The notes under the pieces were generated by a model. That model did no database searches, was not told the origin of the DNA, and worked only from the letters and a program-made list of their open reading frames with translations. Of a stretch of 64,000 bases of DNA, positions 1-64,000 are shown in pieces. Origin of the DNA: Pedobacter cryophilus (lineage in GTDB: Bacteria; Bacteroidota; Bacteroidia; Sphingobacteriales; Sphingobacteriaceae); NCBI RefSeq assembly GCF_005116455.1, contig NZ_SWBP01000003.1, forward strand, positions 463,535-527,534. The letters run 5' to 3'. The position numbers and the translations under genes are program-made. Each line of letters opens with the position of its first letter. Position 1 is the first letter of the stretch.

Positions 1-332
1 GAATCAAAAACTTATCTGTTAACCAGTTATTATTTGGATTAGTTTTGTTAAGACCTCCCTTATTTATTTTTCTAATATTGTCTGTTTTAGCTACATTCAT
101 CAATATAATTTTTGGCCTCAATTATTGGATTTGGTTAGCCGGTATAATTTGTTTTGTGGTGAGCTTTTTCTTGTCATTAATTAACTCTAAAACAGATAAA
201 AGAATTTATGCCTCATTAATTAATATCCCAAAATTTATTTTCTTTCAAATTTTATCCTTAACCAAGGTTAAACAAGCAAATAAAATATCGGTGGCAACAA
301 AACACACACAAAATGGCAGCTTTAAAAACTAA
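1..332 (+). CDS. C-terminal end of a family 2 glycosyltransferase (truncated by the window edge)
   Basis: The reading frame is open from the first bases of the window, so the 5' end lies outside it. The visible part has two hydrophobic segments followed by a basic tail (LINIPKFIFFQILSL, then KQANKISVATKH). This arrangement is typical of the end of membrane-anchored GT2 enzymes that make exopolysaccharides: one or two C-terminal membrane helices and a short cytoplasmic tail. An internal TTG at 45 is unlikely to be the start because the frame continues upstream. It is the first visible gene of the polysaccharide cluster. The family call rests on the tail alone. Confidence 0.6.
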   Translation, partial: IKNLSVNQLLFGLVLLRPPLFIFLILSVLATFINIIFGLNYWIWLAGIICFVVSFFLSLINSKTDKRIYASLINIPKFIFFQILSLTKVKQANKISVATKHTQNGSFKN

Positions 333-338
333 AAATAA

Positions 339-470
339 ATGAGAATAAACCCTGATTTAAATGTTGGTAAAAGAAAAGCTCAAAATTTTTTACTTTTCAA
401 AAAATGGTTAGCTATAGCCATCTGTTTTGTAACTACCTTTTTCTTTTTTTTAAAAATATTATTCTTCTAA
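339..470 (+). CDS. 43-aa single-pass membrane peptide, hypothetical
   Basis: A short frame starts with ATG 6 bases after the preceding glycosyltransferase stop and ends 6 bases before the next gene's ATG. The peptide has a polar N-terminal half (about residues 1-22, with a basic KRK stretch at 11-13) and a very hydrophobic C-terminal half (about residues 24-43, rich in Phe and Ile). It therefore looks like a single membrane helix with its N-terminus inside the cell. The tight spacing suggests it is translated as part of the operon. No family is recognised; a role as a small partner of the polymerase is speculation. Confidence 0.5.
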   Translation: MRINPDLNVGKRKAQNFLLFKKWLAIAICFVTTFFFFLKILFF

Positions 471-476
471 AAGGTA

Positions 477-1955
477 ATGAGAAATATAAATTTTCAAATA
501 AACAATAAAGGGAAGATTTTTTATATAGCTATTGCCGTTACGTTAATTTTAGTTTCTATTGTAGCTGCTTTTGTTATAAAAATATACGGTTTAAAAGGCG
601 GCGTAATGCCCGTTATTTTATCCTTTGGTTTACTTTTTGTTTATGCAGTATTAAGATTACCACGATTTGGCGTTTTGGCTTTACTGGTAATGGCCTACTT
701 CATTATGTTTATTATTAGTATGGGTTTTACCGAATTCCCATTAGGCACAATAATGGATGGTATGCTTGCACTCTTGGTGATTGGTTTTTTTATCCAGCAA
801 AAATATTATAAGAATTTTAAAGTATTTAAAAACCCTGTTGCTTATCTTATTTTAGTTTGGGTAGTTTATAATCTTATACAAGTTTTTAACCCTAATGCAG
901 CCTCACAACTAGCTTGGGTATATACTATCAGAAGCGTTGCTGTAGTGATGCTCTCGTATTTTATATTTAGCTATTATATTATCTCCATAAAATTTATCAG
1001 AACTATTTTAATTGTTTGGTTATCACTTGCTTTTTTTGCTGCTTTATATGCAATTAAACAAGAATACATAGGCTTTTTCCCATTCGAAGAATGGAACCAT
1101 TTTGATCCTCTCATACAATCTTTACTTTTTATTGATGGACACTGGCGTAAGAATTCTATTTTTTCAGATCCTGTGGCTTTTTCATACAACATGGTGGTAT
1201 GTAGTATTCTTTGCTTAGCATTAATAACTGGTCCTTTTAGGTTAAGATTAAAAGTTTTTTTTGGATTTTTAATGTTGCTATTTTTAACCGTGATGCTTTA
1301 CTCTGGCACTAGGGCAGCTTATGTGCTTTTACCCGCCGCTGGAATTCTATTTTTAGTTTTAAAACTTAACAAGTCTTTATTCTTTTTAGCAATAGTTGCC
1401 GGTTTATTCTTATTTGTGGTGATCAACATCCCTACAGGCAATGTCACTCTATACAGGTTTCAAAGTGCTTTTAAACCAAATAATGACGCTTCTTATAATG
1501 TAAGGAAAGCTAATCAGAAAAAAATTCAACCTTATATTCAAGCACATCCAATTGGCGGTGGCTTAGGAGCTACCGGAGTTTGGGGAGTAAGGTTTGCCCC
1601 CAACTCTTTTCTCGCAAAATTCCCTCCTGATAGTGGCTATTTAAGAGTAGGAATGGAATTGGGTTGGATAGGATTATTTATCATTTGCAGCATTATGTTT
1701 ACCGGCTTATACATGGGGATTAAGAATTATTTCAACATGAGAGATCCTGAACTTAAAACCTATTGTTTTGCCATGATTTTAATTATATTCGCTATTGCAG
1801 TTGGTAATTTCCCACAAGAAGCTATAGTTCAATATCCTTTAAACATATTTTTTTATCTCTTTTTAGCTTTAATTCAAGTGACTAAAGTGTTAGACGATAA
1901 AAAATTTAAAGAAGAACAAGGCGTAACAGAGAAAAAAATAAAAGGACTTATATAA
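477..1955 (+). CDS. O-antigen ligase/polymerase (Wzy/WaaL-like) membrane protein
   Basis: This 492-residue protein has about eleven to twelve hydrophobic segments and one larger extracytoplasmic loop (about residues 320-390), the architecture of Wzy polymerases and O-antigen ligases. The loop ends in DSGYLRVGMELGWIG (from about residue 385), matching the conserved end of the Wzy_C region. Such proteins join lipid-linked oligosaccharide units at the periplasmic face of the inner membrane. The next gene begins at the base after its stop codon, so the two are probably co-translated. Polymerase and ligase cannot be told apart from sequence alone. Confidence 0.8.
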   Translation: MRNINFQINNKGKIFYIAIAVTLILVSIVAAFVIKIYGLKGGVMPVILSFGLLFVYAVLRLPRFGVLALLVMAYFIMFIISMGFTEFPLGTIMDGMLALLVIGFFIQQKYYKNFKVFKNPVAYLILVWVVYNLIQVFNPNAASQLAWVYTIRSVAVVMLSYFIFSYYIISIKFIRTILIVWLSLAFFAALYAIKQEYIGFFPFEEWNHFDPLIQSLLFIDGHWRKNSIFSDPVAFSYNMVVCSILCLALITGPFRLRLKVFFGFLMLLFLTVMLYSGTRAAYVLLPAAGILFLVLKLNKSLFFLAIVAGLFLFVVINIPTGNVTLYRFQSAFKPNNDASYNVRKANQKKIQPYIQAHPIGGGLGATGVWGVRFAPNSFLAKFPPDSGYLRVGMELGWIGLFIICSIMFTGLYMGIKNYFNMRDPELKTYCFAMILIIFAIAVGNFPQEAIVQYPLNIFFYLFLALIQVTKVLDDKKFKEEQGVTEKKIKGLI

Positions 1956-2573
1956 ATGTCTGTAACCAAAATCATAAAATCTAATCCAGTTTTAAAAAAA
2001 CTTATTCACTGGATGATTATTCCATCAAATGATTTTAGACCTAGGTTATGGATAAGGTTATTTGTAAATCCAGTTAGAAATAAAATTGGTAAAAACACCA
2101 TTATAAGATCTAGTACTAGAATGGATATTCTTCCATTTAATAAATTTGAGATTGGTTCTAAATCATTAATAGAAGATTTTTCGACTATTAATAATGGTGT
2201 TGGAGATGTGAAAATTGGAAACAACACCATTATTGGCTTAAGTAATGTAATTATTGGTCCCGTTGTAATTGGTGATGGTGTGATGCTGGCTCAGCATATT
2301 GTAGTTTCGGGCTTAAATCATGGTTATGAAGCCATAGATATTTCGCCAAGTAAACAACCCGTGAGTACAAAACTAATTACAATAGATGATGATGTTTGGA
2401 TTGGTGCTAACGCAGTGATTACAGCCGGAGTACATATTGGAAAACATGCTGTAATTGGCGCAGGAAGCGTAGTTGTTAAAGATATTCCAGATTATAGTAT
2501 AGCAGTAGGCAATCCGGCTAAAGTGATAAAAAAGTACAATTTTGAAAGTCAAAATTGGGAGAAAGTAATTTAA
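1956..2573 (+). CDS. Left-handed beta-helix (hexapeptide-repeat) acyltransferase
   Basis: The 205-residue protein carries imperfect hexapeptide repeats from about residue 85 onward (for example IGNNTIIGLSNVIIG and IGANAVITAGVHIGKHAVIG). It ends with the AVGNPAKVIKKY signature common to the maltose/galactoside acetyltransferase family. These trimeric enzymes move acetyl groups from acetyl-CoA to sugars. The GLNHGYE segment probably supplies the catalytic His. Given the neighbouring polymerase and glycosyltransferases it most likely O-acetylates the polysaccharide or a nucleotide-sugar precursor. The substrate cannot be read from the sequence. Confidence 0.85.
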   Translation: MSVTKIIKSNPVLKKLIHWMIIPSNDFRPRLWIRLFVNPVRNKIGKNTIIRSSTRMDILPFNKFEIGSKSLIEDFSTINNGVGDVKIGNNTIIGLSNVIIGPVVIGDGVMLAQHIVVSGLNHGYEAIDISPSKQPVSTKLITIDDDVWIGANAVITAGVHIGKHAVIGAGSVVVKDIPDYSIAVGNPAKVIKKYNFESQNWEKVI

Positions 2574-2576
2574 AAG

Positions 2577-3788
2577 ATGCTTAAAAATTCTGTCGTTTTT
2601 ATTTTAAGTAATGCCAAATATGATGGTCTTTTTGAATCTACAAGTTTTACGGCTGCCAAACATTTAGCTAAATACAATCAGGTATTTTATATAGAGTATC
2701 CTGCCACCTACAAAGATTATTTAAAGCACAAAAAAGATCCTGATTTTATAAAAAGAAAAAACTTTTTCTCTAAAAAATCTAATGGTTTATTAGCCACAGA
2801 CCAATCCAATTTACAAATACTCATCACTCCTCTCCTATTATCTATAAACTTTTTACCCGAAGGTTTTCTTTATAGATTATTACTAAAATATAATGAAGCC
2901 TTAATTGCCAACAGAATAAAAAAAGTACTTAAAAAGTATAAGATTAAAGATTTTGTATTTGTTAACTCTTTTAACATTTACTATCCAAATATTGGAAAAT
3001 TAATTCCCTCAGCTCTTAATGTTTACCATTGTGTTGATCCATTAATTGTAGGTTTTGATAGAAGACATGGCATTGTATCAGAACAAATAATTTTAAAAAA
3101 TAGCGATTTGGTGATTTGTACCAGCAAGCAATTATTTGTAGAAAAGCAAAAACAGCATCCTCATACTTACTTTGTACCCAATGCTGCCGATATTTCTCAC
3201 AGCCAAAAAGTAAGACAAGCAGAAACTCAGGTTCATCCAAAATTAAAAGACATTAAAAAACCTATTATTGGTTATTTTGGAAACATAGAAAGGCGCATGG
3301 ACTACAGCCTTTTAGAAGAACTTTTTAAAACCAATTTAGATAAAAACTTTGTTTTTGTTGGCCCCGTTACCGAAGAATTTATTCCACCTCATTGGTATAA
3401 AACTGCAAATATTCATTTTATAGGAAGGGTACCATTTGCAGAAATGCCCTCTATTTTAAAAGGTTTTGATGTGGCTATCATCCCATTTAAAAAAGATAAA
3501 GTAAGTGATACCATTTTTCCACTTAAACTATTTGAATATTTAGGTAGTGGAAAACCTGTGGTATCAACAAATTTTAACGCTGATCTTAAAGATTTCACCC
3601 GTAACACGGTAAATTATTGTGCTGATGCTAAAGAGTTCTCCGAAGCAATAAATGATGCTTTAATGAATGACAATTTAGAAAAACAAAACGATAGAATTGC
3701 AGTAGCAGAAGAAAATACTTGGGAAAAGCGAATGAAAGAATTTTCTAATTTATTAGATCAATATTTAAAATTAAACACTCATCAATAA
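2577..3788 (+). CDS. Glycosyltransferase, GT4-like (GT-B fold)
   Basis: The 403-residue soluble protein has a divergent N-terminal half and a recognisable GT-B C-terminal half. Residues 225-240 read KKPIIGYFGNIERRMD, the start of the donor-binding domain. KLFEYLGSGKPVVST near residues 315-328 is the usual nucleotide-sugar-binding region of GT4-type enzymes. It starts 3 bases after the acetyltransferase stop and ends 4 bases before the next GT, so all belong to one operon. It presumably adds one sugar of the repeat unit in the cytoplasm. Donor and acceptor are unknown. Confidence 0.75.
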   Translation: MLKNSVVFILSNAKYDGLFESTSFTAAKHLAKYNQVFYIEYPATYKDYLKHKKDPDFIKRKNFFSKKSNGLLATDQSNLQILITPLLLSINFLPEGFLYRLLLKYNEALIANRIKKVLKKYKIKDFVFVNSFNIYYPNIGKLIPSALNVYHCVDPLIVGFDRRHGIVSEQIILKNSDLVICTSKQLFVEKQKQHPHTYFVPNAADISHSQKVRQAETQVHPKLKDIKKPIIGYFGNIERRMDYSLLEELFKTNLDKNFVFVGPVTEEFIPPHWYKTANIHFIGRVPFAEMPSILKGFDVAIIPFKKDKVSDTIFPLKLFEYLGSGKPVVSTNFNADLKDFTRNTVNYCADAKEFSEAINDALMNDNLEKQNDRIAVAEENTWEKRMKEFSNLLDQYLKLNTHQ

Positions 3789-3792
3789 AAAA

Positions 3793-4893
3793 ATGCTAAA
3801 AATATTTTTTGATCATCAAAAATTTAGTACCCAAAAATTTGGAGGTATTAGTAGGTATTTTGCAAATATTATTGAAGAAATAAAAAAGAATGATGACTTT
3901 GATTATTTACTTGGTGTTTTAAATTCTCCCAATCATTATATTAAAGATGAGCCTCAATTGCTTAACAATACTTTAGGCAATAGTTTATTAAACTCGGCTT
4001 CTGGCGCAAAAAGATATAAAGCCAATGAGTGGTATTGCGATTATTTACTCAAAAAAAACAACTACGATATTTTTCACGCTACTTATTACGATCCTTATTT
4101 TATTAAGAATTTAAAAAAACCTTTAGTAACCACCATTCACGATATGACTTATGAGCGTTTACCCGAATATTTTTGGGTGAATGACCCATTAACCTATCAA
4201 AAGAGGATAAGTGTGGAAAGAGCTGATAAAATTATTGCCATATCAGAAACTACTAAAAAAGATTTACTGAAATATATTGATACCGATGAAAGTAAAGTAG
4301 AAGTTATTTATCATGGAATTGATATTGAAACGCCCTTAAAATTTGATGAGGTAGCAAATTTACCTAAAGAATATTTACTTTTTGTAGGTGATAGAAGTGG
4401 TTATAAAAATTTCTATTTATTCCTTAATACCTTTGAAAAACTGAATAAAAAATATCCGGATATTCATTTAGTATTAACTGGAGGAGGCAAACTGGTTGGT
4501 GCTGATGTAGAAATTGTTAACAGGTTAAAAATAAAAGATAAAGTTCACCATTATAACGTGAGCGATGAACAATTGAATTTTTTGTATAAAAACACCTTAC
4601 TTTTTGTTTACCCTTCTTTGCATGAAGGGTTTGGATTACCCATTTTAGAAGCATTTAAGGCGCAGTGCCCTATGCTCTTGAGTGATACGGACTGTTTTAA
4701 AGAAATTGCACAAGATGCGGCTGAATTTTTTAGTCCTCATTCAGCAGATGACTTATATTCTAAAATAGAAAATTTAATTTTAGATAAAAAACAGAGGGAG
4801 GTTTTAATTGCTAAAGGAAACTTAAGGCTTTTAGATTTTCCGATAGAAAAATCGGTAAAAGAAACTTTAGCAGTTTATAGCGCATTAAAATAA
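3793..4893 (+). CDS. GT4 family glycosyltransferase
   Basis: The 366-residue protein starts with FFDHQKFSTQKFGGISRYF, a glycine-rich acceptor-side motif of GT4 mannosyltransferase-like enzymes. It has the retaining-GT E-x7-E motif (E278 to E286 in LHEGFGLPILEAF). The segment after it (AQCPMLLSDTDCFKEIAQDAAEFF) completes the donor site. It is the last gene of the plus-strand block and its stop lies 24 bases from the converging fucosyltransferase gene. Mannosyl transfer is the commonest activity in this subgroup, but the donor is not proven. Confidence 0.85.
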   Translation: MLKIFFDHQKFSTQKFGGISRYFANIIEEIKKNDDFDYLLGVLNSPNHYIKDEPQLLNNTLGNSLLNSASGAKRYKANEWYCDYLLKKNNYDIFHATYYDPYFIKNLKKPLVTTIHDMTYERLPEYFWVNDPLTYQKRISVERADKIIAISETTKKDLLKYIDTDESKVEVIYHGIDIETPLKFDEVANLPKEYLLFVGDRSGYKNFYLFLNTFEKLNKKYPDIHLVLTGGGKLVGADVEIVNRLKIKDKVHHYNVSDEQLNFLYKNTLLFVYPSLHEGFGLPILEAFKAQCPMLLSDTDCFKEIAQDAAEFFSPHSADDLYSKIENLILDKKQREVLIAKGNLRLLDFPIEKSVKETLAVYSALK

Positions 4894-4917
4894 TGCTATT
4901 GTTTTAAAAAAGTCCAA

Positions 4918-5739
4918 TTAAGATTTTACATCACACCAAATAAACTTTTCGGTCATAATTCCCTTTGGATGTTCTCGACCCAAATTGAAGCCGAACCAGT
5001 ATTTTGGCGCATAAACTGTATTATTCTTAGGGCTTAAATAAGCTGCCCACCAAGCAAATGTACTATTAGAAATAATACTGATATCGGCATTTTGGATAAT
5101 TTGAAAATCAATGATTTCACTATTGTTCGAAAAAATATAATTAGGCTGTTGAGGAAAAACTTCTTTCACCTTTTCTACGTCATCACTTACAAAAATTACT
5201 TTATAGCTGTCTAAGTCCTTTATATTAGCCAAACACTTTTTAAAATAATCCAATGGCAGAGAAATGTCTCTCTTTCTACGTTCACCATAATTCATGTAAT
5301 CTGTTCTACGTATATGTACCACTACAGTTTGATTCTCCTTAAAAAGTTGCCCGTATTTCGACTCAAAATCAAGTTTAAATTTATCTTTCAACTCAAAAGG
5401 AATTTTATGAGGAAGCTGTTCATAATAATACGCTGTTTGATAATACCCTTTATAATAAACCCAATTCTTTACATCAACAGGTTTTGGAGCAACCCAGTTG
5501 TGAAAATTCAAATCCTTTAAACCTAAAATTGCGGGTATAATTCTGGTAATGGCAGAATAAACTTTAGATTCTAATAAGAAATTATCTAAACCTGGTAGTT
5601 TAAAGTACTTAGCTAAATAAGCATGATGAGGATTTGGAAAAAAATAAATTAATCCCTTTCTTCTTGTTTTTAGATACTTTAAAAAAGTGTACTGAAAAAA
5701 CTGATTCCCTAATCGTCCTTTAAACTCAACTCCTACCAT
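4918..5739 (-). CDS. Alpha-1,2-fucosyltransferase-like protein (GT11)
   Basis: The 273-residue protein has the GT11 hallmarks: an N-terminal GRLGNQFFQY (residues 8-17), HIRRTDY (residues 142-148, the HxRRxD GDP-fucose-binding motif) and a late NSTFAWWAAYLS segment. These enzymes move fucose from GDP-fucose to galactose, or in bacteria to related acceptors. The start codon overlaps the stop of the flippase gene by one base, indicating translational coupling. It is the last gene of the minus-strand block. The motif set makes the family secure; the exact linkage is inferred. Confidence 0.88.
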   Translation of the reverse strand: MVGVEFKGRLGNQFFQYTFLKYLKTRRKGLIYFFPNPHHAYLAKYFKLPGLDNFLLESKVYSAITRIIPAILGLKDLNFHNWVAPKPVDVKNWVYYKGYYQTAYYYEQLPHKIPFELKDKFKLDFESKYGQLFKENQTVVVHIRRTDYMNYGERRKRDISLPLDYFKKCLANIKDLDSYKVIFVSDDVEKVKEVFPQQPNYIFSNNSEIIDFQIIQNADISIISNSTFAWWAAYLSPKNNTVYAPKYWFGFNLGREHPKGIMTEKFIWCDVKS

Positions 5740-7100
5740 TATTCAGATTTTTTGTTTTTAAACTTAGCAAAAATGGGTTCAGCAAACTTTTTATACATTT
5801 CTGGATAGAAGTAATAAGCATAAATAAATGGGTTAATCACATTTACATTTAATTCTCTTTTCAAAATTACTTGAGCAATAATAAAACCCACCACATTTGC
5901 TAATAAAGTAGCGTATGGAGCGCCAATCATTCCATAATTTTTAATAAAAACATAATTCATTACCAGATTAAAAACGGTAATAAAAATCACCATGTAAAAA
6001 GTAATTTTTGTTTTACCAATAGAATCTAAAATTGCACCAAATTGTCTTCCGTAAGGGAGTAAAACTATATATATTAAGGTTACTTTTAACATGGGGACTG
6101 CTTCAGGAAATTTACCATCAGCCAATATAAAAATCACAAAATCAGCAAAAAAATAAAGAAAAATAACACCAGGTAAAAGGATGGCTAAAATTGCGCCAAC
6201 AGATCTTTCATACAAATACTTAATAGCATCTTTTCCTTCTGTTTCTATCCTTTTAGCACTTTGTGGAAAAACAATGGTAGCCATAGCATTGGTAGGTATA
6301 TCAACCAAATTTATTATTCTTATTACTATATCATAAGCTCCGGCTGCTGCCGAATTAATGATACCACCTAACATCATTTTATCAACCGTACCAGATAATA
6401 TAGAACTAACCGATGTTCCAAAACTATATTTTGCATAATTAAAGAGCTTGGCTATCCATTCTTTAGAAATTTCTTTTGCGAAGTTTAAATAATCTTTAAC
6501 AAAAAAATAAGCCACTACAGTACTGGTAATAACAGCAACAATTTGCACCAAAACTAAATTAATAAGCGGAAGTTCTATTTTGAAAATATAACAATAGAAA
6601 ATATACAAAAAGAAAATGGCTTGGTTTATAAAGCCTGTTAAAAATATTCCTTTAAAATTTAAATTTGCTTGTTCAATACAATTAAACTGTGTTAAAATTC
6701 CATTCACAATATATACTATGTTAAAAACATAAAATACGTTTTCAATTTCTGGATTATCCCATTCTTTTGCCAAATAATGAGCTAATGATAAATTTAACAA
6801 TACACAAAATAAGCTAATCAGAAGGTTTATTACCAAAGCAGCAGTAAGTATTTTTGGCTTATCCTGATCTGATGCACTAGATAAAAACTTTATCAAGGCG
6901 TTTCTTATCATACCATCTCTTACTAAACTAAAAATAGTTGTGGTGGTTGTAAATAATATCCAAGTACCGTAGTGTTGTGGTGATAATATTCTCACTAAAA
7001 AAACAAATCCACCTACACCAAATAACACTCCAGACATATTTTGCAATATGTTAATGATCCCTGATTTTAACCAATAATTGCTTTTAGCTTTCTCTTCCAT
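5739..7100 (-). CDS. Wzx-type oligosaccharide flippase (MATE/MOP superfamily)
   Basis: This 453-residue protein consists almost entirely of hydrophobic helices, about twelve to fourteen. It begins WLKSGIINILQNMSGVLFGVGGFVFLVRILSP, matching the start of polysaccharide exporters of the MOP superfamily. Its role would be to flip undecaprenyl-linked repeat units across the inner membrane for the Wzy-like polymerase encoded from 477. It overlaps both neighbours by one base. Together with the polymerase it indicates a Wzx/Wzy-dependent assembly route. Confidence 0.85.
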   Translation of the reverse strand: MEEKAKSNYWLKSGIINILQNMSGVLFGVGGFVFLVRILSPQHYGTWILFTTTTTIFSLVRDGMIRNALIKFLSSASDQDKPKILTAALVINLLISLFCVLLNLSLAHYLAKEWDNPEIENVFYVFNIVYIVNGILTQFNCIEQANLNFKGIFLTGFINQAIFFLYIFYCYIFKIELPLINLVLVQIVAVITSTVVAYFFVKDYLNFAKEISKEWIAKLFNYAKYSFGTSVSSILSGTVDKMMLGGIINSAAAGAYDIVIRIINLVDIPTNAMATIVFPQSAKRIETEGKDAIKYLYERSVGAILAILLPGVIFLYFFADFVIFILADGKFPEAVPMLKVTLIYIVLLPYGRQFGAILDSIGKTKITFYMVIFITVFNLVMNYVFIKNYGMIGAPYATLLANVVGFIIAQVILKRELNVNVINPFIYAYYFYPEMYKKFAEPIFAKFKNKKSE

Positions 7101-8068
7101 TAGTTAAGATAATGATCATCTATAAACTTTTTCACTTCTTCATTATTTTTTGCATGGTATATTTTAGCTCCAGATAATTTAGGAAAAAGCTTTTGAAAAC
7201 ATCCAAAATGATGTTCTGGACCTTGTTTAGACAGAATAATATTTGATCCTTCAAAACAGCTGGCTAATGCGGCAGTTCCGCCATGTATAGAAATAAATTT
7301 GCTGGCATTGGCGTAAACCAACATTTGAAAATGATTGTAATTATTGGCGTTCATCTTGTTTTCATCAAACAAATCTTCCATTAAAACTACTTCAGGATAT
7401 TTTTCTCTGATAAAATCATATTCATTTAGCTCACTTACATCGCTGGTATCTGATGTAATATTTTGCGGACGTGGTCTGTTATAAACTATAGTATATTTAT
7501 CCTTTAGCTTTTCAATCATGTACTCCAACATCTCTATACTATAAAAACTAATTGGAGGGCCTTCCCATTCTGTATTGTATCTATTTGCAATCACCAATGC
7601 AGGCTTATCAAAAACATAAACATCATTCTTAAAATGGGCTTTAAACGGGACCTTCTCCCATTTTTTCATGTCGTAATTATGACTGTATAGAATACGTGGA
7701 GTTTCATAATTATAATTGCCTTCATTGGTTCGCACATCATAAACTTCGCTGTGTTGTTCAGAAAAGAAATACATTTCTTTGGTAAACTTGGCGCCTTCTG
7801 TTCTCAATAATGTGCCATTTTTGTAGTGCCAATAAGCAAATGGTATCACAAACTCTAATTCTGGTGCAAATTCTCCATCAAAAGAAATCACCTTATATTT
7901 TTTCTTAAAAAAGTAATCTTTAAAAATGTATTTTAATTGTACAAACTGACAATAATAGGTGTCTCTATAAAAATATCTTACATCCCAGTGTAATTTGCCA
8001 AATTTTAGTCTAACATAAAAACTGATTAGTTTAGTAATGATATTGTTGGGGATCTTATCTTTTTCCAA
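7100..8068 (-). CDS. Unrecognised 322-aa protein of the polysaccharide cluster, possible glycosyltransferase
   Basis: I do not recognise a family with confidence. The protein is soluble and rich in aromatic residues. Its C-terminal third (ASKFISIHGGTAALASCF, followed by an Ile/Leu strand and GPEHHFGCF) resembles the donor-side half of GT-B enzymes such as GT61/O-fucosyltransferase-like folds, where a His-Gly-x-x-Ala segment is common. It is locked into an operon: its start is 3 bases from the upstream GT2 stop and its stop overlaps the flippase start. An enzyme acting on the repeat unit is the simplest guess, but this is inference from position. Confidence 0.5.
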   Translation of the reverse strand: MEKDKIPNNIITKLISFYVRLKFGKLHWDVRYFYRDTYYCQFVQLKYIFKDYFFKKKYKVISFDGEFAPELEFVIPFAYWHYKNGTLLRTEGAKFTKEMYFFSEQHSEVYDVRTNEGNYNYETPRILYSHNYDMKKWEKVPFKAHFKNDVYVFDKPALVIANRYNTEWEGPPISFYSIEMLEYMIEKLKDKYTIVYNRPRPQNITSDTSDVSELNEYDFIREKYPEVVLMEDLFDENKMNANNYNHFQMLVYANASKFISIHGGTAALASCFEGSNIILSKQGPEHHFGCFQKLFPKLSGAKIYHAKNNEEVKKFIDDHYLN

Positions 8069-8071
8069 TTC

Positions 8072-8953
8072 CTATTTTCCGTTTACATACTCAGAGAATC
8101 TTTGCGTATGTGTTTTAAATCTATTAATAAACGATGTGAATATGCCACCTTCGGCAACTAATCTTCTTGATGAAGTAAATACCCTGGCTTGGTTAGATTT
8201 TACCAACTTTAACCTTCCTGATTTCATCAGATTCAAAGCCATTCTTCCATCTTCGGCTTCTTCTACAAAATATTCACTTCCTAAAGCATTATCAAATTTC
8301 CTTACATCAGTAACTTTAAAACCGCCATTATTTTTGGCAACATTGGTTAAAAAGCCCATATTAAATCCTAAAACATTAATATATTCTCTTTTTTTCTTCC
8401 TAATTCTTATAATGATACCTGTTAAACGCTCATAAATCCACAGTAAAAATCTGCCGTTTTTATGCGGCGGTAAAAAAGCATATCTACCATAAACGCCTAC
8501 TATATCTTTATTTTCATCCATTGGTTTTATCATACAATCTATCCAATCTGGCGGATAAAAGGTATCAGAATCTGCACATAAATGGTATTTACCTTTTGCG
8601 TTTTCTAAGCCTAGCTGCCTCGCAAATGGAGTTCCCTGAATGGGTTGAAGGTAATTTCTGACGCCTAAAATTTCTAACACTTTTTGCGTTTCATCTGTTG
8701 AATTATTGTTAATAACAACAATTTCTACTCGCCTTTTAGTATTAGAAGATGCCAATGAAGATAATGCTCTATAAATATTGTTTTCTTCATTCCATGCCGG
8801 AATCATGATAGATATTTCTGGCTTATCATCTTGAAATTTACTGATTCTTGATTTAATGTCTTGAATCTCTGCATCAGTTAAATCTATAAAATTTTTATCG
8901 ATGAATAAATGTTGTTTTATCCAATTTGGAAGGTAAAGTAGAGATACAGCCAT
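8072..8953 (-). CDS. GT2 family glycosyltransferase
   Basis: The 293-residue protein has the GT-A GT2 signature in order: ISIMIPAWNEENNIYRAL (about residues 48-65), VVINNNSTDET (about 79-89), and the DxD-like CADSDTFYPPDW near residue 130 that binds the metal and nucleotide sugar. A short hydrophobic N-terminus and a basic C-terminus suggest peripheral attachment to the membrane. It sits between GT8 and the unknown protein in the minus-strand block. The start ATG is clear; 113 bases separate it from the GT8 stop. Confidence 0.88.
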   Translation of the reverse strand: MAVSLLYLPNWIKQHLFIDKNFIDLTDAEIQDIKSRISKFQDDKPEISIMIPAWNEENNIYRALSSLASSNTKRRVEIVVINNNSTDETQKVLEILGVRNYLQPIQGTPFARQLGLENAKGKYHLCADSDTFYPPDWIDCMIKPMDENKDIVGVYGRYAFLPPHKNGRFLLWIYERLTGIIIRIRKKKREYINVLGFNMGFLTNVAKNNGGFKVTDVRKFDNALGSEYFVEEAEDGRMALNLMKSGRLKLVKSNQARVFTSSRRLVAEGGIFTSFINRFKTHTQRFSEYVNGK

Positions 8954-9066
8954 TAATTTTAATTTCTTGTTTTAAAGATTAACAATTTTGAATGGAATCT
9001 TAAATATTTATATAAATGACTAATAAAGAAATAAAAATAAGTGCCAATTATTTATTCCAAAAAAAA

Positions 9067-9960
9067 TTACTTTGATAAAATTACTTTGATTAATTTTTTT
9101 CTAATTCTTATGTATGCTTTATTAAATAACCTTAAATAATCTCCTTTTAAAGGAGTATTTATCCAAGGAGTCATATTTAGATATTTAAAAAACTCTTTCT
9201 GAAAAGATTTATCATACTTATAAGACTTAAATATAGGTTTTATCTCTAAAAAATGAATACATTTTGGCTTTGGATGATAATTATGTGCGAACCAATTCCA
9301 AAGTGGACTTATCTCAAACCAATTATTAGCAAAAATCACGTTTAAACCATATTGATCTGCACAGCTAACGTATTCTAAATTATCATGCATTACTTTGAGA
9401 ACTTTTTCAGGAATTTGATTATCACGCCATTGCTGTACATCAATAATCATTAAACCCGAATTAAAATATCTTGTTTCAGGATGCAAACCTAATTGTTGGT
9501 AATTTTTTAATCCACCCCAAGAACAACTTACCACTTTTACAATATCAACTACCGCTGCAACGGGGTATCCTTTAATATCTGTATTCCATAGTTCTGATAC
9601 GTCTCCCAACACAATCATATCTACATCAAAATAAATAATTTTTTTTACCTCATCTGACAATATATAAGGAGAAAGCAATTTTAAAAATGCGGTAGATGGG
9701 TAAGAAGAGTTATCTAAAGGAAATTCAACTTTTTCTTTTAAAATTTTATCAGCATCTATCCATTTAATTTGGATTTCAGTTGAGGCTAAAGTGTTTATTT
9801 TATCTTTATTTCTTTTAGAAATTTTATCACTAATCACATAAAAAACTATCAATTCTTTTGAATGATGGTTGCAAATAACAGATTTTAAGAGAGCGGCAGT
9901 AAGCACTGCGTAATTATTATTACTTGCTACAGAAATATGGATAGTTTCTTTTTGAGACAT
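9067..9960 (-). CDS. GT8 family glycosyltransferase (LPS glucosyl/galactosyltransferase-like)
   Basis: The 297-residue protein shows the GT8 pattern: an N-terminal ISVASNNNYAVLTAALLKS and the metal-binding DxD in YFDVDMIVLGD (D112-V-D114). It also has RYFNSGLMIIDVQQW and the later SCADQYGLNVIF that shapes the acceptor pocket. GT8 members such as WaaJ/RfaI-like enzymes add glucose or galactose with retention. It lies 70 bases downstream of the partner-switching kinase on the same strand, so it may share its transcript. The exact sugar is not determinable. Confidence 0.88.
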   Translation of the reverse strand: MSQKETIHISVASNNNYAVLTAALLKSVICNHHSKELIVFYVISDKISKRNKDKINTLASTEIQIKWIDADKILKEKVEFPLDNSSYPSTAFLKLLSPYILSDEVKKIIYFDVDMIVLGDVSELWNTDIKGYPVAAVVDIVKVVSCSWGGLKNYQQLGLHPETRYFNSGLMIIDVQQWRDNQIPEKVLKVMHDNLEYVSCADQYGLNVIFANNWFEISPLWNWFAHNYHPKPKCIHFLEIKPIFKSYKYDKSFQKEFFKYLNMTPWINTPLKGDYLRLFNKAYIRIRKKLIKVILSK

Positions 9961-10030
9961 TATTTAAAAAAAAGTAAATGTAGTTAATCAGCATTAATTT
10001 TAAAGGAATATTATTAACCAGATAAAAAAA

Positions 10031-10579
10031 TTAGATTTCAAATATTACTTCAAAAATATTTTGATTTTGAGCTTCATCAAAATGGTAATGAAAAGAATCA
10101 GAACATTGTCTGATAATTTTTAAACCAAAATGTTCGGGAATGTCAAATACAGATTCATAAACAACCTCTTCTTCCTTCAAAAATTCAACTTTACAATTGC
10201 TTTTTACTAATAAATGCAGTTCATAGTTATTACCTAATGAGGCTTTTATTTTTTCTATACTTCTAAAGTCGTTGATAGGGAAATCGTAATCTTTGTTGGT
10301 AATTGCATCTTTAAAATAAAACCTTTTCCCATAATCAATTTTTTTAATCACCAATTGCTGTTTTTCTTTTATCACATGAATAAAAGAGGTGGTTTTACTG
10401 TGTTTCATGGCGTTGGTTAACAACTCCATAATCACCAATTTAAATTTAGCACTTTTTCTAAAATCGCTACTTATTTCCGGCACATCCTTAATAAAATCAC
10501 AGCAGCTTTCTATAAACAATTTGTATTCGTTTATAAATAATGGGATTTCTAATGAAAGATGATTTGGTTTTAAAACCAT
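10031..10579 (-). CDS. HATPase_c-type anti-sigma/partner-switching kinase (RsbW/SpoIIAB-like)
   Basis: The 182-residue protein carries the GHKL N-box VIMELLTNAMKHS (Glu52 and Asn56 would coordinate Mg-ATP). A later HFGLKIIRQCSD segment corresponds to a shortened G-box region. No histidine-kinase dimerisation domain is present. Free-standing domains of this kind phosphorylate a serine on a STAS partner and bind a second target protein when not bound to STAS. Its ATG overlaps the STAS gene's stop by one base. The large insert at about residues 75-135 is unusual compared with short RsbW proteins. The target is unknown; no sigma factor gene is visible nearby. Confidence 0.75.
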   Translation of the reverse strand: MVLKPNHLSLEIPLFINEYKLFIESCCDFIKDVPEISSDFRKSAKFKLVIMELLTNAMKHSKTTSFIHVIKEKQQLVIKKIDYGKRFYFKDAITNKDYDFPINDFRSIEKIKASLGNNYELHLLVKSNCKVEFLKEEEVVYESVFDIPEHFGLKIIRQCSDSFHYHFDEAQNQNIFEVIFEI

Positions 10580-10917
10580 TATTTTAGGTTTATAAGAGCG
10601 TCTTCAACGCTATCATATATTTTAAAAACTTTATCTAAGCGGGTTAATTCAAAAAGTGCTAAAACATCATCTTGAATATTTACCAAACCCATTTCGCCAT
10701 TTTTAGACAATACATGCTTTAACCCTGCAACCAACGCACCAATAAAAGAGCTATCCATGTATTTAATATTGCTCATGTCTATCACCAATTTTGGTTCAGA
10801 GGCTGAGCTGTTATCATATATGAAATTCTTAAATTCTTCTGACTGATTTAAACCGGCCTCACTAAGATTAACCGTTATTAGCGTTGCATTGTCTAAAACC
10901 TGTTTTTTATAATTCAT
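10579..10917 (-). CDS. STAS domain anti-sigma-factor antagonist (RsbV/SpoIIAA-like)
   Basis: This 112-residue single-domain protein has the STAS core: KLVIDMSNIKYMDSSFIGAL (residues 43-62) includes the conserved D-S-S (Ser56/Ser57), where the partner kinase phosphorylates. In the family's usual scheme the unphosphorylated form binds the HATPase protein and frees its target, and a PP2C-type phosphatase restores it. All three activities are encoded consecutively here, with one base between this gene and the phosphatase and a one-base overlap with the kinase. Length and motif fit the family well. Confidence 0.88.
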   Translation of the reverse strand: MNYKKQVLDNATLITVNLSEAGLNQSEEFKNFIYDNSSASEPKLVIDMSNIKYMDSSFIGALVAGLKHVLSKNGEMGLVNIQDDVLALFELTRLDKVFKIYDSVEDALINLK

Positions 10918-10918
10918 A

Positions 10919-12043
10919 TTAAATTCTTTTTATGGATATTAAACTGCAATCATCAACCTGATACTTTTCTTGATTAAAAATACCAGTCGTTATTTCTTTA
11001 AAAGTCGACTTTTCTATCAATAAATCTTCTAATTGATGGATAAAGAAATTGATATCGGTTTTCTTAACTCCGTTAGATTCATAATCTATAGCTCCATCAG
11101 TTAATAAAAATAATTGATCTCCTTTGCTGTTCTCTATTACTTGTTCAGTGTAATTTCCGTTTTCAAAAAAGCCTAATAATAAGCCTTTAGATTTAAATTG
11201 CTGTACTTTTTTTTCTGTAGATTGATACCTTAAAACAGGTAAATCACTTGCGCCAGAGTAGGTAATTTTCCCTTCCTCATCATCTATCAAAACTAAACTA
11301 AGGGTTGCAAAAATATCATCCAAAAAATCATCAGCATGTATCACCTGATTAATCCTTTGCATAATTTGAGCAACAGATAAATTTCCATCAAAAACACAAA
11401 GCCTAATAGCCGAACGGATATAGCTCAAAAAACTAAATGAAAAAAACCATGCTCCCCATTTTTTTCCCATTACATCTCCTAAAACAATGAATGTAAAACG
11501 GTCATTTATTTTTATAAAATCTATAAAATCACCTCCTGGATGATTCTGATAAGTCATATGAAAAAAATCAACTTCAAAATTCTTAAGCTTTAAACTTTTA
11601 TTGGGTACGTTTTTAAGATTCAGCTTATCGGCAACAATTTTTAAATCGTTTATAGATTTTTCTTTTTGCTCTCTAACGGTCACTAAAATATTGTTGATTT
11701 TAGAAAGCAATTGACTTTGAGGAATATCTTTATCTATATAATCTATGGCTTTTAAATCTAACCCACGCTGAATAAAAATTTGATCGTTATGTGAGGTGAG
11801 AAATAGAAATGGAATGTCTTTATACCTAATGTCCTCTAATATTAGTTTTCTAAAATCAAATCCATCTTTTTCAGGCATTTCAATATCAGAAATAATCAGA
11901 TCGGGTATTTCGTCTTCTAAAATCTTAAATGCATTATCTACAGAATTGGCTCTCATAGGAAGAAAACCTGCATTTTTAAGTAGCTTATCCATCAAAACTA
12001 ACTGTAATAACTCGTCGTCTACAAGTAAAATTTTTCTTCCCAC
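10919..12043 (-). CDS. Response regulator fused to a SpoIIE/PP2C-type serine phosphatase (RsbU-like)
   Basis: The 374-residue protein has an N-terminal receiver domain (about 1-120; acidic pair D9-D10, phospho-acceptor Asp53 in ISDIEMP, and Lys in YIDKDIP). This is joined to a PP2C/SpoIIE phosphatase domain (about 160-374) with GGDF, LGDVMGKKWGA, LLTDGAIDY and DDCSLISI, which supply the metal-binding Asp residues. It should dephosphorylate the STAS protein encoded next to it in response to an upstream histidine kinase. No kinase gene is visible in the window. The combination is a known RsbU-like arrangement. Confidence 0.88.
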   Translation of the reverse strand: MGRKILLVDDELLQLVLMDKLLKNAGFLPMRANSVDNAFKILEDEIPDLIISDIEMPEKDGFDFRKLILEDIRYKDIPFLFLTSHNDQIFIQRGLDLKAIDYIDKDIPQSQLLSKINNILVTVREQKEKSINDLKIVADKLNLKNVPNKSLKLKNFEVDFFHMTYQNHPGGDFIDFIKINDRFTFIVLGDVMGKKWGAWFFSFSFLSYIRSAIRLCVFDGNLSVAQIMQRINQVIHADDFLDDIFATLSLVLIDDEEGKITYSGASDLPVLRYQSTEKKVQQFKSKGLLLGFFENGNYTEQVIENSKGDQLFLLTDGAIDYESNGVKKTDINFFIHQLEDLLIEKSTFKEITTGIFNQEKYQVDDCSLISIKRI

Positions 12044-12046
12044 GGT

Positions 12047-12589
12047 TTATTGTTGATTAGCAAATTTAAAGTATGATTTTATGGCTACAAATATACCTGT
12101 TAAGATAATAATTAATGAGATTAAATCCATTAATGTAAACCCATCATTTAATGTAAAATGAAATATAGTAAACATCTCAAAATACTTAGGCGCAGGTAAA
12201 ATAATCATCGCAAAACCCAAAGTAACCATCACAATACCAATAAAAACAGGCACTATCATTTCTATAAAGCGTTTAAAAGCAAAAGATTTAACCACTTTAG
12301 TATCAATGTAATTAGATTTTAAAAGCATTTCAATTTTATCTAGTTTTTCTAAACGAGATAATTCCACGTCATCTACCTTCTTAAATTCGGCAATTAAATC
12401 TGCCTCACTTAATTTTTGACTTATAGCATTATTAAATTTACTTTGTATTTGTTTAACGTTTTCAGAGTCAATCTCACTGTTATTTAATAAGCTAATCAGT
12501 TCGTTTAATTTCTCATCTAACGTTAACTGCTTCTGATCTAAAAGAGAGAAGCTATCCAAATCATCAAATATTTTCTTATCTGTTAACAA
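12047..12589 (-). CDS. 180-aa protein with two C-terminal membrane helices, first gene of the partner-switching operon
   Basis: Residues 1-105 are polar and acidic, probably helical or coiled-coil and cytoplasmic. Two hydrophobic helices follow (about 108-130 and 150-170). No family is recognised. It lies 3 bases upstream of the receiver-phosphatase gene, so it is almost certainly co-expressed with the module and may be its membrane-bound input or output partner. That is inference from position only. The gene starts 31 bases from the divergent GT2 gene, so the two promoters must be compact or overlapping. Confidence 0.6.
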   Translation of the reverse strand: MLTDKKIFDDLDSFSLLDQKQLTLDEKLNELISLLNNSEIDSENVKQIQSKFNNAISQKLSEADLIAEFKKVDDVELSRLEKLDKIEMLLKSNYIDTKVVKSFAFKRFIEMIVPVFIGIVMVTLGFAMIILPAPKYFEMFTIFHFTLNDGFTLMDLISLIIILTGIFVAIKSYFKFANQQ

Positions 12590-12620
12590 TTTACTTTATT
12601 TTGCTCTTGTAAAATATTCA

Positions 12621-13541
12621 ATGTGCTTTATGAATTCAGTTTCAATAATTACGGTAAATTTCAATCAGCCTAAAGCTACTATTGAATTGCTATTATCTTT
12701 AAATAAAAGTTATAAAGATGAAATAGAAATAATTTTAGTAGATAATGCCAGTAATGTAAATCACGAAGCTGATTTCAAAAAAATAATACCCAACCTAGTC
12801 TTTATTCGTTCAGAATCAAACTTAGGTTTCGCTGGCGGCAACAATTTAGGAATAAAAGCTGCTAAAGGAAATTTTATTTTCTTGTTAAACAATGATACAG
12901 AAGTTCCGGCGGGTTGCTTAGAAACCATGGTAGCCGAGTTTGAAGCACAACCCAATATTGGCTTACTTTCTCCTTTAATTATTTATGATGACGATAAAAG
13001 CATGATTCAATATGCCGGTTACACCCCATTAAACTATCTTACAGCCAGAAATTCTCAAATTGGACAGTTTGAAAAAAACAAGGGTCAGTATGATGGTTTA
13101 AGTTACGAAACTGGTTTTTGCCATGGAGCAGCTGTGATGTGCCGAAGAGAAGATTTATTAAAAGCCGGTTTAATGGAAGAAAACTATTTTTTGTATTACG
13201 AGGAATTAGATTGGTGCGAAAAATTTAAACGCTTAGGGAAAACCATCAATTTTACCGGGAAAACTTTTATTTATCACAAAGAATCTATTTCTGTAGGAAA
13301 AGAAAGTGATATAAAAACATACTTTTTAACCAGAAACCGAATGCTTTTCATCAGAAAAAACACTGGTTTATTGAATACCATATTTTTCAGTCTTTATTAT
13401 ACCTTAGTTGCTTGCCCAAAAATGATTTTTACTTATGCCAAAAATGGCCGAACAGATTTAATTAAATGGGTATTTAAGGCGTTGATATGGAATTTTACGC
13501 ACAACAAAAACAGTAAATCTTTAGGCTTTAAAATTAATTAA
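12621..13541 (+). CDS. GT2 family glycosyltransferase (rhamnosyltransferase-like)
   Basis: The 306-residue protein opens with SVSIITVNFNQPKATIELLL and has VDNASNVNHE. LGFAGGNNLGIKAAKGNFIFLLNNDTEVP (given here as its two ends, LGFAGGNN and LLNNDTEVP) is the classic Rfb/WbbL-type GT2 signature with an NDT in the DxD position. A downstream ATG at 12630 (residue 4) is an equally good start. The C-terminus has a hydrophobic patch before a basic tail. Its stop overlaps the next gene's ATG by one base. A role in O-antigen or EPS rhamnose or similar sugar transfer is likely. Confidence 0.88.
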   Translation: MCFMNSVSIITVNFNQPKATIELLLSLNKSYKDEIEIILVDNASNVNHEADFKKIIPNLVFIRSESNLGFAGGNNLGIKAAKGNFIFLLNNDTEVPAGCLETMVAEFEAQPNIGLLSPLIIYDDDKSMIQYAGYTPLNYLTARNSQIGQFEKNKGQYDGLSYETGFCHGAAVMCRREDLLKAGLMEENYFLYYEELDWCEKFKRLGKTINFTGKTFIYHKESISVGKESDIKTYFLTRNRMLFIRKNTGLLNTIFFSLYYTLVACPKMIFTYAKNGRTDLIKWVFKALIWNFTHNKNSKSLGFKIN

Positions 13542-14713
13542 TGATGATTATACTTTTCTGGATTTGCCTTTTTATCATCTTTTATACTTTTTTAGGTTAT
13601 GGCGTATTGTTATATTTTATCATTAGAATAAAAAGGCTTTTTAAAAGTCCCTTTATTTTTAAGTCTGATGCTCCCCTACCTTCCGTTACTTTATTAATTG
13701 CGGCTTTTAATGAAGAAGATCTCATCAAAGAAAAAGTAGAAAACTGTTTAGCCTTAGATTATCCCAAAGAAAAAATTCAAATCATTTTTATTACTGATGG
13801 CTCATCTGATAGAACGCCTGAGTTTATTGCAGCATTTAAATATATTGAGCTTTTACATGAAAACGTAAGAGCTGGTAAAATGGCCGCCATCAAAAGAGCT
13901 ATCCCTCATATAAAAGGAGAAATTACCGTTTTTACTGATGCCAATACTTTTTTAAACACTTTGGCTATTAAAGAATTGGTAAAACATTACCAAAACCATA
14001 AAGTAGGTGCTGTTGCCGGCGAAAAACGCATTATGGTAGATCAAGAAGCTGATGCAAGTGCTGCTGGGGAAGGTTTTTATTGGAAATATGAATCGGCATT
14101 AAAAAAATGGGATTACGAGTTGTATTCTAACGTTGGTGCTGCCGGCGAGTTGTTTAGTATCAGAACTAATTTATACCAACCAGTAGAATCAGACACCATC
14201 ATAGACGATCACATGATTGCCATGCGCATTGCAGAAAAAGGCTATTTAATTGCCTATGAACCTGCGGCTTACGCTATGGAAACTGCCTCTGCAGATAGCA
14301 AAGAAGAGTTGAAAAGAAAAGTGAGAATTGCAGCCGGTGGAATACAATCTATTTTAAGATTAAAAAAATCTGCCAATCCGTTTTATAATCCCATACTTAC
14401 TTTTCAATACATTAGTCACCGAGTGTTAAGATGGGCTATTACTCCTTGGTTAATGCTTTTGGTTTTGATATTAAATATTATCATTTGCATTCAAAATCCT
14501 AATTTATGGCTTTATCAGCTCCTATTATTGGGGCAAATTCTATTTTATATGGCTTCTATTTCAGGTTATTTATTAGAAAGCAAAAAGATAAAAATTAAAG
14601 TTTTATTTATCCCTTTCTATTTCTCGATGATGAATTATGCAGCTATGGCTGGTGCAATTAGATATTTTAAAGGGAAACAATCTGCCGCTTGGGAAAAATC
14701 TAAAAGGAAATAA
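13541..14713 (+). CDS. Membrane-bound processive-type GT2 glycosyltransferase
   Basis: The 390-residue protein has an N-terminal membrane helix (about 4-25) and a GT2 catalytic domain with LLIAAFNEEDLIKEKVENCL, TDGSSDRTPE and FTDANTFLNT. Two to three C-terminal helices follow (about 300-370). The motif order and a RRKVRIAAGG-like segment (here KRKVRIAAGGIQS) resemble hyaluronan/cellulose-synthase-like enzymes. It is coupled to the upstream GT2 by a one-base overlap. It closes the polysaccharide cluster on the right; the next gene begins after a 64-base gap. Confidence 0.85.
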   Translation: MMIILFWICLFIIFYTFLGYGVLLYFIIRIKRLFKSPFIFKSDAPLPSVTLLIAAFNEEDLIKEKVENCLALDYPKEKIQIIFITDGSSDRTPEFIAAFKYIELLHENVRAGKMAAIKRAIPHIKGEITVFTDANTFLNTLAIKELVKHYQNHKVGAVAGEKRIMVDQEADASAAGEGFYWKYESALKKWDYELYSNVGAAGELFSIRTNLYQPVESDTIIDDHMIAMRIAEKGYLIAYEPAAYAMETASADSKEELKRKVRIAAGGIQSILRLKKSANPFYNPILTFQYISHRVLRWAITPWLMLLVLILNIIICIQNPNLWLYQLLLLGQILFYMASISGYLLESKKIKIKVLFIPFYFSMMNYAAMAGAIRYFKGKQSAAWEKSKRK

Positions 14714-14777
14714 AATTGGATTAGTCCAACTTTAAAACAACAATAAATAAAAAAAATTTAACCCTAAACTTAAAAAA

Positions 14778-15134
14778 ATGAAGATAATAATTTATTCACT
14801 ACTCATTATTTTTATTACCGGATTTAATAACACATCATTTGCTCAAGAAGCATCAAATACTAATGAATACAGGGCATTTGTATTTTGCGAATTGGTAGCT
14901 AGTAGCTCTAGTTTAAATACAAAAACCAAAGTATCGGTTGATTTTGGTCTAGAAAATCCTAAATCAAAAGAAAGAAGATTGCTAGATGAGTCTGGAAAAA
15001 TAAAAACCTTTAATTCAATGGTTGATGCATTAAATTTCATGAGTGAAAAAGGATGGGAATTTGTACAAGCATACGTAACCATTTATGATAAAGACAGCAC
15101 TACTCATTGGCTTTTAAAAAAGAAAAGCGATTAA
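14778..15134 (+). CDS. Secreted 118-aa hypothetical protein
   Basis: An N-terminal signal peptide (hydrophobic core about residues 3-17, cleavage after SFA near residue 22) precedes a small domain. That domain has EYRAFVFCELVA, then MVDALNFMSEKGWEFVQAYVTIYDK and a terminal HWLLKK. The GWEFV segment recalls small DUF4177-like beta-alpha proteins, but the match is weak. It appears to be transcribed alone between the GT2 gene and the S9 peptidase. Function unknown; expected location is the periplasm. Confidence 0.6.
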   Translation: MKIIIYSLLIIFITGFNNTSFAQEASNTNEYRAFVFCELVASSSSLNTKTKVSVDFGLENPKSKERRLLDESGKIKTFNSMVDALNFMSEKGWEFVQAYVTIYDKDSTTHWLLKKKSD

Positions 15135-15210
15135 AAGAGATTGTAAAATTTTAGTTCCTCTTTAGCTTTTAATATCACAATTACCCATATTTAAAGATTA
15201 AACTTTAGCT

Positions 15211-18039
15211 ATGCGTAAAATCTTACTCTTGGGAGGATTAGTTTTCTCTACATTCTTCACATTTGCTCAAAAAAAACCTTTAGATCACACTGTTTATGAC
15301 AGTTGGCAATCTATTAACGGAGAAAAAATAAGCAACGATGGTAAATATGTTGCTTATGCGGTTACTCCGCAAGAAGGTGATAATAACTTATTCATCAAAA
15401 ACTTAAAAACAAATACGCTTTTCAATTATCAAAGAGCGGCTGGTTTTGATTTTTCTTTTGATAATCAGTTTGCCGTATTTTTAATTAAGCCTTTTTTTAA
15501 AGACACTCGTTTAGCTAAAATTAAAAAGAAAAAAGCCGATGATATGCCTAAAGATTCATTAGGAATTGTGTCTTTAGCTAATTCTCAATTATGGAAAATC
15601 CCAAGAGTAAAGTCTTACAAGTTTCCTAAAAAAGCAGGAAATGTAATGGCTTACCTTTTAGATAAAGAGCCAGCAGATACCAGCAAGAAAAAAGCTCCTG
15701 CAAAAAAAGATGATGCTGATTTTTTGTTTGCTGATGAGCCTGTATCAGCAACAGCTAAAGAGGGAAATTCATTAATTTTAAGAGACCTTAAATCGCAATC
15801 AGAAATAACCTTTAAAGCGGTTACTGAATATGAATTTAGTGAGAATGGAAAATTTTTATTGTTTGCTACTACTGCTATCAAAAAAGATTCAACCCTAAAA
15901 GCAGGTACTTTTTTATACGATTTAGAAAAAAAGCAAACCACTAGTCTTACCACCGGAAAAGGTGTTTACAAGAATTTAATTTTTGATGAAAAAGGAAACC
16001 AAATTGCTTTTACAGCAGATAAAACTCCCGAAAAAGCATTAGTTAAAATCCCAAAACTATACTACTATAATTTCAAAACTGATTCGGCCATTGTAATTGC
16101 TCAAGAAAGCACTCAAGGGATGCCCAAAAAATTCAGCGTAAGCGAAAACGGAAGAGTTTATTTTAGTAAAGATGGCGCCAAATTATTTTTTGGCACCGCT
16201 CCTATTCTTAGTCCAAAAGACACCACCATAGTAGATTTTGAAGTTGCCAAATTAGATATCTGGAACTATAAAGATGATGAATTACAACCTATGCAATTGG
16301 CTAATTTAAGCAGAGAATTAAAGAAAAGTTATTTAGCAATGTGGTTACCTGCACAAAATAATAAAATGATGCAATTGGCTACTGAAGAAATTTCTGATGT
16401 ATTTTTACCACAAGATGGCTTAGGCAACTATGCTTTAGGCATTACCGATTTTGGAAATAAAATTGCCATGCAGTGGCAGGGTTTTACTTTAGAATCGGCT
16501 TTTTTAATTTCTTTGGCTGATGGCAGTAAAAAACCAGTCAATCTTAATAAAAATGTTTCCAGATACGCTTTATCGCCAAAAGGAAATTATGTAGTTTGGT
16601 TTGATAAAGAAGATCAAAACTGGTACAGTTACAATGTAAATTCTGCTCAAACAGTAAAATTAGAAACACCAGATCCCATTAAATTTGGAGAAGAAGATAA
16701 TGATGTACCAGACTTTGCAAATCCTTATGGTTTAGCCGCCTGGACAGATAATGATCAACAAGTTTTAATTTATGATCGTTATGATATTTGGAGCTTTGAT
16801 CCTGCGACAGGAAAAGGAAAAAACATCACCAACGGATATGGAAGAAGCAATTTACTTACTTTCCGTTATGCCAATCCAGATCCTGAAAAGAGAAGTATCT
16901 CTGCAAAAGAAACCATTTGGTTAAGCACTTTAAACAATGTAGACAAGCAAAAAGGTTGGTTTAAAAAGAATTTGGCTGACGCTAAAAATCCAGAAAAAGT
17001 AATTTTAACCACTTATAATTTTAGCGCCCCAAGAAAAGCCCAAAACGCGGATGTATTTATTTACAGCAAATCAAACTATCAAGCCTCGCCAGATTTGTAT
17101 GTTTCTTCAAACTTCATTAAAGAAACCAAATTGAGTGAGATTAATACTCAACAAAAAAACTACAATTGGGGAACCGCCGAATTGGTAAAATGGACGACGC
17201 CAAAAGGCTATAAATCTGAAGGTATTTTATACAAACCAGAGAATTTTGATGCCAATAAAAAATACCCAATGATTGTTTATTTCTACGAAAAACTATCAGA
17301 CGGATTGTACAGCTATCAAGCTCCGGCTCCTACTCCATCTCGCTTAAATATTTCGTTTTTTGTGAGTAATGGTTACCTGGTTTTTGCTCCAGATATTTCT
17401 TATGAAATTGGCTATCCGGGTAAATCTGCCGAAGAATTTATTAATTCTGGTGTAGAAGAATTAAAGAAAAATACATGGGTTGATGGCACAAAAATAGGTT
17501 TACAAGGCCAAAGTTGGGGTGGCTATCAAATTGCGCATTTAATTACCCGAACCAATATGTACGCTGCCGCTTGGGCTGGCGCTCCGGTTGCTAACATGAC
17601 TTCCGCTTATGGTGGAATTCGTTGGACATCAGGTTTAAACCGTCAGTTTCAATACGAAAAAACACAAAGCAGAATTGGTGCTACACTTTGGGAAAAACCA
17701 GAATTATATATAGAAAACTCTCCCTTATTTCACTTCCCTAAAGTGCAAACTCCGGTGGTAATTATGGCAAATGATGGCGACGGTTCTGTGCCTTGGTACC
17801 AAGGAATAGAAATGTTTACAGGCTTACGCCGATTAGGAAAACCTGTTTGGATGTTGAATTACAATGGCGATGACCATAATTTAGTATTGCGCCAAAACAG
17901 AAAAGACATTCAAATAAGAGAGCAACAATTTTTTGATCACTTTTTAAAAGGCGCACCGCAACCCGTTTGGATGGCTAAAGGTGTACCGGCAACAGAAAAA
18001 GGCAAAAACTGGGGCTTTGATTTGGTGACAGAGAAATAG
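15211..18039 (+). CDS. Secreted S9 family (prolyl oligopeptidase) peptidase, 942 aa
   Basis: A signal peptide (MRKILLLGGLVFSTFFTFAQ) is followed by a long beta-propeller region and a C-terminal alpha/beta-hydrolase domain. The catalytic triad is readable: Ser768 in GQSWGGYQ, Asp857 in NDGDGSVPW and His889 in GDDHNL. S9 enzymes cut short peptides, often after Pro or Ala, and this one should act in the periplasm. A Lys/Ala-rich insertion near residues 155-175 is unusual and probably a surface loop. It stands alone and is followed by a strong terminator at 18062. Confidence 0.88.
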   Translation: MRKILLLGGLVFSTFFTFAQKKPLDHTVYDSWQSINGEKISNDGKYVAYAVTPQEGDNNLFIKNLKTNTLFNYQRAAGFDFSFDNQFAVFLIKPFFKDTRLAKIKKKKADDMPKDSLGIVSLANSQLWKIPRVKSYKFPKKAGNVMAYLLDKEPADTSKKKAPAKKDDADFLFADEPVSATAKEGNSLILRDLKSQSEITFKAVTEYEFSENGKFLLFATTAIKKDSTLKAGTFLYDLEKKQTTSLTTGKGVYKNLIFDEKGNQIAFTADKTPEKALVKIPKLYYYNFKTDSAIVIAQESTQGMPKKFSVSENGRVYFSKDGAKLFFGTAPILSPKDTTIVDFEVAKLDIWNYKDDELQPMQLANLSRELKKSYLAMWLPAQNNKMMQLATEEISDVFLPQDGLGNYALGITDFGNKIAMQWQGFTLESAFLISLADGSKKPVNLNKNVSRYALSPKGNYVVWFDKEDQNWYSYNVNSAQTVKLETPDPIKFGEEDNDVPDFANPYGLAAWTDNDQQVLIYDRYDIWSFDPATGKGKNITNGYGRSNLLTFRYANPDPEKRSISAKETIWLSTLNNVDKQKGWFKKNLADAKNPEKVILTTYNFSAPRKAQNADVFIYSKSNYQASPDLYVSSNFIKETKLSEINTQQKNYNWGTAELVKWTTPKGYKSEGILYKPENFDANKKYPMIVYFYEKLSDGLYSYQAPAPTPSRLNISFFVSNGYLVFAPDISYEIGYPGKSAEEFINSGVEELKKNTWVDGTKIGLQGQSWGGYQIAHLITRTNMYAAAWAGAPVANMTSAYGGIRWTSGLNRQFQYEKTQSRIGATLWEKPELYIENSPLFHFPKVQTPVVIMANDGDGSVPWYQGIEMFTGLRRLGKPVWMLNYNGDDHNLVLRQNRKDIQIREQQFFDHFLKGAPQPVWMAKGVPATEKGKNWGFDLVTEK

Positions 18040-18061
18040 ATTTTTTTTACTTTTTGAATTG

Positions 18062-18106
18062 CAAAAGCGGAGTCTGAAAATTATCAGGCTCCGCTTTTGT
18101 TTTTTA
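18062..18106 (+). terminator. Rho-independent terminator after the 942-aa S9 peptidase
   Basis: An 11-bp perfect stem (18062-18072 with 18089-18099, AAAGCGGAG core) extended by weaker inner pairs is followed by a run of six T. It lies 22 bases past the stop codon. Confidence 0.9.
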
Positions 18107-18144
18107 GCATTTAAAGACGTTAATTTAATCGATAATCAATTAAT

Positions 18145-19326
18145 ATGTCTTCATCAATTATTCATCAAATAGATTGGAAACAATTTTGTCAAACAAAAAT
18201 AACCAACAAAACTTTTGGATTTTCTTTAGTTGATGAAATCATTAACTCAGATTTAGTACACTTAGACTGGGAAACTTTAGGTTTTTCTTTTGAAGATCTT
18301 CCGATTAGAATGGTAAAAATTGGAAGAGGAAAAATAAAAATCTTACTGTGGAGTCAAATGCATGGAGATGAACCAACAGCTACCGCAGCAATATTTGATT
18401 TGATTAATTTCTTTACGGATGCTATTCATCATCAAGAATTAAAAAACAACATTTTAACTTCTTGCACTTTATATTTCATTCCAGTAATTAATCCTGATGG
18501 AATGGAAAAATTTACCAGAAGAAACGCTCAGCAAATTGACATTAACAGAGATTTTTTAGCACAACAATCGCCAGAAGGAAAAATACTTAGAACAATCAGA
18601 GAAAAAATAAAACCCAATTTTGCTTTTAACCTTCATGATCAGGATTCTTTATACAGCATCCCCAAATCAAAAAAAACAGTAGCCATTTCCTTATTAGCCC
18701 CAGCTTTTGATGAAACTTTAGCCGTAAATTGGAACAGAGAACAAGCCATAAAAGTAATTATTTGCATAAATGAAGCTTTACAAAAGCTTGTTCCACAACA
18801 AGTAGGCAGATTTAATGATGAATTTGAACCACGAGCATTTGGAGATAATTTTCAGAAAGCTGGCGCAGCAACTATCCTCATAGAATCCGGATCGCTCATC
18901 AATGATCCTGAAAAGCAAGAAATTAGAAAACTCAATTTTTATGCTCTTTTATCAGCTTTAGAAGTCATCAGCAATCAAACTTATCAAGAAAAAGATTTGA
19001 TTAATTACTTTATGATTCCGGTTCAAAAAAAGGAACTCTTCCACGTATTGCTTAAAAATTGCAGCATACAAAATTCAGATAAAAGCTATAAAATAGATAT
19101 TGGGCTAAATTATACCGATATTTTTGATCAAAAAACCCGAACACTCCAAAAACATTATCAGGTTGCAGATATTGGAAATTTATCTAACTATAACGCCTTT
19201 GAAACCATAGATGCTACAAGTTTAATTTTAATTGGAGAACCAAAATTTGAACAAATTGCCAATTTAGAATTAAAAAACACCAATCATCAAACTATAATAT
19301 GGTGGAAAGCCGGAATTAGAGTTTGA
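18145..19326 (+). CDS. M14 family zinc carboxypeptidase-like protein
   Basis: The 393-residue protein has M14 metal ligands H73 and E76 in MHGDEP. INPDGMEKFTRRN and DINRDF form the substrate-binding segment, LHDQD holds the third ligand His, and ILIESGS contains the expected catalytic Glu. No signal peptide is seen, so it is probably cytoplasmic. Such proteins remove C-terminal residues or cleave peptidoglycan peptides or amide bonds. It may be expressed with the following SpmAB fusion (42-base gap). The fold call is firm, the substrate open. Confidence 0.82.
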   Translation: MSSSIIHQIDWKQFCQTKITNKTFGFSLVDEIINSDLVHLDWETLGFSFEDLPIRMVKIGRGKIKILLWSQMHGDEPTATAAIFDLINFFTDAIHHQELKNNILTSCTLYFIPVINPDGMEKFTRRNAQQIDINRDFLAQQSPEGKILRTIREKIKPNFAFNLHDQDSLYSIPKSKKTVAISLLAPAFDETLAVNWNREQAIKVIICINEALQKLVPQQVGRFNDEFEPRAFGDNFQKAGAATILIESGSLINDPEKQEIRKLNFYALLSALEVISNQTYQEKDLINYFMIPVQKKELFHVLLKNCSIQNSDKSYKIDIGLNYTDIFDQKTRTLQKHYQVADIGNLSNYNAFETIDATSLILIGEPKFEQIANLELKNTNHQTIIWWKAGIRV

Positions 19327-19368
19327 AATTCACAAAATCTTTATAACCTTTAGAAACAATTAATAAAT

Positions 19369-20601
19369 ATGGCTTTAAATTACGTTTGGATTGCTTTCTT
19401 TTTGGTTTCGTTTGTAGTAGCGCTGGTTAAACTCATCTTTTTTCAAGATTACCAAATTTTTCAAACCATTGTGAGCAGCACTTTTGAGATGTCTAAAACA
19501 GGTGCCGAAATTTCTTTAGGCTTAATTGGCTTAATGACTTTTTGGTTAGGCATCATGAAAATTGGAGAAAAAGGTGGGATGATTAACATTTTCGCCAAAA
19601 TTGTAGGTCCTTTTTTCAGTAAAATTTTTCCAGAAGTCCCAAAAAATCACCCTGCATTAGGTTCCATTTTAATGAATTTTTCGGCCAATATGTTAGGTTT
19701 AGACAACGCAGCCACTCCTTTAGGTTTAAAAGCTATGAAAGAGCTGCAAGAAATAAATCCTGATAAAGAAACTGCTTCCAATGCGCAAATCATGTTTTTG
19801 GTGCTTAACGCTTCTAGTTTAGTATTGATTCCAACCAGTATCATGGCGTTCAGAAAAACCGCAGGAGCGGCAGATCCTTCAGATATTTTTATTCCTTGTT
19901 TACTGGCAACCTTCTTTTCTACATTAGTAGGTTTAATAGTTACTGCCATTTATCAAAGAATTAACCTTTTTCAAAAAACAATTCTGGCTTATTTAGGCAC
20001 AGCAGCATTAATTATTGGTGGTACATTATACTATTTCACTACCCTATCACCAGATCAAATTAACGTGGTTTCTGGCGTTGTTGGCAACGTCATGTTGTTC
20101 AGTATCATCATTTCCTTTATTACTTTGGCACTTTTCAAAAAAATAAATGTGTTTGAAACCTTTATTGACGGTGCAAAAGAAGGTTTCGAAATTTCGGTAA
20201 AAATTATTCCTTATTTGGTTGGAATATTGGTTGCTGTTGGTGTTTTAAGAGGATCAGGAACTTTAGATTTTATAGTGCAGGGAATTGGCTCTTTTGTAGC
20301 TTTTTTAGGTTTCGATACCGGTTTTGTACCTGCACTACCCATCGCATTTATGAAGCCCTTAAGTGGTAGTGGTGCCCGTGGCTTAATGGTAGAATTAATG
20401 AATACCACCGGGGCTGATAGTTTTCCATCAAGAGTAGCCTGCGTAATTCAAGGTTCTACAGAAACTACTTTTTATGTTTTAGCTATTTATTTTGGTTCGG
20501 TAGCCATCAAAAAAACCCGACATGCTTTACCAGCAGCTCTTTTGGCAGAATTAGCCGGAGTAACCGCTGCCATAGCCATATCATATATGTTTTTTGGCTA
20601 G
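19369..20601 (+). CDS. SpmA-SpmB fusion, nucleoside-recognition (Gate) domain membrane protein
   Basis: The 410-residue protein has two halves that each match a spore maturation protein. Residues about 1-205 are SpmA-like (MTFWLGIMKIGEKGG, ANMLGLDNAATPLGLKAM). Residues about 225-410 are SpmB-like (FIDGAKEGFEISVKIIPYL, MKPLSGSGARGLMVELM, GSTETTFYVLAIYFGSV). In Firmicutes these are separate genes needed for spore core dehydration. Here they are fused in a non-sporulating bacterium, so the job is probably transport across the inner membrane. The neighbours are an M14 peptidase and mgsA. Confidence 0.88.
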   Translation: MALNYVWIAFFLVSFVVALVKLIFFQDYQIFQTIVSSTFEMSKTGAEISLGLIGLMTFWLGIMKIGEKGGMINIFAKIVGPFFSKIFPEVPKNHPALGSILMNFSANMLGLDNAATPLGLKAMKELQEINPDKETASNAQIMFLVLNASSLVLIPTSIMAFRKTAGAADPSDIFIPCLLATFFSTLVGLIVTAIYQRINLFQKTILAYLGTAALIIGGTLYYFTTLSPDQINVVSGVVGNVMLFSIIISFITLALFKKINVFETFIDGAKEGFEISVKIIPYLVGILVAVGVLRGSGTLDFIVQGIGSFVAFLGFDTGFVPALPIAFMKPLSGSGARGLMVELMNTTGADSFPSRVACVIQGSTETTFYVLAIYFGSVAIKKTRHALPAALLAELAGVTAAIAISYMFFG

Positions 20602-20623
20602 TTAATATTAAAAGAATAAAGAA

Positions 20624-20995
20624 ATGAAAAGAAGAATTGCCCTTATTGCTCATGATGGTAAAAAGGCCGAAATTGTTGCCTTTGTAAAAGAGCATTTCGA
20701 GATTTTTTCAACAATGGCATTAACCGCAACCGGCACTACAGGAGGACTTATTGAACAAACTGGTTTGCAGGTAAATAAAAAATTAAGCGGCCCTAACGGT
20801 GGCGATGCACAAATTGCAGCCATGGCAGCCGAAGGTTTGTTAGATGCCATCTTGTTTTTTAGAGATCCCTTGGGTAAACATCCGCATGAGCCAGATATTC
20901 AAATGCTGATGAGAATATGCGATGCCCACGATGTCCCTTTAGCTACTAACCCTGCAACTGCAGCACTTTTATTATATGGTTTAGCGCAGCAATAA
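20624..20995 (+). CDS. mgsA: Methylglyoxal synthase
   Basis: The 123-residue protein follows the MgsA pattern throughout: IALIAHDGKKAEIV, then TGTTGGLI (phosphate binding), SGPNGGDAQIAA (Asp of GGD is the catalytic base) and FRDPLGKHPHEPDI. It converts dihydroxyacetone phosphate to methylglyoxal and phosphate, a bypass used when phosphate is short or sugar phosphates build up. Full length is present. It starts 22 bases after the SpmAB fusion, so co-transcription is plausible. Confidence 0.95.
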   Translation: MKRRIALIAHDGKKAEIVAFVKEHFEIFSTMALTATGTTGGLIEQTGLQVNKKLSGPNGGDAQIAAMAAEGLLDAILFFRDPLGKHPHEPDIQMLMRICDAHDVPLATNPATAALLLYGLAQQ

Positions 20996-21009
20996 ATTTT
21001 AAATAAATA

Positions 21010-21130
21010 TTTGGGCGGCTTAACCGGCTGTTCAGGGGTGCCGTTAAGCTTTTTGAAAAAAAGCTTAACCAGCCATTGCATGGCTGCCCTTACTATCCGG
21101 GCCGCGGCACTGCTATTTACCACATTCATC
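21010..21130. repeat. GC-rich multi-hairpin intergenic element downstream of mgsA
   Basis: A 12-bp perfect stem with a 3-base loop (21043-21054 with 21058-21069) is followed at once by a 7-bp stem (21070-21076 with 21080-21086). A self-complementary GCCGCGGC occurs near 21102. The GGCTTAACC/AGCTTAACC core occurs in both flanks. The base composition is much richer in GC than its surroundings. A 72-codon frame across it is not convincing. It may be a REP-like or MITE-like element, or an mRNA 3' structure; the rest of the gap to 21272 is AT-rich with nothing recognised. Confidence 0.55.
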
Positions 21131-21272
21131 AATTATCACAAACCATTATTGGCATTATTTTTAACCCTTAATCAGTGGTTAAAAGATTACAAAAATCATT
21201 TTAAAAGATTAGTTAAAATTAAGCCTTAACTTTATTTCCACCATTTTAAATGCTAACTCAAATTAAAATCAC

Positions 21273-23306
21273 ATGAAAAAAATACTTTTTGCAGGTTTAC
21301 TCCTCCTTTCCCAACAAAGCTGGGCACAAAAAAGCATGACACCAGAGTTGTTATGGAAATTAGGACGAGTAAGTGGTGAAACCTTAACTGCCGATCAAAA
21401 AAATGTACTTTTTGGAGTTTCTAATTATGATTTAGCGGCCAACAAAAGTGAACGAAATTTATACAGCATTCCATTAACTGGAGGCGTAGCTAAACAAATT
21501 ACAACAACCGCAGGAAGTGAATCAATTTTGACGGTAGATCAAAAAACTGGTAAATTAATCTACACCTACAAAGGTCAGCTTTTTGATATGAACGCTGATG
21601 GCTCTGCCATTAAACAATTGACTAATGAAAAAGAAGGATTAGAAAATGTAATACTTTCGCCAAATAAAGATTATATCCTTTTCACAAAAGATGTTCCCAT
21701 TATCAAAAATGTAGGAAATGAGAAATATCCGGATTTACCTAAAGCCAACGCTTTAATTTACGAAGATTTAAATTATCGCCATTGGGATACTTGGGAAGAT
21801 GGAAAGTATTCACATGTGTTTTATGCTCCTTTTAATAATGGAAATATTGGCGAAGCTGTAGATATTATGAAAGATGAGCCTTATGATACACCTCAAAAAC
21901 CTTCTGGAGGAATTGAAGATATCACTTGGTCGCCAGATGGAAAATCGATTATTTATGTTTCCAAAAAGAAATATGGCAAAGCTTATGCACAAAGCACCAA
22001 TACAGATATTTACAAATATGATATTGCCAATAAACAAACTTATAACCTAACTGATGGAATGTTGGGCTATGATACGCAACCACTTTTTAATAAAGATGGT
22101 TCTCGTTTAGCTTGGACAAGTATGGTAGAAGATGGTTACGAAGCAGATAAAAACGACATTATGGTTTTTGATTACAAAACCAATGTTTGCCATAATTTAA
22201 CCAAAGATTGGGATGAAACGGTGGCTAGTTTTGTTTGGAGTACAGATCAATCTAAAATTTACTTTTTAGCTGTAGAAAAAGGTACGGAACAACTTTTTGA
22301 GATCACTTTAAACAAAGACCTTTCTAGAAATACAGCCGCCAACATTAAGAGAATAACACAAGGCAGATGGGACATTAACGGAATTGTTGGGCAAAGTGGA
22401 AACACTATGGTAGTTTCTAGAACAGATATGAACCATGCCGCAGAATTATTTAAAGTTGATTTACAAACCGGAAACCTCAGTGCCTTAACCAAAGTAAATG
22501 AAGCAACTTATGCGGGTGTGGCCATGAGTGAAATTGAAGCCAAAACCATTAAAACTACAGATGGTAAGGACATGTTAACTTGGGTAATTTACCCTCCTGG
22601 ATTTGATCCTGCTAAGAAATATCCAACACTTTTATATTGCCAAGGTGGGCCGCAATCTGCCTTATCTCAGTTTTATTCTGTTAGATGGAATTTTCAATTA
22701 ATGGCTGCTCAAGGTTATATTGTTGTAGCGCCAAACCGCAGAGGAATGCCAGGAAATGGAGTTGAATGGAATAAACAAATTAGTGGAGATTGGGGTGGCC
22801 AAGCCATGAAAGATTACCTATCTGCAATTGACGAGATTTCAAAAGAACCTTATGTAGATAAAAACAGGTTAGGTTGTGTGGGTGCAAGTTATGGAGGCTA
22901 CTCGGTTTTTATGTTAGCCGGAATTCACCAAAACAGATTTAAAACCTTTATTTCTCACGATGGATTATTTGATTTAAGAAGCTGGTATGGTACTACTGAA
23001 GAATTATTTTTCGCAAATAAAGACATTGGTGGACCTTACTGGGGTGATAATTCTCCAAAATCATACAAAGATTTTAATCCAATGGAATTTGTAAAAAACT
23101 GGAACACTCCAATTATGATTGTACAAGGCGGGATAGACTATCGTGTACCTATTGAACAAGGTTTAGAAGCTTTTCAGGCAGCTCAACTCAAAGGAATCAA
23201 AAGTAAATTGCTTTATTTACCCGAAGAAAACCACTGGGTTTTAAGCGGTCAGAATGGAATAGTTTGGCAACGAGAATTCTTTAGCTGGTTAAAAGAAACT
23301 TTATAA
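21273..23306 (+). CDS. Secreted S9 family peptidase (acylaminoacyl/alanyl dipeptidyl peptidase-like), 677 aa
   Basis: A signal peptide ends near residue 18 (SQQSWAQ). A WD/TolB-like beta-propeller (about 35-400) precedes a hydrolase domain with Ser539 in GASYGGYS, Asp622 in GGIDYRVP and His654 in EENHW. The size and the PDGKSI-type propeller strands fit dipeptidyl/acylaminoacyl peptidases of the S9C type. It should remove N-terminal dipeptides or acylated residues in the periplasm. It is monocistronic: a structured intergenic element lies upstream and a terminator 17 bases downstream. Confidence 0.88.
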   Translation: MKKILFAGLLLLSQQSWAQKSMTPELLWKLGRVSGETLTADQKNVLFGVSNYDLAANKSERNLYSIPLTGGVAKQITTTAGSESILTVDQKTGKLIYTYKGQLFDMNADGSAIKQLTNEKEGLENVILSPNKDYILFTKDVPIIKNVGNEKYPDLPKANALIYEDLNYRHWDTWEDGKYSHVFYAPFNNGNIGEAVDIMKDEPYDTPQKPSGGIEDITWSPDGKSIIYVSKKKYGKAYAQSTNTDIYKYDIANKQTYNLTDGMLGYDTQPLFNKDGSRLAWTSMVEDGYEADKNDIMVFDYKTNVCHNLTKDWDETVASFVWSTDQSKIYFLAVEKGTEQLFEITLNKDLSRNTAANIKRITQGRWDINGIVGQSGNTMVVSRTDMNHAAELFKVDLQTGNLSALTKVNEATYAGVAMSEIEAKTIKTTDGKDMLTWVIYPPGFDPAKKYPTLLYCQGGPQSALSQFYSVRWNFQLMAAQGYIVVAPNRRGMPGNGVEWNKQISGDWGGQAMKDYLSAIDEISKEPYVDKNRLGCVGASYGGYSVFMLAGIHQNRFKTFISHDGLFDLRSWYGTTEELFFANKDIGGPYWGDNSPKSYKDFNPMEFVKNWNTPIMIVQGGIDYRVPIEQGLEAFQAAQLKGIKSKLLYLPEENHWVLSGQNGIVWQREFFSWLKETL

Positions 23307-23322
23307 CTTTTAATATTAATTT

Positions 23323-23359
23323 ACGCTGCCAAATTCTTGAATATTGGCAGCGTTTTTTA
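23323..23359 (+). terminator. Rho-independent terminator after the 677-aa S9 peptidase
   Basis: A 10-bp perfect stem ACGCTGCCAA/TTGGCAGCGT (23323-23332 with 23344-23353) is followed by TTTTTAT. Confidence 0.92.
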
Positions 23360-23444
23360 TGCAAACAATAAATGAAATTGGGTATAATTAAGCTTTAAGT
23401 CTAAAAATATAGTTAGAAATAACGCTTCCATAAAATTTAAATAA

Positions 23445-23879
23445 ATGATGAATCACAACTTAGTAGTATCAAAATCTGTAATTGTATATGCCAACCGAAA
23501 TAGAGTTTGGGAGGTATTAACAAACCCTCAAATTATAAAGGAATATTTATTTGGGACAGAGACCATCACTGATTGGAAAGTTGGGAGTGAAATTATTTTC
23601 CAAGGAGATTATGATGGTCACCAATACAAAGATCATGGGGTAATTACTGAAAACATTCCAACAACAAAATTGAGTTATAGCTATTGGAGTGGCTTTTCTG
23701 GAATGGAAGATAAACCCGAAAACTATTCAAAAGTAACTTACTTATTAGCCGACAAGAGAAACAATCAAACAGAATTTACTTGGATTCAAGAAGGATATGC
23801 TAATGAGGAAGTTTATCAGCATTCTAAAAGTGGAATGGACGAGTTTATAGAAAGTATAAAACTAATTATGGAGAGATGA
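23445..23879 (+). CDS. SRPBCC/AHSA1 (Hsp90 ATPase activator-like) domain protein
   Basis: The 144-residue single-domain protein has the SRPBCC layout: SVIVYANRNRVWEVLTNPQIIKEYLFG at the N-terminus (VWEVLTNPQIIKEYLFG shown as the core), a central series of strands, and a long C-terminal helix (MDEFIESIKLIME). These form a hydrophobic ligand cavity; cellular roles vary and are mostly unknown. Two adjacent ATGs (23445 and 23448) can serve as start. The gene converges on the small minus-strand gene and shares a terminator with it. Confidence 0.82.
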   Translation: MMNHNLVVSKSVIVYANRNRVWEVLTNPQIIKEYLFGTETITDWKVGSEIIFQGDYDGHQYKDHGVITENIPTTKLSYSYWSGFSGMEDKPENYSKVTYLLADKRNNQTEFTWIQEGYANEEVYQHSKSGMDEFIESIKLIMER

Positions 23880-23883
23880 TAAA

Positions 23884-23904
23884 AAAGAAACCTTCGGTTT
23901 CTTT
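23884..23904. terminator. Bidirectional hairpin between convergent genes
   Basis: AAAGAAACC/GGTTTCTTT forms a 9-bp perfect stem with a TTC loop. It has A-rich flank on the left and T-rich on the right, and ends inside the stop codon of the minus-strand gene. Confidence 0.7.
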
Positions 23905-24163
23905 ACAACAAGGTTTTTTCAAAAGTTGCGCCAATTTGAACCAATTCCTTTTCAGTAATATCTTCTATTCCAATTTGGTGATTTTGTAAAATCAATTCAT
24001 TAACCTTTAAAAAGCCATTGGTTAACTTAATAATAATCACATTTTCATTATAATGGAAATGCTCTATATAAGCACCTAAATTTGGTTGAATATCTTTAAC
24101 CTTTTTAATTAAATAAATAAGATCATTCTTAAAAGCATCTAAATGGATGTTTGTTGATGGCAT
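23903..24163 (-). CDS. 86-aa hypothetical protein
   Basis: A small acidic/hydrophobic protein beginning MPSTNIHLDAFKNDLIYLI is the likely product. An in-frame upstream ATG at 24190 would add nine residues, but the chosen start gives a more natural soluble N-terminus. The middle (YIEHFHYNENVIIIKLTNGF) looks like beta strands and the end like a helix. No family recognised. It is isolated, opposite in direction to its neighbours, and lies in a low-GC context. Confidence 0.5.
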   Translation of the reverse strand: MPSTNIHLDAFKNDLIYLIKKVKDIQPNLGAYIEHFHYNENVIIIKLTNGFLKVNELILQNHQIGIEDITEKELVQIGATFEKTLL

Positions 24164-24321
24164 TTGACAAAAATAGGTTGCATAAAACAAGAACGCTAAT
24201 TAACATATCCTTAACAATAACTTAATTACCACTAAGAATTAACATTAATTTAACGTTCACCATGCATTTAATGTGCCATAATAATGCTTAACAATTTTTA
24301 ACACCTGTTCTAAATAAAAAA

Positions 24322-24354
24322 TTGTGTTAAATAAAATAAATTAGTTTATTTTTG
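24322..24354 (+). promoter_or_regulatory. Bacteroidota-type promoter for the metal efflux locus
   Basis: TTG at 24322-24324 (-33 element) and TATTTTTG at 24347-24354 (TAnnTTTG -7 element) are separated by 22 bases. The ATG of the first gene is only 5 bases beyond the -7 box, so the mRNA would be leaderless or nearly so. Confidence 0.65.
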
Positions 24355-24359
24355 TAACA

Positions 24360-24800
24360 ATGAAAATTTTTCGTCACAGTTTAATTCTTCTGCTTTGCTT
24401 GATGGTGTTTACCACATCATCTGGGTTAACAGTGAATTTACATTATTGTGCCGGGCAATTACAAAATGTGAGCATGAAGCAAGATGCTTCAGATTGTATG
24501 ATGGCAATGCCAACTTCTAAAGTTGCTTGCGATGAGAAAGCTCAAAAAACCTCTCTAAAAAAGGTTGATACCTGCTGCCAAAACCAGCAAATTAAAGCTA
24601 AATCAGAAATTAAAATTACTGATACCAAAGCAAAAAAAGAAGGCTCAATTTTAACTTCTATAACCTTCTTAAAAAGTTATTTCATCTCCTTGTTTTCTTT
24701 TGGTAACGAAGAAGAATCTGATGATCAAGAAAACGACTATTCCCTCTTTCCTTTACTTCAAAAAGGCCTTTATATCTTATTCCAACAATTTCGTAATTAG
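24360..24800 (+). CDS. HYC_CC_PP-type protein preceding the Cus efflux operon
   Basis: The 146-residue protein has an N-terminal hydrophobic segment (about 7-24), the HYC motif (H28-Y29-C30), further cysteines at 46 and 57, and the CC pair (C72-C73). A long hydrophobic or amphipathic stretch lies near 98-115. This matches the Bacteroidota HYC_CC_PP family named for those motifs, though a clear C-terminal PP is not evident. Members sit next to heavy-metal efflux genes, and the Cys, His and Met residues suggest metal binding in the periplasm or membrane. The biochemical role is not established. Confidence 0.75.
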   Translation: MKIFRHSLILLLCLMVFTTSSGLTVNLHYCAGQLQNVSMKQDASDCMMAMPTSKVACDEKAQKTSLKKVDTCCQNQQIKAKSEIKITDTKAKKEGSILTSITFLKSYFISLFSFGNEEESDDQENDYSLFPLLQKGLYILFQQFRN

Positions 24801-24881
24801 ACTTCACCTATTCTATATTACTGATAATAGCTAATTCCTTAGCGTTTATCCTCCATTTATTTTTTACTTTATTTTTTTAAA

Positions 24882-26183
24882 ATGATTGAGAAACTGATTT
24901 CACTATCACTTCGCAATAGATTTGTGGTACTGTTGGTAGCCGCCATCATATTTGGATTCGGAATTTTTGCTATCCAAAACAACAAGATTGATGCTATTCC
25001 TGATTTATCTGAAAACCAAGTGATTGTGTTTACAGAATGGCAAGGTAGAAGTCCGCAAATTATTGAAGACCAAATCACTTATCCTTTAGTTACCGGCTTA
25101 CAAGGTATTCCGCAGGTGAAATATGTACGAGCCAATTCTATGTTTGGAATGAGCTTTATCTACGTTATTTTTAAAGATGATGTGGATACTTATTGGGCAA
25201 GATCTAGAGTATTAGAGAAATTAAGTACCGTAAAAAGTACGCTTCCAAAAGATGTTGCACCTTCTTTAGGTCCTGATGGTACTGGCGTTGGCCACATTCT
25301 TTGGTACACTTTAGAAACAGACGGAATGGATTTAGGCGAACAAAGAGCCATTCAAGATTGGTATGTAAAATTTGCCCTGCAAAATGTTGAAGGCGTAAGT
25401 GAAATTGCTTCTTTTGGTGGCTTTCAAAAGCAATATCAAATTACTTTAGATCCAAATAAATTGGCCTATTTCAAATTAGGAATTCCGCAAGTAATGAATG
25501 CCGTAAACAGCAATAATAACGAAGCCGGTGGAAGAAAATTTGAGCAGAGTGATATGGGCTATATCATTAAAACATCAGGCTACCTAAAATCTATCGAAGA
25601 GATAGAAAATATTCCTATCCAAACTAATAATAGCATCCCTGTAAAAATAAGAGACATAGCCAATGTTCAGATGGCTGGCGAAAGCAGGTTAGGAATTTTT
25701 GATTTAGATGGAAAAGGCGAAGCCGTAGGCGGAATTGTGGTAATGCGTTATGGCGAAAATGCCGATGAAGTAATTACCAATGTAAAAGCAAAAATGACGG
25801 AGGCAGCTAAAGGATTACCAGAAGGCGTAAATTTTAATATTGTTTACGACCGCAGCGGATTAATTAAAGAATCTATCAGCAGTATCAAAAACACATTAAT
25901 TGAAGAAATGATAGTGGTTTCACTCATCGTTATCATATTTCTATTGCATTGGCGAAGTGCCATCAGCATCATCATTCAAATTCCAATTACCATTGCGGCA
26001 AGTTTCATTTTCTTAAATGCTTTTGATATCAGTTCTAACATTATGTCTTTAACCGGAATTGCCTTGGCTATTGGTGTTATTGTTGACAACGGAATCATCA
26101 TGGCAGAAAATGCTTACAAACAACTGGCTGTAAGACAAGCAGAATTAAATCAGGAACACTTAATGAATAAGAGCGATGTTTAA
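24882..26183 (+). CDS. cusA: CusA/CzcA-type heavy-metal RND pump, N-terminal part (split gene)
   Basis: These 433 residues match the first two fifths of a CusA pump. TM1 is near residues 12-30 and IDAIPDLSENQVIVFTEW opens the porter domain. GDKVxx-type helices TM2-TM4 follow, ending in IGVIVDNGIIMAENAY near residue 400. An intact CusA has about 1040 or more residues, so this frame stops early. The homology continues without loss in the +1 frame from 26176. CusA exports Cu(I)/Ag(I) by proton antiport across the inner membrane. A base indel, a programmed shift or a genuine two-part gene are all possible. Confidence 0.88.
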   Translation: MIEKLISLSLRNRFVVLLVAAIIFGFGIFAIQNNKIDAIPDLSENQVIVFTEWQGRSPQIIEDQITYPLVTGLQGIPQVKYVRANSMFGMSFIYVIFKDDVDTYWARSRVLEKLSTVKSTLPKDVAPSLGPDGTGVGHILWYTLETDGMDLGEQRAIQDWYVKFALQNVEGVSEIASFGGFQKQYQITLDPNKLAYFKLGIPQVMNAVNSNNNEAGGRKFEQSDMGYIIKTSGYLKSIEEIENIPIQTNNSIPVKIRDIANVQMAGESRLGIFDLDGKGEAVGGIVVMRYGENADEVITNVKAKMTEAAKGLPEGVNFNIVYDRSGLIKESISSIKNTLIEEMIVVSLIVIIFLLHWRSAISIIIQIPITIAASFIFLNAFDISSNIMSLTGIALAIGVIVDNGIIMAENAYKQLAVRQAELNQEHLMNKSDV

Positions 26184-28101
26184 GAAATCAAAAAATAAAG
26201 ATTACGTTAAACTTGACAATCAAGAACGTTTAAATATCATAGAAAGGGCTTGTAAACAAGTTTCAAGAGGTGTTTTTTATTCAACTATCATCATTATAGC
26301 ATCCTTTTTACCTGTCTTTTTATTGGGTGGACAAGAAGGAAAACTATTTCATCCTTTAGCCTACACCAAAACTTTTATTCTTTTGGTTGATGCGCTTTTA
26401 GTGGTCACTTTAGCGCCGGTTTTAATTTCCTTTTTTATGAAAGGAAAATTTAAATCAGATCATGAAAATCCAATCAACAGGTTTTTAGAACGTATTTACG
26501 AGCCTGCAATTAAAGCTTGTTTAAAATATAGAAAAACCACTTTAGGAATCAATATTTTGGCTTTATTAATCAGTATTCCTCTATTATTTAGTTTGGGAAG
26601 AGAGTTTATGCCCCCGCTTGACGAGCAATCTATTTTATTTATGCCTGTCACCCTTCCTGATGTTTCTAATGCCGAAATCAAAAGAATATTGCAGGTTCAG
26701 GATAAGATTATTAAAAACACACCAGAAGTTGCACAGGTTTTAGGAAAAGCTGGCAGAGCCAATACCGCTACAGACAACTCTCCTATTAGTATGATTGAAA
26801 CCATTATTATGCTTAAGCCCAAAAATGAATGGCGTGAAGGCATGACTAAGAAAAAAATTATTGAGGAGTTAGATGCCAAACTGCAAATCCCGGGGGTGGT
26901 AAACGGATGGACTCAACCCATCATTAATCGTATAAACATGCTTTCAACAGGTATTAGAACAGATGTTGGCGTAAAAGTTTACGGACAAAATTTAGATAGT
27001 ATTTACCAGGTTGAAGAAAGAATTAAAGCGCAATTAGCAAATATTACCGGAGTAAAAGATTTATATGTAGAACCAGTTACCGGAGGGAAATATTTAGAAA
27101 TCAACATCAAAAGAGATGAACTATCTCGCTACGGTTTAAATATTGATGATGTAAACCAGACTGTAGAAGCTGCAATTGGAGGCGTTCCTTTTGCTAATAC
27201 CATAGAAGGCAGACAAAGATTTGGCATTTCTATGAGATTGGGGCAAGATTACAGAAACAGTTTAGAGAAACTAAAACGTATTCCCATTAACTCGCCAGAT
27301 GCAGGTATTATTCCGCTTTCATCGGTTGTAGATTTTAAGTTTGCCGATGGCCCACCAATGATTACTTCTGAAAACGCTTTATTAAGAGGCGCAGTGATGT
27401 TTAATGTAAGAGATCGAGATTTAGGAACTACCGTTCAAGAAGCTATTGATGTTTTAAACAGTGAATTAAACCTGCCAAAAGGCTATTTTATTGAATGGAG
27501 CGGCCAGTATGAAAACCTGATCAGAGGAGAAAAAACATTATTAATGATTTTGCCCATTGTTTTAATCATCATTTTTTTAGCCCTTTATTTAGCCTTTAAA
27601 TCTATCAGAGAAGCGTTTTTAAGCTTAATCACCATTCCTTTTGCTTTAATTGGCGGGGCTTACATGGTTTACTTTTATGGTGTAAACTTATCCATCGCGG
27701 TAGCAGTTGGCTTTATTGCCCTTTTTGGAATAGCCGTAGAAACCGGCGTGGTAATGGTCATTTATTTAAATGATGCCATGCAACAATTGGTTAAAGAGAA
27801 AGGAAATTCTAAAGAAACCATTACCAAAGAAGATCTTAAACAATATGTAATTATGGGTGCAGCTAAACGCTTAAGGCCAAAAATTATGACCGTTTGTGTT
27901 GCGTTATTTGGTTTAATTCCTGTTTTATGGAGTAACGGTGTGGGAAGCGATGTGATGCTACCCATTGTTTTACCAATGATTGGCGGAGTTTTAACCTCGT
28001 CTACTCATATTTTATTGGTGACCCCTTTAATATTTTTAATGAACAAAGAATATGAACTTAAAAAATATGGAAAGCTGGAGGTGTTGGATGTTAAACATTA
28101 A
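26176..28101 (+). CDS. cusA: CusA/CzcA-type heavy-metal RND pump, C-terminal part (split gene)
   Basis: The 641-residue frame resumes the CusA homology with NIIERACKQVSRGVFYSTIIIIASFLPVF (VSRGVFYSTIIIIASFLP core). It continues with EFMPPLDEQSILFMP, the second porter domain, and terminal helices with the AAKRLRPKIMTV motif. Its ATG lies inside the 8-base overlap ATGTTTAA with the upstream frame, a geometry that allows translational restart. The first about 17 residues (KKSKNKDYVKLDNQER) are the hydrophilic linker that follows TM4 in full-length relatives. It ends 14 bases inside the start of the TolC-like gene. Confidence 0.88.
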   Translation: MFKKSKNKDYVKLDNQERLNIIERACKQVSRGVFYSTIIIIASFLPVFLLGGQEGKLFHPLAYTKTFILLVDALLVVTLAPVLISFFMKGKFKSDHENPINRFLERIYEPAIKACLKYRKTTLGINILALLISIPLLFSLGREFMPPLDEQSILFMPVTLPDVSNAEIKRILQVQDKIIKNTPEVAQVLGKAGRANTATDNSPISMIETIIMLKPKNEWREGMTKKKIIEELDAKLQIPGVVNGWTQPIINRINMLSTGIRTDVGVKVYGQNLDSIYQVEERIKAQLANITGVKDLYVEPVTGGKYLEINIKRDELSRYGLNIDDVNQTVEAAIGGVPFANTIEGRQRFGISMRLGQDYRNSLEKLKRIPINSPDAGIIPLSSVVDFKFADGPPMITSENALLRGAVMFNVRDRDLGTTVQEAIDVLNSELNLPKGYFIEWSGQYENLIRGEKTLLMILPIVLIIIFLALYLAFKSIREAFLSLITIPFALIGGAYMVYFYGVNLSIAVAVGFIALFGIAVETGVVMVIYLNDAMQQLVKEKGNSKETITKEDLKQYVIMGAAKRLRPKIMTVCVALFGLIPVLWSNGVGSDVMLPIVLPMIGGVLTSSTHILLVTPLIFLMNKEYELKKYGKLEVLDVKH

Positions 28102-29338
28102 AAAATCTCTTTTTTCGCTTACGCTGATGATTTGCATATCGGCAATTAGTTTTGGGCAAGAAGTGTTGACTCTAGACTCTGTTTTGAGTAAAATTCAACA
28201 GCATAATCCTGAACTTAAAATGTATGATCAACAAATTAATAGTCAGAATGCTTTGGTAAGTGGTGCATCAGCTTGGATGGCGCCCATGGTTGGCGTTTCT
28301 ACTTTTATGACTCCTTATAATAATTTTTCACAACCTAGAAATCAGCAAGACGGTTCTTTTATGCTTACCGCCGAACAAAAAATCCCAAGTAAAGCAAAAA
28401 TTAAAGCTTTTGAAAATTATTTAAATACGCAATCGGCAATTACCTCAGAGGCTAAAGCCGAGAATTTTAACGAATTAAGAGCAATGGCTCGTTCTACTTA
28501 TTTTGATGTTTTAATAGCTCAAAAGCAGTTGAATTATTTTTTAAAAAATCTTCAAATTCTCCAAAACCTAAAAAAATTGGCCGAAATAAGATATGCTTAT
28601 AACAAGGCTAGTTTAAGTCAGATTTTTATGATGGAAGCTCGAATTTTTGAACTTCAAAATAAGTTGAGTGATACGGAGGCTAATATCCAGATAGGAAAAA
28701 TAAAATTAAACACCTTAATGAACAGGCCTAAAAACATTGATTTTAAGTTAGATAGCCTTAAAGATTACCGTTTAAATGAGCTCAATAAAAACGTGAGCGA
28801 CATAGTTGAGAACAGAAGTAATGTAAAACAAGTTGATGCACAAATTAAAAGCTTAGCATTAGAAAATAAAATGATTGCCAGCGAGGCAAAACCAGAGTTT
28901 AGCATTCAGTTTGACCACATGATTACTTATAATAATACCATGCCCAACCAGTTTTCATTAATGGGAGGCGTAAGTATTCCAATTGCACCTTGGGCGGCTA
29001 AATCTTACAAATCAAAACTAAAAGCCAACCAATTTGATGTTGCCGCCATGCAATTACAAAAGGAAAGTTTAATGAATAATTTAACCGGAATGATTAAAAG
29101 TCAGGAAGAAAAATTAGCAAATATTCAGCACCAACTTCAGCTTTTTGAAGGTAAATTAATACCTGCTTTGCAAAAAAGCTACGATGTGGTTTTGCTCAAC
29201 TATCAAGAAAATAAAGAAGAATTACCCATGGTTTTAGATTCTTGGAAAGAGATTAACAACAGCCAGTTAGAATACCTGATGTTGCTAAACAATTATTATC
29301 AAACACTAGCCGAATATGAAAAAAATGTGGAAAGATAG
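28088..29338 (+). CDS. TolC-type outer membrane efflux channel (CusC-like)
   Basis: The 416-residue protein starts MLNIKKSLFSLTLMICISA, a signal peptide ending at SFGQ. It continues as an OEP/TolC fold with long helices, for example EVLTLDSVLSKIQQHNPELK and the mid-protein repeat AEIRYAYNKASLSQIFMME. I choose the ATG at 28088 over an upstream one at 28052 because the shorter form begins with a proper signal peptide. A GGAGGT Shine-Dalgarno-like sequence also lies at 28077-28082. It overlaps the cusA stop by 14 bases and the adaptor gene by 23 bases. It would form the outer membrane exit duct for the pump. Confidence 0.85.
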   Translation: MLNIKKSLFSLTLMICISAISFGQEVLTLDSVLSKIQQHNPELKMYDQQINSQNALVSGASAWMAPMVGVSTFMTPYNNFSQPRNQQDGSFMLTAEQKIPSKAKIKAFENYLNTQSAITSEAKAENFNELRAMARSTYFDVLIAQKQLNYFLKNLQILQNLKKLAEIRYAYNKASLSQIFMMEARIFELQNKLSDTEANIQIGKIKLNTLMNRPKNIDFKLDSLKDYRLNELNKNVSDIVENRSNVKQVDAQIKSLALENKMIASEAKPEFSIQFDHMITYNNTMPNQFSLMGGVSIPIAPWAAKSYKSKLKANQFDVAAMQLQKESLMNNLTGMIKSQEEKLANIQHQLQLFEGKLIPALQKSYDVVLLNYQENKEELPMVLDSWKEINNSQLEYLMLLNNYYQTLAEYEKNVER

Positions 29339-30575
29339 ATTCAACATCATCGCAATTTTATGCCTGGCAACTTTTGTTTTGATAGCTTGTAATGGGGATA
29401 AAAAAACTTCAGAAAACAAGGATGCACAACAATATACTTGCCCAATGCACCCGCAAATTATAAAGGACCAACCTGACACCTGCCCTATTTGCGGAATGGA
29501 TTTAGTGCCTATGCATTCGCAAGATTTAAAATTAGAGGTAGATACCAACTTAGCCGCTTTGCTTCAACCTTCTGATGAAGCAGTAGTGAGTAATATAAAA
29601 ACCTTTAAAGTTAGTTCATCCACAGTTAGTGACACTTTAATTTTAAATGGTGTGGTGAGTTATAACACCAATAATATGAAAACAATTTCTTCTCGTATTA
29701 ACGGCAGAATTGAAAAATTATATGTGAAGTATAATTATCAAATGGTGAGTAAAGGCCAAAAAATTATGGAAATTTATAGTCCTGATTTAGCCGCTGCCCA
29801 ACAAGAATTATTGTACTTAAAAACAAAAGGAGATTTATCGCTTTTAGAACAAGCTAAAACAAAACTTCGTTTATTAGGTGTTTCAGAAAATCAAATTAAC
29901 GAGGTATTAAGATCAGGGAAAACCAATTATAAAATTGCAGTTTACAGTCCTGCTTCGGGTTATTTAGTAAATCCTGCATCTATTTCATCAACAACAAAAG
30001 CGATTTCTTCTGATGAAATGGGGCAACAAACAAGCGCAACAATTGTAGACAACAAGCCTGTAAATATGGTAGAAGGGCAATATGTGAGTTTAGGACAAGT
30101 GCTATTTAAACTATTTAACCAGCAAGAAGTTTGGGCCGAATTTTATAGCAATCCTGATGAATCTCATCTTATTAAAGAGAAAAACCTTATTCAAATTTCC
30201 AGTAAAAACGGAAAAACAACGAATGCTAGAATAGATTTAATTCAGCCTTTTTATAACGACGGACAAAATTATAGTGTTATTAGAGTTTATCTTAAAAACA
30301 TGGCTAATGAATTCAGAATTGGCGAATTATTAAAAGCAACCATTGTAAAGCCTCAAGTTTTTGGCCGTTGGATTCCTGCAAAATCAGTTTATCAGCTTGG
30401 CGAAAAAAATATTGTATTCATTAAAAATGGAAATACTTTAAAACCTTTAGAAGTAAGTATTTCAGAAAAAGCAGGAACTCATTTTTTAATAAAAACTGGG
30501 TTAAAGGAAGGTGATGAGATTGCAGTTAATGCCAGTTATTTAATTGATACCGAAAGTTTTATTCAAACCAACTAG
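29316..30575 (+). CDS. CusB-type periplasmic adaptor with heavy-metal-binding head (copy 1)
   Basis: A lipoprotein signal (lipobox LIAC, Cys25) is followed by a YHS-like heavy-metal-binding domain. In it C42, M44, H45, C56, C59 and M61 (YTCPMHP and TCPICGMDL) can bind Cu or similar ions. The membrane-fusion-protein body follows (barrel-sandwich hybrid, hairpin and beta barrel). The hairpin includes PDLAAAQQELLYLKTKGD. The adaptor links the RND pump to the TolC-type channel. It starts inside the preceding gene, showing tight coupling. Residues 210-245 hold an extra Ser/Thr-rich loop absent from copy 2. Confidence 0.88.
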   Translation: MKKMWKDRFNIIAILCLATFVLIACNGDKKTSENKDAQQYTCPMHPQIIKDQPDTCPICGMDLVPMHSQDLKLEVDTNLAALLQPSDEAVVSNIKTFKVSSSTVSDTLILNGVVSYNTNNMKTISSRINGRIEKLYVKYNYQMVSKGQKIMEIYSPDLAAAQQELLYLKTKGDLSLLEQAKTKLRLLGVSENQINEVLRSGKTNYKIAVYSPASGYLVNPASISSTTKAISSDEMGQQTSATIVDNKPVNMVEGQYVSLGQVLFKLFNQQEVWAEFYSNPDESHLIKEKNLIQISSKNGKTTNARIDLIQPFYNDGQNYSVIRVYLKNMANEFRIGELLKATIVKPQVFGRWIPAKSVYQLGEKNIVFIKNGNTLKPLEVSISEKAGTHFLIKTGLKEGDEIAVNASYLIDTESFIQTN

Positions 30576-30577
30576 AG

Positions 30578-31786
30578 ATGAAAATTTTAAAATATATTTT
30601 GTTTTCGATATTATTTCTGAGTTTTTTGGCTTGCTCTAATGATCAAAAGAAGAAAACTGATGAAGCTAAAACAACCGAAGCAAAAGAAACTTACACTTGC
30701 CCAATGCATCCTCAAATTGTGGAAGATCATCCGGCCACTTGCCCTATTTGCGGAATGGATTTAGTAAAAGTAAACGCTCAAGGAAAAAGTAAAGGTTTGA
30801 TGCTAAGCGATGCTCAAATTAAACTAGCCAATATTAAAACTCAAAAAATTGGCGGCTCTAACTTTGAAAATGCTAAATTAATTAATGCCCGTTTGGTGAT
30901 TAATCCTTTAAATACAGCTATTGTATCAAGTAAATTTGCAGGTAGAGTGGATCAACTTTTCTACCAGGAAGCTGGCGTAAAAATTAATAAAGGCCAGCCT
31001 ATTTATAAGATTTATAGTGAGGAATTACTGACGCTGCAAAAAGACTATATCTTAAATATCAAGCAGCAAAAAGCTTTTCCTCAAGAAAATATTTATGGAA
31101 ACCTACTCAGTGCTTCTAAAAATAAACTAAAGCTTTATGGTTATTCAGAAAATCAAATTAATAAATTATCTGTAAACCAACAAACCAATCCTTATATCAC
31201 GGTTTTTGCTCCAATTGGTGGCGTAATTTCAGAAATAAACATTAGCGAAGGGCAATATGTTGCAGAAGGTTCTCCGGTTTTTAAAATCGAAAATTTAAAT
31301 CAACTTTGGGTAGAAGCTGATATCTATCCATCAGAAATTGCAGATGTAAAAATTGGTCAGAGCATTAATATTAGTGTTTTGGGATATGAAAACGAGCCTA
31401 TCAAATCAAAAATAGAATTCATTAGTCCGCAATTAGAAAGTAACAGTCAAATTATTACTATAAGAACCAATATCAATAATTTGGGAAACAAGTTTCAACC
31501 TGGCATGCAGGCTAATTTAAGTTTACCTTATTTCAGTAAAAATAACATCATATCTTTACCTAATGATGCTGTTTTAAGAGACGAAAAAGGAAATTATATT
31601 TGGGTAAAAACCGGAAATAACACTTTTGAAATTAGGATGATAGAAATTGGTTCAGAAAATGAAAAATTTGTAATCGTTAAAAGCGGAATAAAAAATGGTG
31701 ATGAAGTAGTAATAACTGGGGCATATTTATTGAGCAGTGAATTGATATTAAAAAAAGGTGGCATAGCTGAATTAGAGCTGAATTGA
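30578..31786 (+). CDS. CusB-type periplasmic adaptor with heavy-metal-binding head (copy 2)
   Basis: This is a second adaptor with the same domain order as copy 1, starting 2 bases after it: lipobox FLAC (Cys19), metal-binding head with C41, M43, H44, C55, C58 and M60, then the membrane-fusion body. The metal-binding heads are very alike, but the bodies have diverged (for example KINKGQPIYKIYSEELLTLQ). The pair thus looks like an old tandem duplication. Two different adaptors could form a mixed hexamer with the pump, or serve different pumps. The 3' end touches a short dispersed repeat. Confidence 0.88.
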   Translation: MKILKYILFSILFLSFLACSNDQKKKTDEAKTTEAKETYTCPMHPQIVEDHPATCPICGMDLVKVNAQGKSKGLMLSDAQIKLANIKTQKIGGSNFENAKLINARLVINPLNTAIVSSKFAGRVDQLFYQEAGVKINKGQPIYKIYSEELLTLQKDYILNIKQQKAFPQENIYGNLLSASKNKLKLYGYSENQINKLSVNQQTNPYITVFAPIGGVISEINISEGQYVAEGSPVFKIENLNQLWVEADIYPSEIADVKIGQSINISVLGYENEPIKSKIEFISPQLESNSQIITIRTNINNLGNKFQPGMQANLSLPYFSKNNIISLPNDAVLRDEKGNYIWVKTGNNTFEIRMIEIGSENEKFVIVKSGIKNGDEVVITGAYLLSSELILKKGGIAELELN

Positions 31787-31802
31787 TTTGAAAATTTGAT
31801 GA
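31785..31802. repeat. Short dispersed repeat, inverted relative to 40519-40536
   Basis: Eighteen bases (ATTTGAAAATTTGATGAT) overlap the end of the second adaptor gene. They recur as the exact reverse complement in front of the DAHP synthase gene. The flanks are also similar (TGTTGATTTG against CAAATCAAC). Confidence 0.7.
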
Positions 31803-31862
31803 TGTGTTGATTTGAAGACACCTAACAAACCAAAAAATAACTAACTAATAAATAATAGAAAA

Positions 31863-32399
31863 ATGAAAAATTACGTAATGGGTTTAGCCCTGGCAAGTAT
31901 GGTTTACACAGCGGTTGGTTGCACTAATGCAACTGATAAAACAGCAGAAAACAAACAAGTAGATGCAACTGAAGAAAGCGCTGAACAGAGTATCAATCCT
32001 AAATTTGCTGATGCAAAAGTGAATGAAGTTTATCAGCATTATATCCATTTAAAAACTGCTTTAGTAAATAACGATGCTAAAGAAGCTGATATGGGTGCTA
32101 AAATGTTAGAAAAAGCTTTAACGGATGCAGGTATGAAAACTGAAGCTGCGTTAGCCAGTCAATTAACTAAGGCTGCTGATGTTAAATCTAAAAGAGAAAA
32201 ATTAAATCCTTTATCTATTGCTTTAGCCGAGACTTTAAAGAAGGCAAAAATAGAATCTGGAGTGGTTTACAAGCAATTTTGCCCAATGGCAAATGATGGT
32301 AAAGGCGGTTATTGGTTAGCTAGCGAAAGTAAAATTAACAATCCTTATTATGGTGCTTCTATGTTAAAATGTGGAAGTGTAGAAGAAGAAATTAAGTAA
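31863..32399 (+). CDS. DUF3347 lipoprotein, probable periplasmic metal-binding component
   Basis: A lipobox (AVGC, Cys20) leads an acidic linker and a four-helix DUF3347-type domain (VYQHYIHLKTALVNNDAKEAD to the end). The C-terminal part has YKQFCPMAND and a final MLKCGS, with Cys, Met and His residues placed as in CusF/CopZ-like metal-binding proteins. In Bacteroidota this domain commonly follows CusB adaptors, either fused or as a separate gene. It likely hands metal to the efflux complex. The 76-base gap to the adaptor gene allows its own promoter. Confidence 0.78.
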   Translation: MKNYVMGLALASMVYTAVGCTNATDKTAENKQVDATEESAEQSINPKFADAKVNEVYQHYIHLKTALVNNDAKEADMGAKMLEKALTDAGMKTEAALASQLTKAADVKSKREKLNPLSIALAETLKKAKIESGVVYKQFCPMANDGKGGYWLASESKINNPYYGASMLKCGSVEEEIK

Positions 32400-32694
32400 C
32401 ACGAATTTTAGACATGAATTTCACGAATTAACCGAATTCCACGAATTTTTTAACACGGATTATAAGGATTTCACAGATTACACAGTTGAATTTCAGTTAA
32501 CTTTTAACGCTGTGTAATTTGTGAATTTCTTTATTTACTTTGTGGTTTAACACGAATTTTACGAATTAAGCTAATTTCACTAATTTTTAACTCGGATTAT
32601 AAGGATTTGACAGATTATTGGAGAATTAAGAAATGTAAAAGATTTTATCTCTCTGCGTACTTTGTGAATTTCTCTGTTTACTTTGTGGTTTAAA
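32400..32694. repeat. Tandem pair of about 145-bp dispersed-type repeats (gene-free stretch)
   Basis: The stretch between the DUF3347 gene and the HAD gene is filled by two related units. TTTGTGAATTTCT and TACTTTGTGGTTTAA recur at 32518-32550 and 32661-32693; ACACGAATTTTA and CGGATTATAAGGATTT also recur in both. The first unit holds a 16-bp stem with one G-T pair (32470-32485 with 32510-32525). These ACGAATT/CTTTGTGG-type sequences resemble intergenic repeats seen across Bacteroidota (from memory). No gene is supported here. Confidence 0.75.
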
Positions 32695-32705
32695 ACAAAA
32701 CATTA

Positions 32706-33335
32706 ATGCAAAATATTAAAAACGTAATTTTTGATTACGGAAACGTAATTTTTACTATTGATTTTAAACGTACTCAAGCTGCTTTCAATGCTTTGGGAAT
32801 TAATAATGTAGAGAGTTTTTATGCGCATAAAACACAGCATCCTATATTTAATCAGTTTGAAAAAGGAGAAATTACAGCTGCACAATTTAGAGATGGAATT
32901 AGAGAAATCTCCGAACATCCTAACCTCACTGATGAACAAATAGACCATACTTGGAATTCTTTATTAATTGGCGTTCCCAAAGGAAACCATGAATTATTAC
33001 TTCAAGTCAAGCAAAAATACCGCACTTTCTTATTGAGTAACATTAATGAAATTCACTTAGATTACATCAATAATTATCTAAAAAGACAATTTAATATAGA
33101 TGGAAATGAAGTCTTTTTTGAAAAGATTTATTACTCTCATTTAGTTGGCAAACGTAAACCAAACAAAGAAATATTTGAACAGTTACTTAGCGAAAACAAT
33201 CTTGATCCACAAGAGACCTTGTTTATCGATGATAGTCCGCAACATTTAGAAACTGCCACAAACATGGGAATTCAAACTTATTTAATGACGTATCCTGATA
33301 CTATACAGGAGTTCTTTAAAGACAAAATTTCGTAG
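32706..33335 (+). CDS. HAD superfamily (subfamily IA) phosphatase
   Basis: The 209-residue protein has the HAD motifs in order. Motif I is IFDYGNVIFTID (nucleophile Asp; the second position is Gly, as in YihX-like sugar phosphatases). Motif II is TFLLSNINE, motif III is the Lys of VGKRKPNKEIF, and motif IV is LFIDDSPQHL. A helical cap lies between motifs I and II. YihX-type members remove phosphate from alpha-D-glucose 1-phosphate, but the substrate here is a guess. It is a single gene between two repeat or hairpin regions. Confidence 0.85.
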   Translation: MQNIKNVIFDYGNVIFTIDFKRTQAAFNALGINNVESFYAHKTQHPIFNQFEKGEITAAQFRDGIREISEHPNLTDEQIDHTWNSLLIGVPKGNHELLLQVKQKYRTFLLSNINEIHLDYINNYLKRQFNIDGNEVFFEKIYYSHLVGKRKPNKEIFEQLLSENNLDPQETLFIDDSPQHLETATNMGIQTYLMTYPDTIQEFFKDKIS

Positions 33336-33362
33336 GGATAATCCTCGGATTATCCCTTTTTT
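33335..33362 (+). terminator. Terminator after the HAD phosphatase
   Basis: GGGATAATCC/GGATTATCCC (33335-33344 with 33347-33356) is a 10-bp stem with a 2-base loop, followed by six T. It begins in the last base of the stop codon. Confidence 0.85.
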
Positions 33363-33388
33363 ATTTGTTTACCTGCTTATATATTTAA

Positions 33389-33408
33389 GGATAATCCAAG
33401 GATTATCC
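33389..33408 (-). terminator. Hairpin after proline dehydrogenase, sister of 33335-33356
   Basis: GGATAATCC/GGATTATCC (33389-33397 with 33400-33408) repeats the stem of the hairpin 50 bases to the left. It abuts the stop codon of the minus-strand gene. The two convergent genes thus end in near-identical hairpins, which suggests a copied palindromic unit. Confidence 0.65.
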
Positions 33409-34614
33409 CTACAAACCTCTCCTTTTCATTTCCTTAGCAATCAAACTCAACTCTCTTCCCATTTGCCCTGCAATGGCGGTATTTTCTTCCGCTCTTCTAA
33501 ACAAATAAGGTAAAACAGCTTTAACTGGCCCATAAGGCACATATTTAGCCACATTATAACCAGCGTTGGAAAGGTTAAAGCTCAAATTATCACTCATGCC
33601 TAAAAGCTGAGAAAAATAAACTTGGCTTTGGTGATGCGGAATTTGTTGTTGCTCCATTTTTTCAGTCAATAACAAACAGCTGTGTTGGTTATGTGTACCG
33701 GCAACAAAAGAAATTTGGTTTAAATGATCCACACAAAAAGCTACTGCCAAATCATAATCTCTATCTGTACTGGCTTTATCAGGCTGTATTGGAGAAGAAT
33801 AACCCATCTCTTCTGCTCTTCTACGCTCTTTTTCCATATAAGCCCCACGTACTAGTTTTGCACCCAATAAAAAACCTTCTACTTGGGCTAAAGTGGTATC
33901 GCTAATCAAATCGGCTAATTTATCATGTCTGTATAACTGATAAGTGTTAAAAATAATGGCTTTCTCTTTATTAAACTTTCGCATCATTTGTAAAGCCAAA
34001 TCATCAATTACTTCCTGAATCCAGCTTTCTTCGGCATCTATCATCAAATGTTTTTGCGCATCATAAGCTGTTTTGCAAATATTTTCCACTCGGCTTAAAG
34101 CCTTTTCCCACTCTAATTTTTCATAATCTTTAAGCTCTTCTTTGGCATTTATTTTCTGCAACAATCCAAACCTAGCAATTCCGGTAACTTTAAACACACA
34201 AAAGGGAATAGCCGTTGGCATTTCTACAGCTTTTTTTATGGTATTAATAATTTCTTGCGCCGTTAAATCAAAAACTAATTCCTCATCCTCACCTTCTACC
34301 GAATAATCTAAAATAGTTCCTACACCTGCATCAGCTAACTTTTTTATGGTTTGAGTGCATTCGGCAATGGTTTCTCCACCACAAAATTGCTTAAAAATGG
34401 TAGCCTTAATTAACCCAGAAATTGGCAATTTAATGGCCAAAGCCGCTTTAGTAAAAAACGGACCTATTTTTACCAAGAGGTTATTGCTAATCAATTTAAA
34501 TAACCAAAAAGACTGCTTTAAATCTTTATTATTTTGATGCTTAAACGCGATGGCTGTATCATCAAATGATAAGTTTGCTTTATTTACTGAATTCACTATA
34601 ATTGGATTAGACAT
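33409..34614 (-). CDS. Proline dehydrogenase (monofunctional, PRODH family)
   Basis: The 401-residue protein carries the PRODH TIM barrel: YSVEGEDEE, HLMIDAEESWIQ, AIIFNTYQLYRHD, AKLVRGAYMEKER (FAD/substrate-binding) and FAGTHNQ-like SFVAGTHNQHS. It ends with the YVPYGPVKAVLPYLFRRAEEN signature. It oxidises proline to pyrroline-5-carboxylate, passing electrons to FAD and the respiratory chain. I start at the ATG at 34614 (MSNPIIVNS) rather than one 42 bases upstream. No P5C dehydrogenase domain is fused. Confidence 0.9.
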   Translation of the reverse strand: MSNPIIVNSVNKANLSFDDTAIAFKHQNNKDLKQSFWLFKLISNNLLVKIGPFFTKAALAIKLPISGLIKATIFKQFCGGETIAECTQTIKKLADAGVGTILDYSVEGEDEELVFDLTAQEIINTIKKAVEMPTAIPFCVFKVTGIARFGLLQKINAKEELKDYEKLEWEKALSRVENICKTAYDAQKHLMIDAEESWIQEVIDDLALQMMRKFNKEKAIIFNTYQLYRHDKLADLISDTTLAQVEGFLLGAKLVRGAYMEKERRRAEEMGYSSPIQPDKASTDRDYDLAVAFCVDHLNQISFVAGTHNQHSCLLLTEKMEQQQIPHHQSQVYFSQLLGMSDNLSFNLSNAGYNVAKYVPYGPVKAVLPYLFRRAEENTAIAGQMGRELSLIAKEMKRRGL

Positions 34615-34671
34615 AAAAGGTAAAATTATAAAATCATTTCTCAATATAGCATACAACGTTTCTGTTTTTTG

Positions 34672-34679
34672 TAAGTTTG
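34672..34679 (+). promoter_or_regulatory. -7 promoter box of the S4 protein-aroB pair
   Basis: TAAGTTTG matches the Bacteroidota -7 consensus TAnnTTTG and lies 6 bases before the ATG at 34686. No clear TTG -33 element is seen. Confidence 0.5.
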
Positions 34680-34685
34680 CCCAAC

Positions 34686-34892
34686 ATGATAGAATTTATT
34701 TTAGAAGGAGAATTTATCCCCCTCATTCAGCTTTTAAAAGCTACTGATTTGGTTTCATCTGGTGGAGAAGCACAGATGGTAGTTTTAGATGGTATGGTAA
34801 AATACAATGGTGTTACCGATTACCGTAAAAGACTAAAAGTTAGAAAAGGAGACATCATTGAATTTAACAATCAGAAAATCAAAGTAATATGA
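34686..34892 (+). CDS. S4 RNA-binding domain protein (YbcJ-like)
   Basis: The 68-residue protein is a single S4 domain: IEFILEGEFIPLIQLLKATD, then GGEAQMVVLDGMVKYNG and KVRKGDIIEF. S4 domains bind structured RNA, and YbcJ-like members are stand-alone. The ATG at 34686 is preferred to a TTG at 34677 because the -7 promoter box overlaps the TTG. Its stop overlaps the start of aroB (ATGA), so the two are translationally coupled. Target RNA unknown. Confidence 0.85.
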   Translation: MIEFILEGEFIPLIQLLKATDLVSSGGEAQMVVLDGMVKYNGVTDYRKRLKVRKGDIIEFNNQKIKVI

Positions 34893-35956
34893 ACTCCATA
34901 GAAAGCAATAATTACACTATATATTTTGATAATAGCTTACAAAGCTTAACTGATTTATTGGCTGAAAGAAACTATTCTAAAATATTTATTCTGACAGATG
35001 AGTTAACTGGCGAACATTGTTTACCCGTTTTACAAGCTAAATTACCAGATTTAACCGAATTCGACATTATAGAAGTGCCTAATGGCGAAGAAAATAAAAC
35101 CATTGATTTTTGCATAGGAATTTGGCGAATGTTGCTGGATTTTGAAGCTGATAGAAGCGCTTTATTAATTAATTTAGGTGGTGGAGTAGTGACTGATATG
35201 GGAAGTTTTGCCGCTTCTACTTTTAAAAGAGGAATAGATTTTTTACAAATTCCAACCACTTTACTTTCTCAGGTTGATGCTTCTGTTGGCGGAAAAACAG
35301 GTATAGATATGGAAAATGTGAAAAACGTGATTGGTACGTTTGCACAACCCCAAGCTGTAATTATTGCCACAGATTTCTTAAAAACACTTTCAGACCGACA
35401 AATTACTTCTGGCTTTGCCGAGGTCATTAAACACGGAATTATTGCTGATGCAGATTTCTTTCAAGAGATTATTCAATTAGAAAATGCTCGTGAAATATCT
35501 GAAGATCAAATACAAAAATCTATAGCCATTAAAAATAAGGTTGTATTAGAAGATCCTTTTGAAAAAGGAATCAGAAAAACCTTAAATTATGGTCATACCA
35601 TTGGTCATGCCATAGAATCATGGTCGTTAAGTAACGAGAAAAATTCTCTTTTACATGGCGAAGCTATTGCCATTGGAATGATTTGCGAAGCTTACTTAGC
35701 TAAAGAATTAATTGGTTTACCCGAAACTGATTTAGAAGCTATTAGTGCTGCTTTCTTAAAGTATTTTGATCATTATAAAATGAAACAAGGTATTGATGAG
35801 CAACTGCTAGAAATCATGAAACAAGACAAGAAAAACACATCTGGAAACATCAATTTCTCTTTACCTAATAAAATTGGCAACTGCCAAATTAATTTGTTGG
35901 TTGATAACAATTTGATTAAAGAAAGTTTAGAGTTTTATAGAAATCTAGAGTTTTAG
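34889..35956 (+). CDS. aroB: 3-dehydroquinate synthase
   Basis: The 355-residue protein has the AroB pattern: NAD-binding LINLGGGVVTDMGSFAA, PTTLLSQVDASVGGKTGID, GFAEVIKHGII and the zinc-ligand segment KTLNYGHTIGHAIES (His residues), plus the later LLHGEAIAIGM. It converts DAHP to 3-dehydroquinate, the second step of the shikimate pathway. It lies 3.7 kb from the other aromatic genes and is paired with an S4 protein instead. A hairpin-bearing repeat follows. Confidence 0.95.
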   Translation: MNSIESNNYTIYFDNSLQSLTDLLAERNYSKIFILTDELTGEHCLPVLQAKLPDLTEFDIIEVPNGEENKTIDFCIGIWRMLLDFEADRSALLINLGGGVVTDMGSFAASTFKRGIDFLQIPTTLLSQVDASVGGKTGIDMENVKNVIGTFAQPQAVIIATDFLKTLSDRQITSGFAEVIKHGIIADADFFQEIIQLENAREISEDQIQKSIAIKNKVVLEDPFEKGIRKTLNYGHTIGHAIESWSLSNEKNSLLHGEAIAIGMICEAYLAKELIGLPETDLEAISAAFLKYFDHYKMKQGIDEQLLEIMKQDKKNTSGNINFSLPNKIGNCQINLLVDNNLIKESLEFYRNLEF

Positions 35957-36320
35957 TTTCTGTTTAACACAAAGAACGCTAAGAATTAAACCGCAAAGGA
36001 CGCAAAGATTTAACTCTCTGCGTCCTTTTATTTTAAACTTTGCCTATAAGAAAAAATTTCTCAATTTCACTAGGTCTGAACCCAGATTAGTGTTCATTCG
36101 TGAAATTCGTGGCAAAAAAATTTTTACTCTTTGTTATAAAAGAAAAACAACAAAATTTTTGATTTCACGCAAAGAACGCGGAGGGAAACACAAAGGACGC
36201 AAAGATTTTACGCTCTGCGTCCTTTGTGTTTTAAACTTTACCTATAAAAACAGATGACACATTTACATCTGATTATACCCAGATTAGTGTTCATTCGTGA
36301 AATTCGTGGCAAAAAATAAC
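35957..36320. repeat. Duplicated about 200-bp hairpin repeat (gene-free stretch)
   Basis: Two copies of one unit fill the gap between aroB and the Gfo/Idh gene. Each has a GGACGCA/TGCGTCC hairpin: 35995-36004 with 36019-36028 (10 bp) and 36186-36201 with 36216-36231 (16 bp perfect). Each then has an identical 38-base tail (36081-36118 and 36278-36315: CCCAGATTAGTGTTCATTCG onward). The first hairpin, followed by T-rich sequence, may also terminate aroB. No gene is seen in this stretch. Confidence 0.8.
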
Positions 36321-36331
36321 TTAGTAATCAA

Positions 36332-37690
36332 TTAATATTTAAAAACCTTACCATTAGCAATTACTTCCTGCGTTTTAACATCAAAAGTAGCTTTAGCGCC
36401 GGTTCTAACCGCCGCATTAGTCATAATATTAGCAATAGAATGGTAATAACCAGCTTCTACAGGCGCATTAGGCTGTTTTCTACTTCTTATACATTCCATC
36501 CAATTACGCACATGACCAGAAGTTAAAGGATCAGCACCTGTGTTTGCTGATGCCACAACTTTTTCAACTTTTTCGGTCAAATTTAGTTCTGGAAGCAAAT
36601 TAGGTTTCATTCCCATTGCTGATGCATGTCTTTCAGACAATCCACCTAAAGGAGAAACTTTATTGGTAATAAGATTTAATTCACCACCGTTAGCATAATA
36701 AATCTCTGCTGGGCGCTCATCACCATTATGCATTCTAGACCCAAAAGTTACCTGAAAACCTTTGGTTAAATCATCTTGTGGACCATAATCAAATACTGCG
36801 GTTGTGGTATCCCAATTTCTTCGTCCATCTTTCCACTGATAAATTCCACCGTTAGCTACCACACTTCTTGGATGTTGCAAGTTTGTAAACCAATGTACGG
36901 TATCAATCTGGTGCGACATCCATTGCCCAGGCATTCCTGATGAATATGGCCAAAACAATCTATATTCTAAATATTTTCTAGGATCCCAAGCTTCATAAGG
37001 TCGGTTCATTAAAAAACGTTTCCAGTCAGTATCTTCTTCCTTACATTTTGCTACTAAATCAGGTCTTCGCCATCTGCCGGGTTGGTTTACATTCCAAGTT
37101 AATTCTACCATGGTTATGTCTCCAAATTTTCCTTCTTTGATGAATTTTTCAGCCGCCATATAATTACTGCCGCTTCTTCTTTGAGAACCAATTTGAACAA
37201 TCCTATCTGATGCTTTAATGGCTTTAAAAGCAGCTTTATTATCATCCATAGTTTCTGCAAAAGGCTTTTCGCAGTAAACATCACAATTTGCTTTCACCCC
37301 TTCTATGGCATGTAAAGCATGTTGAAAATCGGCAGTGCTGACTATAACGGCATCCAAATCTTTCATTTGGTACAGCTCATCATTGTTTCTAAAAGCTTTA
37401 ATATCGTTGCCAGTTTTTTCTTTTAAATAAGCTTGCCCCTCTTCTCTTCTTAGTTTCCATAAATCTGAAACTGCTACCATGTCAAAATTTAATTCTTTGT
37501 TATGATTTAAAAAACAAGGTAATAAGGTTTGTTTAAAACGATCAGAAAAACCAACTGCAGCTACCCTTACCCTATCATTTGCGCCTAAAATTCTACCATA
37601 ACTTTTTGCGCTAAATCCTAAACTCCCTAAATAAACTCCTGCTGATGCCACAGCCGTTTGCTTGATAAATTTTCTTCTTGAATTTTCCAT
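36332..37690 (-). CDS. Gfo/Idh/MocA family oxidoreductase with Tat signal
   Basis: The 452-residue protein begins with a twin-arginine signal (NSRRKFIKQTAVASAGVYLG), so it is exported folded with its cofactor. A Rossmann NAD(P) domain follows (VRVAAVGFSD, CEKPFAETMDDN with the conserved EKP), then the alpha/beta substrate domain with a His-rich MSHQIDTVHWF. Exported members oxidise sugars. Its gene is 12 bases downstream of a DUF1080 gene. DUF1080 domains hydrolyse 3-keto-glycosides, so this enzyme may make or reduce the 3-keto sugar. That role is inferred. Confidence 0.85.
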   Translation of the reverse strand: MENSRRKFIKQTAVASAGVYLGSLGFSAKSYGRILGANDRVRVAAVGFSDRFKQTLLPCFLNHNKELNFDMVAVSDLWKLRREEGQAYLKEKTGNDIKAFRNNDELYQMKDLDAVIVSTADFQHALHAIEGVKANCDVYCEKPFAETMDDNKAAFKAIKASDRIVQIGSQRRSGSNYMAAEKFIKEGKFGDITMVELTWNVNQPGRWRRPDLVAKCKEEDTDWKRFLMNRPYEAWDPRKYLEYRLFWPYSSGMPGQWMSHQIDTVHWFTNLQHPRSVVANGGIYQWKDGRRNWDTTTAVFDYGPQDDLTKGFQVTFGSRMHNGDERPAEIYYANGGELNLITNKVSPLGGLSERHASAMGMKPNLLPELNLTEKVEKVVASANTGADPLTSGHVRNWMECIRSRKQPNAPVEAGYYHSIANIMTNAAVRTGAKATFDVKTQEVIANGKVFKY

Positions 37691-37702
37691 TAATATAAAG
37701 GC

Positions 37703-39064
37703 TTAATTAAGTTCTTTAATTTTGATGCTTTTGAAAGCTACACTGTCTCCATGATCTTGTAAAAGGATTCGTCCTTTTGATGCCATTCCAAAGTTTGGCC
37801 AATCTTTATATTTGCTAATCGCTACTAAATCTAAAAACTCTTTAGAACCTCTAACAAATTCTAAAACTTTAAATCCGTTTAAAAAATATTCCACTTTATT
37901 ATCGGGGTTAACCCTAATAATTCCTTGGTTCCATTGCCCAATTTGTTTTATTCCATTCCCTGGTTTTTTAGCCGTCATCAAATCATATAATGATGCTAAA
38001 GTTCTGTTGCCATCTCTACCTAATTTAGCATCAGGATGTTTGGCATCATCTAAAATTTGATATTCTAACCCAATTGCCGATCCTTTATTTCCTTCAGCTT
38101 CTGTTACAAAAAATTTCACCCCGCTATTTGCACCTTCACTTAATTTAAAATCAAACTTCATTTCAAAGGCACTGTATTCTTTTTCTGTTACAATATCTCC
38201 TCCATTGGTAGATTCGGCTCCACCAGATTTTTGAACACTTAAAATACCATCCTTAATTTCCCATCCTTTTTCTGGAAATGTAGCTTTATAAGCTCCTCTC
38301 CATCCTTTAGTGGTTTTTCCGTCCCATAAAAATTTATAACCATTTTTCTTTTCCTGTGCTGATAAATCATTGGTTACAAAATTTGCTACCGCGATATGAT
38401 CTAATGGAGATGATTTTAAATTCTCTGTAGCTATTCTAATATTTCTCCATTTAATTTGCTTTCCGGGTACATCAGTTTTACCTATCGAGTGAACTTGTAA
38501 AGCAATAAAACCTTCAGTAGTTACATCATCAATTACATGTGCCGTTGGAATGCCGTTTACCCATGTTCTAATACTGGTTCCAATACATTCAATTCTGTAT
38601 TTATTCCATGTATCTTTCTTAAAAGCCTTTTTCCCTTCTGGATTAATATCCATGGTGTACAACCAGCCTCTTCTGGCTTCATCATAAATACCACCGCTGT
38701 AAGCCCTGTCTGATGGATCAATTTCTACTTGGTAACCATGCACTCTTCCATTGCTATAATCAGCTTTGCTTAAACTTCTAAACTGTACGCCAGAATTCAT
38801 AGAATTATCAACCAATAGCTCAAATTCAAGAATAAAATCGCCGTAAGTTTTCTCTGTAGATAAAAAAGAATTAGGCTCATTACTCACTGTTGTTCCAATG
38901 ATTTCGCCATTTTTTGCTTCATATTTGGCTTTACCATTAAGTTGTTTCCAACCTTGTAAATCTTTGCCGTTGAAAAGATTTTGCCATTTTACTTGGCCTT
39001 GTGCCGATACTGACACACAAAACAACAAGAATAAAATGCTTGTTACCGATTTAAATTTCGTCAT
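37703..39064 (-). CDS. Secreted protein with two DUF1080 (3-keto-disaccharide hydrolase) domains
   Basis: After a signal peptide (cleavage near SAQGQ, residue 22) come two copies of the DUF1080 lectin-like fold. The first spans about 25-212 ([19 protein letters not shown] onward) and the second about 235-452 ([16 protein letters not shown] onward). Each shows the G-W and GVQFR/GVKFF-type core strands. Single-domain members hydrolyse 3-keto-glycosides or bind glycans. The operon partner is a Tat-exported oxidoreductase, matching a periplasmic oxidise-then-cleave route for disaccharides. Which domain is catalytic is not clear. Confidence 0.82.
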
Positions 39065-39439
39065 GTTTTATATAAATAATTTGTTTTGTTTTTAACACAA
39101 AATGATAAGGTTATCGTTTTTGTGAATAATTGGTTATTAATAAAGTAAATAAAATAAAAAGTTTCTGTTATAGCTATTTAAATCCTTGTTTTCTACGCAA
39201 CCCTTTGCGAAACTTAAAAAAGCATTTAATTGAAACTAAATCAAATAAATCAGCTTCAATATAAAGCATCCATTTTTCAATAAAATTTCAGTCAATAAAA
39301 TAAGTTAATCTCATTTTTTATACACAAAACCCTATTAGAAAAAAGTCTAAATTCTTTCAATAAATACTATTAAAAGCAACTTATGTTCAAATTGAAATTT
39401 GCACTTATTAAAAAAATATAAAAAAAATTTACTTTTTAC
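39065..39439. other. AT-rich intergenic region between divergent transcription units
   Basis: About 375 bases separate the DUF1080 start from the aromatic-operon promoter. The region is very AT-rich with A- and T-tracts. I see no convincing gene, RNA or long palindrome in it; the minus-strand promoter of the DUF1080 operon must lie here but no TAnnTTTG box is obvious. Confidence 0.6.
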
Positions 39440-39469
39440 TTGTAGGTTAATGATAAGTGTGTACATTTG
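39440..39469 (+). promoter_or_regulatory. Consensus Bacteroidota promoter of the aromatic amino acid operon
   Basis: TTG at 39440-39442 and TACATTTG at 39462-39469 are separated by 19 bases, the preferred spacing for the Bacteroidota primary sigma factor. Transcription would start near 39475, giving a leader of about 140 bases before pheA. Confidence 0.8.
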
Positions 39470-39486
39470 ACAACAAGAAAACAAAA

Positions 39487-39537
39487 ATGAAATTAAACAC
39501 TACATATTACTTCGGTTACTTTTATTATAAAAAATAA
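39487..39537 (+). CDS. Tyr/Phe-rich 16-residue leader peptide of the pheA operon attenuator
   Basis: The peptide reads MKLNTTYYFGYFYYKK. Seven of eight consecutive residues (7-14) are Tyr or Phe: five Tyr and two Phe, with one Gly. It sits between a consensus promoter and a strong terminator, directly upstream of prephenate dehydratase. The stop codon (39535-39537) is followed by GCCGGG (39540-39545), which can pair with the 5' arm of the terminator. A ribosome that finishes the peptide would cover that segment and allow termination. A ribosome stalled at uncharged Tyr or Phe codons would leave it free to block the terminator. Confidence 0.88.
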   Translation: MKLNTTYYFGYFYYKK

Positions 39538-39539
39538 GA

Positions 39540-39606
39540 GCCGGGGATTTATGTTGTAAAATATAAAAGATTAACGAACCCGGCCCAACAGGCCGGGTTT
39601 TTTTGT
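39540..39606 (+). terminator. Attenuator: antiterminator arm and Rho-independent terminator before pheA
   Basis: The terminator is AACCCGGCC/GGCCGGGTT (39577-39585 with 39591-39599, 9 bp, CAACA loop) followed by seven T. GCCGGG at 39540-39545 is complementary to CCCGGC at 39579-39584 and forms the competing antiterminator. The terminator ends 8 bases before the pheA ATG, so all operon expression must pass it. Confidence 0.88.
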
Positions 39607-39614
39607 ATAAAAAA

Positions 39615-40445
39615 ATGGAAATAAAAAAAAGAGTTGCCATTCAAGGAATTAGAGCTTCATTTCACGAAGAAGCTGCTTTTAAATTTTTTGGAGAGGATAT
39701 AGAAACCATAGAATGCAATTCTTTTAAACAAACTTTTCAAAAATTAGAACAACAAGAAGCTGATTTTGTGGTAATGGCTATAGAAAATAGTATTGCCGGC
39801 AGCTTATTACCCAATTACACTTTACTAAGGGAATATAATTTCCCTGTTATTGGCGAGGTATATTTACCTATCCAACTTCATTTGATGGCTTTACCCGGAG
39901 TAAAGTTTGAGGACATTAAAACAGTAACCTCACACCCTATTGCGATACGCCAGTGTAATGATTTTTTAGATGAATTTCCACATTTAAAAGTGGTTGAAAG
40001 TAGCGATACCGCAGCCTGCGCTAAAAAAATAAAAGAAGAGCAATTAACTGATACCGTTGCCATTGCCAACACTTTAGCCGCTAAACTTTATGGTTTAGAA
40101 ATTCTGGAGAGAAGAATAGAATCAAACAAAAAAAATTATACCCGTTTTTTAATCTTAACAGATAAACAAACGGAGGTAGAAAATTTCAATAAAGCTTCAT
40201 TATGTTTTCAAGTTACAAATGATGCAGGCTCTTTAGTTAAAGTATTAAATATTTTAGCCGAGTTAGATATCAATATGAGTAAAGTTCAATCTATGCCCGT
40301 TTTAGGTAGAAGAAACGAATACAACTTTTATGTTGACATAGAATGGAACGACACCAAAAATTACGAAGATGCCATCCGTAGAATTGTAAAGCACACTATC
40401 AACTTTAGCATCATGGGCGAATATGTAAAGAATGATAAGGTTTAA
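39615..40445 (+). CDS. pheA: Prephenate dehydratase
   Basis: The 276-residue protein has the PDT catalytic domain (about 1-180): VAIQGIRASFHEEAAFKFFG, FVVMAIENSIAGSL, SHPIAIRQCNDFL and the ESNKKNYTRFLIL segment with catalytic Thr. A regulatory ACT domain follows (about 192-270, LCFQVTNDAGSLVKVLNILA). It converts prephenate to phenylpyruvate; the ACT domain usually gives feedback inhibition by Phe. I start at ATG 39615; a TTG at 39603 lies inside the attenuator T-run and is not credible. Expression is controlled by the Tyr/Phe leader upstream. Confidence 0.93.
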   Translation: MEIKKRVAIQGIRASFHEEAAFKFFGEDIETIECNSFKQTFQKLEQQEADFVVMAIENSIAGSLLPNYTLLREYNFPVIGEVYLPIQLHLMALPGVKFEDIKTVTSHPIAIRQCNDFLDEFPHLKVVESSDTAACAKKIKEEQLTDTVAIANTLAAKLYGLEILERRIESNKKNYTRFLILTDKQTEVENFNKASLCFQVTNDAGSLVKVLNILAELDINMSKVQSMPVLGRRNEYNFYVDIEWNDTKNYEDAIRRIVKHTINFSIMGEYVKNDKV

Positions 40446-40575
40446 TTTAAGAAGTCCACAGTGTGTAGTCCGCAGACGGCAGTCTGAATGAATAAAAAAA
40501 GAAAAGATAAATAGGTTAATCATCAAATTTTCAAATTAACAATCAACAAATCAACAAAGATCAAATCAAACTAGT
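40446..40575. repeat. Two dispersed repeats between pheA and the DAHP synthase gene
   Basis: An AGTCCGCAGAC/CAGTCTG-type unit at about 40455-40483 resembles the repeats at 57282-57392. It is followed by the 18-base segment 40519-40536, the exact reverse complement of 31785-31802. In many Bacteroidota an aminotransferase gene and tyrA occupy this position; neither is here. Confidence 0.6.
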
Positions 40576-41679
40576 ATGAAACTAAATCTAAATATACAAC
40601 CATTAAGTAGCTGGGTTAAAGTAACTCATGAGCCACTTATTATTTCTGGCCCATGTAGTGCCGAAACCGAAGAGCAATTAGTAGCCACCGCTCATTTATT
40701 AAAAGCTACCGGAAAAGTAAGCGTTTTAAGAGCCGGAATATGGAAACCAAGAACTCGCCCAGGAGAGTTTGAAGGTATTGGAAGTATTGGTTTGCAATGG
40801 TTAAACAGAGCTAAGCAAGAAACCGGTTTGCCTATTGCGGTTGAAGTTGCTACTGCAAAACATGTGGAAGAAGCCTTAGCTGCTGGTGTTGATATTCTTT
40901 GGATTGGTGCAAGATCTACCGTAAACCCGTTTACAGTACAAGAAATTGCTGACGCTTTAAAAGGTGTTGATATCCCGGTAATGGTTAAAAACCCAATTAA
41001 TCCTGATCTTTCTTTATGGATTGGTGCTTTAGAGCGTATTAACCAAGCTGGTATTACTAAATTGGCAGCTATTCACAGAGGATTTTCTTCTTTTGAAAAA
41101 TCTGCTTTTAGAAATGAGCCAATGTGGGATTTAGCCATCAGCTTAAAAACTTTAGTTCCTGATTTGCCTATTATTAATGATCCGAGTCATATTTGTGGAA
41201 ATAGAGAATTATTACCTTTCATTTCTCAAAAAGCATTAGATTTAGATATGCAAGGCTTAATGATTGAATCTCACATAGATCCTTCTGTAGCCTGGACAGA
41301 TGCTAAGCAACAAGTTACCCCATCCGCTTTAAGCGAAATGATTGACGGTTTTGTTTTACGTAAACCCGAATCTAAAAACCCAGAATTTACTGATAAACTG
41401 GCTTCTTTAAGAGAAAAAATTGACAAGCTTGATGATCAGATTTTTACAAAATTAGGCGAGAGAATGAAAATTGTTGAGCAAATTGGAGAATTCAAAAGAG
41501 ATAATGATGTGACCATTCTTCAGGTTTCTAGATGGGATGAAATTTTACATAAAAGAACAGCTTACGGTTCTGTTTTAAAACTAGAAAAAGAGTTTACAGA
41601 AAAAATTCTGGAATTAATTCACAGCGAATCTATCCGCAAACAAACAGCAATTATGAATACTAAAGCTACATTAAGCTAA
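40576..41679 (+). CDS. Bifunctional DAHP synthase (KDPS-type) and chorismate mutase
   Basis: The 367-residue protein has two parts. Residues about 1-265 form an AroA-beta/KDO8P-synthase-like TIM barrel (LIISGPCSAETEEQ, RAGIWKPRTRPGEFEG, MVKNPINPD, DPSHICGNREL). Residues about 275-360 form an AroQ chorismate mutase helix bundle (LREKIDKLDDQIFTKLGERM). It catalyses the first step of the shikimate pathway and also the branch step from chorismate to prephenate. This fusion is normal in Bacteroidota. Its stop overlaps the aroA start by one base. It would be co-controlled by the Tyr/Phe attenuator. Confidence 0.93.
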   Translation: MKLNLNIQPLSSWVKVTHEPLIISGPCSAETEEQLVATAHLLKATGKVSVLRAGIWKPRTRPGEFEGIGSIGLQWLNRAKQETGLPIAVEVATAKHVEEALAAGVDILWIGARSTVNPFTVQEIADALKGVDIPVMVKNPINPDLSLWIGALERINQAGITKLAAIHRGFSSFEKSAFRNEPMWDLAISLKTLVPDLPIINDPSHICGNRELLPFISQKALDLDMQGLMIESHIDPSVAWTDAKQQVTPSALSEMIDGFVLRKPESKNPEFTDKLASLREKIDKLDDQIFTKLGERMKIVEQIGEFKRDNDVTILQVSRWDEILHKRTAYGSVLKLEKEFTEKILELIHSESIRKQTAIMNTKATLS

Positions 41680-42926
41680 TGTCTGCTGCTATTGTTATAA
41701 AGAAATCAGATTTTAAAGAAGAGCAGGTTATTAATTTAACCGGCTCTAAAAGCGAAAGTAACAGAGCGCTTATTCTATCGGCTTTGAGCCAAGGAAAAGT
41801 GATGATCAATAATCTTTCGTCTGCTGCTGATACGGTGACCCTGAATAAAATTTTAACTCAGGATAGGGAATCTAAATCTGATAAAAAAGTAATTAACGTT
41901 GGGCCAGCGGGTACTGCCATGCGTTTTTTAACCGCCTATTTTTCTTTTAAAGGAGAGCAAGTAGAGATTACCGGTTCTGACAGGATGAAGCAGCGCCCAA
42001 TTGGCACCTTAGTAAATGCTTTAACCAATTTAGGAGCCGATCTATCTTATCTAGAAACCGACGGCTTCCCTCCTGTTTTTATTAACGGTCCTTTTGAGCA
42101 AAAAAACCTTCGTGTTGCCATTAGAGGAGACATTAGTTCTCAATTTTTAACCGCTTTGCTTTTATTAGCCAGTTCGCTGCCAAAAGGCTTAGAATTAGAA
42201 ATTATTGATGAATTAACTTCAAAACCTTATGTAGACATGACTTTGGCCATGTTGGCACAATGCGGCATAAACCATACTTGGGAGAACGATATTATTTCTA
42301 TTCAACCTCAGGAATTTAGACCTACAACGCTTACTATAGAACCAGATTGGAGTGCCGCTTCTTATTGGTACAGTGTGGCAGCTTTAGCAGAAAATGCTAA
42401 AATTCATCTTCCAAACCTTAAAAAAGATAGTTTACAAGGTGATAGCGCTGTTGCTGGAATCATGACTTTATTTGGAGTGCATACCACTTTTGAGCAAGAC
42501 GGAATTGTGATTGAGAAAATTCATCAAGAAATTAAACCTCAGTTATTAGATTTTAGGGAATGTCCCGATTTGGCTCAAACTGTTATTGTTTGCGCTGCTA
42601 TTTTAGGAAAAGAGTTTAGTTTTACAGGCTTAGAAACCTTAAAAATTAAAGAAACCGATCGTATTTTTGCCCTACAAACAGAGCTAGCAAAAATTGGCGT
42701 AAAATTAATTGAAACACAAGCAGACATTTATCAGTTAGATTGTTTGGATATGGTTATACCCGAAGAAATTAGCATTACAACCTACGAAGATCATAGAATG
42801 GCAATGGCTTTTGCACCTTTGGCAATGATTATTGGGGAAGTAAAAATAGAAGAATCCCAAGTAGTAGAAAAATCGTACCCACATTTTTGGGAAGATTTTA
42901 AAAAGATAGGGTTTTCAATTAAGTAA
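41679..42926 (+). CDS. aroA: 3-phosphoshikimate 1-carboxyvinyltransferase (EPSP synthase)
   Basis: The 415-residue protein carries the EPSP synthase motifs: LTGSKSESNRALILSALS (phosphoenolpyruvate-binding Lys), GPAGTAMRFLTAYFS, RGDISSQFLTALLLLA, CPDLAQTVIVCAA and IKETDRI, with YEDHRMAMAFA near the end. It adds enolpyruvate to shikimate 3-phosphate. SGPAGT-type residues match class I enzymes, with a divergent sequence as usual in Bacteroidota. The gene is translationally coupled to the DAHP synthase gene. Confidence 0.93.
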   Translation: MSAAIVIKKSDFKEEQVINLTGSKSESNRALILSALSQGKVMINNLSSAADTVTLNKILTQDRESKSDKKVINVGPAGTAMRFLTAYFSFKGEQVEITGSDRMKQRPIGTLVNALTNLGADLSYLETDGFPPVFINGPFEQKNLRVAIRGDISSQFLTALLLLASSLPKGLELEIIDELTSKPYVDMTLAMLAQCGINHTWENDIISIQPQEFRPTTLTIEPDWSAASYWYSVAALAENAKIHLPNLKKDSLQGDSAVAGIMTLFGVHTTFEQDGIVIEKIHQEIKPQLLDFRECPDLAQTVIVCAAILGKEFSFTGLETLKIKETDRIFALQTELAKIGVKLIETQADIYQLDCLDMVIPEEISITTYEDHRMAMAFAPLAMIIGEVKIEESQVVEKSYPHFWEDFKKIGFSIK

Positions 42927-42956
42927 CAAGATATTAGTGTTAAGCAGCAAGATATT

Positions 42957-43106
42957 AGTATCAAGTATCAAGAACTTAAAAAACTATGTTTGAGTTGGAA
43001 TTAAGTCTCGATACTAATACTTAATACGTCAAAATTTTTATCAATAGCTCTAATCATTAAATAAAATTAAATAATGTATGGTAGGTAGATCTTGATACTT
43101 GATACT
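42957..43106. repeat. 17-bp inverted repeat spanning the aroA-aroC gap
   Basis: AGTATCAAGTATCAAGA at 42957-42973 and its perfect reverse complement at 43090-43106 enclose 116 bases. Further TACTTAATAC/GATACTAATAC copies lie inside and up to the aroC ATG. The arms could fold the aroA-aroC message into a large stem-loop. Confidence 0.75.
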
Positions 43107-43139
43107 CACTACTTAATACTCACTACTTAATACTTTAAC

Positions 43140-44234
43140 ATGGCAGGAAATTCCTTCGGACAAATATTTAAAATCACCACATTTGGAGAATCTCATGGCG
43201 CAGCCATAGGTGTAATTATTGATGGCTGTCCTTCTAATATCTCTATAGATTTAGATTTCATTCAGGATGAGTTAGATAAACGCAAACCTGGTCAGTCTAA
43301 AATCACCACACAACGCAAAGAGTCAGATACTTTTCAAATTTTATCCGGTGTTTTTGAAGGTAAAACAACAGGAACTCCAATTGCTATTATTATTCCAAAC
43401 GAAGATCAGAAATCAAAAGATTATGATCATAATAAAGATACTTTTCGCCCTTCACATGCTGATTATACCTACCAAGCTAAATATGGGATAAGAGATCACA
43501 GAGGTGGAGGCCGTTCTTCGGCTCGTGAAACTGCGGCAAGAGTAGCAGCTGGCGCCATTGCAAAATTATTTCTTCAACAAAAAGGAATTGAAGTTTTAGC
43601 CCATGTAAGTAGCGTTGGAAAAATAGATGCCCCAGAAATTACCATTAATTCGGCAAAAGAATTTATCAATTTAAGAGAAGCAAATATTGTAAGATGTGCT
43701 GATGCGGCCGTAGCCGTAGAAATGATTGAATTGATTGACGGTATCCGTAAAGAAGGTGATACCGTAGGCGGCAAAATATCTTGTTATATTAAAAATTGCC
43801 CTGTGGGATTAGGTGAGCCTGTTTTTGATAAGCTTCACGCTGATTTAGGAAAAGCTATGTTGAGCATTAATGCCGTACATGGTTTTGATTATGGTTCTGG
43901 CTTTGATGGTTCAACCATGCGAGGTTCTCAACATAATGATATTTTTTCATCTGATGAAAACGGAAAAATCTCTACTAAAACCAATTTTTCTGGTGGTGTA
44001 CAAGGTGGTATTTCTAACGGAATGGACATTAACTTTAGAGTGGCTTTTAAACCCGTTGCTACCATTATGAGCAACCAAGAAACGGTAAATAAAGATGGTG
44101 AAGCGGCAGAAATTAAAGGCAAGGGCAGACATGATCCTTGTGTGGTACCAAGAGCAGTTGCCATTGTAGAGGCTATGGCTGCTTTGGTAATTATAGATCA
44201 CTATTTAAGAAACCAGTTGTATCAAAATTCATAA
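43140..44234 (+). CDS. aroC: Chorismate synthase
   Basis: The 364-residue protein matches Aro[20 protein letters not shown] at the start (catalytic His), then [19 protein letters not shown] [16 protein letters not shown] and [19 protein letters not shown]. The FMN-binding [10 protein letters not shown] and [17 protein letters not shown] complete it. It makes chorismate from EPSP using reduced FMN. A repeat-filled gap of 213 bases separates it from aroA, so it may have additional control, but it is probably still in the attenuated operon. Two similar hairpins follow it. Confidence 0.95.
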
Positions 44235-44254
44235 GATTAAGAAACCTTAATTCC

Positions 44255-44285
44255 ATGGTCTGTGTCTTCACAGACCATTTTTATT
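44255..44285 (+). terminator. First of two twin hairpins after aroC
   Basis: ATGGTCTGTG/CACAGACCAT (44255-44264 with 44269-44278) is a 10-bp stem with a 4-base loop, followed by TTTTTATTTTG. Confidence 0.85.
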
Positions 44286-44352
44286 TTGTATTTCGATCTA
44301 TGAGTACACAGACCGAAGCATGGTTATATCAACAATAAAAACATTTTTTTCC

Positions 44353-44383
44353 ATGGTCTGTGTCCTCACAGACCATTTTTTTG
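44353..44383 (+). terminator. Second twin hairpin after aroC
   Basis: The same 10-bp stem recurs at 44353-44362 with 44367-44376, followed by seven T. The sequence between the copies (CGATCTATGAGTACACAGACC and its relative) is also duplicated, so a unit of about 98 bases has been tandemly copied. Confidence 0.85.
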
Positions 44384-44437
44384 TTTCAATCGATGAGTAC
44401 ATAAACCTAGGTTAAGAAAATAATAATTAATCAGCTA

Positions 44438-45655
44438 TTAATTGTCTTTTAACGCTTTATCTATAAGTGTAGTTTTTCCATTCCATATTTTACGAGCTGT
44501 CCAATCCTCATTTGGTGCTACCCAAAAAGGATCGGTATCGGGCAATCCTAGAATTAAGAAAACCTGAGTGCATAAATACAAGCTTCCTGTGGAAATGTAG
44601 CTTTCGCCAACTTCGGGTTGATGTCCATAAAAACCAATAGTTAACCATCCATTCTTATCAAAGGTATTGGGCGCTTCTACTTGCTTTTTCACCATGGTGT
44701 ATAGGGCGTATCTTACTTGTTGAGGTTGTATATATTTTGAAAGAACTCCCATTAATGCTATTTTAGAAAGCAGCTGAAAAGCTCCAAATCTATAAGCTAG
44801 TGATCTGCCAATTGGCGGATAAGTGCCATCACTTGCTATTAAACGCTCTTGCACTTCGGCATATCTAATGGCTCTTTTTAATGCTAAACCATTATCTTCA
44901 AAATCATTAATCCCTTCTTCTTTTAAAGTTTTTAACACCTCTAAAAACATGGGTTGTATCACAAAACTATTGTAGTAATCCCAATGAAAATTTGCACCAT
45001 CGCCATAAGCACCATCCCCTTTATACCAAATTAAATGTTGTTTAATGGCATAATCAACTCGGGTTTTATCATAAGTTCCATCAAATTTTAAAAGAGCAGC
45101 TTCAACCATTGCACTAAACAAAAGCCAATTACTTTCACCAGGTTTAATTACTCTGGTGGATTTTAATGCCGCTATTACATTATTTTTTGTTTGCTCATCA
45201 AGTGGTTTCCATAACTGATTTGGTGCTCTTAATAATGCTTGAGCAAGAAAAGCTGCATCAACTAATGGCTGACCTCCATCTTTATTAAAATTTAGAAAAT
45301 CTGGAGAAGTCTTATCGGTTGCGTTTTTAAGAGCCAACTGAGACATTTCAATATATTTTTTCCTGAGTTTTCCTTCGGGGCTTTCATCAACTCCTAGTGC
45401 TAGCCAAGGAGATATACCTGCTAAAGTTCTCCCAAAAGCTTCAAGATGAGTATACTTTACGGCGTTTGAAGTTTTAGCCTCTATCGGCATTGTTTTTCTT
45501 AACTCACCTTTACTTAAAGCACTTAAAACCGGATCGGCAATGCGCAACATGGTTTGTACCATATAAGCTCTTTGTGCTGCAGGATTATCCAAATCCTGAG
45601 CGTTAACATTAAAGGTTAGCAGAAATAAAATAATAAGGGAAAATATCTTTTTCAT
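44438..45655 (-). CDS. Secreted DUF2264 family protein
   Basis: A signal peptide (IFSLIILFLLTFNVNAQ) precedes a single large alpha-helical domain matching DUF2264 in order: AYMVQTMLRIADPVLSALS, ALGRTLAGISPWLALG-like EAFGRTLAGISPWL, NWLLFSAMVEAALL and YGDGANFHWDYYNSFVIQPM. The alpha/alpha-barrel character suggests a glycoside hydrolase or lyase relative acting on plant or algal polysaccharide in the periplasm. No catalytic residues are assigned. It is monocistronic and faces the aroC terminators. Confidence 0.8.
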   Translation of the reverse strand: MKKIFSLIILFLLTFNVNAQDLDNPAAQRAYMVQTMLRIADPVLSALSKGELRKTMPIEAKTSNAVKYTHLEAFGRTLAGISPWLALGVDESPEGKLRKKYIEMSQLALKNATDKTSPDFLNFNKDGGQPLVDAAFLAQALLRAPNQLWKPLDEQTKNNVIAALKSTRVIKPGESNWLLFSAMVEAALLKFDGTYDKTRVDYAIKQHLIWYKGDGAYGDGANFHWDYYNSFVIQPMFLEVLKTLKEEGINDFEDNGLALKRAIRYAEVQERLIASDGTYPPIGRSLAYRFGAFQLLSKIALMGVLSKYIQPQQVRYALYTMVKKQVEAPNTFDKNGWLTIGFYGHQPEVGESYISTGSLYLCTQVFLILGLPDTDPFWVAPNEDWTARKIWNGKTTLIDKALKDN

Positions 45656-45773
45656 TGAATCAAATTTATGTTTTCTATTGATTTATTTTTCATTGAATAT
45701 CAATCACATTTTGAACAATTATTTTAATACTTCAAAATACGATGAATTTAAGCTTGATTAAGCTATCTGTTTT

Positions 45774-45819
45774 AGATTTGTCAACTCTTTTATAAAAACG
45801 CAAGAGAGTTGACAAATCT
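45774..45819. repeat. 15-bp perfect palindromic hairpin
   Basis: AGATTTGTCAACTCT (45774-45788) and AGAGTTGACAAATCT (45805-45819) pair fully around a 16-base loop. It lies upstream of two divergently oriented genes, so it is not an obvious terminator; a REP-like element or protein-binding site is possible. Confidence 0.65.
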
Positions 45820-45933
45820 TTAAATAAAAAAAATTCACTAACGCAAATCTTGAGAAGCAATTCAATAGCTGGAAAAAACTTGTGCTTTTTTATGGATTTA
45901 AATTTTATAGTATTAAATACCCATTACAAGGTT

Positions 45934-46016
45934 TTGCGTTAGGGATTGGAACGGCATCTTTTTTGGCTTTTTCTGCCAAAAAAATATAGTGTAAAGCCCG
46001 CCCGAACGCCCAAATA
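45934..46016. repeat. Dispersed hairpin repeat, copy 1 (CGGCATC ... AACGCCCAAATA type)
   Basis: The element reads GCGTTAGGG, then ACGGCATC, a hairpin TTTTTTGGC/GCCAAAAAA, ATATAG, and finally CCCGCCCGAACGCCCAAATA. Copies of the same plan lie at 55107-55182 (same orientation) and 59519-59618 (opposite). Together with the palindrome at 45774 it makes up the recognisable content of the gene-free stretch 45656-46074. Confidence 0.75.
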
Positions 46017-46074
46017 AATATACTATTCAGTCGTTTTTACTTTAAATTTTAAAATGAATACTTAGCTTTCACAC

Positions 46075-46443
46075 ATGTTTAAATTTAAAGGTGAATTTGA
46101 GAAAACAGCCATTTATGAGACTAAATTATTTGGAAAAGGGACGGGTTTAACTATTCCTGGAATTGGGATTATTGTGGGAGAAGAAATTTTCTCTAAAAAC
46201 AAAGATCCTTGGTTAATTAAACATGAATATGGCCATATTCTACAAAAAGCAAAATATGGCCATTTCAAATTCTACACTCAAATTGCGATTAAAAGCTTAT
46301 GTAGTGCCGCTAAACAAAGTATTTTTAATCATCATCAACATGCTTTTCATCCTGTTGAAATAGCTGCAAATCAGTTAGCTTATGAATATTTTAACCAGCC
46401 AAAAGATTGGCCGGTTAAAAGGTTTCCTTTAAGCGCTGTATAA
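46075..46443 (+). CDS. Small HExxH protein, putative zinc-binding, 122 aa
   Basis: The protein has an HEYGH motif (H50, E51, H54) in LIKHEYGHILQKAKYGH and a possible third ligand Glu95 in HPVEIAANQLAYEYF. This is the minimal zincin layout in a very short protein. No signal peptide is seen. It may be a stand-alone metallopeptidase-like domain of the kind often annotated as an uncharacterised conserved Bacteroidota protein. It is isolated, with repeats upstream and a convergent peptidase gene 5 bases from its stop. Confidence 0.6.
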   Translation: MFKFKGEFEKTAIYETKLFGKGTGLTIPGIGIIVGEEIFSKNKDPWLIKHEYGHILQKAKYGHFKFYTQIAIKSLCSAAKQSIFNHHQHAFHPVEIAANQLAYEYFNQPKDWPVKRFPLSAV

Positions 46444-46448
46444 ATTAT

Positions 46449-48434
46449 TTATTTTAAATATTTAGCGTACCAATCTAAATATCTTTTCAATCTATCTGCC
46501 TGGTAACTTAAAATCCCAATTCCATGAAACTGATTTGGGTAAATCACTAATTCTGTTGGGATATTTAAAGTTTTTAAGGCTGCGTACATTTGCTCGCTTC
46601 CTTCTGATGGCACATTAAAATCATTTTGGCCCACCATAAATAAAGTTGGTGTTTTAATTTTATCTGCATGTGTAAATGGATAAGAAATTTTCATATATCT
46701 TTCTAAATCTTTCTTTACCCAAGGATAACCAATTTCTTCATTCCATTGTAACATGTATTGATCAATTCCGTACATAGAAAGTTGCATTGCGCTGCCAGCA
46801 CCGCTTATTCCAGCTTTAAATCTGGTATCAGTGGCAATGGTATAATCAGTTAAAATACCACCATAGCTCCAACCGCCGATGCCTAATTTATCACCATCAA
46901 CCAAACCTTGTTTTACCAAATAATCTGTAGCACCTAGTAAATCTTGTACTTCTAAATTTCCCCAATCGCCATAAATGGCTTTACTAAAAGCTATGCCTCT
47001 GCCATTACTTCCTCTATAATTTACCGCTGCAACGGCATAACCACCAGCTGCTAAAACCTGACGGGTGAGATCAAAAGAAAATTCGTCTTGAGAAACCGGA
47101 CCGCCATGTATAAACAAAATCAATGGTAATTTTTTAATCCCTGCATCAGATGGTTTTAAAAGCAAGCCAGATACTATGGTTCCGTCTTTACTTTTAGATT
47201 TAAAACCTGTAACTGTTGCTAAATCAATACCGCTTAACCATTTTTCATTCACATGAGTAATTTGATTTAATACGCCATTGGTTAAAGTAAAAAGGTTTGC
47301 CGGATGCTGAGGATCGCTCATGCTGGTTAACCACTTACCTGCAGAATGGCTTTCTAAACCTGAAAAACTACGCTCGCCATCAATAACTTTAGTGATTTTT
47401 CCGGTAGCTAAATCTACCGAAGAAATATATGATTGCCTGTCATCATCTACTAAAAAAGCAATACTTTTACTATCATTATCCCATTTTGGATTACCAACCG
47501 GGCGGTCTAATTCTTTAGTTAATAACTTGGAGTTAGCACCATCTGGATTCATGATGGCTAAAATGTTTTGATCATAATTGATGAAAGTTTCATCAGAAGT
47601 TGATCGTAAATAAGCAATGTACTTTCCGTCTTTACTCCAAGATGGTCGGCTATCTCTACCCTTCCAGGTGGTTAATTGTTGAATTTGCGCTCCAGCTTTT
47701 GCCTCTACAACATAAATATCATCATTATCGTTTCTGTCAGGATCTGCTGTTCTGTTGCTTACAAAAGCTATTTTTGAGCAATCTGGCGACCAAGTAGGCT
47801 GACCTTCATCATAATTACCCGTAGTAATTTGAGTCAATTTTTGAGAAACAACGTCTAAAACGTAAAGATGCGTTGGACGGCTGTCTGTATAACCTTGTAT
47901 ATCTTGTTTATAATTGTATCTATTGGCTACAATAGGCGCTTTGGTTGGTGATTTCTTTTTTGCGGCTAAATCTTCATCTTTAATTACTAAAGCTATTTTT
48001 GAACCATCTGGCGACCATAAATAACTTTGCAAATCTCCTTTTACTTTAGTGAATTGTTTTGCTTCGCCACCTCTTCTATCCATTAACCAAATTTGACTGT
48101 TTTCTACAGAATCTACTTTTTTAGACGATAGGTAAGAAATGTATTTACCATCAGGACTAAAAGTAGCAGCGCCTTCGCCCTCTTCAGAATAAGTCAATTG
48201 AAAATTATCTTTACCATCCCAACTTACCATAAAAAGATCTGATTGCTTTTTATTTTTTGCAGAATCGGGCGTAGAAACACTATATAAAACCCATTTTCCT
48301 TCTGGTGAAACTTGCGGATTTGCGATAGACTGTAAACGGTAAACATCATTTGGATGGAGTTTTCTTTTCGCATTTTGAGCTTGAGCCACTCCCAAACATG
48401 CTATCAAAGAACAAAAAAGTATTGATTTTTTCAT
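46449..48434 (-). CDS. Secreted S9 family peptidase, 661 aa
   Basis: A signal peptide (SILFCSLIACLGVAQAQ) is followed by a TolB-like propeller with repeated SPDGKYI/WSPDGSKIA strands (about 40-390). The hydrolase domain has Ser523 in GGWSYGG, Asp605 in GQNDFNVP and His637 in NQFHG. The layout matches acylaminoacyl-peptidase-like S9C enzymes. It is the third S9 peptidase in the window; its propeller and motif differ from the other two, so this is not a recent copy. Expected site is the periplasm. Confidence 0.9.
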   Translation of the reverse strand: MKKSILFCSLIACLGVAQAQNAKRKLHPNDVYRLQSIANPQVSPEGKWVLYSVSTPDSAKNKKQSDLFMVSWDGKDNFQLTYSEEGEGAATFSPDGKYISYLSSKKVDSVENSQIWLMDRRGGEAKQFTKVKGDLQSYLWSPDGSKIALVIKDEDLAAKKKSPTKAPIVANRYNYKQDIQGYTDSRPTHLYVLDVVSQKLTQITTGNYDEGQPTWSPDCSKIAFVSNRTADPDRNDNDDIYVVEAKAGAQIQQLTTWKGRDSRPSWSKDGKYIAYLRSTSDETFINYDQNILAIMNPDGANSKLLTKELDRPVGNPKWDNDSKSIAFLVDDDRQSYISSVDLATGKITKVIDGERSFSGLESHSAGKWLTSMSDPQHPANLFTLTNGVLNQITHVNEKWLSGIDLATVTGFKSKSKDGTIVSGLLLKPSDAGIKKLPLILFIHGGPVSQDEFSFDLTRQVLAAGGYAVAAVNYRGSNGRGIAFSKAIYGDWGNLEVQDLLGATDYLVKQGLVDGDKLGIGGWSYGGILTDYTIATDTRFKAGISGAGSAMQLSMYGIDQYMLQWNEEIGYPWVKKDLERYMKISYPFTHADKIKTPTLFMVGQNDFNVPSEGSEQMYAALKTLNIPTELVIYPNQFHGIGILSYQADRLKRYLDWYAKYLK

Positions 48435-48594
48435 ATTGATTAAAATAAGAGTTTAAGGTAAAAGAAATATGATGAGAAATAAAAATTGCTGTGTAACACT
48501 TTAGTGAAATAGAAATTGGTTTATACAAGCAGAATTGCTTTTGCATAAAAAAAGCCACTTTTTCAAGCAGCTTTTTGTTCAGTCTTTTTTGTTT

Positions 48595-49104
48595 TTAAAG
48601 AAATTCACCCTTTTCATTAGTCTTAACCCTTAGCCTTTTATTATCTTTTTCTAATAAGAGTTTATAGGTTTTGGTTGATTCATCAGTTGCACTAAAATAA
48701 CTGACCAGATATACATCTTTTGCAATTTTCCAATCGGGATATTTTTTGACCACAGCTTCAGCTACAGGAGTTGGTATTTTTATGTTTTTAAATTTTTCTG
48801 CTGTACGTAAAAGCTTTCCTTCTTTATCATAAACAGCTAATATAGAGCCTTCTGGAATGTAAAAAGAAATAAAATAATTATCATATACATCTTCGTAATA
48901 CTCAGAATTTTTGAGATCAAAAGCAGCCGCTTCCATTTCCAGTCGTTTTACAGGTATTGCCAATTCTTTGTTATCTACCGAATTGAGATACCTATAATTG
49001 AAAGCAACTACTTTTACTTCGGGTAAAGTGTCTTGTGCAAAAGCTAGAGCGGTGAATCCAAAAATAAAAACACCAAGGCTTAGCATTAATTTTGACTGTT
49101 TCAT
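48595..49104 (-). CDS. Secreted 169-aa protein, PepSY/DUF2874-like
   Basis: A signal peptide (MKQSKLMLSLGVFIFGFTALAFAQ) precedes two short alpha/beta repeats. One holds IPEGSILAVYDKEGKLLRTAE and the other YPDWKIAKDVYLVSYF with VKTNEKGEF. The helix-turn containing PTPVAEAVVKKYPDWKI is characteristic of PepSY-like proteins, a family that may inhibit proteases or bind cell-surface partners. I use the ATG at 49104; an upstream TTG at 49113 is less likely. Function unproven. Confidence 0.65.
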   Translation of the reverse strand: MKQSKLMLSLGVFIFGFTALAFAQDTLPEVKVVAFNYRYLNSVDNKELAIPVKRLEMEAAAFDLKNSEYYEDVYDNYFISFYIPEGSILAVYDKEGKLLRTAEKFKNIKIPTPVAEAVVKKYPDWKIAKDVYLVSYFSATDESTKTYKLLLEKDNKRLRVKTNEKGEFL

Positions 49105-49265
49105 GATTTTCAATTTTAAGGTTATAAATAGTTAATTAACCATGTATATGACGATTAACATTTAAACAAAATTGTAAATTAGTCTTTATTAAAGCGTTGA
49201 TTAGGATTGTTATAGGAAGTGATTTTTGTCAATCAAACTCAAAACGCAGGTTGATAGGAAACAAA

Positions 49266-49300
49266 AAAACCGCCTTTAAATATATTTAAAGGCGGTTTTT
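49266..49300 (-). terminator. Terminator of tRNA-Leu
   Basis: A 15-bp perfect stem (49266-49280 with 49285-49299, core CCGCCTTTAAA) is followed on the minus strand by a T-rich tract. It lies 14 bases past the tRNA 3' end. Confidence 0.85.
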
Positions 49301-49313
49301 ATATGTTTTTTTG

Positions 49314-49397
49314 TACCCAAGAGGAGATTCGAACTCCCACACCCATACAGGCGCCAGCCCCTCAAGCTGGTGCGTCTACCAATTTCGCCACCTGGGT
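49314..49397 (-). tRNA. tRNA-Leu (anticodon GAG)
   Basis: Read on the minus strand the 84-base RNA folds as a class II tRNA. The acceptor stem ACCCAGG pairs with CTTGGGT and leaves discriminator A. The D-arm has AAATTGGTAGAC and the anticodon stem CCAGC/GCTGG encloses loop TTGAGGG with anticodon GAG. A variable arm follows, and the T-arm has GTTCGAATC. The 3' CCA is not encoded. It reads CUC and CUU leucine codons. A -7 box TATATTTG lies 7 bases upstream. Confidence 0.95.
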
Positions 49398-49404
49398 ATA
49401 TTTG

Positions 49405-49412
49405 CAAATATA
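49405..49412 (-). promoter_or_regulatory. -7 promoter box of tRNA-Leu
   Basis: TATATTTG on the minus strand matches TAnnTTTG. TTG elements occur about 17 bases further upstream in TTGATTGTTTG. Confidence 0.6.
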
Positions 49413-49439
49413 AATTTTAAAAGCACAAACAATCAATTT

Positions 49440-50201
49440 TTAGATATGGATTTCTTGTCCGTCATAAGCCAGTTGAATGCCTTTTGGCAAATAAGCAGCA
49501 ACATCTTCATGTTTTCCTAATTTATGGCTAATGTGAGTAAAGTAAGTAGTCTCGGCGTTTATCATTTGTGCAAAAGCTATGGCCTCTTCTAAAGTAAAAT
49601 GTGAAATATGCTTCTCTTTTTGCAAAGCATTAATCACCAGTGTTTTACTTCCTTTTATTTTTTCAATTTCGCTTTCGCTAATGGTTTTTGCATCAGTAAT
49701 GTAGGTGAAATCATTAATTCTGAACCCTAAAACTGGCATTTTAAAATGCATGACTTCTATTGGTGTAAGCTCAATATCTCCAACAGAAAAAGGTTCTGAG
49801 TGAATCTCATGCATATCAATTTGTGGGATTCCCGGATATTTAAAATCTGAAAAAACATAATAAAATTCACGTTTTAGCGATTCTTGCACTGCTAAAGTGG
49901 CGTAAATATCCATCACCGCTTTTTGCTTATAATTAAAAGCTCTAATATCATCTAAACCTGCAATATGATCTTTGTGTTGATGAGTAAAAACCACCGCATC
50001 TAACTTTTGCACATTGGCTCTAAGCATTTGATACCTAAAATCTGGCCCGGTATCAATCACCACCGTTTTATTAGCAGATTCAATCAAAATACTACTTCTT
50101 AAGCGTTTATCTTTTTGATTAACAGAAGTACAAACCTCGCAATTACAAGCAATTACAGGCACACCCTGTGAAGTTCCGGTACCTAAAAAAGTAACTTTCA
50201 A
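49440..50201 (-). CDS. MBL fold metallo-hydrolase (PhnP/RNase Z-like)
   Basis: The 253-residue protein starts FLGTGTSQGVPVIACNCEVC, the glycine-rich and Cys-containing opening of PhnP-type phosphodiesterases. It has THQHKDHIAGLDD (HxHxDH zinc site), VMHFKMPVLGFRI, YITDAKTISE and FTHISHKLGKHE. PhnP cleaves cyclic ribose phosphate; related enzymes hydrolyse other phosphodiesters. Its ATG overlaps the stop of the small upstream gene by four bases. Class assignment is firm, substrate uncertain. Confidence 0.85.
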   Translation of the reverse strand: MKVTFLGTGTSQGVPVIACNCEVCTSVNQKDKRLRSSILIESANKTVVIDTGPDFRYQMLRANVQKLDAVVFTHQHKDHIAGLDDIRAFNYKQKAVMDIYATLAVQESLKREFYYVFSDFKYPGIPQIDMHEIHSEPFSVGDIELTPIEVMHFKMPVLGFRINDFTYITDAKTISESEIEKIKGSKTLVINALQKEKHISHFTLEEAIAFAQMINAETTYFTHISHKLGKHEDVAAYLPKGIQLAYDGQEIHI

Positions 50202-50473
50202 AACGAGATGCTAGTTTGAAGAAGTGAATAATAAAATTGCTTTTGTTTATCTGATAAAAGGGTTTCGTCTACTTCTAATACTTTAATCAATTCTATTAAA
50301 GCAATGATTTTACTCTCGAGATTAGAAAATTTATTGACCACCACAATTTTACTGCTTTCCATTAAGCAAGAACCTGTTTTAAAATTGCCTTTCTCATACC
50401 TTACGCTATAACCCAAATCGGTTAAGAGCTTTTCTAGCTTTTCTAAAGTATGGTTGGTAATAGAAATAGACAT
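50198..50473 (-). CDS. 91-aa hypothetical protein coupled to the MBL hydrolase
   Basis: The small protein begins ISITNHTLEKLEKLLTDLGYSVRYEKGNF and has CLMESSKIVVVNKFSNLESK before a C-terminal helix pair. The stop overlaps the next gene's start (ATGA-type, 4 bases), so the two are translated together. I recognise it only as the kind of small conserved gene seen near PhnP-like genes in Bacteroidota; no function is assigned. A terminator for the upstream ftsK-lolA operon lies directly before it. Confidence 0.65.
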   Translation of the reverse strand: MSISITNHTLEKLEKLLTDLGYSVRYEKGNFKTGSCLMESSKIVVVNKFSNLESKIIALIELIKVLEVDETLLSDKQKQFYYSLLQTSISF

Positions 50474-50495
50474 GCCTCAAATTTGCAAAAAAAAA

Positions 50496-50519
50496 GGGAG
50501 ACCTTAAATAAAGTCTCCC
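50496..50519 (-). terminator. Terminator of the ftsK-lolA operon
   Basis: GGGAGAC/GTCTCCC (50496-50502 with 50513-50519) forms a stem on the minus strand, followed by a run of nine T (the A-tract before 50496 on the plus strand). Confidence 0.85.
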
Positions 50520-50540
50520 AATTAAAAAATTTCTATTTTC

Positions 50541-51200
50541 TTATCTTAAATCTACCACATCTACGCCTGGATATTTTTTGGCATCAAATGAAAACATAGA
50601 CTCGCTAACTTTCACATTTGGAGTAAAGGTTTTTATTAAATAAGTATAAACATTTCCGTTTTTATCATAAACCACAATATTTGAGATTTGCTTATTCACC
50701 TTATCTATTCTCAATTTAATTTTTGAGAAAGAACGTTCGGCCAAAGGAGCCAATTCTATATTTTGATAAACACGATTGTTCAATTTAGTTTCACCAAGAT
50801 AAACGGATTTAAACCCTTTTTCATAAATGGTAAATATTTGAGCCGGATTAAGTGCTGAAGCACTGTTATCTATTTCACTAACTTGTACCTCATTATCGTT
50901 TTTTAAATAAGTCCATTGTACTTTACCATCAGAAATTAACTCTTGCGTACCTACCGAAACTTTGTATTTGTTTAATTTGGATTTGATGTACAAAGTACCG
51001 TTTTGTGTTTCGTTAATTTTAGCCTGAGGATTTTTAATTCCATAACTAAAATCAGCTTTTACCATATCGTAAGAACGATATTTTTTACTTACACCTGCTA
51101 AAATGGCTTTAGCCTGAGCATCTGTTTGAGCATATATATCAGAAAAAGTAAGCAATAATATCAAACCCAATAATCCTATTTTTCTGTTTTTATTTATCAT
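50541..51200 (-). CDS. LolA-like outer membrane lipoprotein carrier protein
   Basis: The 219-residue protein has a signal peptide (KIGLLGLILLLTFSDIYAQ) and the LolA fold: AILAGVSKKYRSYDMVKADF at the start of the mature part, GTLYIKSKLNKYKVSVG, and a beta sheet through LLIRIDKVNKQISNIVVYDKNG-like LRIDKVNKQISNIVVYD. LolA shuttles lipoproteins across the periplasm in a hydrophobic cavity. It starts one base after the ftsK stop, an order (ftsK then lolA) that is conserved in many bacteria. Confidence 0.85.
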   Translation of the reverse strand: MINKNRKIGLLGLILLLTFSDIYAQTDAQAKAILAGVSKKYRSYDMVKADFSYGIKNPQAKINETQNGTLYIKSKLNKYKVSVGTQELISDGKVQWTYLKNDNEVQVSEIDNSASALNPAQIFTIYEKGFKSVYLGETKLNNRVYQNIELAPLAERSFSKIKLRIDKVNKQISNIVVYDKNGNVYTYLIKTFTPNVKVSESMFSFDAKKYPGVDVVDLR

Positions 51201-51201
51201 T

Positions 51202-53763
51202 TTATGCTTTTTTATTCATGTCAGACAAGAACTGTTCCAAAGCGTGTTCATCAATAATTAAAACCTCTCTGGCTTTACTTCCCTCAAATTTTCCAACAAT
51301 ACCGCTGGCTTCTAATTGATCTATAATTCTACCTGCTCTGTTGTATCCAAGTTTCAGCTTTCGCTGTATTAAGGACGTAGAACCTTGCTGATGCATCACA
51401 ATTAAACGGGCAGCATCTTCAAACATAGGATCACGATCTGATAGATCAAAATCTTTAATGCTTCCGCCATCGCCATCATCACCTACATATTCTGGCAATT
51501 CATACGCCGAAGCATAACCTCGCTGACTACCAATAAATTCTGTCACTCTGTCAACTTCAGGAGTATCTACAAAAGCGCATTGCAAACGGATTAAATCACT
51601 ACCTGTAGATAATAACATATCTCCTTTTCCAATCAATTGATCGGCCCCGCCCGAATCTAAAATCGTTCTAGAATCTATCTTAGAGGTTACTCTAAACGCT
51701 AAACGAGCTGGGAAATTAGCTTTAATTGTTCCCGTAATAATATTTACTGATGGCCTTTGCGTAGCTAAAACCAAGTGAATACCAATTGCTCTGGCTAATT
51801 GTGCCAAACGAGCGATAGGCGTTTCTACTTCTTTACCGGCTGTCATCATTAAATCGGCAAACTCATCAATAACCAATACAATAAACGGTAAAAATTTATG
51901 TCCATTATTAGGGTTTAGCTTACGCTTGATGAATTTCTCATTGTATTCTTTTAGGTTTCTTACGCCTGCATCTTTCAACAAATCATAACGCTGATCCATC
52001 TCAATACATAAAGAATTTAGCGTATTAATTACTTTTTTGGTATCGGTAATAATGGCTTCATCTTCTCCGGGTAATTTTGCCAAGTAATGTCTTTCTATTT
52101 TTTTGAAGACAGAAAGTTCCACCTTTTTGGGATCGACCAATACAAATTTTAATTGCGATGGATGCTTTTTGTAAAGCAATGAAACCAATATGGTATTGAT
52201 ACCGACAGATTTACCTTGTCCGGTTGCCCCTGCTACCAACATGTGTGGCATTTTAGCTAAATCGGCAATAAAAACTTCATTAGAGATGGTTTTACCTAAT
52301 GCAATTGGCAAATCCATAGTGGTGTTTTGAAATTTCTCTGTAGCGATGATAGAACGCATAGAAACCATTTCTGGATTACGATTTGGAACTTCTATACCGA
52401 TGGTTCCTTTACCCGGCATGGGTGCAATAATTCTGATTCCTAAAGCCGCTAAACTTAAAGCAATATCATCTTCTAGGTTTTTAATTTTAGAAATTCTAAC
52501 TCCCGGAGCAGGAATAATCTCATACAAAGTAACGGTTGGACCAATGGTAGCCTTAATTTTATCAATCTCAATATTGTAGTTATTAAGCGTTTCTACAATT
52601 TTATTCTTGTTGGCTTCTAGTTCTGCTGTATCAACCGATACTTTATTAGAACCATATTGTTCTAATAATTCAATAGTTGGGTTTTGGAAAGAAGAAAGAT
52701 CTAAAGTAGGGTCAAAAGCGCCAAACTGCTCTACCAAACTTTCTGATTTTACTTCCTCCTCTGTTTTCTCTATCACTAATTCTAGTGGCGCTTCCTGTTC
52801 CTCAACTTTAGGCTCTGGCTTTGCATGTGCAATTTCTGTCCACTCCTGCTCTTTTTCTGGCGCAAAAACTTCTGGCTCTTCTTCTTTTTCAATTTCTTTG
52901 TTTAAAGTGTTTTCAACCTCAAAACTGGTTTTTAAAGGAACTGGAAGGGGTTGATTTGCCACTCTATTTCTTAATGGAAATTCTACAGGTTTTGAAGGGT
53001 ATTCTTCTTCTAAAATAGGTTCGTCTTCTGTTTCTGGTTCTTCGTTTACTGGTATAATTTCTTTTACTTTTCTTTCCGGAATTTTGAAATCAATGTTGTA
53101 AGCAATAATTAAACAGGTTAAGCCAGCAAATACCAATATAAAACCAACTCCGGCTGCCCCAATTTGCGCTTGCAAAAGCTGATTAGTATAAAAACCAAAT
53201 TCGCCTTCTAAATAATGAGGATATTCGGCTATTAAAGCATGTACAAAACCTAAAGTAATGGAGGTAAAAACTAACAGAAAGAAGCTATAAGCTAATGTTT
53301 TTGGGATAGAAAACAATTGTACCTTAAATAACAAGCGATAGCCTAAAACAATAAATACAAATACGAATAGAAAAGAGGCAATACCAAACCATTCATAAAT
53401 AAATTGATGTGATAGTAAAGCGCCCAATTTACCAGCCCAGTTCTGAATATTAGGATCAATGGCGCCGTTAGATTTTAACTCTTGTAATGTTTTAAAAAGG
53501 TTACTCCAACCTCCATTTGCATCTATCACATAGCTTTGATCATCTTCCCAAGTAAAAAGATAGGATGTAAAAGCCATTAAAAAGTACAAAGCAAGCAGTA
53601 GCAAAAACAGACCTACAATTTTTATTGCTCTATCATTACTAAAGTTAAATTGCGGAAAACCCTCTCCTTTCTCTTTAATTATTGTTTTTTTGAAAGGTGC
53701 AGAGTCATTACTAGAATCTTCTCTGAAAGTATTGGTTCTAAATTGATTTCCTTTTACGGGCAT
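51202..53763 (-). CDS. ftsK: DNA translocase FtsK
   Basis: The 853-residue protein has four N-terminal membrane helices (about 45-225), an acidic Pro/Glu-rich linker (about 240-345) and the motor domain. The motor has the alpha/beta region (NIEIDKIKATIGPTVTLYEI), Walker A GATGQGKSVGIN near residue 510, Walker B IVLVIDEFADLMM and LATQRPSVNIITGTIKAN. The C-terminal gamma winged helix (LIQRKLKLGYNRAGRIIDQLE) reads KOPS. It pumps chromosome DNA and activates XerCD at division. The linker is short compared with proteobacterial FtsK. Confidence 0.95.
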   Translation of the reverse strand: MPVKGNQFRTNTFREDSSNDSAPFKKTIIKEKGEGFPQFNFSNDRAIKIVGLFLLLLALYFLMAFTSYLFTWEDDQSYVIDANGGWSNLFKTLQELKSNGAIDPNIQNWAGKLGALLSHQFIYEWFGIASFLFVFVFIVLGYRLLFKVQLFSIPKTLAYSFFLLVFTSITLGFVHALIAEYPHYLEGEFGFYTNQLLQAQIGAAGVGFILVFAGLTCLIIAYNIDFKIPERKVKEIIPVNEEPETEDEPILEEEYPSKPVEFPLRNRVANQPLPVPLKTSFEVENTLNKEIEKEEEPEVFAPEKEQEWTEIAHAKPEPKVEEQEAPLELVIEKTEEEVKSESLVEQFGAFDPTLDLSSFQNPTIELLEQYGSNKVSVDTAELEANKNKIVETLNNYNIEIDKIKATIGPTVTLYEIIPAPGVRISKIKNLEDDIALSLAALGIRIIAPMPGKGTIGIEVPNRNPEMVSMRSIIATEKFQNTTMDLPIALGKTISNEVFIADLAKMPHMLVAGATGQGKSVGINTILVSLLYKKHPSQLKFVLVDPKKVELSVFKKIERHYLAKLPGEDEAIITDTKKVINTLNSLCIEMDQRYDLLKDAGVRNLKEYNEKFIKRKLNPNNGHKFLPFIVLVIDEFADLMMTAGKEVETPIARLAQLARAIGIHLVLATQRPSVNIITGTIKANFPARLAFRVTSKIDSRTILDSGGADQLIGKGDMLLSTGSDLIRLQCAFVDTPEVDRVTEFIGSQRGYASAYELPEYVGDDGDGGSIKDFDLSDRDPMFEDAARLIVMHQQGSTSLIQRKLKLGYNRAGRIIDQLEASGIVGKFEGSKAREVLIIDEHALEQFLSDMNKKA

Positions 53764-53783
53764 TAGCTCTTTAATTATCCGAA

Positions 53784-53791
53784 CAAATATA
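53784..53791 (-). promoter_or_regulatory. -7 promoter box of ftsK
   Basis: TATATTTG on the minus strand (TAnnTTTG) lies 20 bases before the ftsK ATG. No TTG -33 element at the usual spacing. Confidence 0.55.
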
Positions 53792-53965
53792 ATTTAATGC
53801 TTAAGTAGATGCTAAAAATAATTAGGATAATTCACTAAGCATAAAAAAGATGATGAACGTTTTTGAAATTATTTAAATTTTTAAAATCTAAAGAAATAAA
53901 AACATCGTTAGTTGATGTAATCGTTTCAGATTTTCTAGATGATGTTTTGAGTTTTGATGTTTCTA

Positions 53966-54000
53966 AAGGGTGTCATTTGAGGTTTGACACCCTTTTTTAT
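53966..54000 (+). terminator. Hairpin with plus-strand T-tract between pyrD and ftsK
   Basis: AAGGGTGTCA/TGACACCCTT (53966-53975 with 53985-53994) is a 10-bp perfect stem followed on the plus strand by TTTTTATTTTT. It can act for pyrD on the minus strand only weakly, because the minus-strand flank is not T-rich. It has no annotated plus-strand gene upstream. Confidence 0.7.
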
Positions 54001-54010
54001 TTTTAAAAAA

Positions 54011-55036
54011 TCACTTTTTCACCAATCCTTTTAATATTTCCTTTACCAAACCCGGGCCCTCATATACAAAACCAGTATAAATTTGCACCAATGCCGCACC
54101 AGCGTCTAATTTTTCTTGAGCATCTTTAGCATTGTGAATCCCTCCTACCCCAATAATTGGGAAAGACTTTCCAGATTTATCTGCTAAATATTTAATCACT
54201 TCTGTAGATCGCTTGGTTAATGGTTTTCCACTTAAGCCACCCATTTCCTTTTTTTGGCTTTCGCCCGATGCTAATCCTTCTCTAGAAATAGTGGTATTGG
54301 TAGCAATTACACCAGCAATTTTAGTTTCGGTTATAATCTCCACAATATCATCTAACTGAGAATTGGTTAAGTCTGGTGCAATTTTTAATAAGATTGGTTT
54401 AGAAATGCTATGCTTTAAATTTCTTATTTGCAGTGTATTTAAGATATTTTTAAGAGGTTCTTTTTCTTGTAACTCGCGTAAACCAGGCGTATTTGGCGAA
54501 CTTACATTCACCACAAAATAGTCTACCACATCAAACAAACGATCAAAACATTTAATATAATCGTTTACCGCTTCTTCATTAGGTGTGTTTTTATTTTTAC
54601 CAATATTTCCACCAATAATTAGTCCGTCTCTTTTTACCGATTCTAACTTTTTAGCTAAAACATCTACTCCTTTATTATTAAAACCCATTCTGTTAATTAA
54701 AGCTTCATCTTGTGGAAGCCTAAACATTCGAGGTTTATCATTACCTGGTTGCGGCAAAGGTGTTACCGTACCTACCTCTATAAAACCGAAACCAAAATTA
54801 GCTAGCTCTTCAATGTATTCTCCATTTTTATCGAACCCAGCTGCCAAACCAACTGGGTTTTTAAACTTTAATCCAAAAACTTCACGCTCTAAACTTTTAT
54901 GTTCAAACTTAAAAGTAGACTGAATTAATTTTGGAATCACCCACATTCTTTGCGCATTTTGCAAAGTACCCGTTACAAAATAATGTATCTTTTCTGGATC
55001 AAATTGAAAGAAAATAGGTTTCAAGAGTTTATACAT
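54011..55036 (-). CDS. pyrD: Dihydroorotate dehydrogenase (quinone), class 2
   Basis: The 341-residue protein has an N-terminal amphipathic membrane-attachment segment (about 1-35), then [39 protein letters not shown] and [25 protein letters not shown] contains the catalytic Ser that marks class 2 enzymes, and the FMN phosphate is bound by IIGVGGI and [10 protein letters not shown]. It oxidises dihydroorotate to orotate using quinone in pyrimidine synthesis. Full length. A -7 box lies only four bases before its ATG. Confidence 0.95.
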
Positions 55037-55040
55037 GTTG

Positions 55041-55048
55041 CAAATTTA
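55041..55048 (-). promoter_or_regulatory. -7 promoter box of pyrD
   Basis: TAAATTTG on the minus strand lies four bases upstream of the ATG, implying a leaderless or near-leaderless transcript. Confidence 0.5.
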
Positions 55049-55106
55049 AAATTTTATTACTGACATGAGTGATGGTGAGGATTTTTCTCCCACAACCCTG
55101 CGTAAA

Positions 55107-55182
55107 ATAAACGTGGGTGGCAGCGGCATCCTCCCGTTTTTTTACGGGAGATATAGCAGAACACACGACTGGCGGAACAAAA
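55107..55182. repeat. Dispersed hairpin repeat, copy 2
   Basis: The order is GTGGGTGGCAG, CGGCATCC, hairpin CTCCCGT/ACGGGAG (55131-55137 with 55144-55150), ATATAGC, CGACTGGCGGAAC. It shares the plan of copies at 45934 and 59519 but has a different stem and a diverged right end. It lies between pyrD and the ABC-F gene. Confidence 0.65.
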
Positions 55183-55257
55183 ATGTGCTGCATTTGCTTT
55201 TCAAAAACCTTACAAATCTTAAGCTTTTTTGGGTCTTAAATGCTGATTCAAAATTGC

Positions 55258-55265
55258 TACCTTTG
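55258..55265 (+). promoter_or_regulatory. -7 promoter box of the ABC-F gene
   Basis: TACCTTTG matches TAnnTTTG and lies seven bases before the chosen ATG at 55273. It supports that start over an in-frame ATG at 55240 upstream of the box. Confidence 0.6.
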
Positions 55266-55272
55266 CGCCCAA

Positions 55273-57189
55273 ATGATTGCAATAAACGACTTAACTTTCT
55301 TAATTGGCTCTAGAGCCTTATACGAAGAAGCTAACTGGCACATAAAACCAGGCGAAAAAATTGGTTTAATTGGTGCTAATGGTACCGGAAAATCTACACT
55401 CCTTAAAATTATTGTTGGCGAATACGCCCCTTCTCAGGGAACTATTTCCATGTCTAAGGATTTAAAAATTGGTTACCTGAATCAGGATTTGTTATCTTAT
55501 GATTCTCATTATAGTATTTTACATGTGGCTATGGAGGCTTTTGAACGCCAAAACCAATTACATGATGAAATTGAAATTCTCTTAAAAAAGATTGAAACCG
55601 ACTATTCTGAAGAAATTTTAAATAAACTGAGCGATAAGCAACAGGAATTTGAAGCTTTGGATGGTTACAGTATTGAGTATAGAGCGAATGAAATTTTAGC
55701 AGGTTTAGGTTTTAGTACCGAAGATCAGCACCGTCCGTTAAATACTTTTTCTGGAGGTTGGCGTATGCGGGTAATGTTGGCTAAAATTTTATTGCAACAA
55801 CCTGATATTTTATTGCTGGATGAGCCTACCAACCACATGGATTTACCGTCTATTAAATGGTTAGAAACTTATTTAAACGGTTTTGATGGTGCAATTGTGA
55901 TTGTTTCTCACGATAGGTACTTTTTGGATAAAATTGTAAATAGAATTGTAGAATCTAGAAAAGGGAAATTGACTATTTACTCTGGAAATTATACTTTTTA
56001 TCTGGAAGAAAAAGCTTTAAGAGGCGAGATTCAGAAAGGTGAATTTAAAAATCAACAGGCTAAAATTAAGCAAGAAGAGCGTTTAATTGAGCGTTTTAGA
56101 GCCAAGGCTTCTAAGGCAAAAATGGCGCAATCTAGAATGAAAGCTTTAGATAAACTAGAGCGTGTGGATGATGTGGATGACGAAAACCCAACAGTAAATT
56201 TCCGATTCAAGTTTACTAAACCATCTGGTCGCCATGTGGTAAGAATTGAGGACGCTTACAAAAATTACCCAACCATTAATATTTTAGAAAATGCTGATGG
56301 TGTGATTGAAAAAGGCGATAAAATTGCTTTGATTGGTGCCAACGGTAAAGGGAAATCTACTTTATTAAGAATTATTGCCGGTACAGAGACTTTTAAAGGA
56401 ATGTGCGAAACTGGGCATAATGTAACTACTACGTTTTTTGCGCAGCATCAGTTAGAATCATTGCATTTGGATAATTCTATTTTAGAGGAATTACAATCTT
56501 TTGCGCCTAAGCATTCTGACACTGAATTACGTTCTATTTTAGGCTGTTTCCTTTTCACTGGCGATGATGTTTTTAAGAAAATTAGGGTTTTATCTGGAGG
56601 AGAAAAATCGAGAGTAGCTTTGGCTAAATCTTTAACTACAGATTCTAACTTCCTGATTTTGGATGAGCCAACCAATCACTTGGATATTCAATCGGTTAAC
56701 ATATTAATTCAGGCTTTAAAGCAATTTGAAGGAACTTTTATTGCGGTTTCTCACGATAGATATTTCTTAGATCATGTGGCCAATAAAATTTGGTTTATAG
56801 AAGATCATGATATTAATGAATACCCTGGAACGTATGAAGAATACGAAGAATGGCAATCTAAAAGAGAAAAAGCTGGCGAAACTGGAGGTATAAAACCCGC
56901 TAAAGTTGAAAAAGCTAAAAAAGAAGAGCCTAAAAAAGAATTCATAGAAAATAAAAATCATCAGTTGAAGAAACTGAACCAACAATTGCAACAATTAGAA
57001 GAAGAAGTTGCTGCTAAAGAAACTATAGTTAAAAATATAGAGGCCGAAATTGCTAAAGAAGAAACCTACAGTAATCCATCAAAATTAAAAGAGGTGAATG
57101 AACGTTATGCTTTGGCAAAAGAAAAATTAGGCGCTATGCAATTACATTGGGAAGAACTAGCAGAAGAGATTATGATTTTGGAAGGGTAA
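55273..57189 (+). CDS. ABC-F family ATPase (Uup/EttA-like translation factor)
   Basis: The 638-residue protein has two ATPase domains without membrane segments. Domain 1 has Walker A GANGTGKSTLL, signature FSGGWRMRVMLA and Walker B LLLDEPTNHMDL. Domain 2 has GANGKGKSTLL, LSGGEKSRVALA and FLILDEPTNHLDI. The inter-domain linker (about 240-320, KQEERLIERFRAKASKAKMAQ) binds the ribosomal E-site region. A Lys/Glu-rich C-terminal coiled coil (about 545-635) resembles Uup. These proteins relieve stalled ribosomes or protect DNA repair. The start at 55273 is set by the promoter box. Confidence 0.92.
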   Translation: MIAINDLTFLIGSRALYEEANWHIKPGEKIGLIGANGTGKSTLLKIIVGEYAPSQGTISMSKDLKIGYLNQDLLSYDSHYSILHVAMEAFERQNQLHDEIEILLKKIETDYSEEILNKLSDKQQEFEALDGYSIEYRANEILAGLGFSTEDQHRPLNTFSGGWRMRVMLAKILLQQPDILLLDEPTNHMDLPSIKWLETYLNGFDGAIVIVSHDRYFLDKIVNRIVESRKGKLTIYSGNYTFYLEEKALRGEIQKGEFKNQQAKIKQEERLIERFRAKASKAKMAQSRMKALDKLERVDDVDDENPTVNFRFKFTKPSGRHVVRIEDAYKNYPTINILENADGVIEKGDKIALIGANGKGKSTLLRIIAGTETFKGMCETGHNVTTTFFAQHQLESLHLDNSILEELQSFAPKHSDTELRSILGCFLFTGDDVFKKIRVLSGGEKSRVALAKSLTTDSNFLILDEPTNHLDIQSVNILIQALKQFEGTFIAVSHDRYFLDHVANKIWFIEDHDINEYPGTYEEYEEWQSKREKAGETGGIKPAKVEKAKKEEPKKEFIENKNHQLKKLNQQLQQLEEEVAAKETIVKNIEAEIAKEETYSNPSKLKEVNERYALAKEKLGAMQLHWEELAEEIMILEG

Positions 57190-57405
57190 TTTAGTTGTTT
57201 TCAGTTGTAAGTTATTAGTTATAGGTTATCAGTTGCTTTTGGGTAGTCACTAATGGGTTTCTAGTTAACTGAGTTAGTCTACGAACAGCGGACTGTCGAC
57301 TTTTTTACAGTTGATTAGTGGCATGTAAATGGTTAGAAGTAATTGTTTTTTAGCTAAACGAGATTAATCTGCAGACTGCGGACTTCAGACTTTTAAACTT
57401 ACCAA
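57190..57405. repeat. Intergenic region with CGGACTG-type repeats
   Basis: The gap holds CAGCGGACTGTCGACTTTT (57286-57304) and CTGCAGACTGCGGACTTCAG (57371-57390), with GTTATAAGTTA-like runs on the left. The first motif recurs inside the next gene at 57474-57484. No gene is seen here. Confidence 0.6.
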
Positions 57406-58806
57406 ATGAAATATTTTTTCAATTTAAGTAAAACTAATGTGCAAACCGAAGACTATGAAAAGCGGTCTTCGGTCAGCGGACTGTGGACTATCTCACTTTT
57501 AACTTTCTACTTTCTACTTTCCACTCCAACTGCTTTCGGTCAAAAAAAACCTAAAAAAGAAAGGCCTAAAAGAATTGAGATTCCATCGGTGCAAACCATT
57601 TATGATGATGTGAATTACCTTGAGGAAATAAAAAGTGTAGAGTTTTACAACGATAAAAATGATCAATCCTTCCCTGTTTTAAACTTAGGTTCGCAGGAGC
57701 GTTTGTTGCTGAAATTTGACGATCTCCGACTCAACAGCAGAAGTTTATATTACAGTGTAATTCACTGTGATGCCAATTGGATTCCTTCACAAATTTCATC
57801 TATAGATTATTTAGAGAGTTTTAGCGAAGACCGCATTAATACTTACAGATCATCTTTTAATACCTATCAGAAATACACCCATTACGAGGTAAGTATTCCC
57901 AACTTAACCGTTATTCCTAAATTATCTGGCAATTATTTATTAAAAGTTTATGAAGATGGTGATGCTTCTAAATTACTCATAACCCGAAGATTTTTTGTAG
58001 TAAATTCAAAAGTGAGTGTACAGGCAGAAATCACAAGATCACGCCGAGTTGCTGCTAGAGATACCCGACAAAAAATCAACTTTAGCATTTTTCATCCCAG
58101 CTTAAATATCCAAAACCCCTATTTAGAAATTAGTGCCGTAGTGATGCAAAACGGACGTTCAGAAGTTTCTCAAACTACTCAAAAACCCTTATTTATAAGA
58201 AATAATCAACTCATTTATAGTGATGATTATAGCAATGATTTTGAAGGTGGTAATGAATTCAGACGTTTTGATACCCGAAGTTTCCGTTTTAAATCAGAAG
58301 GTGTTTATCAAATTTCCAGAGACTCTATTTTTAAAGTCAACCTTTTTACCAATACCAGTTTAAATACCAATAGCTACTCCTATCAATTTGATGAAAATGG
58401 GAACTTTTTTATAAGAAATCAAGACGGAAGCAATGATGCTTATGAAGCAGATTATAGTAAAATCCGTTTCTCTTTAAAAGCACCCGCACCAGATGCCAAT
58501 GGATTTGCATACGTGGTTGGAAAGTTTAATGGCTATCAAAAAAACACCCAAAACCGCATGGTTTATGATGCTGCAACCAAAGAATTTAGCTTAAATACCT
58601 TATTAAAACAAGGTGTTTATGATTTTCATTATACTTGGGCAGACGAAAATGGAAAAACTATAGACGACCATGTTTTTGATGGTTCTTTTTTTGAGACCGA
58701 AAACAGTTATCAAATTTTAATCTACTATAAAGCCCCAGGTTCTCGTTTTGATGAATTAATTGCTTTTACAGAATTAAACTCGGCCAATAAAATCAGAAAT
58801 TATTAA
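57406..58806 (+). CDS. Type IX secretion system plug-family protein (DUF5103)
   Basis: The 466-residue protein matches the DUF5103 family, now named after the T9SS plug: [48 protein letters not shown] and a series of beta domains ending [17 protein letters not shown]. In the T9SS structure a member of this family closes the SprA channel. The signal peptide (about 25-45, [18 protein letters not shown]) is preceded by an unusually long N-region. That N-region is encoded by a copy of the dispersed CGGACTG-type repeat, with an 8-bp palindrome CCGAAGAC/GTCTTCGG. No alternative ATG exists downstream before the mature part. Confidence 0.82.
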
Positions 58807-58850
58807 GTCGTGGTAAAAAGCATTCAATAAACCTAAAATCAATAAAATAT

Positions 58851-58858
58851 TACCTTTG
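58851..58858 (+). promoter_or_regulatory. -7 promoter box of the acyl-CoA thioesterase
   Basis: TACCTTTG matches TAnnTTTG, 18 bases before the ATG at 58877. The -33 element is not recognisable. Confidence 0.55.
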
Positions 58859-58876
58859 CCTTTTAAACCATAACAC

Positions 58877-59392
58877 ATGAAAGTAAAAAATCCACAAAAC
58901 TCTTACATCACCATGAATGAGTTGGTACTCCCAAACGACACCAACACTTTAAACAATTTAATGGGTGGTCGTCTATTACATTGGATGGATATTGCTGCTG
59001 CAATTTCAGCTCAAAAGCATTGTAATAGAATTGTGGTAACAGCTTCTGTAGATAATGTTTCTTTTCATCACCCTATAAAATTAGGTGATGTGATTACCAT
59101 TCATGCAAAAGTATCCAGAGCTTTTAATACTTCTGTAGAAGTTCGTTTAGATGTTTGGGCAGAAAACATTCCCTCAGGTGCTAAAGTAAAATCTAACGAT
59201 GCCTATTACACTTTTGTAGCTTTAGATGAAAATGGAAAAACCATTCCTGTTCCAGAGTTAGTTCCCGAGACTGAAGAAGAAAAAATATTATTTGAAGGTG
59301 CTTTAAGAAGAAGGCAATTAAGGTTAGTATTGGGTGGAAAAATGAAAGCAGATGATGCCACCGAATTAAAAGCATTGTTTACTGCTCAGTAA
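58877..59392 (+). CDS. Acyl-CoA thioesterase (hotdog fold, BFIT/YciA-like)
   Basis: The 171-residue protein has the hotdog core: LPNDTNTLNNLMGGRLLHWMD (NTLNNLMGGRLLHWMD core), where the Asn/Gly/Asp turn and following helix hold the catalytic Asp. VVTASVDNVSFHHPIKLGDV gives the long strand. It hydrolyses acyl-CoA to free acid and CoA in the cytoplasm. A second in-frame ATG at 58913 would remove twelve residues; the first is better placed relative to the promoter box. A very long hairpin terminator follows. Confidence 0.88.
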   Translation: MKVKNPQNSYITMNELVLPNDTNTLNNLMGGRLLHWMDIAAAISAQKHCNRIVVTASVDNVSFHHPIKLGDVITIHAKVSRAFNTSVEVRLDVWAENIPSGAKVKSNDAYYTFVALDENGKTIPVPELVPETEEEKILFEGALRRRQLRLVLGGKMKADDATELKALFTAQ

Positions 59393-59396
59393 TAAA

Positions 59397-59440
59397 AAAA
59401 TCCTACAATCGACTTTTTTAAGTCGATTGTAGGATTTTAA
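59397..59440 (+). terminator. 19-bp hairpin terminator after the thioesterase
   Basis: Positions 59397-59415 pair perfectly with 59420-59438 (core TCCTACAATCGACTT) around a 4-base T loop; the lower stem provides the A and T tracts. Confidence 0.9.
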
Positions 59441-59518
59441 TTCAATATTATCCTCACAACCTGAGTTCTACTTTTTAATAACCATCAGGGCAAAGTTTCT
59501 ATATCTATACTATCTTTT

Positions 59519-59618
59519 TATTTGGGCGTTCGAGCGGGTTTTACGCTACCTGCCTGCCGCAGGCAAGGTATCTTTTTCTTGAAAAAACAAAAAGGATACC
59601 GCTTCACCCCCTAACGCT
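59519..59618. repeat. Dispersed hairpin repeat, copy 3 (inverted)
   Basis: TTTGGGCGTTCGAGCGGG, TTTTACGCTACC, a TGCCTGCCGCAGGCA palindrome, GGTATC...GATACC around T- and A-tracts, then GCTTCACCCCCTAACGC. It is the reverse of copies 1 and 2. With the terminator at 59397 and the one at 59673 it makes up the gene-free stretch 59393-59722. Confidence 0.75.
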
Positions 59619-59672
59619 CCTACAGTTTAACAACATTCAGCAAAAAAATTAATCCCAATTTTACTCATAAAA

Positions 59673-59700
59673 AAAGAGTCCCAATTTCTCGGGACTCTTT
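59673..59700 (-). terminator. Terminator of the 1161-aa T9SS cargo gene
   Basis: AAAGAGTCCC/GGGACTCTTT (59673-59682 with 59691-59700) followed by T's on the minus strand. It is identical to the terminator at 63527-63554. Confidence 0.85.
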
Positions 59701-59722
59701 AAGCATTGAATTTGTTTTGACC

Positions 59723-62700
59723 TTAGTCTTTCATAATCACTTTAAAGTTTTTCACTTCTTTAGCGGTAATCAATCTAAAGAAATACGTTCCGGCTGAGAT
59801 GTTCTGTCCGTTAAACTGTACTTCATAAGTGGTTTGTGCATTCGCATTCCCTTTAAACAAACTCTGGATTTTGGTGCCTTTTAGATCGTAAATATCTAAT
59901 ACTGCATTGTCTTCCTGGTAAGGTAAAGTAAACCTTACTGTGGTTTGTTTTCCAAATGGGTTTGGATAAGCCATAAACTCAGTTGAATTTACATTTAGCT
60001 CTGAAATAGACACATTACTATCTGTAGATCCTGAACCTACTGCGTAAGTTGTTAAAGGACTTGTTGCACTTGTACAAGGCACATCAGCAAGCAATCCTAA
60101 TCTGTCTAAACTGTGTTGACTTAAATGTGATGGAACTGCATTTGCACTAATTGATATCGTGTTTCCTTTTGAAGGATCATTTGAAGGATAATGTGTCAAA
60201 TATACTTTACCAGTAAACTTGCCATTCTTATCTTTCTCTCTCACATCTTTCACACAAATACTAATACTTGCTGTTGAAACACATCCATATTTATTAGTTA
60301 CTAAAACATTAAAGTTATAGAAACCTGCTACCGTTGGTGTAAATACTGGTGAACCAGAAGTAGTACTGCTTAATGATGAGGTAGCTGCTCCACTCCATAC
60401 ATAAGTATAGCTTCTTGGATCTGTTCCATTTCCACCACTCACCAAGTTAGCTACTTGTAAAGTTGTGCTTTGTGCACCATATCCTAAAAACAAGTTTGTT
60501 GATACTCCGCCTGTGTAAGTTGAGCTAGTTGGTACTGAAGCAATACTGCTGGTAGTTAGTTCTCCAACTACAGTTACTACTGCTGTTCCTGTTGAAACAT
60601 TACCATTAACATCCGTAACAGTTAAAGTAACGGTATGATTACCAATTGAAGAACAATCAAATGATGATCTATCAATAGTTAATGAAGCTATGCTGCAATT
60701 ATCTGTTGATCCATTATTGATTTGTGCTGCGGTAATACTTACTGCTCCTCCAACTAAGGCTACTGAAATATTTTGTGTAATTACTGTTGGGGCAATTGCA
60801 TCTACTACAGTTACTAGTGCTGTTGCAGTTGATACATTTCCGTTTACATCAGTTACTGTTAAAGTTACTGTGTTTGCGCCAACATTGCTACAATCAAAAG
60901 CTGTTTTGTCTAAAACGATAGTTGCAATTGAACAGTTGTCTGAACTTCCGTTATTAATGTCTGCTACTGAAATACTTGCATTACCAGCTGCATCTAATTG
61001 GATCGTTCTGTTTTGTGTTAACACGATTGGTGCAATTGCATCTACTACAGTAACTAAGCTTGTTGCAGTTGATACGTTTCCGCTTGCATCAGTCACTGTT
61101 AAGGTTACTGTGTTTGCGCCCACATTGGTACAATCAAAAGATGTTTTATCTAATGCGATTGTTGCAATGGCACAATTATCTGTACTTCCGTTGTTGATGT
61201 CAGCTAATGAAATACTTGCATTTCCAGCTGCATCTAATTGGATGGTTTTGTTTTGTGTGATTACAACTGGTAAAGTAACATCTGGTGTAGTTTGTATAGT
61301 AACAGTTAAAGTCTCTGTACAATTATTTACATCAGTTACTATTACAGTATAGTTACCAGCCATTAAGCCAGTTAAGTTTTTAGTTGTTGCACCATTAGAC
61401 CAAGCATAGGTAAAAGGAGCAGTACCACCATTTACGGTTAAGCTAATTGAACCATCAGAACTTCCATTACAAGAAACATCTGTTATAGTTGAACTTAAAG
61501 TAGTGTTACAAGGAACAACTGTGATATTTAAACTTTCAGAATCAACTCCTCCATCATGATGGTAGGTATCTTCTGCAAGAATTGTTAAACTAAATGTTCC
61601 AGCATCTCCAATTGTTGGCGTACCAGTTAAAGTAGCTGTACCATCTCCATTATCTGTTAGTGATAACCAAGCAGGTAATTGAGTAGATGCAAACTCTAAT
61701 TCATCTCCAAATGATAAATCAGCATCGATAGCTGAAATATTATAGGTAAATAACTGACCAGCAACTAAATTTAATGATGGAGGAGTTGAAGTAATTACAG
61801 GCGGAGTATTCACTACATAATCAAACTTGTGATTAGTTTGATCGCCATAGGTATCTCTTGCTGTAAAATTGAATGTATTTAAACCCCATTGAGCTGTAGT
61901 TGGAGTCCAAGATAAACTAGCTGAAGTTGGATTTCCTAATGTAGTTGGTAAAGTTGACGACAGGCTAGCTCCAACAGGTAAAGTAGCTGATATGATTTGA
62001 ACCCTATCATTAGGATCTGGATCTGATGCCTGAATATTCAAATTAACAGGTGTACCTGCTTCTACAAATGTTTGTGAATTATTAATAGGAGTTGGAGGAC
62101 TATTAAATGTAGGCTTTAAGCTCACCTGAATAGTTACTGAAGACGTAGTTTGTACTCCTTGATTATCTTGAGCAATAAAGTTTATAACGTTAGTTCCTAA
62201 ATTTGATGAAGTTGGAGTCCAAGAAAAAGATGATTGAACTGGATTTCCACTTCTAGGCAAAGAAGGAGAAGTAACTGCTCCTAAAGGAATACCTACGCCT
62301 GAAAGAGACACATTATCACCTACATCACTATCTGTAGCTCTTAAATTAAAATTAACAGGTTGGCCAGGCGAAACTTGAAATACGGTTCCTGATGCTGGTG
62401 TTACTGAATAATCAAATAAAGGAGCAATTGATTGTTGTGTAATTCTTATGATAAAATCTACTGTGATACTAGTTTTTCCATCACTTACTACAATAGCAGC
62501 ACTATATAATTGATTAATACTTGTACTTGCGGTATTATAAGTTATTACACCAGTAGAAGAATTAACAGATAACCCATTTGGGTTAGAACCACCACCCATT
62601 TCGGATGTTGTAGCTAATCTGTATGATAAAACATCTCCGTCAGGATCATTAGCTGGTAGAGCAAAAGTAGCAATTACACCTCTAGAAACGTTAACAACAG

Positions 62701-63208
62701 GAGGTAAAGTTGCAATAGGAGATGAGTTACCAGTACCCACATTAACAATAGTACCTACATAAACAGAACCATTTGAATTATTTACCAAATTACCTATTCT
62801 GCAGCAACTTGAAAATGAAGCAGTATAATTTACAATACTAGAAGCTGGATAAGTGTACAAGGCTGTACCCTCGGTATAAAAATAATTCTCAGAAGGATTA
62901 TTTGAAGTTACACGAGTTGGTATAACTACACTACCAGCACCAGTATTGATACTGAAATTGATTGTTTGGCCAATTGTAGCACTTCCAGCTTGTGCATAAC
63001 TAAATTTAAATTCAACTGTTCTACCAGAAACTGGACGCCATGTTAAATTCAAATAACGAATGTGAGAAGCCGAAGCTGTAAAAGAAAAGAACAACAGAGT
63101 AAATGTTGCTATTAAAAAAGTTAAATTTTTGAACTTTTTTTGAAACTTAAATTTATTCCTTGCGTAAGAAACATTTTCAAGTTCTACTGGGAGTAGAATT
63201 TTTTCCAT
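59723..63208 (-). CDS. Large secreted multidomain adhesin-like protein with T9SS sorting domain
   Basis: The 1161-residue protein has a long N-region and signal peptide (cleavage near residue 49, TASAS). A unique N-terminal domain follows (about 50-165), then Ig/cadherin-like putative Ig repeats (about 170-560). A SprB-type repeat (about 565-645, [19 protein letters not shown]) precedes three HYR-like repeats of 80 residues (about 647-885). At the C-terminus is a T9SS type A sorting domain (last about 75 residues, [14 protein letters not shown] to VIMKD). It should be moved across the outer membrane by the type IX system and stay at the cell surface or be released. Binding to polysaccharide or cells is a guess. 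Confidence 0.82.
60791..61270 (-). repeat. In-gene 240-bp repeats coding HYR-like modules
   Basis: Two units start at 60791 and 61031 (period 240 bases, 80 codons; shared GGCAATTGCATCTACTACAG-like starts TGCAATTGCATCTACTACAG). A third more diverged unit lies at about 60551-60790. High nucleotide similarity points to recent expansion of the repeat. Confidence 0.8.
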
Positions 63209-63524
63209 GTATTAATAGTTTAATTTTTTATCAAACTTAAATACAATTTATTCAATACCTTATCAGGTAAAAGGATGATTTTTTAATTATTTCGTAAATA
63301 AGCAAAAAAGTTGTTCTTTATATGAAATCATCAACTATCTAAATATTAATTATTTATAATAATACTGCTAAAATGTAAATTTAAATAATTTAAAAATTCT
63401 TTAAATTTCGCATCCTAGTCTTTCTTCTCCTATCCTTTCAAATTGAGTATGTTTTTCATCATATTTTATTAAGAATATGTTGCCTTTTCTGCACCTAATT
63501 TTAATGTCAATAGTCTTTTAAACA
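63209..63524. other. AT-rich intergenic region upstream of the 1161-aa gene
   Basis: About 315 bases with no gene. On the minus strand a TAAGTTTG box (63232-63239) lies 23 bases before the ATG and may be the -7 element; the rest is AT-rich without clear repeats. Confidence 0.5.
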
Positions 63525-63526
63525 AA

Positions 63527-63554
63527 AAAGAGTCCCAATTTCTCGGGACTCTTT
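63527..63554 (-). terminator. Terminator of the second T9SS cargo gene
   Basis: AAAGAGTCCC/GGGACTCTTT (63527-63536 with 63545-63554) with T's on the minus strand; sequence identical to that at 59673-59700. Confidence 0.85.
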
Positions 63555-63576
63555 AAGCATTGAATTTGTTTTGACC

Positions 63577-64000
63577 TTAGTCTTTCATAATCACTTTAAA
63601 GTTTTTTACTTCTTTTGAAGTAATCAATCTGAAGAAATAAGTTCCGGCTGAGATGTTCTGTCCGTTAAACTGTACTTCATAAGTGGTTTGTGCATTCGCA
63701 CTCCCTTTAAACAAGCTCTGGATTTTGGTGCCTTTTAGATCGTAAATATCTAATACTGCATTGTCTTCCTGGTAAGGGATGCTGAAACTTACCGTGGTTT
63801 GTCTTGCAAATGGATTTGGATAAGCCACTAATTTTGATGGCTCTTCTATCAATTTAAAGCTTACTTCCGTTTGATCTTTAGCTGTATTTACACTGTTTAC
63901 TGCAAAGATCGCTGGTGCTGCAACCGCTGCGCTGCAACTAAAGCCATTCCAGTTTACATTCTTCTCACTGCTTTCTACTTTCTCTGCAATGAACATTCCT
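63577..64000 (-). CDS. C-terminal part of a second T9SS-secreted protein (truncated by the window edge)
   Basis: The frame is open to the right edge, so the N-terminal part lies outside. The visible end (from about 63840 to 63577) is a T9SS type A sorting domain: AYPNPFARQTTVSFSIPYQE, then [29 protein letters not shown] and VIMKD. It is nearly identical to the sorting domain of the 1161-aa protein, with no gaps. The residues before it (SCSAAVAAPAIFAVNSVNTA) belong to the linker of an unknown passenger domain. Confidence 0.85.
   Translation of the reverse strand, partial: GMFIAEKVESSEKNVNWNGFSCSAAVAAPAIFAVNSVNTAKDQTEVSFKLIEEPSKLVAYPNPFARQTTVSFSIPYQEDNAVLDIYDLKGTKIQSLFKGSANAQTTYEVQFNGQNISAGTYFFRLITSKEVKNFKVIMKD

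Follow-up and report, generated by a model that had tools for sequence, protein, structure and literature searches.

The region at 39440-39615 (+ strand) of the stretch of Pedobacter cryophilus DNA analyzed here (64,000 nucleotides, hereafter the window) very probably acts as a transcription attenuator for pheA, a DAHP synthase fused to chorismate mutase, aroA and aroC. Judged from its sequence, it likely senses the charging levels of tRNA-Tyr and tRNA-Phe by way of a translated, Tyr/Phe-rich leader peptide. The leader, the segment behind it that we call arm 2, the terminator, and the complementarity and conservation of these parts are directly visible in the DNA. Sequence and modelling together indicate the combination that defines ribosome-mediated attenuators, namely an ORF with codons for the products of the operon, an intrinsic terminator, a mutually exclusive antiterminator and a fitting ribosome geometry. 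The features of the region and the genes behind it are as follows.

39440-39442, + strand: putative promoter element TTG, -33-type, read from the sequence
39462-39469, + strand: putative promoter element TACATTTG (TAnnTTTG), -7-type, 19 nt after TTG
39487 (ATG) to 39537 (TAA), + strand: leader ORF MKLNTTYYFGYFYYKK of 16 codons, read from the sequence; an aromatic-rich leader is kept in relatives
39505-39528, + strand: Tyr/Phe control codons, leader codons 7-14, residues YYFGYFYY
39502-39506, + strand: arm 1 of the 1:2 hairpin, ACATA, from the fold and pair counts
39550-39554, + strand: 3' side of the 1:2 hairpin, TATGT, from the fold and pair counts
39540-39545, + strand: arm 2, GCCGGG, 5' side of the antiterminator, exact complement of 39579-39584
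39577-39585, + strand: arm 3 of the terminator, AACCCGGCC, pairs with arm 4
39579-39584, + strand: CCCGGC, the arm 3 bases common to terminator and antiterminator, from the sequence and stem comparison
39586-39590, + strand: terminator loop CAACA, read from the sequence
39591-39599, + strand: arm 4 of the terminator, GGCCGGGTT, pairs with arm 3
39577-39599, + strand: terminator hairpin overall, from the terminator scan; helix kept in relatives
39598-39604, + strand: T run of the terminator, ten bases 5' of the pheA start
39615-40445, + strand: pheA, prephenate dehydratase (PF00800 over cut-off; PRK11898 at 204.1 bits, just under the cut-off of 219)
40576-41679, + strand: DAHP synthase fused to chorismate mutase (PF00793 over cut-off; NCBIfam matches below curated cut-offs)
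41679-42926, + strand: aroA, EPSP synthase (TIGR01356 over cut-off)
43140-44234, + strand: aroC, chorismate synthase (TIGR00033 over cut-off)

A preliminary description of this DNA had placed a promoter of the form TTG-19-TACATTTG here, and direct reading finds it where it was claimed. We take the combination of a -33-type TTG and a -7-type TAnnTTTG to be the Bacteroidota promoter motif, and a Bacteroidota-type promoter at 39440-39469 is predicted from this motif and its conservation: of 116 leaders, 69 have TAnnTTTG in the 50 nt ahead of their start, vs 14 of 733 control segments taken from farther 5'. A sigma-70 scan of the window, which covers the E. coli type only, did not return this promoter. 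The 16-codon peptide with seven Tyr or Phe among residues 7-14 is present as described (five Tyr, two Phe and one Gly), and so is GCCGGG right after its stop codon, with GCCGGGG (39540-39546) beginning two bases 3' of that codon. The complementarity between 39540-39545 and 39579-39584, proposed as the antiterminator, is exact. A 9-bp GC terminator with seven T had also been described; the stem and the T run are there, but the stem includes two A-U pairs besides seven G-C, and the first two T of the run belong to it. This terminator serves no upstream gene because no + strand gene ends just 5' of it; the upstream neighbors lie on the opposite strand, and the nearest + strand gene upstream is aroB, ending at 35956. 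Folding of 39475-39615 gave a z-score of -4.92, with none of 200 shuffles equally stable, and produced the structure that had been proposed. The minimum-energy fold contains the terminator together with the 1:2 hairpin (39502-39506 with 39550-39554), which was absent from the earlier reading.

Upstream regions of pheA were searched by a rule calling for an ORF, 9-45 codons long, in which six or more of ten residues are Phe, Tyr or Trp, and behind it a GC hairpin and a T run. The regions came from 30 same-family loci (window included), 10 further matches of that search, 80 named loci, and 40 of the 128 matched genomes from a phylum sample of 148. The rule picked out 121 of these 160 regions, 117 of the 121 leaders being distinct in a sample that is tilted to relatives and includes near-duplicates; none of the 523 regions in front of other genes at these loci fitted the rule, nor did any of 363 dinucleotide shuffles. 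A chance short ORF followed by an ordinary terminator in AT-rich intergenic DNA could be imagined here, the region and the Phe and Tyr codons being AT-rich, but these controls leave it a vanishingly small probability and refute it unless the rule is biased. Conservation of the Tyr/Phe peptide in close relatives, on which the preliminary description had staked its reading, extends to all 30 same-family loci and to 65 of the 80 named loci, and the element was also found at 4 of the 10 further matches. The phylum sample contributed 21 of 27 same-class regions and 1 of 13 other-class regions. A predicted dual Tyr/Phe element before pheA is spread through much of the class Bacteroidia. The 39 pheA genes at which the rule found nothing include some from the same nominal genus (L037-L039). 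Seven of these misses show an aromatic leader by eye, combined with a weaker leader or terminator in L036, L182, L183 and L190 and without a called terminator in L076, L087 and L088. Genomes G004, G006 and G016, of the same nominal genus, carry a different pheA, 43-44% identical, without the leader element.

At least two Tyr and at least two Phe are present in all 117 distinct leaders. Selection appears to act on the aromatic codons of the leader: its nucleotides differ widely although the aromatic content is kept, and the aromatic contexts vary, with TYYFGYFYF, RFYFYFF and FYFYFYFFY among them. The last aromatic codon ends 6-10 nt 5' of the antiterminator duplex in 92 of 117 leaders, measured to the duplex start with one flanking base included. 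The leader stop falls before arm 2 in 13 of 117 (window among them), and in most leaders the frame continues through arm 2. It could be argued that the peptide works as a small trans-acting protein, or that the terminated leader RNA of about 130 nt, which would be expected to be made, acts as a small RNA. We regard this as very unlikely indeed, since nothing of the peptide sequence except the aromatic content is conserved and the position of the leader stop codon shifts between species. One pheA upstream region (L186, G094) has a tandem pair of aromatic leader-terminator modules, both of them complete (MAYRSAYYFYFFCFFSSCRG and MGYTYYYFFSLMDHRRLWVV), and that of L191 looks double too, by eye.

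The RNA stems are also kept among relatives, as assessed with 50 Sphingobacteriaceae leaders and 500 shuffles. The terminator helix is 99.1% paired, with double-sided changes in five of its nine pairs and 22 double-sided cells, a count reached by none of the shuffles. The antiterminator helix is 95.5% paired vs at most 51.8% when slid; it has three double-sided pairs, and its count of double-sided cells was reached by 23 of the 500 shuffles. For the 1:2 stem, which is 91.9% paired, the corresponding count was reached by 11 of 500, and its outer pair is G-C in 17, A-U in 13 and broken in 13 sequences. Covariation in the antiterminator and the 1:2 stem is modest. Duplex energies were -15.6 kcal/mol for the own arms of 2:3 vs -13.1 kcal/mol after re-pairing between species, and -18.2 vs -13.7 kcal/mol for 1:2, with 0 of 2000 permutations in either case, a result inflated by the relatedness of the species.

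We propose that a shortage of Tyr or Phe would stall the ribosome on the aromatic codons of the leader, so that arm 2 (39540-39545) would be exposed and could pair with arm 3 (39579-39584); this pairing would preclude the terminator and the operon genes would be transcribed. With ample Tyr and Phe, translation would run to the stop codon (39535-39537), where the ribosome would mask arm 2 and so let arms 3 and 4 form the terminator. For the modelling of these states, an assumed ribosome footprint kept every base from pairing as far as 12 nt beyond the first base of the A site, and arm 4 was left off as still to be transcribed. The antiterminator is predicted for 117 of 117 leaders when the ribosome sits on the first aromatic codon or on the last one. 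When it sits on the stop codon, the number falls to 7 of 117, in line with the earlier suggestion that a ribosome there covers arm 2. Without a ribosome and before arm 4 is made, the antiterminator is predicted to win at equilibrium in 109 of 117 leaders, window included, so that default termination through the 1:2 hairpin is not predicted under equilibrium conditions and the mechanism would need kinetics. In the full transcript with a stalled ribosome, the terminator is still predicted to be the more stable structure in 109 of 117, as is usual for attenuators. The measure of a helix of at least five pairs is a loose one, because a control with shuffled spacers reached it in 346 of 585 cases.

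The match between leader codons and operon products, on similar frames, constitutes the strongest sequence evidence for an attenuation mechanism. The same genome (G000) has a Thr-rich leader, MTFYTTYTTTTTTLKA, before thrA (L236), a Leu/Ile-rich leader, MLFLLINLIIIIDLLMTSKKQKACLI, before ilv/leu genes (L238) and a Trp-Trp-Trp leader, MNNQTNTKKWWWHNKIVASVILFVS, before trpE (L239), each followed by a terminator. A leader with seven His, MKIILKTTHHHLHHHHCGVAL, precedes hisG (L237); no clear terminator was found after the His run on reading the sequence, and we therefore do not claim transcription attenuation at hisG. A covariance model built from pheA leaders, some rows of which come from the searched genomes, gave matches with E ≤ 0.001 in 89 of 101 genomes of the family, those in G212 and G254 being false. 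The matches concerned, two in G212 and one in G254 with E from 4e-4 to 6e-4, were rejected as they have no leader or biosynthetic gene. In the genus g14, which includes Pedobacter sp. Leaf194, five of nine genomes have another match to the model, at a Thr/Ile leader (e.g. MNFNTSIITTIIITTGINQRG) that is followed by a terminator (L218-L222 in G255, G191, G030, G261 and G237). The gene behind this leader begins alike in all five genomes, and the one tested is a bifunctional aspartate kinase/homoserine dehydrogenase (1035.7 bits vs 726). It is possible, and we offer it tentatively as an idea with less than even chances, that one ancient Bacteroidota attenuator scaffold serves as a modular sensor of amino acids, fitted with Tyr/Phe(/Trp) codons in front of pheA and with Thr/Ile codons in front of thrA. 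For Sphingobacteriaceae this would mean that a pooled aromatic-tRNA signal, dominated by tyrosine, governs the single DAHP synthase and thereby every aromatic amino acid and the cofactors derived from chorismate.

The terminator scan places the first + strand terminator-like site after pheA at 44255, behind aroC, and aroC is probably in the same transcription unit as pheA. Two nearly identical 10-bp terminator hairpins lie behind aroC, at 44255-44278 and 44353-44376, about 75 nt apart. The second PF00793 protein in the genome is a KDO8P synthase (388.4 bits vs a cut-off of 314) and no class II DAHP synthase was found in the genome, so the leader precedes the only DAHP synthase found there. The switch would thus set entry to the whole aromatic pathway, beyond the Phe branch. 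The Tyr bias of the leader had been linked to control of this shared step, and the link is consistent with the only DAHP synthase found being in the operon and with the lack of tyrA in the operon; the genome as a whole gave no match to a Cyclobacteriaceae tyrA (that of L093). All 14 Cyclobacteriaceae-type named loci are arranged as pheA, aminotransferase, tyrA and then DAHP synthase (one contig ends before the DAHP synthase). In all 53 Sphingobacteriaceae-type named loci DAHP synthase follows pheA, with aroA in 51 and aroC in 47, and neither an aminotransferase nor tyrA was found downstream of pheA within the stretch covered. These 53 include one record labelled Legionellaceae, a MAG (L042) whose Sphingobacteriaceae-type pheA locus with leader and operon is probably a mis-binned contig.

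In the family with the pheA-DAHP synthase layout, 46 of 78 leaders have more Tyr than Phe, vs 6 of 39 elsewhere (Fisher p 9e-6, only indicative because the sequences are related). In our own reading, the leader may gauge the aromatic pool for an operon now feeding all of that pool. This contrast, and the five Tyr vs two Phe of the window leader, would also fit tyrosine as the only real signal, with the Phe codons as bystanders in an operon that has no tyrA and for which Tyr supply is the bottleneck. We consider that unlikely: at least two Phe are kept in every one of the 117 leaders, Phe outnumbers Tyr in 19 of the 78 leaders of the same family, and the first gene of the operon makes Phe. Joint sensing of Tyr and Phe remains our preferred reading. 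Trp occurs in 41 of 117 leaders and makes up 1.7% of leader residues, with 37 of 44 Trp inside the aromatic run; as a third signal it is suggestive but not general, and the window leader has none. Hydroxylation of Phe to Tyr was considered as the reason for the Tyr codons and dropped, because in 60 genomes hydroxylase and tyrA were not cleanly sorted with the leader, and several leader-bearing genomes among them have neither. The window genome itself encodes a 600-aa aromatic amino-acid hydroxylase (L145 in G000:C11; NF010657, 814.7 bits vs a cut-off of 346), which could make Tyr from Phe, and also a divergent 418-aa prephenate-dehydrogenase-like protein (L147 in G000:C9, about 192690-193944; PRK08655-type, 91 bits, far below the cut-off of 464). 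No acceptable aromatic leader with a terminator was found at the latter gene.

Leader-peptide attenuation is taught from Proteobacteria, and we know of no described case of Tyr being read by a leader peptide. If the proposed mechanism is true, Tyr is read in this way here, and these bacteria set the flow into aromatic biosynthesis by tRNA charging. Besides the Tyr/Phe element, the window genome carries a matched set of leaders for Thr, Leu/Ile, Trp and His. A 2010 survey states that, before its own case in Firmicutes, leader-peptide attenuation had not been shown outside Proteobacteria and Actinobacteria (PMC2965389). A putative attenuator is listed before pheA > hisHb > aroA-Ibeta-aroQ > tyrA of Bacteroides thetaiotaomicron, drawn from a terminator/antiterminator database; the listing names neither a leader peptide nor the amino acid sensed (PMC1173090, Table 7). 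It is likely the same element as the one described here, being in the same phylum and before the same first gene. In Flavobacterium psychrophilum, an expressed structured 5' region without an Rfam match has been reported before pheA and is kept in other Flavobacteriaceae genera; leader-peptide attenuation is suggested there for amino-acid operons in general, and the main text gives no pheA leader sequence (PMC9723704). Our search of the literature, mostly outside subscription journals and not covering the likeliest earlier survey, returned no description of a Tyr/Phe leader peptide before Bacteroidota pheA or of its class-wide spread.

Among the closest known counterparts is Phe_leader (RF01859), the E. 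coli pheL-pheA type, which likewise combines an aromatic-rich leader peptide with an exclusive antiterminator and terminator before pheA. The two have no shared sequence, the window scoring 26.0 bits vs a gathering score of 55. The E. coli peptide senses Phe alone, whereas the Pedobacter leader carries Tyr and Phe and its downstream unit includes DAHP synthase, aroA and aroC. A single leader reads more than one amino acid in the ilvGMEDA and thrABC operons of E. coli, whose products are branched; the pheA element resembles these in multi-amino-acid reading but is aromatic and in a different phylum. Bacteroid-trp (RF01692) is also a Bacteroidota leader-peptide RNA, but it belongs to the Trp operon, and the window scores 22 bits vs a gathering score of 49. 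No Rfam family rose above threshold for the pheA leader element in the window search. Ligand-binding RNAs, T-boxes and RNA-binding proteins control aromatic genes in other bacteria, and with a structured RNA upstream of pheA one of them might govern the terminator, the short ORF being incidental. This is very unlikely, as only tRNA and Flavo-1, and no T-box, match at gathering score in the window, the aromatic codon run is kept across lineages while a nucleotide aptamer is not, and the leaders of other operons match the products of those operons. The Flavo-1 RNA (RF01705) match lies at 45931-46007 of the window with a score of 49.2 bits.
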